A stretch of DNA of 13,769 nt from Treponema sp. GTDB lineage: Bacteria > Spirochaetota > Spirochaetia > Treponematales > Treponemataceae. The notes beneath the pieces are model-generated. The model saw only the letters and a list, made by a program, of their open reading frames with translations. It made no database searches and was not told the DNA's origin. The stretch is from positions 1-13,769 of the forward strand of contig JAFLSP010000013.1 in assembly GCA_022510885.1 (NCBI GenBank), read 5' to 3'. A program made the position numbers and the translations under genes. Below are positions 1-13,769 of the stretch, piece by piece (within the stretch, counting starts at the first letter, position 1; each line of letters begins with the position of its first letter).

Positions 1-1
1 G

Positions 2-64
2 TACACGAAATGGTGGTACGAGCAGGGCAACGACAAATTCATCAATCCCGAGGGGACAAGATAA
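2..64 (+). CDS. C-terminal fragment of an unidentified protein
   Basis: An open frame enters from the left edge and ends at TAA (62-64), leaving 20 residues that end in FINPEGTR. The composition (aromatic and charged residues followed by NPEGTR) looks like a protein tail rather than noise, but it is too short to assign to a family. No terminator hairpin is evident right after the stop. It is called as a gene end mainly because the frame is open to the edge and everything downstream to 508 is non-coding. It could be spurious. Confidence 0.4.
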   Translation, partial: YTKWWYEQGNDKFINPEGTR

Positions 65-87
65 ATGGCAAAGCATGAGTCGCTCGT

Positions 88-109
88 CGCGCTCGTGGGG
101 TAAAAGTCC
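88..109 (+). repeat. Left copy of imperfect direct repeat
   Basis: CGCGCTCGTGGGG (88-100), three bases, then AAGTCC (104-109). The same 13 bases plus AAGTCC recur at 376-396 with two bases between the blocks. The two copies flank the palindrome arrays. Confidence 0.6.
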
Positions 110-130
110 TGGCGCGGCGAGTCTGCTCAT

Positions 131-218
131 GGAGAGACGGCTCTCGGCGCACAGAGAGCGGACAAGATATGCGCGGAGAGCCGACTCTCCGTGCACGGAG
201 AGCACACTCTCCGTAGAA
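131..218. repeat. Four-unit 22-bp tandem array of GAGAG/CTCTC palindromes
   Basis: GAGAG starts at 132, 154, 176 and 198, an exact 22-bp period. Units 1, 3 and 4 each contain GAGAG-N4-CTCTC; in units 3 and 4 the arms extend to CGGAGAG/CTCTCCG (174-191 and 196-213). Unit 2 is degenerate and has lost its right arm. The join of units 3 and 4 makes an 18-bp perfect palindrome, CTCTCCG-TGCA-CGGAGAG (185-202), so two alternative foldings are possible. About two helical turns per unit would place bound proteins on one face of the DNA. The role is unknown. Confidence 0.85.
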
Positions 219-291
219 CCGTTAAGAACATTAACGGAGATATAACCGTTAATGTTCTTAACGGAAACAAGTCCGTTAAAAGTATTAACGG
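219..291. repeat. Three-unit 27-bp tandem array of CCGTTAA-N5-TTAACGG
   Basis: Three 19-bp palindromes start at 219, 246 and 273, an exact 27-bp period, separated by 8-nt spacers (agatataa and aaacaagt). All three keep 7-bp arms; the 5-nt centres differ (gaaca, tgttc, aagta). Copies 1 and 2 are exact reverse complements across all 19 bases, so together they could also form one 19-bp stem with an 8-nt loop. The array begins where the 22-bp array ends. It could be a multi-site operator, a structured RNA or a replication/recombination site; the sequence alone does not decide. Confidence 0.88.
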
Positions 292-375
292 AAAACACGT
301 GCGTCTTTCCGCAGATAGCAAACAAGCCCCTTTGTGTCCGACCGTTTTATCGCCAGTCGTGCCGATGACAGCGGA

Positions 376-396
376 CGCGCTCGTGGGGAGAAGTCC
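376..396 (+). repeat. Right copy of imperfect direct repeat
   Basis: CGCGCTCGTGGGG (376-388), two bases, then AAGTCC (391-396), matching the block pair at 88-109. The copies are 288 bp apart and enclose both palindrome arrays. Confidence 0.6.
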
Positions 397-425
397 AAGA
401 AAAGCGCGTTTTTGTGCAAAATCAC

Positions 426-454
426 TTGACAAAGCAGAGAAATGTGCGTATCAT
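426..454 (+). promoter_or_regulatory. Sigma70-type promoter of the importer/nifDK unit
   Basis: A perfect -35 box TTGACA (426-431) and a -10 box TATCAT (449-454) are 17 nt apart. The start of transcription would be near 461, giving a leader of about 48 nt before the first binding-protein gene. The palindrome arrays lie 135 nt or more upstream of the -35 box. Confidence 0.8.
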
Positions 455-467
455 CTGTTGTAATAAT

Positions 468-484
468 CCTATTTGAAAAGTAGG
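468..484. promoter_or_regulatory. Candidate operator CCTAT-N7-GTAGG
   Basis: CCTATTTGAAAAGTAGG is a 17-bp imperfect palindrome just after the predicted transcription start, a usual place for a repressor site. A palindrome with the same arms and spacing lies at 8058-8074, in the same relative place at the nifH promoter. In the transcript it could also form a short hairpin. Confidence 0.45.
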
Positions 485-508
485 AAATAACTATATCGGA
501 GGTGTCGG

Positions 509-1315
509 ATGAAAAAGACGACAAAAATTCTGGCCGCGGCGATTGCCGCAGTAGTGGTGGGGCTGCCCGCGTTCGCGGCGAAGAAAACGGATAAAGTCAA
601 GACGATTTACGTCGGCGTGACGGTGGACAGCAAGTACGGCTACCTTGACGACAAGGGCAACTACGTGGGCTACGAGGCGGAACTGCTGCGCGCGGTTGAC
701 GAGGCGCTGCCGCAGTATGAGTTCAAGTACGAGTTCGGGAAACTGGACGCCATTCTGCTCGGGCTTTCGACGGGGAAGTATGAAATCGGGCTGAAGCAGT
801 TCGAGTCGAACCCTGACCGGCGCAAGAACTACCTCTTCTCGGAGGACGGCTATCTGTGCTATGACTCGTACCTCACCGTGCTGAAGGAGAACAACGACAT
901 CCATTCGTTCGACGACCTGCGCGGAAAGCCGGTGCTCGGCAGTTCACATGGCTCTGCCTTCGCCACGTACCTGGAGAACTACAACAAGTCGCTGCCGGCG
1001 GGAGCGACAAAAATCAACATCGTGTATGCGTCGTATGCATCGCACGAGGAGACGCTCGCCGCGCTGCGCAACGGGACGATTGTCGCGACGACGATGCCGA
1101 AGTCGATTATCCGCGACTACAACAAGCAGTTCGGCGACGTGGTAAAGGCTGCGGAGAAGGAGCCGCACCGCAAGAGCGATGCCTACGTGCTGTTCAACAA
1201 GAAGCAGACTCAGCTCAAAAAGGACTTTGACGCGGCGTTGCACGAACTGATTGTCTCGGGCAAGCTGAGCGAGATTTCTCAGCGCACCCTCGGCTACGAC
1301 TACAAGGACAACTAA
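509..1315 (+). CDS. Periplasmic amino-acid-type solute-binding protein 1
   Basis: This 268-residue protein looks like the binding component of a polar amino acid (PAAT-type) ABC importer, capturing substrate in the periplasm for the permeases encoded downstream. It has an N-terminal signal peptide (MKKTTK, a hydrophobic stretch to about residue 20, AFA before the likely signal peptidase I cut near residue 23). There is no lipobox Cys. The motif NPDRRKNYLF (101-110) sits where family members carry the Arg that grips the substrate carboxylate. DDLRGK (135-140) opens the second-lobe phosphate-loop-like segment. GGAGG at 498-502 supports the ATG at 509. The substrate cannot be read from sequence. 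It is the first gene of the unit, 12 nt before a close paralogue. Confidence 0.85.
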   Translation: MKKTTKILAAAIAAVVVGLPAFAAKKTDKVKTIYVGVTVDSKYGYLDDKGNYVGYEAELLRAVDEALPQYEFKYEFGKLDAILLGLSTGKYEIGLKQFESNPDRRKNYLFSEDGYLCYDSYLTVLKENNDIHSFDDLRGKPVLGSSHGSAFATYLENYNKSLPAGATKINIVYASYASHEETLAALRNGTIVATTMPKSIIRDYNKQFGDVVKAAEKEPHRKSDAYVLFNKKQTQLKKDFDAALHELIVSGKLSEISQRTLGYDYKDN

Positions 1316-1327
1316 CGGAGGTATCGG

Positions 1328-2134
1328 ATGAAAAAGACGACGAAGGTTTTGGTCGCGGCGGCTGCCGCAGTGCTGGCGGGGTCACTCGCGTTTGCGGCAA
1401 AGAAAACGGACAAGGTAAAGACGGTGTACGTCGGCGTTGCCATCGACACGAAGTACGGCTACCTTGACGACAAGGGCAACTATGCGGGCTATGAGGCGGA
1501 GATGCTGCGCGCGATTGACGAGGCGCTGCCGCAGTATGAGTTCAAGTACGAGTACTCGGACTTGGGCGGCATCCTGCTCGCGCTCTCGCAGGGCAAGTAC
1601 GACATCGGGCTGAAGCAGTACGAGTCGAACCCGGAGCGGCGCAAGAACTACCTCTTCTCGGAGGACGGCTACCTGTGCTACGACGTGTACTTCACCGTGC
1701 TGAAGGAGCGCAACGACGTGCATTCGCTTGCCGACCTGCCCGGAAAGACGGTGTACGGCGGCTCCACGGTGGGCGCGGCGACGGGAACGGGGCTTGAGAA
1801 CTATAACAAGACGCTTCCGGCCGGCTCCCCCAAAATCAACGTCGTGTATACGAAGCAGACGAAGGAAGAGACGCTCGCCAAGCTGCGCAACGGGAGCCTC
1901 GACGTGACGATAACCACGCAGTCGGAACTGCGCGACTACAACACGCAGTACGGCGACGTGCTCAAGCACGTGGAGAACAAGCCGTTCAACAAGAGCGATG
2001 CCTACGTGCTGTTCAACAAGAAGCAGACACAGCTCAAAAAGGACTTCGACGCGGCACTGCATGAGCTGGTCACTTCCGGCAAGCTTTCCGAGATTGCGAA
2101 GCGCACGTTGGGGTACGACTACACGGAGAACTGA
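1328..2134 (+). CDS. Periplasmic amino-acid-type solute-binding protein 2
   Basis: This is a tandem paralogue of the preceding gene. It is also 268 residues long, aligns without gaps and is roughly two thirds identical by eye. Signal peptide, the first-lobe NPERRKNYLF motif and a long identical block near residues 222-247 are retained. The differences cluster in the binding-cleft region: residues 140-156 read KTVYGGSTVGAATGTG here and KPVLGSSHGSAFATYL in copy 1, and residues 172-180 also differ. The expectation (inference) is that the two proteins offer different ligands to one permease pair. The ribosome binding site CGGAGGT precedes ATG 1328 and is nearly the same as that of copy 1, so the duplicated segment included the leader. 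An intrinsic terminator follows. Confidence 0.85.
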   Translation: MKKTTKVLVAAAAAVLAGSLAFAAKKTDKVKTVYVGVAIDTKYGYLDDKGNYAGYEAEMLRAIDEALPQYEFKYEYSDLGGILLALSQGKYDIGLKQYESNPERRKNYLFSEDGYLCYDVYFTVLKERNDVHSLADLPGKTVYGGSTVGAATGTGLENYNKTLPAGSPKINVVYTKQTKEETLAKLRNGSLDVTITTQSELRDYNTQYGDVLKHVENKPFNKSDAYVLFNKKQTQLKKDFDAALHELVTSGKLSEIAKRTLGYDYTEN

Positions 2135-2143
2135 CGGAAGTCC

Positions 2144-2186
2144 GTCGCCGGGACGACTGGTTTCGTTCCGGCGACGTTTTTGTTTT
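2144..2186 (+). terminator. Intrinsic terminator inside the importer unit
   Basis: A 13-bp stem (2144-2156 with 2163-2175, one G-T pair) and a 6-nt loop CTGGTT are followed by a T-rich tail at 2177-2186. It lies between the second binding-protein gene and the first permease gene. No new promoter is evident before 2203, so partial read-through is likely, giving more binding protein than membrane or reductase components. Confidence 0.8.
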
Positions 2187-2202
2187 ATTGCAAGGAAACT
2201 CA

Positions 2203-2910
2203 ATGGCAGAATATTTTTCATGGGAACGCTTCTTCGGGAATATCCCGAAGATTCTTCCGTATCTTCCGCTCACGTTGCAGATTGTCGCGGTGTCGTTCGT
2301 GCTGGGGCTGCTGCTCGCGCTCCTCATCGCCTGTGTGTCCATCAGGAAGATACCCGTGCTCTCGCAGATTCTGCGGGTGTTCATTTCGTTTGAGCGCGGT
2401 ACGCCGATGCTGGTGCAGATGCTCGTGGTCTACTACGCGCTGCCGATGCTCATCGAGGGACTCTTTGACGTTGACACGCGCGGGTGGGGGAAGGTCGTCT
2501 TCGTTGAGATTGCGCTCATCCTGAACGAGGGCGCGTTCCAGTCGGAGACGTTCCGCGGGGCAATCCTCGCCATTCCGCGCGGGCAGACCGAGGCGGCGCT
2601 GGCGTGCGGGCTGACGAATTTCCAGGCGTTCACGCGCATCGTGCTGCCGCAGACGGTGCGGCTCGTCATCCCGCCGGTCGGGGTGAACCTCATCGGCCTG
2701 TTCAAGAGCACCTCGCTCGTGTCGATGGTGGGCGTGGTGGATATGATTGGCTACGCGAAGGCACTGGGCAACACGAGCGGACACACGCTGGAAAGTTACG
2801 TGTTTCTCGCGCTCGTGTTCATCGTCATCAATATCGTGCTTTCGACGGTGTTTTGGCAGCTTGACCGCAGAGTTTCGGCGGAGCGGAAGCATCCCAAGGA
2901 GGCGGCGTGA
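2203..2910 (+). CDS. Amino-acid-type ABC transporter permease 1
   Basis: This is an inner-membrane permease of the PAAT/HisMQ family, 235 residues, with several hydrophobic helices (about 21-45, 55-85, 97-110, 155-180 and 196-218). The ABC-coupling EAA loop is clear around residues 130-150 (EAALACGLTNFQAF, then RIVLPQ). Earlier, ERGTPMLVQ (64-72) is the family's usual RGTP motif. ATG 2203 is chosen because AAGGAA lies 5 nt upstream; an in-frame TTG at 2188 has no usable ribosome binding site. It overlaps permease 2 (TGATG), so the two are translationally coupled and probably form a heterodimer. The transported molecule is unknown; amino acids or related zwitterions are typical of the family. 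Confidence 0.88.
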   Translation: MAEYFSWERFFGNIPKILPYLPLTLQIVAVSFVLGLLLALLIACVSIRKIPVLSQILRVFISFERGTPMLVQMLVVYYALPMLIEGLFDVDTRGWGKVVFVEIALILNEGAFQSETFRGAILAIPRGQTEAALACGLTNFQAFTRIVLPQTVRLVIPPVGVNLIGLFKSTSLVSMVGVVDMIGYAKALGNTSGHTLESYVFLALVFIVINIVLSTVFWQLDRRVSAERKHPKEAA

Positions 2911-3587
2911 TGTTCAATCTGGAGTATTTTTGGGACAGTCTGCGCTACGGCATCACCTATTTTCCCGTAACGCTTCAACTTGCGTTCGTTCCGCTGGGGC
3001 TTTCGATTGTCTTCGGCACGGCAATTGCGCTGGTGCGCCTGTACCGCGTGCCGGTGCTTGCGAAAATCTTTGACCTGCTCGTGCCGTTCTACAACGGCAT
3101 TCCCGTCATCGTGACGCTGCTCATTTATCACCTCGTCTACCTGACGATGATGAAGCCCATTCCGAACGGGACGATGGCGGTCGCGCTGTTCACGTTCTCG
3201 CTGGAGCGCATCTGCATCACCACGGAGACGGTGCGCGGCGCGTTCCAGGCGATTCCGCGCGGGCAGTACGAGTCCGCCTACGCCTGCGGGCTTTCCGGCT
3301 GGCAGACGCTGCGCAGGATTGTCATCCCGCAGGTCATCCCGGTCGCGCTGCCGGGCTTCACGAACGGCGTGGCGGGCGCGCTGAAGAACACGTCAATCGT
3401 CATCACGCTCGGCATAAACGACGTGCTCAATGGCGCGCTCATCCCGGGGAACGAGACCTACAGTTTCCTTGAGGGCTACGTGGCGGCGGCGGTCATCTAC
3501 TGGGTGTTCTGCTCGCTGCTCGAATTCATGCTGCACAAGGTGGAGCGCGCGCTCACCAAAAACAGGAACGGGGGAAAGAAGAAATGA
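2910..3587 (+). CDS. Amino-acid-type ABC transporter permease 2
   Basis: Second permease of the importer, 225 residues, same family as its neighbour but clearly diverged. Its EAA loop is at about 121-141 ([14 protein letters not shown], then RIVIPQ). The RGTP motif of permease 1 is replaced by YNGIPVIV (61-68). Transmembrane segments are visible near 20-45, 55-80, 88-100, 145-168 and 186-207. AAGGAGG (2896-2902) lies 7 nt before ATG 2910, which is preferred over the in-frame GTG at 2907. The C-terminus is very basic. It overlaps the ATPase gene by ATGA at 3584-3587. Confidence 0.88.
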
Positions 3588-4336
3588 TAACGATAGAGAA
3601 CGTGAAAAAATCGTTCGGGCACCTGCGGGTGCTGAACGACGTGTCGCTCACGGTGAACGACGGCGACGTGGTGGTCATCCTGGGGCCGAGCGGCAGCGGG
3701 AAGACGACGTTCCTGCGCACCATCAACTTTTTGGAGCGGGCGGACGCGGGCAGGCTGACGATTGGCGACAAGACGGTCGATTTGCACGGCGCGAAGAAGA
3801 AGGACGTGCTCGACATCAGGCGCAGGACGGCGATGGTCTTCCAGAGCTACAACCTGTTCGCCAACAAGACCGCCCTGGAGAACATCATGGAGGGGCTGGT
3901 CACGGCGAAGGGCTGGACGAAGGCGGCGGCGCGCGAGCGCGCGCTTGAGGAGCTGCGCAAGGTGGGGCTCGCGGAGAAGGCGGACTACTATCCGTCCGAG
4001 CTGAGCGGCGGGCAGCAGCAGCGCATCGGCATCGCGCGGGCGGTCGCGCTCGACGCGGACGTGATTCTGTTCGACGAGCCGACGAGCGCGCTCGACCCGG
4101 AGCTGGTGGGCGAGACGCTTCAGCTGATGAAGGCGGTGGCGCGCGAGGGCAGGACGATGATTGTGGTGACGCACGAGATGTCGTTTGCCGAGGAGGTCGC
4201 CGACAAGGTGGTCTTCATGGCGGGCGGCTACGTGGTGGAGGAGGGCACGCCGCGCGAGATTTTCACGCACCCCAGGGAGGAGCGCACGAGGCAGTTCCTC
4301 AAGCGCATCCTGCCGCAGTCGGACTACAGCATCTGA
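3584..4336 (+). CDS. Amino-acid-type ABC transporter ATPase
   Basis: This cytoplasmic ATPase (250 residues, usual length for GlnQ/HisP-type proteins) powers the importer. Walker A is GPSGSGKT (34-41), the Q-loop Gln is 87 (MVFQSYNLF), the signature is LSGGQQQR (140-147), Walker B is VILFDEP (160-166), the D-loop ALD is 169-171 and the switch His is 197 (VVTHEM). All catalytic residues are present. Its start overlaps the end of permease 2. It is followed after only 27 nt by the nifD-like gene with no terminator between, so importer and reductase very probably share a transcript. Confidence 0.93.
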
Positions 4337-4363
4337 AAAAAAGAGGAGCATACAGAGGTAACC

Positions 4364-5827
4364 ATGGACAGACAGATTGCGGACACTATCCGCGACAAGC
4401 ACCCGGGCTTCTCCGACGCGCAGGTGGGGCCTGCGGCGGAGATTCAGGACAAGGCGAGGCGGCACTGCCTCAAGACGGCGCACCGCACCTTCGAGCAGGG
4501 CATCCAGTGCGTGCAGGTGAACAGCATGAACGCGCTCATCAGCCTGCGCGACACGGTGATGATTATCCACGCGCCGCTGGGCTGCTCGGGCTGCGCGGCG
4601 GTGGGCGCGCTCGACCGGCTCGCCGTCTACAAGCACCACCGCGGCATCGACGGCGGCGCGGACAACCTCATCTCGTCCGCGCTGGGCGAGAAAGAGGTCA
4701 TCCTGGGCGGCGAGAGGCGGCTTGCCGAGACGATTGACACGGCAATCGAGCGGCACAACCCGAAAATCGTGTTCGTGCTTGCGAGCTGCGCGTCGGCAAT
4801 CATCGGGGACGACATCGACGCGGTGGCGGCGGAAAGCGAGCGCAAGTACCGGGAGCGCGGCATCATCATCGCGCCCGTGCACTGCGAGGGCTTCAAGTCG
4901 CGCAACCACGCGACGGGCTACGACCTCGCGCTCGCCACCTTGCAGAACTACGTCATCCGCGACGCGCGGCCGGAGAAGCAGAAAGGGCTCATCAACCTGT
5001 TCGCGACGCACTCGCTGAGCTACGCCGACCAGACGGAGATGAAGCGGATGCTGCGGGCAATCGGGCTGGAGGCGAACATCCTGCCGTACCACGCGACCTA
5101 CGAGGACATCATGAAAATCCCTGCGGCGGAGTACAGCATCTCGGTCTGCCAGATTTTCGGCGACGAGTACCTTGCCTTCCTCAAGGAGAAGTACGGCATT
5201 CCCTACGCGAAGACCTGCATGCCCATCGGCACGCGCAGCGTGGAGCGGTGGCTGCGCGCCATTGCCGAGCTGACGGGCAGGCAGCAGGAGGCGGAGGCGT
5301 TCATCGCGGCGGAGAAGGCGGCGGTGGAGGAGGAAATCGCCGCCATCAGGAAGAAGACGGCGGGGCTGAAGGTCTGCATCACGGCGGGCACGGGGCGCGG
5401 CTTTGCGGCGGCGACGATTGCGGGCGAGTTCGGCATGAGGCTCCTGTGCATCCACACGCCGTACTACGAGGACGCGTACTATCCCGAATTCGAGCTGATA
5501 GAGGAGCTGCACGGCTCCGACTTTTTGATTAACGTTGCCGACATGCAGCCCTACGAGCAGACGAACCTGCTGCTCAAGTACAAGCCCGACCTGTTCATCG
5601 GCATGGCGAACTGGGCGTCGCGGCTCGGCATCCCGACCATGCACATCCTTGACGCGAAGCGGCCGACCTTCGGCTTCCGCGGCGTGCTGTACCTCGGGCG
5701 GAAAATCGAGGACGCGCTGGACAACAACAACTTCAACAGGAAGCTCGCCCCGCACACGTACCTGCCGTTCCGCAGCGCGTGGCTCAAGGACGACCCCTTC
5801 AAATTCATCGAATTCCCCAGGGACTGA
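4364..5827 (+). CDS. NifD-like alpha subunit of a nitrogenase-like reductase
   Basis: This 487-residue protein aligns by eye with nitrogenase component I alpha subunits. Likely P-cluster cysteines are C49, C74 (HAPLGC) and C142 (LASC), matching Azotobacter NifD C62, C88 and C154. The CEGF motif is at 174-177. The two protein ligands of FeMo-cofactor are both matched: C262 (SVCQIFGDEY, then KYGIP; NifD C275) and H427 (GIPTMH, then FGFRG; NifD H442). Positions matching Gln191 and His195 read His182 and Tyr186, and the homocitrate-contacting Lys426 appears to be absent. This argues for a complex cluster without homocitrate and a substrate other than N2. An extra C77 makes a CSGC motif with C74. 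AGAGG lies 5 nt before the ATG. Methylthio-alkane reductase MarD is a possible relative; the true substrate is unknown. Confidence 0.88.
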   Translation: MDRQIADTIRDKHPGFSDAQVGPAAEIQDKARRHCLKTAHRTFEQGIQCVQVNSMNALISLRDTVMIIHAPLGCSGCAAVGALDRLAVYKHHRGIDGGADNLISSALGEKEVILGGERRLAETIDTAIERHNPKIVFVLASCASAIIGDDIDAVAAESERKYRERGIIIAPVHCEGFKSRNHATGYDLALATLQNYVIRDARPEKQKGLINLFATHSLSYADQTEMKRMLRAIGLEANILPYHATYEDIMKIPAAEYSISVCQIFGDEYLAFLKEKYGIPYAKTCMPIGTRSVERWLRAIAELTGRQQEAEAFIAAEKAAVEEEIAAIRKKTAGLKVCITAGTGRGFAAATIAGEFGMRLLCIHTPYYEDAYYPEFELIEELHGSDFLINVADMQPYEQTNLLLKYKPDLFIGMANWASRLGIPTMHILDAKRPTFGFRGVLYLGRKIEDALDNNNFNRKLAPHTYLPFRSAWLKDDPFKFIEFPRD

Positions 5828-5842
5828 CGGAGGACACGAATC

Positions 5843-7129
5843 ATGGAATCATGCATAGAACGACCGCGGAATTTCTGCTCGCTGCACGGCGCGCTCGACG
5901 TGGTGGGCAACATCTGGCGGGCAATCCCGATTCTGCACGCAAGCCCGGGCTGCTCCATGCAGGCATCGCAGCGGACGAACCTGTACTATCTCGGCGGCTA
6001 CCACGGGCTTCCCAGCTCGAACGCCTACGAGAAGGAGGTCGTCTTTGGCGGCGTGAAGCGGCTGGAGGAGACGGTGCGCGGCAGCCTTGAGGTGATGGAG
6101 GGCGACGTGTACGCCGTGCTGACGGGCTGCTCCATGGGCATCAACGGCGACAACGTGGAGGCCGCGCTTGAGCCGTTCGCGGACAGCGAGCTGCCGATTG
6201 TCTCGGTCGATACGGCGGGCTTCCGCGGCGACACGTACACGGGCTACCAGATGGCGATGCTCGCGCTGCTCAAGGGCGTGGCGAAGAAGGAGCGGACGAT
6301 TCCGAACCTCGTCAACCTGTACGGACAGCCGCCGAGCACCGACACGACGTTCCGCGGCGATTTGGAGGAAATCACGCGGCTGCTCGCGCGCATCGGCGTG
6401 AAGGTCAACACCTTCTTCATCCGCAGGGACGGCGTGGCGCAGCTCAAGGACGCGGGAAACGCCGCGCTGAACGTCAACATTTCCCCCTGGCTCGGCAAGA
6501 ACATCGACGCGCTGCTCAAGGCGAGTTTCGGCATCGAGACGCTCACGCTGAGCGGCTGGCCGGTCGGGCCGGAGGACACGGCGGCGTTCCTGCGCGAGGT
6601 CGCCCGCAGGCTCAACGCGCGGGAGCCTGGCACGGTGGACGAGACGCTGCTGGGGCAGGTCGTCGCCGAGGAGGAGCAGTACGTGTACGAGTACCTCGAC
6701 TCGCTGATGGGCACCTTCGAGCGTCACCGCTTCGTGCTGGTCGGGGAGAGCGCGAAGACGCTGGGGCTTGCGCGCTTCCTGGTGAACGTGCACGGGCACA
6801 TCCCGCTCGCGCTCGTCTTTACGGACACCGTGCCGCAGGCCCTGCGCGCGCCGATTGCGGACGAGGTGCGGCGGCTGGAGTGCGGGCGCAAGGCGGACGC
6901 ATACTTCGAGACGGACTCGTATGAAATCGCGCGGATTGTGCGCAAGTACGGCGACGGCGACGCGACCTTGCTCATCGGCAGTTCCTACGAGAAGCCGGTC
7001 GCGGGCGAAATCGGCGCGTTCTTTGTGAGCGCGACCAACCCGAACCTGAGCGGGAAAATCTTGAACAAGGCGCACGTCGGGACGCGCGGGTGCATCACGT
7101 TCATCGAGGACATGTACAACCACTATTGA
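5843..7129 (+). CDS. NifK-like beta subunit of a nitrogenase-like reductase
   Basis: This 428-residue partner of the NifD-like protein would form the component I heterotetramer. It keeps three P-cluster-type cysteines: C12 (RNFCSLHG), C37 (ASPGC, 25 residues on, the same spacing as Azotobacter NifK C70-C95) and C96 (VLTGCSMGINGDN; NifK C153). It therefore should bridge an 8-iron P-cluster with the alpha subunit, unlike the 4Fe clusters of BchNB or CfbD-type enzymes. It lacks the roughly 50-residue N-terminal extension of molybdenum NifK and is about 90 residues shorter. ACGGAGG lies 9 nt before ATG 5843 and overlaps the nifD-like stop. It is the last gene of the unit and is followed by a strong terminator. 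Confidence 0.88.
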   Translation: MESCIERPRNFCSLHGALDVVGNIWRAIPILHASPGCSMQASQRTNLYYLGGYHGLPSSNAYEKEVVFGGVKRLEETVRGSLEVMEGDVYAVLTGCSMGINGDNVEAALEPFADSELPIVSVDTAGFRGDTYTGYQMAMLALLKGVAKKERTIPNLVNLYGQPPSTDTTFRGDLEEITRLLARIGVKVNTFFIRRDGVAQLKDAGNAALNVNISPWLGKNIDALLKASFGIETLTLSGWPVGPEDTAAFLREVARRLNAREPGTVDETLLGQVVAEEEQYVYEYLDSLMGTFERHRFVLVGESAKTLGLARFLVNVHGHIPLALVFTDTVPQALRAPIADEVRRLECGRKADAYFETDSYEIARIVRKYGDGDATLLIGSSYEKPVAGEIGAFFVSATNPNLSGKILNKAHVGTRGCITFIEDMYNHY

Positions 7130-7143
7130 TGGCGCTTGCGCAC

Positions 7144-7175
7144 AAAAAAAGGGCTTCCTTTGGGAAGCCCTTTTT
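7144..7175. terminator. Bidirectional terminator between nifK-like and nifH-like genes
   Basis: GGGCTTCC (7151-7158), loop TTTG and GGAAGCCC (7163-7170) form a perfect 8-bp stem. It has seven A before it and five T after it, so it can end transcripts from both convergent genes. Confidence 0.93.
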
Positions 7176-7190
7176 CGTCATGCCGAAAGG

Positions 7191-8051
<861 letters not shown>

Positions 8052-8057
8052 TTAAAA

Positions 8058-8074
8058 CCTATGATTGTAATAGG
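8058..8074. promoter_or_regulatory. Candidate operator CCTAT-N7-ATAGG at nifH
   Basis: CCTATGATTGTAATAGG has perfect 5-bp arms and lies directly downstream of the predicted nifH start of transcription, between it and the ribosome binding site. It shares arms and spacing with the site at 468-484. A looser form, CTA-N8-TAG at 8180-8193, sits at the predicted nifB start but its spacing is one base shorter, so it is not counted. Confidence 0.5.
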
Positions 8075-8081
8075 TAATATA

Positions 8082-8110
8082 AAAATATGTCATTGCGCGC
8101 GTATTGTCAA
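8082..8110 (-). promoter_or_regulatory. Sigma70-type promoter of nifH-like gene
   Basis: On the minus strand, TTGACA (8110-8105) and TATTTT (8087-8082) are 17 nt apart, and an AT-rich start region follows. The leader to ATG 8039 would be about 36 nt and contains the palindrome at 8058-8074. No sigma54 (-24/-12) pattern was seen. Confidence 0.65.
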
Positions 8111-8148
8111 GGGGGTTTGTGAAAAGTTTTTGGCACGGCGTGCGGGTC

Positions 8149-8177
8149 TTGACAGGGATGGTAATCGCTTGTAGATT
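8149..8177 (+). promoter_or_regulatory. Sigma70-type promoter of the nifB-nifX unit
   Basis: TTGACA (8149-8154) and TAGATT (8172-8177) are 17 nt apart. Transcription would start near 8184, about 30 nt before the nifB-like start. It is divergent from the nifH promoter. Confidence 0.6.
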
Positions 8178-8215
8178 ATCTATAGCGAATTAGTGGGAAA
8201 AGGGGGTTGTCGGCA

Positions 8216-9082
8216 GTGGACTATGAGACTATCAGCCGCGAGCATCCGTGTTTCGGACCGCACAAGCATAACAAGGGCAGGATGCATCTTCCCGTCGCGC
8301 CGGGCTGCAACATTGAGTGCCGGTTCTGCGACCGAAAGATACACGAGAGCGAAGAGCGGCCGGGCGTGACGCGCGCCGTCATCACGCCGCAGGAAGCCTG
8401 CGCCTATGTCCGCCGCGCGCTTGAGCGTGTTCCCGAACTGACGGTGGTGGGCATCGCGGGACCGGGCGACACGCTCGCCACGCCCTACGCGCTTGAGGCG
8501 TTCCGCTTGATAAAAGAGGAATTCCCGCAGCTTATTCGCTGTATGAGCACCAACGGCCTGCTCCTGCCCGAAAAAGCCGACGAGCTGATTGCGGTCGGCA
8601 TCGACACGCTGACGGTCACGGTGAATGCGGTTGACCCGGAGATTGAGGCGCGGCTGAACAAGGGCATCACCTACCACGGCAGGCGGTACGAGGGCGTGGA
8701 GGCGGCGGACATTCTTATCCGCAACCAGCTGGAGGGCATCGCGCGCGTGGCGGATTCGGGAATGCTTGTCAAGGTGAACACCGTGCTCTGTCCCGGCATC
8801 AACGACGCGCATATCGAGGAAATCGCCTGTGCGGTCAAGGACGCGGGGGCGCATCTCTACAATATTATCCCCCTCATCCCGCAGCACGAGTTGGCGCATC
8901 TCAATGCCCCCACGTTCTGGGAACTTGACGCGGCGCGGCAGGCGGCATATCCGTACATCAACATTTTCACGCACTGCGCGCGGTGCCGGGCGGACGCGGT
9001 GGGCGTGCCGGGCGAGTACGACATCGGCGGCGAGATTTACGCGGGGCGCGCGCCGGCAGAGGAGACGTTTTCGCATGGCTGA
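8216..9082 (+). CDS. nifB-like: NifB-like radical SAM enzyme (NifB-co synthase)
   Basis: This 288-residue protein matches NifB throughout. NifB fuses two Fe4S4 clusters and inserts a SAM-derived carbide to build the 8Fe NifB-co core. HPCF (10-13) gives an N-terminal cluster ligand, CNIECRFC (31-38) is the CX3CX2C radical SAM motif, and GIAGPGD, STNGL, VTVNAVDPEI and HCARCRADAVG (253-263) follow in the NifB order. The C-terminal NifX domain of many bacterial NifB proteins is missing; a separate NifX-like gene overlaps its end. GTG 8216 is preferred because AGGGGG (8201-8206) lies 9 nt upstream; TTG at 8207 directly abuts that site. Its presence implies that the NifDK-like complex carries a large carbide-type cluster. 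Confidence 0.92.
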   Translation: MDYETISREHPCFGPHKHNKGRMHLPVAPGCNIECRFCDRKIHESEERPGVTRAVITPQEACAYVRRALERVPELTVVGIAGPGDTLATPYALEAFRLIKEEFPQLIRCMSTNGLLLPEKADELIAVGIDTLTVTVNAVDPEIEARLNKGITYHGRRYEGVEAADILIRNQLEGIARVADSGMLVKVNTVLCPGINDAHIEEIACAVKDAGAHLYNIIPLIPQHELAHLNAPTFWELDAARQAAYPYINIFTHCARCRADAVGVPGEYDIGGEIYAGRAPAEETFSHG

Positions 9083-9491
9083 GTACAGAATCGCGGTCGC
9101 CACGAGCGACGGGAAGACCGTGGACACGCATTTCGGGCACGCGCGTTCATTCGTCATCTTCGCGGTGGACGAGGACAGCGGCGCGTTCCGGGACATTGAG
9201 GAACGCGCCATCGACACGGCGGGATGCGCGGGCGGCGAGTGCGGTGGCGCGGGCTGCGGCGGCAGGAACGGCGCGGGTGCCGGGCAGAACGTGATGGACG
9301 CGATTGCCGAGCGGCTTGACGGCGTTTCCTACGTGCTTGTCGCGCGCATCGGCCCGCACGCTATCCGCGCGCTTGCGCGGCGCGGCATCACCGCCTATGA
9401 CATTGTGTTGCCGATTGACGCGGCAATTGCGAAAATCAACGAATTCAGAAAGCGGAACCTGGCGCGAAGGCGGTCGTCCAAAACGGTCTGA
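9075..9491 (+). CDS. NifX/NafY-family cofactor-binding protein with Cys/Gly-rich loop
   Basis: This 138-residue protein has the dinitrogenase iron-molybdenum cofactor fold (NifX, NafY, C-terminus of NifB). Family members carry or store NifB-co and related clusters. It starts RIAVATSDGK and has THFGHARSF (18-26), the family's conserved His region; IGPHAIRAL (92-100) matches the usual second half. An insertion at 48-70, very rich in Gly, holds C51, C56 and C61 as CX4CX4C. This could bind metal or a cluster (inference). The C-terminal tail is basic (KRNLARRRSSK). It overlaps the nifB-like stop by 8 nt, so the pair acts like a split NifB-NifX. A weak GGAG lies 10 nt before the ATG. Confidence 0.82.
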   Translation: MAEYRIAVATSDGKTVDTHFGHARSFVIFAVDEDSGAFRDIEERAIDTAGCAGGECGGAGCGGRNGAGAGQNVMDAIAERLDGVSYVLVARIGPHAIRALARRGITAYDIVLPIDAAIAKINEFRKRNLARRRSSKTV

Positions 9492-9505
9492 CTGAGTCGG
9501 CGCGG

Positions 9506-10450
9506 CTAGACGGCGAGTCCTTTCCGCTCGTCACAGCCGAGCATGATGTTCAGGCACTGCACGGCGGCTCCCGACGCTCCTTTTCCCAAATTGTCGAACT
9601 GCGCGGAAAGCACGATGCGCTCGTCGTTTCCGGTGACGAACAGCAGCAGGTCGTCGCGTCCGGCGCGCGCGTTCCCCGCCAGCATACCGCCGTGCAGCTG
9701 TCCGCTGTCTGCGGCGACGGTGATGAACGGCGTTCCTTGGTAAAAATCGGCATAGTAGGCGGTTAGGGCGGCGGGGGTGGCGTGTCCGTGCAGGAAATCG
9801 GCGTGGAGGGGAACGGAGACAACCATGCCGCTGTAGTAGTCCGCGACGATGGGGGAGAACAGCGGGGTGCGGCTCAGCCCGGTAACTGCTTGCATTTCTT
9901 TGAGATGCTTGTGCTGCTGCGTGAGCGCGTACTCGCGCGGCGCGGCAAGGTCTGCGTGGCGCGCGCTGTCCTCGTATTCGGCAATCATCTTCTTGCCGCC
10001 GCCGCTGTAGCCCGTGAGCGAGAACGCGGCGAGCGGGCAGTCGGCGGGGAGGACACCGCCAGAAACGAGCGGGTAGACGAGCGCGATGAAGCCGGTCGCG
10101 TGGCAGCCGGGAACGGCGACGCGCGTGCCGTTCCGTATGGCGGCGCGGTGCTGCGCGGACAGTTCGGGGAAGCCGTATGCCCAGCCGGGTGCGGTGCGGT
10201 GCGCCGTGGACGTGTCGATGATTCTGACGCGCTCGTTCTCGACGAGGGAGACTGCCTCGCGCGCCGCGTCATCGGGCAGGCACAGGAACGTGATGTCGGA
10301 TTCGTTTATCAGCCGCTTGCGCTCTGCCCTGTCCTTGCGCAGGTCGCCCGCAATCGTCAGCAGCTCGATGTCGTCCCTCCCGGCGAACCGCTCGTGAATC
10401 CGCAGTCCCGTCGTGCCTTCGCTTCCGTCAATAAAAACCTTCGCTTTCAT
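9506..10450 (-). CDS. argC: N-acetyl-gamma-glutamyl-phosphate reductase, short type
   Basis: ArgC reduces N-acetyl-glutamyl phosphate to the semialdehyde with NADPH in arginine synthesis. The protein has 314 residues, the length of the short ArgC class rather than the 340-350 residue class. The nucleotide-binding start is VFIDGSEGTTGLRI (5-18). The catalytic Cys is C116 in VPGCHATGF, SLTGYSGGGKK follows, and a substrate-binding His lies in VPLHADFLHG. ATG 10450 is chosen because GAGG lies 5 nt upstream; an ATG at 10453 is also in frame but has only 2 nt spacing. No other arginine gene is near. It converges on the nifX-like gene with a 14-nt gap and no obvious terminator, and diverges from murC. 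Confidence 0.92.
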   Translation of the reverse strand: MKAKVFIDGSEGTTGLRIHERFAGRDDIELLTIAGDLRKDRAERKRLINESDITFLCLPDDAAREAVSLVENERVRIIDTSTAHRTAPGWAYGFPELSAQHRAAIRNGTRVAVPGCHATGFIALVYPLVSGGVLPADCPLAAFSLTGYSGGGKKMIAEYEDSARHADLAAPREYALTQQHKHLKEMQAVTGLSRTPLFSPIVADYYSGMVVSVPLHADFLHGHATPAALTAYYADFYQGTPFITVAADSGQLHGGMLAGNARAGRDDLLLFVTGNDERIVLSAQFDNLGKGASGAAVQCLNIMLGCDERKGLAV

Positions 10451-10470
10451 CATTGCCTCGTGCGCTACAA

Positions 10471-10499
10471 TAGCATAAAATCCGCGTTTCTGCTATAGT
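10471..10499 (+). promoter_or_regulatory. Candidate leaderless promoter of murC
   Basis: TATAGT (10494-10499) ends 6 nt before ATG 10506, so transcription would start at or next to the initiation codon. TAGCAT (10471-10476) is a weak -35 box at 17 nt. ATAGCA and TGCTAT (10470-10475 and 10491-10496) form an inverted repeat across the promoter. Confidence 0.5.
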
Positions 10500-10505
10500 G
10501 ACGGC

Positions 10506-12011
10506 ATGGAATCAGGGGCATTGCCGCAGGACGTGCGCGGCGCACATATTCATATCGTGGGCATCAAGGGGACGGGCTGCGCCGCGCTGGTGGAAATCCT
10601 GCACGCGCGCGGGGCGGTCATCACGGGAAGCGACGTGGCGGAGCGGTTCTACACCGATGACATTCTTGAGCGGCTCGGTCTGCGCGCGCTTCCGTTCGGC
10701 GAGGAGAACATCACCGACGACGTGGCGTGCGTCATCTACTCAAGCGCGTACCGTCTGGACACGAACCCCGATTTGCTTGCCGCCGTGCGGCACGGCAAGC
10801 CGCTCCTGCTCTACACCGAAGCGCTGGGCGCGCTCTCGCGGTCAGCCTACAGCGTGGGCGTGTGCGGCGTGCACGGAAAGACCACGACGACGGGGCTTGT
10901 CGGCACTGTCTTGCAGGCGCTTGACCTGCCGAGCCAGGTGCTTGCCGGCTCGCTCATCGCGTCGTTCGGGGGCGGAACTGCCGGCTCCTGTACGATGACT
11001 TCCGCGGCGTTCGGCAAGCAGTCGGGCGCGCGGTCGTATTTCGTTGCGGAGACCTGCGAGTATCAGCGGCATTTTATGGCGTTCAGTCCGCAGAAAATCA
11101 TCTTGACGAGCGTCGAAAGCGACCATCAGGACTGCTATCCCACGTATGAAGACATCCTCGCCGCCTTCGTGGACTACCTCTGCACCTTGCCGCCGGGCGG
11201 GCAGGTGATATACTGCGCGGACGACCGGGGCGCGACCGAGGCGGTGGAGACGGCACGGAAACGGCGCGGTGATATTCAGGCGATTCCCTACGGCACGAGC
11301 GCGGCGGGCGACTGGCATATCGCTTTCGGCCGCGCGGAGGACGGAAGGCAGTATTTTACGCTTGATGCGCTCGGTGCGTGCGCGCTTTCCGTTCCCGGCG
11401 AGCACACGGTGCGCAACGCCGCCGCCGCCGCCGCGCTGATATGCGAATTGTTGCGCGCGGACGGAAAGAACCCTGCCGACTACGCCGGAACGATACGGTC
11501 AGCCCTGCTTTCGTTTGCGGGCGGCAAGCGGCGCAGCGAAATCGTGGGGCGCGCCAAGACAGCGCGCGGCGAGGACGTTATCGTGCTTGACGACTACGCG
11601 CACCATCCGACGGCAATCGCCACCACGCTCGCCGGCTACCGCGCGTTCTATAAAAATCACAGAATCATCGTGGACTTTATGAGCCATACCTACAGTCGCA
11701 CCGCCGCGCTGCTCGATGCGTTTGCGGCGGCGTTCACCAGCGCGGATGTGGTTATCATCAATAAAATCTACGCGAGCGCGCGCGAGGATGCCTCGAACGC
11801 CACCGTGACGGGCGAGACCCTTGCCGGACGTGCGAAAGCGCACGGCTCAAACGCGGTGTATGCGGGCGACTTTGACGAGGCGACGCGCGTCGTGCTTGCG
11901 GAGCTTGCCAAGCCGAGCGGTACTGCGGACGGTTATCTGTTTGTCACGATGGGCGCGGGCGACAACTGGAAGGTGGGGCAGGCGGTGCTTGCCGCGCTCA
12001 GCGGCCGCTAA
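10506..12011 (+). CDS. murC: UDP-N-acetylmuramate--L-alanine ligase
   Basis: MurC adds the first amino acid of the peptidoglycan stem peptide in the cytoplasm. This 501-residue protein has GIKGTG (19-24) in the UDP-binding N-terminal domain, the ATP-binding loop GVHGKTTTTG (121-130), AETCEYQRHF (181-190) at the start of the Mur catalytic block, GEHTVRNAAAA from 298 and DDYAHHPT (362-369) in the C-terminal domain. SDVAERFYTD (42-51) reminds me of spirochaete MurC proteins. Mpl ligases look similar, but the motifs fit MurC better. The ATG has no Shine-Dalgarno sequence and a -10 box 6 nt upstream. Its end overlaps the convergent DUF4230 gene by 14 nt. Confidence 0.9.
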   Translation: MESGALPQDVRGAHIHIVGIKGTGCAALVEILHARGAVITGSDVAERFYTDDILERLGLRALPFGEENITDDVACVIYSSAYRLDTNPDLLAAVRHGKPLLLYTEALGALSRSAYSVGVCGVHGKTTTTGLVGTVLQALDLPSQVLAGSLIASFGGGTAGSCTMTSAAFGKQSGARSYFVAETCEYQRHFMAFSPQKIILTSVESDHQDCYPTYEDILAAFVDYLCTLPPGGQVIYCADDRGATEAVETARKRRGDIQAIPYGTSAAGDWHIAFGRAEDGRQYFTLDALGACALSVPGEHTVRNAAAAAALICELLRADGKNPADYAGTIRSALLSFAGGKRRSEIVGRAKTARGEDVIVLDDYAHHPTAIATTLAGYRAFYKNHRIIVDFMSHTYSRTAALLDAFAAAFTSADVVIINKIYASAREDASNATVTGETLAGRAKAHGSNAVYAGDFDEATRVVLAELAKPSGTADGYLFVTMGAGDNWKVGQAVLAALSGR

Positions 12012-12636
12012 GCTGCTCGGCGGCGCGGGAAAGTGCGGTGAGCGGCTCGCTTTCCTGCCGCGTGATGACAGTCGCTTCCGTAAAACCGAGTCGTTCGAGC
12101 AGCCGCCTGACGGTGGCGCGCGCACGCTCGTCGCATTCGTCAAGCAGTCCGTCGTCTATCAGTTCCCGTTCCATTTCGTCGCGCGCCGCGTCGATTTCAT
12201 CAAACACTTCCTGTGCCGTAATCGGCAGGAAGATGCTGCGCTGCTCGTCGAATATGGCCTGGCTCGTGATGTCGTTCCCGAGGATTTCACAGCGCGGCAG
12301 CACGACTTCCGCGTGCCGCCCGTCGGCGGAGAGCGTGATTTCTGCGGCGGAAACGTCGGCAAGCCCCGCGCGAATCGTTCCCGTGTAGCGGATGATGCTG
12401 TATGCTCTTGCCGCGAGCATCTGCTTCTTTATCGTGGCGATGTCGCTGTAGCGCATCCTGAGCAGCGCGAGTTCGGCAACCTCCTGGAGTTCCCGCTCAA
12501 GAAGCGCGTATTTCCGCTCCGTGGTCGTGCGCATGACCCTTCCGCGCGCATACCAGGCGAGCGCGGCGACGGCGGCGACCAGCGCGAACGTTCCGACGAT
12601 TTTCAGCACGACCCGTGCAAAAAACGATTGCCTCAT
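11998..12636 (-). CDS. DUF4230 family membrane-anchored protein
   Basis: This 212-residue protein has one N-terminal membrane segment (about 8-30) followed by a soluble domain resembling DUF4230: LQEVAELALLRMRYSD (50-65), then YTGTIRAGLAD (84-94), a VVLPRCEILGND strand (111-122) and a Glu/Asp/Arg-rich helical C-terminus. The family has no known biochemical role. The frame stays open upstream to 13395, but ATG 12636 is chosen because the signal-like membrane segment begins there and a strong promoter ends 6 nt before it. There is no Shine-Dalgarno sequence. It is convergent with murC and divergent from the FtsB-like gene. Confidence 0.75.
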   Translation of the reverse strand: MRQSFFARVVLKIVGTFALVAAVAALAWYARGRVMRTTTERKYALLERELQEVAELALLRMRYSDIATIKKQMLAARAYSIIRYTGTIRAGLADVSAAEITLSADGRHAEVVLPRCEILGNDITSQAIFDEQRSIFLPITAQEVFDEIDAARDEMERELIDDGLLDECDERARATVRRLLERLGFTEATVITRQESEPLTALSRAAEQLSGR

Positions 12637-12642
12637 ACCCGC

Positions 12643-12671
12643 AGTATACACCGACTTCCGCGATAATGCAA
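12643..12671 (-). promoter_or_regulatory. Candidate leaderless promoter of DUF4230 gene
   Basis: On the minus strand, TTGCAT (12671-12666) and TATACT (12648-12643) are 17 nt apart. Only GCGGGT separates the -10 box from ATG 12636, so the mRNA would begin at or next to the start codon. Confidence 0.65.
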
Positions 12672-12699
12672 ACCGCCGTCCGTTGGCCGCACAATTCCG

Positions 12700-12728
12700 T
12701 TGAGGATTCTCTTTTTCGTGCCGATAAT
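12700..12728 (+). promoter_or_regulatory. Candidate leaderless promoter of FtsB-like gene
   Basis: TTGAGG (12700-12705) and GATAAT (12723-12728) are 17 nt apart, and ATG 12736 follows 7 nt later. No ribosome binding site lies in between. Confidence 0.6.
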
Positions 12729-12735
12729 CACGTAA

Positions 12736-13224
12736 ATGAGAAAGTTTCGCCTGCTGTGCGCGGGGCTTGCGGCAACGTGCATATATGTCATCATCTCTCT
12801 TTCCGGCGGAACAGACGGTTTCTGGGCAAAACGACAGCTTCAGGAGCAGAAACGTCTGCTCAGCGCGCGCACGCAGCAGATTCAGGACATCACCGACAGT
12901 CTCGAACTTGAGTTCACCGCGCTCGAAAAAGACCCCGATGTTATCGCGGCGTTCGCGCGCAAGCTCGGCTATATCCGCAACGGCGAGCGGGCAGTGAAAA
13001 TCAACGGGCTGCTGACCGACAACGACTTTGACTTCGAGACGGGCACGCCGCTCAAGGCGACCGAGCCGTACACGCTCCCCGAATGGTTCTGCAAGGCGTT
13101 CGCGCTTGCCGTGGGCGCGCTCGTGTACGCGCTGCTGTTGCTGGACGACTACCGCAAGGGACGACTGCGCACGACCACGCCGGCGGTGCAGGGGATTCCG
13201 GTGTATGACGTTCCGCAAGTGTGA
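12736..13224 (+). CDS. FtsB/DivIC-like septum formation initiator protein
   Basis: This 162-residue membrane protein has an N-terminal transmembrane helix (about 5-24), then a polar heptad-like coiled coil (31-65) and KLGYIRNGERAVKI (76-89), which resembles the short conserved segment after the coiled coil in FtsB/DivIC proteins. Those proteins bridge divisome components (FtsL, FtsQ) at the septum. Unlike E. coli FtsB (about 100 residues), it has an extension with a second hydrophobic segment (119-137) and a Thr/Pro/Val tail. The start is set by the membrane helix and the promoter 7 nt upstream. It overlaps the Sua5-like gene by 20 nt. Family assignment is by pattern, not by strong identity. 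Confidence 0.65.
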   Translation: MRKFRLLCAGLAATCIYVIISLSGGTDGFWAKRQLQEQKRLLSARTQQIQDITDSLELEFTALEKDPDVIAAFARKLGYIRNGERAVKINGLLTDNDFDFETGTPLKATEPYTLPEWFCKAFALAVGALVYALLLLDDYRKGRLRTTTPAVQGIPVYDVPQV

Positions 13225-13769
13225 CGAAGACTCAGCTGCCCGTGCCGCAGACTTTTTGCGGCAGGGAAGCATCGTCGTCCTTCCGACGGATACCGTGTAC
13301 GGGTTTTCGGGCATTGTGGACGGCGACCAGTATGCGTTCCATACCGACAAGAACATCCGCGCCATAAAGGGGCGGGGTGACGACAAACCCTTCATTCAGC
13401 TGCTTGCCAAGCCCGGTGACGTGCAAAAGTATGCGCGTGACCGCATTCCAGACCGCATCCTCGCCCGGTGGCCGGGTGCACTGACGGTCATCGTGCGCAC
13501 GGCGGAGGACGGCGGCACGACGGCGTTCCGCTGTCCCGGCGACGAGTGGCTGCGCGCCGTCATCGCGCGGGTCGGCGCGCCGATATATTCCACCAGCGTG
13601 AACCGCAGCGGGCAGCCCGTCCTTGACAATGCGCAGGACATCGAGCGTGCGTTCGGCGGCGAAGTCGCGGCGATTATCGACGGCGGCTCGATGCGGGGCG
13701 GCGTTCCGTCCACGATTGTGGCGGTCGCCCCGGACGGGTCGGTCTCGCTCGTGCGGCAGGGCGCGGTCA
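13205..13769 (+). CDS. Sua5/YrdC/YciO-family threonylcarbamoyl-AMP synthase, 3' end cut off
   Basis: The frame is open to the right edge, with 188 residues visible. The family makes threonylcarbamoyl-AMP from threonine, bicarbonate and ATP for the t6A modification of tRNAs that read ANN codons. Visible motifs are LPTDTVYGFSG (26-36), IKGRGDDKPFIQLL, WPGALTVIV, YSTSVNRSGQP and PSTIV, in family order. The start is ATG 13205 inside the end of the FtsB-like gene, with AGGGGA about 9 nt upstream; the first 20 nt overlap suggests translational coupling. Whether a C-terminal Sua5 domain follows, or the protein ends soon as in TsaC, lies outside the window. The YciO subgroup, of uncertain activity, cannot be excluded. 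Confidence 0.88.
   Translation, partial: MTFRKCDEDSAARAADFLRQGSIVVLPTDTVYGFSGIVDGDQYAFHTDKNIRAIKGRGDDKPFIQLLAKPGDVQKYARDRIPDRILARWPGALTVIVRTAEDGGTTAFRCPGDEWLRAVIARVGAPIYSTSVNRSGQPVLDNAQDIERAFGGEVAAIIDGGSMRGGVPSTIVAVAPDGSVSLVRQGAV

Follow-up and report, generated by a model that had tools for sequence, protein, structure and literature searches.

We propose that a nitrogenase-like reductase and an importer in a Treponema-like bacterium serve anaerobic organosulfur salvage, in which import would be followed by ATP-driven reductive C-S cleavage by the reductase subunits D and K (DK), and we lean toward this reading with modest conviction. It draws on an importer-D adjacency that is kept in 17 of 19 related loci though the importer type differs, on binding proteins closest to TcyK and sulfur-gene neighborhoods in relatives, on the P-cluster and cofactor cysteines, a NifB core, and a closest fold (MarD) that belongs to a C-S reductase, and on an assembly in which no sulfite reductase or cysteine synthase was matched and a MetB/C-type gene is paired with a PatB-looking one. 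The window, meaning the whole 13,769-nucleotide stretch that was analyzed, comes from a Treponema-like assembly of 88% completeness, and the carrier organism is probably a gut spirochete. Its features are as follows.

426..454, + strand: sigma-70-like promoter of the importer-DK unit (TTGACA-17-TATCAT, 11 of 12 consensus matches; called from consensus only)
509..1315, + strand: substrate-binding protein 1, TcyJ/TcyK-like (SBP_bac_3, 67 bits)
1328..2134, + strand: substrate-binding protein 2, TcyK-like (SBP_bac_3, 74 bits)
2143..2176, + strand: terminator-like hairpin within the importer, between binding protein 2 and permease A (14-pair stem, then TTTTTGTTTT; -27.4 kcal/mol, z -5.1)
2188..2910, + strand: permease A (BPD_transp_1)
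2907..3587, + strand: permease B (BPD_transp_1)
3584..4336, + strand: importer ATPase, TcyN-like (ABC_tran, 114 bits)
4364..5827, + strand: D, NifD-like catalytic subunit (Oxidored_nitro, 261 bits)
5843..7129, + strand: K, NifK-like subunit (Oxidored_nitro, 195 bits)
7146..7175, no strand: bidirectional terminator-like hairpin between the convergent K and H genes (-20.9 kcal/mol, z -4.3)
7191..8039, - strand: NifH-like reductase (Fer4_NifH, 427 bits)
8207..9082, + strand: NifB core (radical SAM, without a NifX domain; TTG start uncertain)
9075..9491, + strand: stand-alone NifX/FeMo-co-type protein, a NifX-like cluster carrier (Nitro_FeMo-Co, 57 bits)

By eye, ArgC- and Mpl-like genes come next in the window.

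The stop codon of the importer ATPase and the ATG of D lie 27 nt apart, as an earlier sequence-only reading of this DNA had reported, with an AGAGG ribosome site in the gap and no terminator-like site found there by the consensus scan. The same reading had nifK, nifH, nifB, and nifX homologues following D; the genes are real, but nifH lies on the minus strand, convergent to K, with B and X divergent from it. Since nifH is on the opposite strand and B and X lie beyond it, the importer transcript can extend no further than D and K. The hairpin at 7146-7175, which is absent from the consensus-scan list, separates K from nifH and reads as a terminator both ways, and the terminator-like hairpin at 2143-2176 lies inside the importer, so that the permeases, D, and K would need read-through. 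Across the window, the consensus scan returned 8 sigma-70-like sites (2.7 expected) and 11 terminator-like sites (12.6 expected), totals that make any single promoter or terminator site weak evidence. Judged by gene arrangement, the importer and DK apparently form one transcription unit and would be cotranscribed.

The linkage of importer and reductase genes recurs in both Treponema and Clostridia. Among 19 related loci having the start of D, 17 carry an importer ATPase 14-193 nt upstream of it, a recurrence from which we conclude that the adjacency is not due to chance. In one cultured carrier, Treponema bryantii B25 (L011), with an ortholog at 73%, the ATPase stands 65 nt upstream. Relatives with D but no importer, the pattern that the sequence-only reading had set against itself, amounted to 1 of 19 (L017, with no adjacent importer gene), and at another locus, L003, the importer is found downstream of K instead. 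Importer type varies, being TcyK-type in most Treponema and another PAAT type in Clostridia; an NMT1-type importer stands beside a second copy at L075, and SsuA-like binding proteins occur near related DK genes.

The importer had been read as a generic PAAT system; it looks instead TcyJKLMN-like, of the cystine/cysteine type, with a ligand that is predicted from sequence likeness. Among PDB sequences, binding protein 1 best matched Lmo2349 (4gvo, 103 bits) and YtmK (2o1m, 101 bits), with the next match at 56 bits, and binding protein 2 matched YtmK and Lmo2349 at 114 bits each, with the next at 57 bits. The best NCBIfam model for the ATPase was TcyN (307 bits, below the cut-off of 406) and that for permease B was a cystine permease (117 bits, below cut-off), while the best equivalogs for permease A were EhuC (127 bits) and the cystine permease (123 bits), neither of which reached its cut-off, and this protein exceeded the cut-off of the general domain TIGR01726 (61 versus 42). 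None of the importer components passed the cut-off of a Tcy NCBIfam model. The layout of two binding proteins, two permeases, and one ATPase is that of TcyJKLMN, and in Bacillus subtilis tcyJ and tcyK presumably encode the binding proteins and tcyL and tcyM the permeases. The gene list of B. subtilis tcyJKLMN is given in PMC11487621, and the available part of PMC9239247 describes a Listeria TcyK that binds both cystine and cysteine. TcyK-type proteins bind plain cystine and cysteine, for which no nitrogenase-like reductase is needed, and this counts against the organosulfur reading.

An importer of the cystine type would also suit an arrangement in which it supplies cystine or cysteine sulfur for the Fe-S clusters of the enzyme and the reductase substrate enters otherwise. 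L- and P-clusters need much sulfide, and such a demand is consistent with this arrangement. We nevertheless regard it as unlikely, given that the importer is joined to DK and not to nifB, that NMT1- or SsuA-like importer genes stand beside related DK genes, and that the neighborhoods of relatives contain assimilation genes.

Those neighborhoods are a sulfur-metabolism setting, in keeping with the earlier example of a sulfur-containing compound, with cysteine-synthase, MetB/C-type, and PatB genes surrounding the D genes of relatives. CysK-type genes were present at 11 of 29 D loci, MetB/C-type genes at 7 of 29, PatB at 5 of 29, and LysR at 12 of 29, each compared with 0 of 40 background stretches; enrichment of MetQ and M20 near D genes was not significant. 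In the window itself, no CysK, PatB, or LysR gene lies beside DK, and this, together with the L017 locus, speaks against organosulfur salvage. The 88%-complete assembly yielded no match to NIR_SIR sulfite reductase and none to cysteine synthase, and it holds a MetB/C-type gene beside a PatB-looking open reading frame. Neighboring LysR proteins were considered as CysB-like regulators and rejected, CidR scoring higher (90 bits) than the CysB family (61 bits) and all scores being below cut-off; a neighboring Rrf2 protein had CymR as its best model, also below cut-off (98 versus 195).

The sequence-only reading had named no nitrogenase-like enzyme defined by a linked PAAT importer, but a linked importer does have a precedent: the available part of PMC11423573 describes an isethionate reductase, IsrBHDK of Rhodobacter capsulatus, that shares its locus and works with SsuCAB, likewise a sulfur locus in which an ABC importer accompanies a nitrogenase-like enzyme. 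With SsuA-like binding proteins near related DK genes as well, DK could be imagined as an Isr-type sulfonate reductase releasing sulfite, yet we give this almost no credence. D keeps three P-cluster cysteines and its partner B is a NifB core, whereas that same part of PMC11423573 has IsrD with one of the three, an IsrB that is not NifB-like, a sulfonate-type importer, and sulfite as the product; and no sulfite reductase to use sulfite was found in the assembly.

D and K both fell below the Nif models of NCBIfam (D, TIGR01862 at 169 versus 486 bits and nifD at 156 versus 654; K, vnfK as best at 71 versus 874 and nifK at 45 versus 427). The closest solved sequence and fold for D is MarD (9d9u/9fmg), and the closest solved sequence for K is MarK (9d9u_C, 233 bits). 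A FastTree tree was built on 46 D sequences, a seeded sample from a total of 306, together with 12 K sequences, with one NifD and one NifE reference; L018 and L021 were left out as candidates for the sample, and length filters applied before the D alignment removed D open reading frames shorter than 420 aa and proteins shorter than 470 aa. NifD and NifE split from the D lineage with a support of 1.0, and D also lay outside the Mar clade, grouping with neither NifD nor MarD. By sequence, D belongs within group IV to a lineage separate from NifD, NifE, and the Mar clade, in keeping with the initial idea of a possibly distinct nitrogenase-like system. Only D and K matched PF00148 in the 88%-complete assembly, and no NifEN was found there. 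A role of DK as a NifEN scaffold was rejected, no NifDK client being found in the assembly. Public records label some relatives "NifE."

D carries the P-cluster cysteines Cys49, Cys74, and Cys142 and the cofactor cysteine Cys262 (MarD Cys270), and in K, examined for the window protein, the P-cluster-type cysteines Cys12, Cys37, and Cys96 each align to a cysteine of MarK. His427 of D lies in the same loop as NifD His442, with an ungapped 19-residue match to the NifD MHSW... segment (6 identities); the automatic alignment places a 2-residue gap on the other side of His427, so that the register is probable and not proven. Sequence register and clade pattern together make His427 a probable candidate cofactor ligand. 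The Lys432-Arg433 pair of D is invariant.

MarDK being the closest solved relative, DK might simply be a conventional methylthio-alkane reductase with dimethyl sulfide or other volatile thioethers as substrates, a reading that we judge very unlikely. MarBHDK of Rhodospirillum rubrum (9d9u, 9fmg) shares the B-H-D-K set, a NifB-type B, the P-cluster cysteines, the cofactor cysteine, and the closest fold. Identity of D to MarD homologues is about 30%, however (27-32% over the 120 listed of 900 found), D lies outside Mar in the tree, and the Arg428-His429 loop I, which all 120 Mar rows among the matches listed possess, is seen in none of the 52 clade A rows and none of the 105 clade B rows. The window enzyme also differs in the probable NifD-like position of its histidine, in its Lys-Arg pair, in having His182 and Tyr186 at the places of MarD Trp195 and Phe199, and in being joined to an importer of the TcyK type, which volatile substrates are not expected to need.

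Fixation of N2 by a group IV nitrogenase, as reported for Endomicrobium proavitum, would fit the probable NifD-like position of the histidine, the NifB core, NifX, and a NifH that exceeds the NCBIfam nifH cut-off (459 versus 394) and has Cys98 and Cys133. This NifH is the only full-length family match in the assembly, beside three short weak ones. The B protein scored 286 bits to the solved NifB 7jma and 282 bits to TIGR01290 (positions 10-293 of 441; cut-off, 344), marking it as a true NifB core. Accessible portions of PMC9147875, PMC8399215, and PMC11257099 present E. proavitum as diazotrophic without NifEN, and the first of these credits its Nfa with retaining the N2-reduction ligands; Group IV-A NfaHDK of E. 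proavitum and Paenibacillus riograndensis, compared here by description, shares group IV membership with DK. We still consider N2 fixation quite unlikely here. NifD Val70, Gln191, and His195 are called essential for N2 reduction in section 8 of PMC12552129, and D, counted along the alignment, has Ala57, His182, and Tyr186 at these places. Among 44 distinct clade A rows, the Ala57 site is Ala in 40, Thr in 2, and Val in 2, with His182 and Tyr186 in 44 of 44 each. The sulfur-gene and importer context and the lack of a NifEN match likewise argue against it.

For organosulfur salvage, we infer the cluster type, reaction, substrate, and product alike, and also that the imported ligand is the substrate of the reductase. 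The cargo of the TcyJKLMN-like importer would be a sulfur compound of the cysteine type, with an S-substituted cysteine or some other thioether or disulfide amino acid as the likeliest candidate. NifB would make the [Fe8S9C] L-cluster and the NifX-like protein would carry it straight into DK, with Cys262 and His427 as its predicted ligands. NifH would then pass ATP-driven electrons through the P-cluster, and DK would reductively cleave the C-S bond and so provide cysteine, sulfide, or a small thiol that can be assimilated. The tcyJKLMN-cmoOIJ operon of B. subtilis, which salvages S-alkylcysteine, has the same importer layout and the same sulfur-salvage logic; C-S cleavage there is carried out by O2-dependent flavin enzymes, whereas here a nitrogenase-like reductase would act. 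CmoO and CmoJ use O2 to dealkylate S-alkylcysteine, according to the part available of PMC10863075.

More tentatively, and with the chances somewhat against it, DK could represent a new enzyme class, a C-S reductase that acts anaerobically on imported S-substituted cysteine, does the work of CmoO and CmoJ without O2, holds an L-cluster on a NifD-type Cys/His pair without NifEN, clamps the substrate carboxylate with its Lys-Arg pair, and occurs in gut Treponema and Clostridia as several related enzymes with different importers. No report of the D lineage with a cystine-type importer was found in the literature searched, which lies outside bioRxiv and most subscription journals. To our knowledge, substrates are lacking for many nitrogenase-like enzymes of group IV; in this case the order of the genes gives a pointer to one, via the importer, in a lineage with predicted cofactor ligation unlike that of Mar. 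If organosulfur salvage is correct, the reach of nitrogenase chemistry would come to include the salvage of sulfur from amino acids by anaerobes of the rumen and gut, NifB-type clusters would support C-S cleavages beyond those of Mar, and nature would provide scaffolds that do without NifEN and have NifD-like ligands.

Upstream of the importer promoter, three CCGTTAA-N5-TTAACGG palindromes with 27-bp spacing were considered as operator sites and rejected; the motif also lies at two further sites of the assembly, in similar repeat mosaics and near genes without evident relation, and is therefore a dispersed intergenic repeat.

The plus strand of the window carries, after a promoter-like site at 426-454, genes for two family-3 binding proteins (SBP1 and SBP2), two permeases, an ATPase, and the nitrogenase-like subunits D and K (together DK), in that order. 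The sequence-only reading placed the nifD-like gene 27 nt past the importer ATPase, a gap that we confirmed; the D-K gap is 15 nt. Two hairpins accompany these genes:

2143-2176, plus strand, strong terminator-like hairpin after the SBP2 gene
7146-7175, both strands, bidirectional terminator-like hairpin 3' of K

The NifH gene is on the minus strand, and NifB-core and NifX genes follow it on the plus strand. Given this arrangement and the hairpin 3' of K, the proposed co-transcription of nitrogenase-like genes with the importer is plausible for DK but does not extend to NifH, NifB-core, or NifX; importer and DK would plausibly form one transcript with no further genes, and the 2143-2176 hairpin would restrict read-through to the permeases, D, and K. 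At 128-294, palindromes of the forms CGGAGAG..CTCTCCG and CCGTTAA-N5-TTAACGG make up a tandem mosaic. These were rejected as an operator of the operon, being a dispersed intergenic repeat that recurs elsewhere in the assembly (the CCGTTAA motif in five places, three of them in 128-294).

The proposed survey for conserved linkage used 20 clade A (window-type) loci from a genome scan, 19 of which contain the D start (L020 does not). A polar amino acid transporter (PAAT)-type ATPase lies 14-193 nt upstream of D on the same strand in 17/19, many from closely related genomes; among these, L004 and L018 show just the ATPase end on the contig, and the ATPase of L021 reads as two pieces. Relatives without the importer had been named as evidence against the proposed reductase-importer system, and L017, with no adjacent importer, is one, but the upstream ATPase is otherwise kept save in L003, where the importer is downstream of K. 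A second clade A copy (68%), in L075, is preceded by NMT1-type importer genes instead. Among the matches listed in protein and genome searches, the nearest proteins to the window D come from Treponema records, many of rumen or gut origin.

The importer looks cystine-type. Among solved chains, SBP1 and SBP2 match YtmK and Lmo2349 best, with bit scores roughly double those of the remaining chains; we take these two to be TcyK of B. subtilis and Listeria, respectively. Both cystine and cysteine are ligands of Listeria TcyK (PMC9239247, in excerpt). The top NCBIfam model for the ATPase is TcyN, at a score below cut-off. Among binding proteins encoded near related DK genes, SBP21 most resembles 4c0r/4eq9 (presumably GshT types that bind glutathione) and SBP14 most resembles 1xt8/2yjp (presumably cysteine-binding); for SBP32 from Clostridia, Lmo2349 is top without a clear margin (63 versus 57 bits). 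The roles of the five tcyJKLMN genes are presumed here. The window importer resembles this B. subtilis set in gene number and order (gene names as in excerpts of PMC11487621).

In D, the P-cluster cysteines (Cys49, Cys74, and Cys142) are present in 306/306 aligned rows, and Cys262, the cofactor cysteine (MarD Cys270), in every row except a single gapped one; because rows share descent, these and the following counts describe clades and not independent events. In MarD, of methylthio-alkane reductase (Mar), His429 of loop I, beside Arg428, ligates the [Fe8S9C] cluster (excerpts of PMC12552129). This Arg-His loop was found in 120/120 Mar rows among the matches listed and 24/25 rows of paralogue clade C, but in 0/157 rows of clades A and B. 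The sole clade C exception, L065 (3234-4748), is a deep branch that also lacks the loop II His motif; its gene adjoins a K gene and a CysK-type gene. In clades A and B, a His sits instead in the loop where NifD has the residue that we take to be His442, with the strict motif in 156/157 rows; the remaining row, L007, keeps the His and has Asp for the downstream Gly. Starting at this His, the window's MHILDAKRPTFGFRGVLYL aligns ungapped with Sinorhizobium NifD MHSWDYSGPYHGYDGFAIF (6/19 identical). Register with His442 is thus probable but not proven, since the automatic alignment puts its gap, two residues long, on the opposite flank of the His. Further clade B proteins, among the matches listed, have the His motif in 107/107 and the Arg-His loop in 0/107. 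Clade A has invariant Asn181, His182, Tyr186, Lys432, and Arg433 (44/44 distinct rows); clade B has the Lys-Arg pair in 105/105 and Cys at 182 in 89/105, and clade C, like MarD, has Trp there (22/23 distinct rows). Several of these D proteins are named "nitrogen fixation protein NifE" in public records, likely an over-annotation. P0334, a clade B protein, is listed with an extra periplasmic-binding domain, PF01497, possibly a fusion, a mis-joined gene, or an odd annotation.

We compared 29 Treponema-family D stretches (494 kb, 28 genomes) with 40 background stretches (800 kb, two of those genomes). With query clusters drawn from D loci, stretches picked for D that mix clades A, B, and C, and two genomes as background, D versus background counts were 11 versus 0 for each of TcyK-, SsuA-, and NMT1-like binding proteins, 20 versus 2 for PAAT ATPase (identity >=45%), 15 versus 0 and 10 versus 0 for permeases, 4 versus 0 for SBP21, and 7 versus 1 for SBP14. 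Sulfur genes (CysK, 11 versus 0; MetB/C-type, 7 versus 0; PatB, 5 versus 0), regulators (LysR, 12 versus 0; CymR-like Rrf2, 4 versus 0), MATE (13 versus 0), radical SAM TIGR04100 (10 versus 0), and NifH and NifB (each 5 versus 0) also recurred near D. No significant enrichment near D was seen for M20 (3 versus 0, P 0.07), HisC (2 versus 0, P 0.17), or MetQ (3 versus 1, P 0.2). In a scan of one representative per named cluster, the NCBIfam cut-offs were exceeded only for PatB (430 versus 340 bits), for TIGR04038 with the radical SAM protein, and for models of general superfamilies. The window itself has none of these sulfur genes nearby.

The window's assembly (2.0 Mb, 336 contigs, 88%-complete; the window is contig C35) has one D, one K, one full-length NifH, and no NifEN. 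It has no match to NIR_SIR (11/14 control genomes match) or cysKM (14/14 match, 11 over cut-off); weaker PALP matches reach 67 bits. There is one strong match to a PLP gene of Cys/Met metabolism (438 bits), and it adjoins an open reading frame resembling PatB by eye. The NIR_SIR and cysKM absences, in an 88%-complete assembly, are suggestive of a usable thiol as product, not sulfite.

Among nitrogenase-like enzymes, C-S bond cleavage is known for Mar and, on genetic evidence, for isethionate reductase (Isr) (PMC11423573, in excerpt). Isr is already joined to an importer (same excerpt), so the pairing of such an enzyme with an importer is not new. In excerpted reports, IV-A nitrogenase-like genes lie in or near sulfur-linked mlp clusters (PMC10418091), and a termite spirochaete has group IV nifDK sharing an operon with cysteine synthase (PMC13067680). 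The literature searched yielded no report of this D lineage with a NifD-like His replacing the Mar loop, or of its repeated association with an importer of the cystine type. According to excerpts, CmoO/CmoJ salvage of S-alkylcysteine (PMC10863075) and YxeK breakdown of 2-succinocysteine (PMC9706529) use O2; a reductive enzyme would suit strict anaerobes, and we infer that DK may provide such a C-S step. Against this reductive reading, an O2-independent 2-succinocysteine lyase exists (PMC9706529, in excerpt), which leaves anaerobes with alternatives for one or more compounds of this kind.

D-type proteins match (E <= 0.001) in 124/274 family genomes, with all paralogue clades pooled and some matches weak. 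They are rare in the class of a Lachnospiraceae carrier, where 4/391 drawn genomes match at E <= 1e-100, two of the four being previously found carriers. Two Lachnospiraceae arrays, L012 (397-10757) and L016 (158-9170), join Mar-type D'K' (Arg-His loop) and window-type DK, placing two cofactor-ligand classes side by side; L012 runs B-X-H-D'K'-X-importer-DK, with one H in the locus. In Treponema, arrays L053-L056 combine B-X-H-CysK-D'K' of clade C with a TcyK-type importer, MATE, and X-DK of clade B; all of them also include an SsuA-like binding protein. On a Chlorohelix plasmid (L082, 1-16746), two nitrogenase-like cassettes lie on either side of genes for an O-acetylhomoserine sulfhydrylase and an ABC importer; D1 of this locus lacks both the Arg-His loop and the NifD-type His motif.
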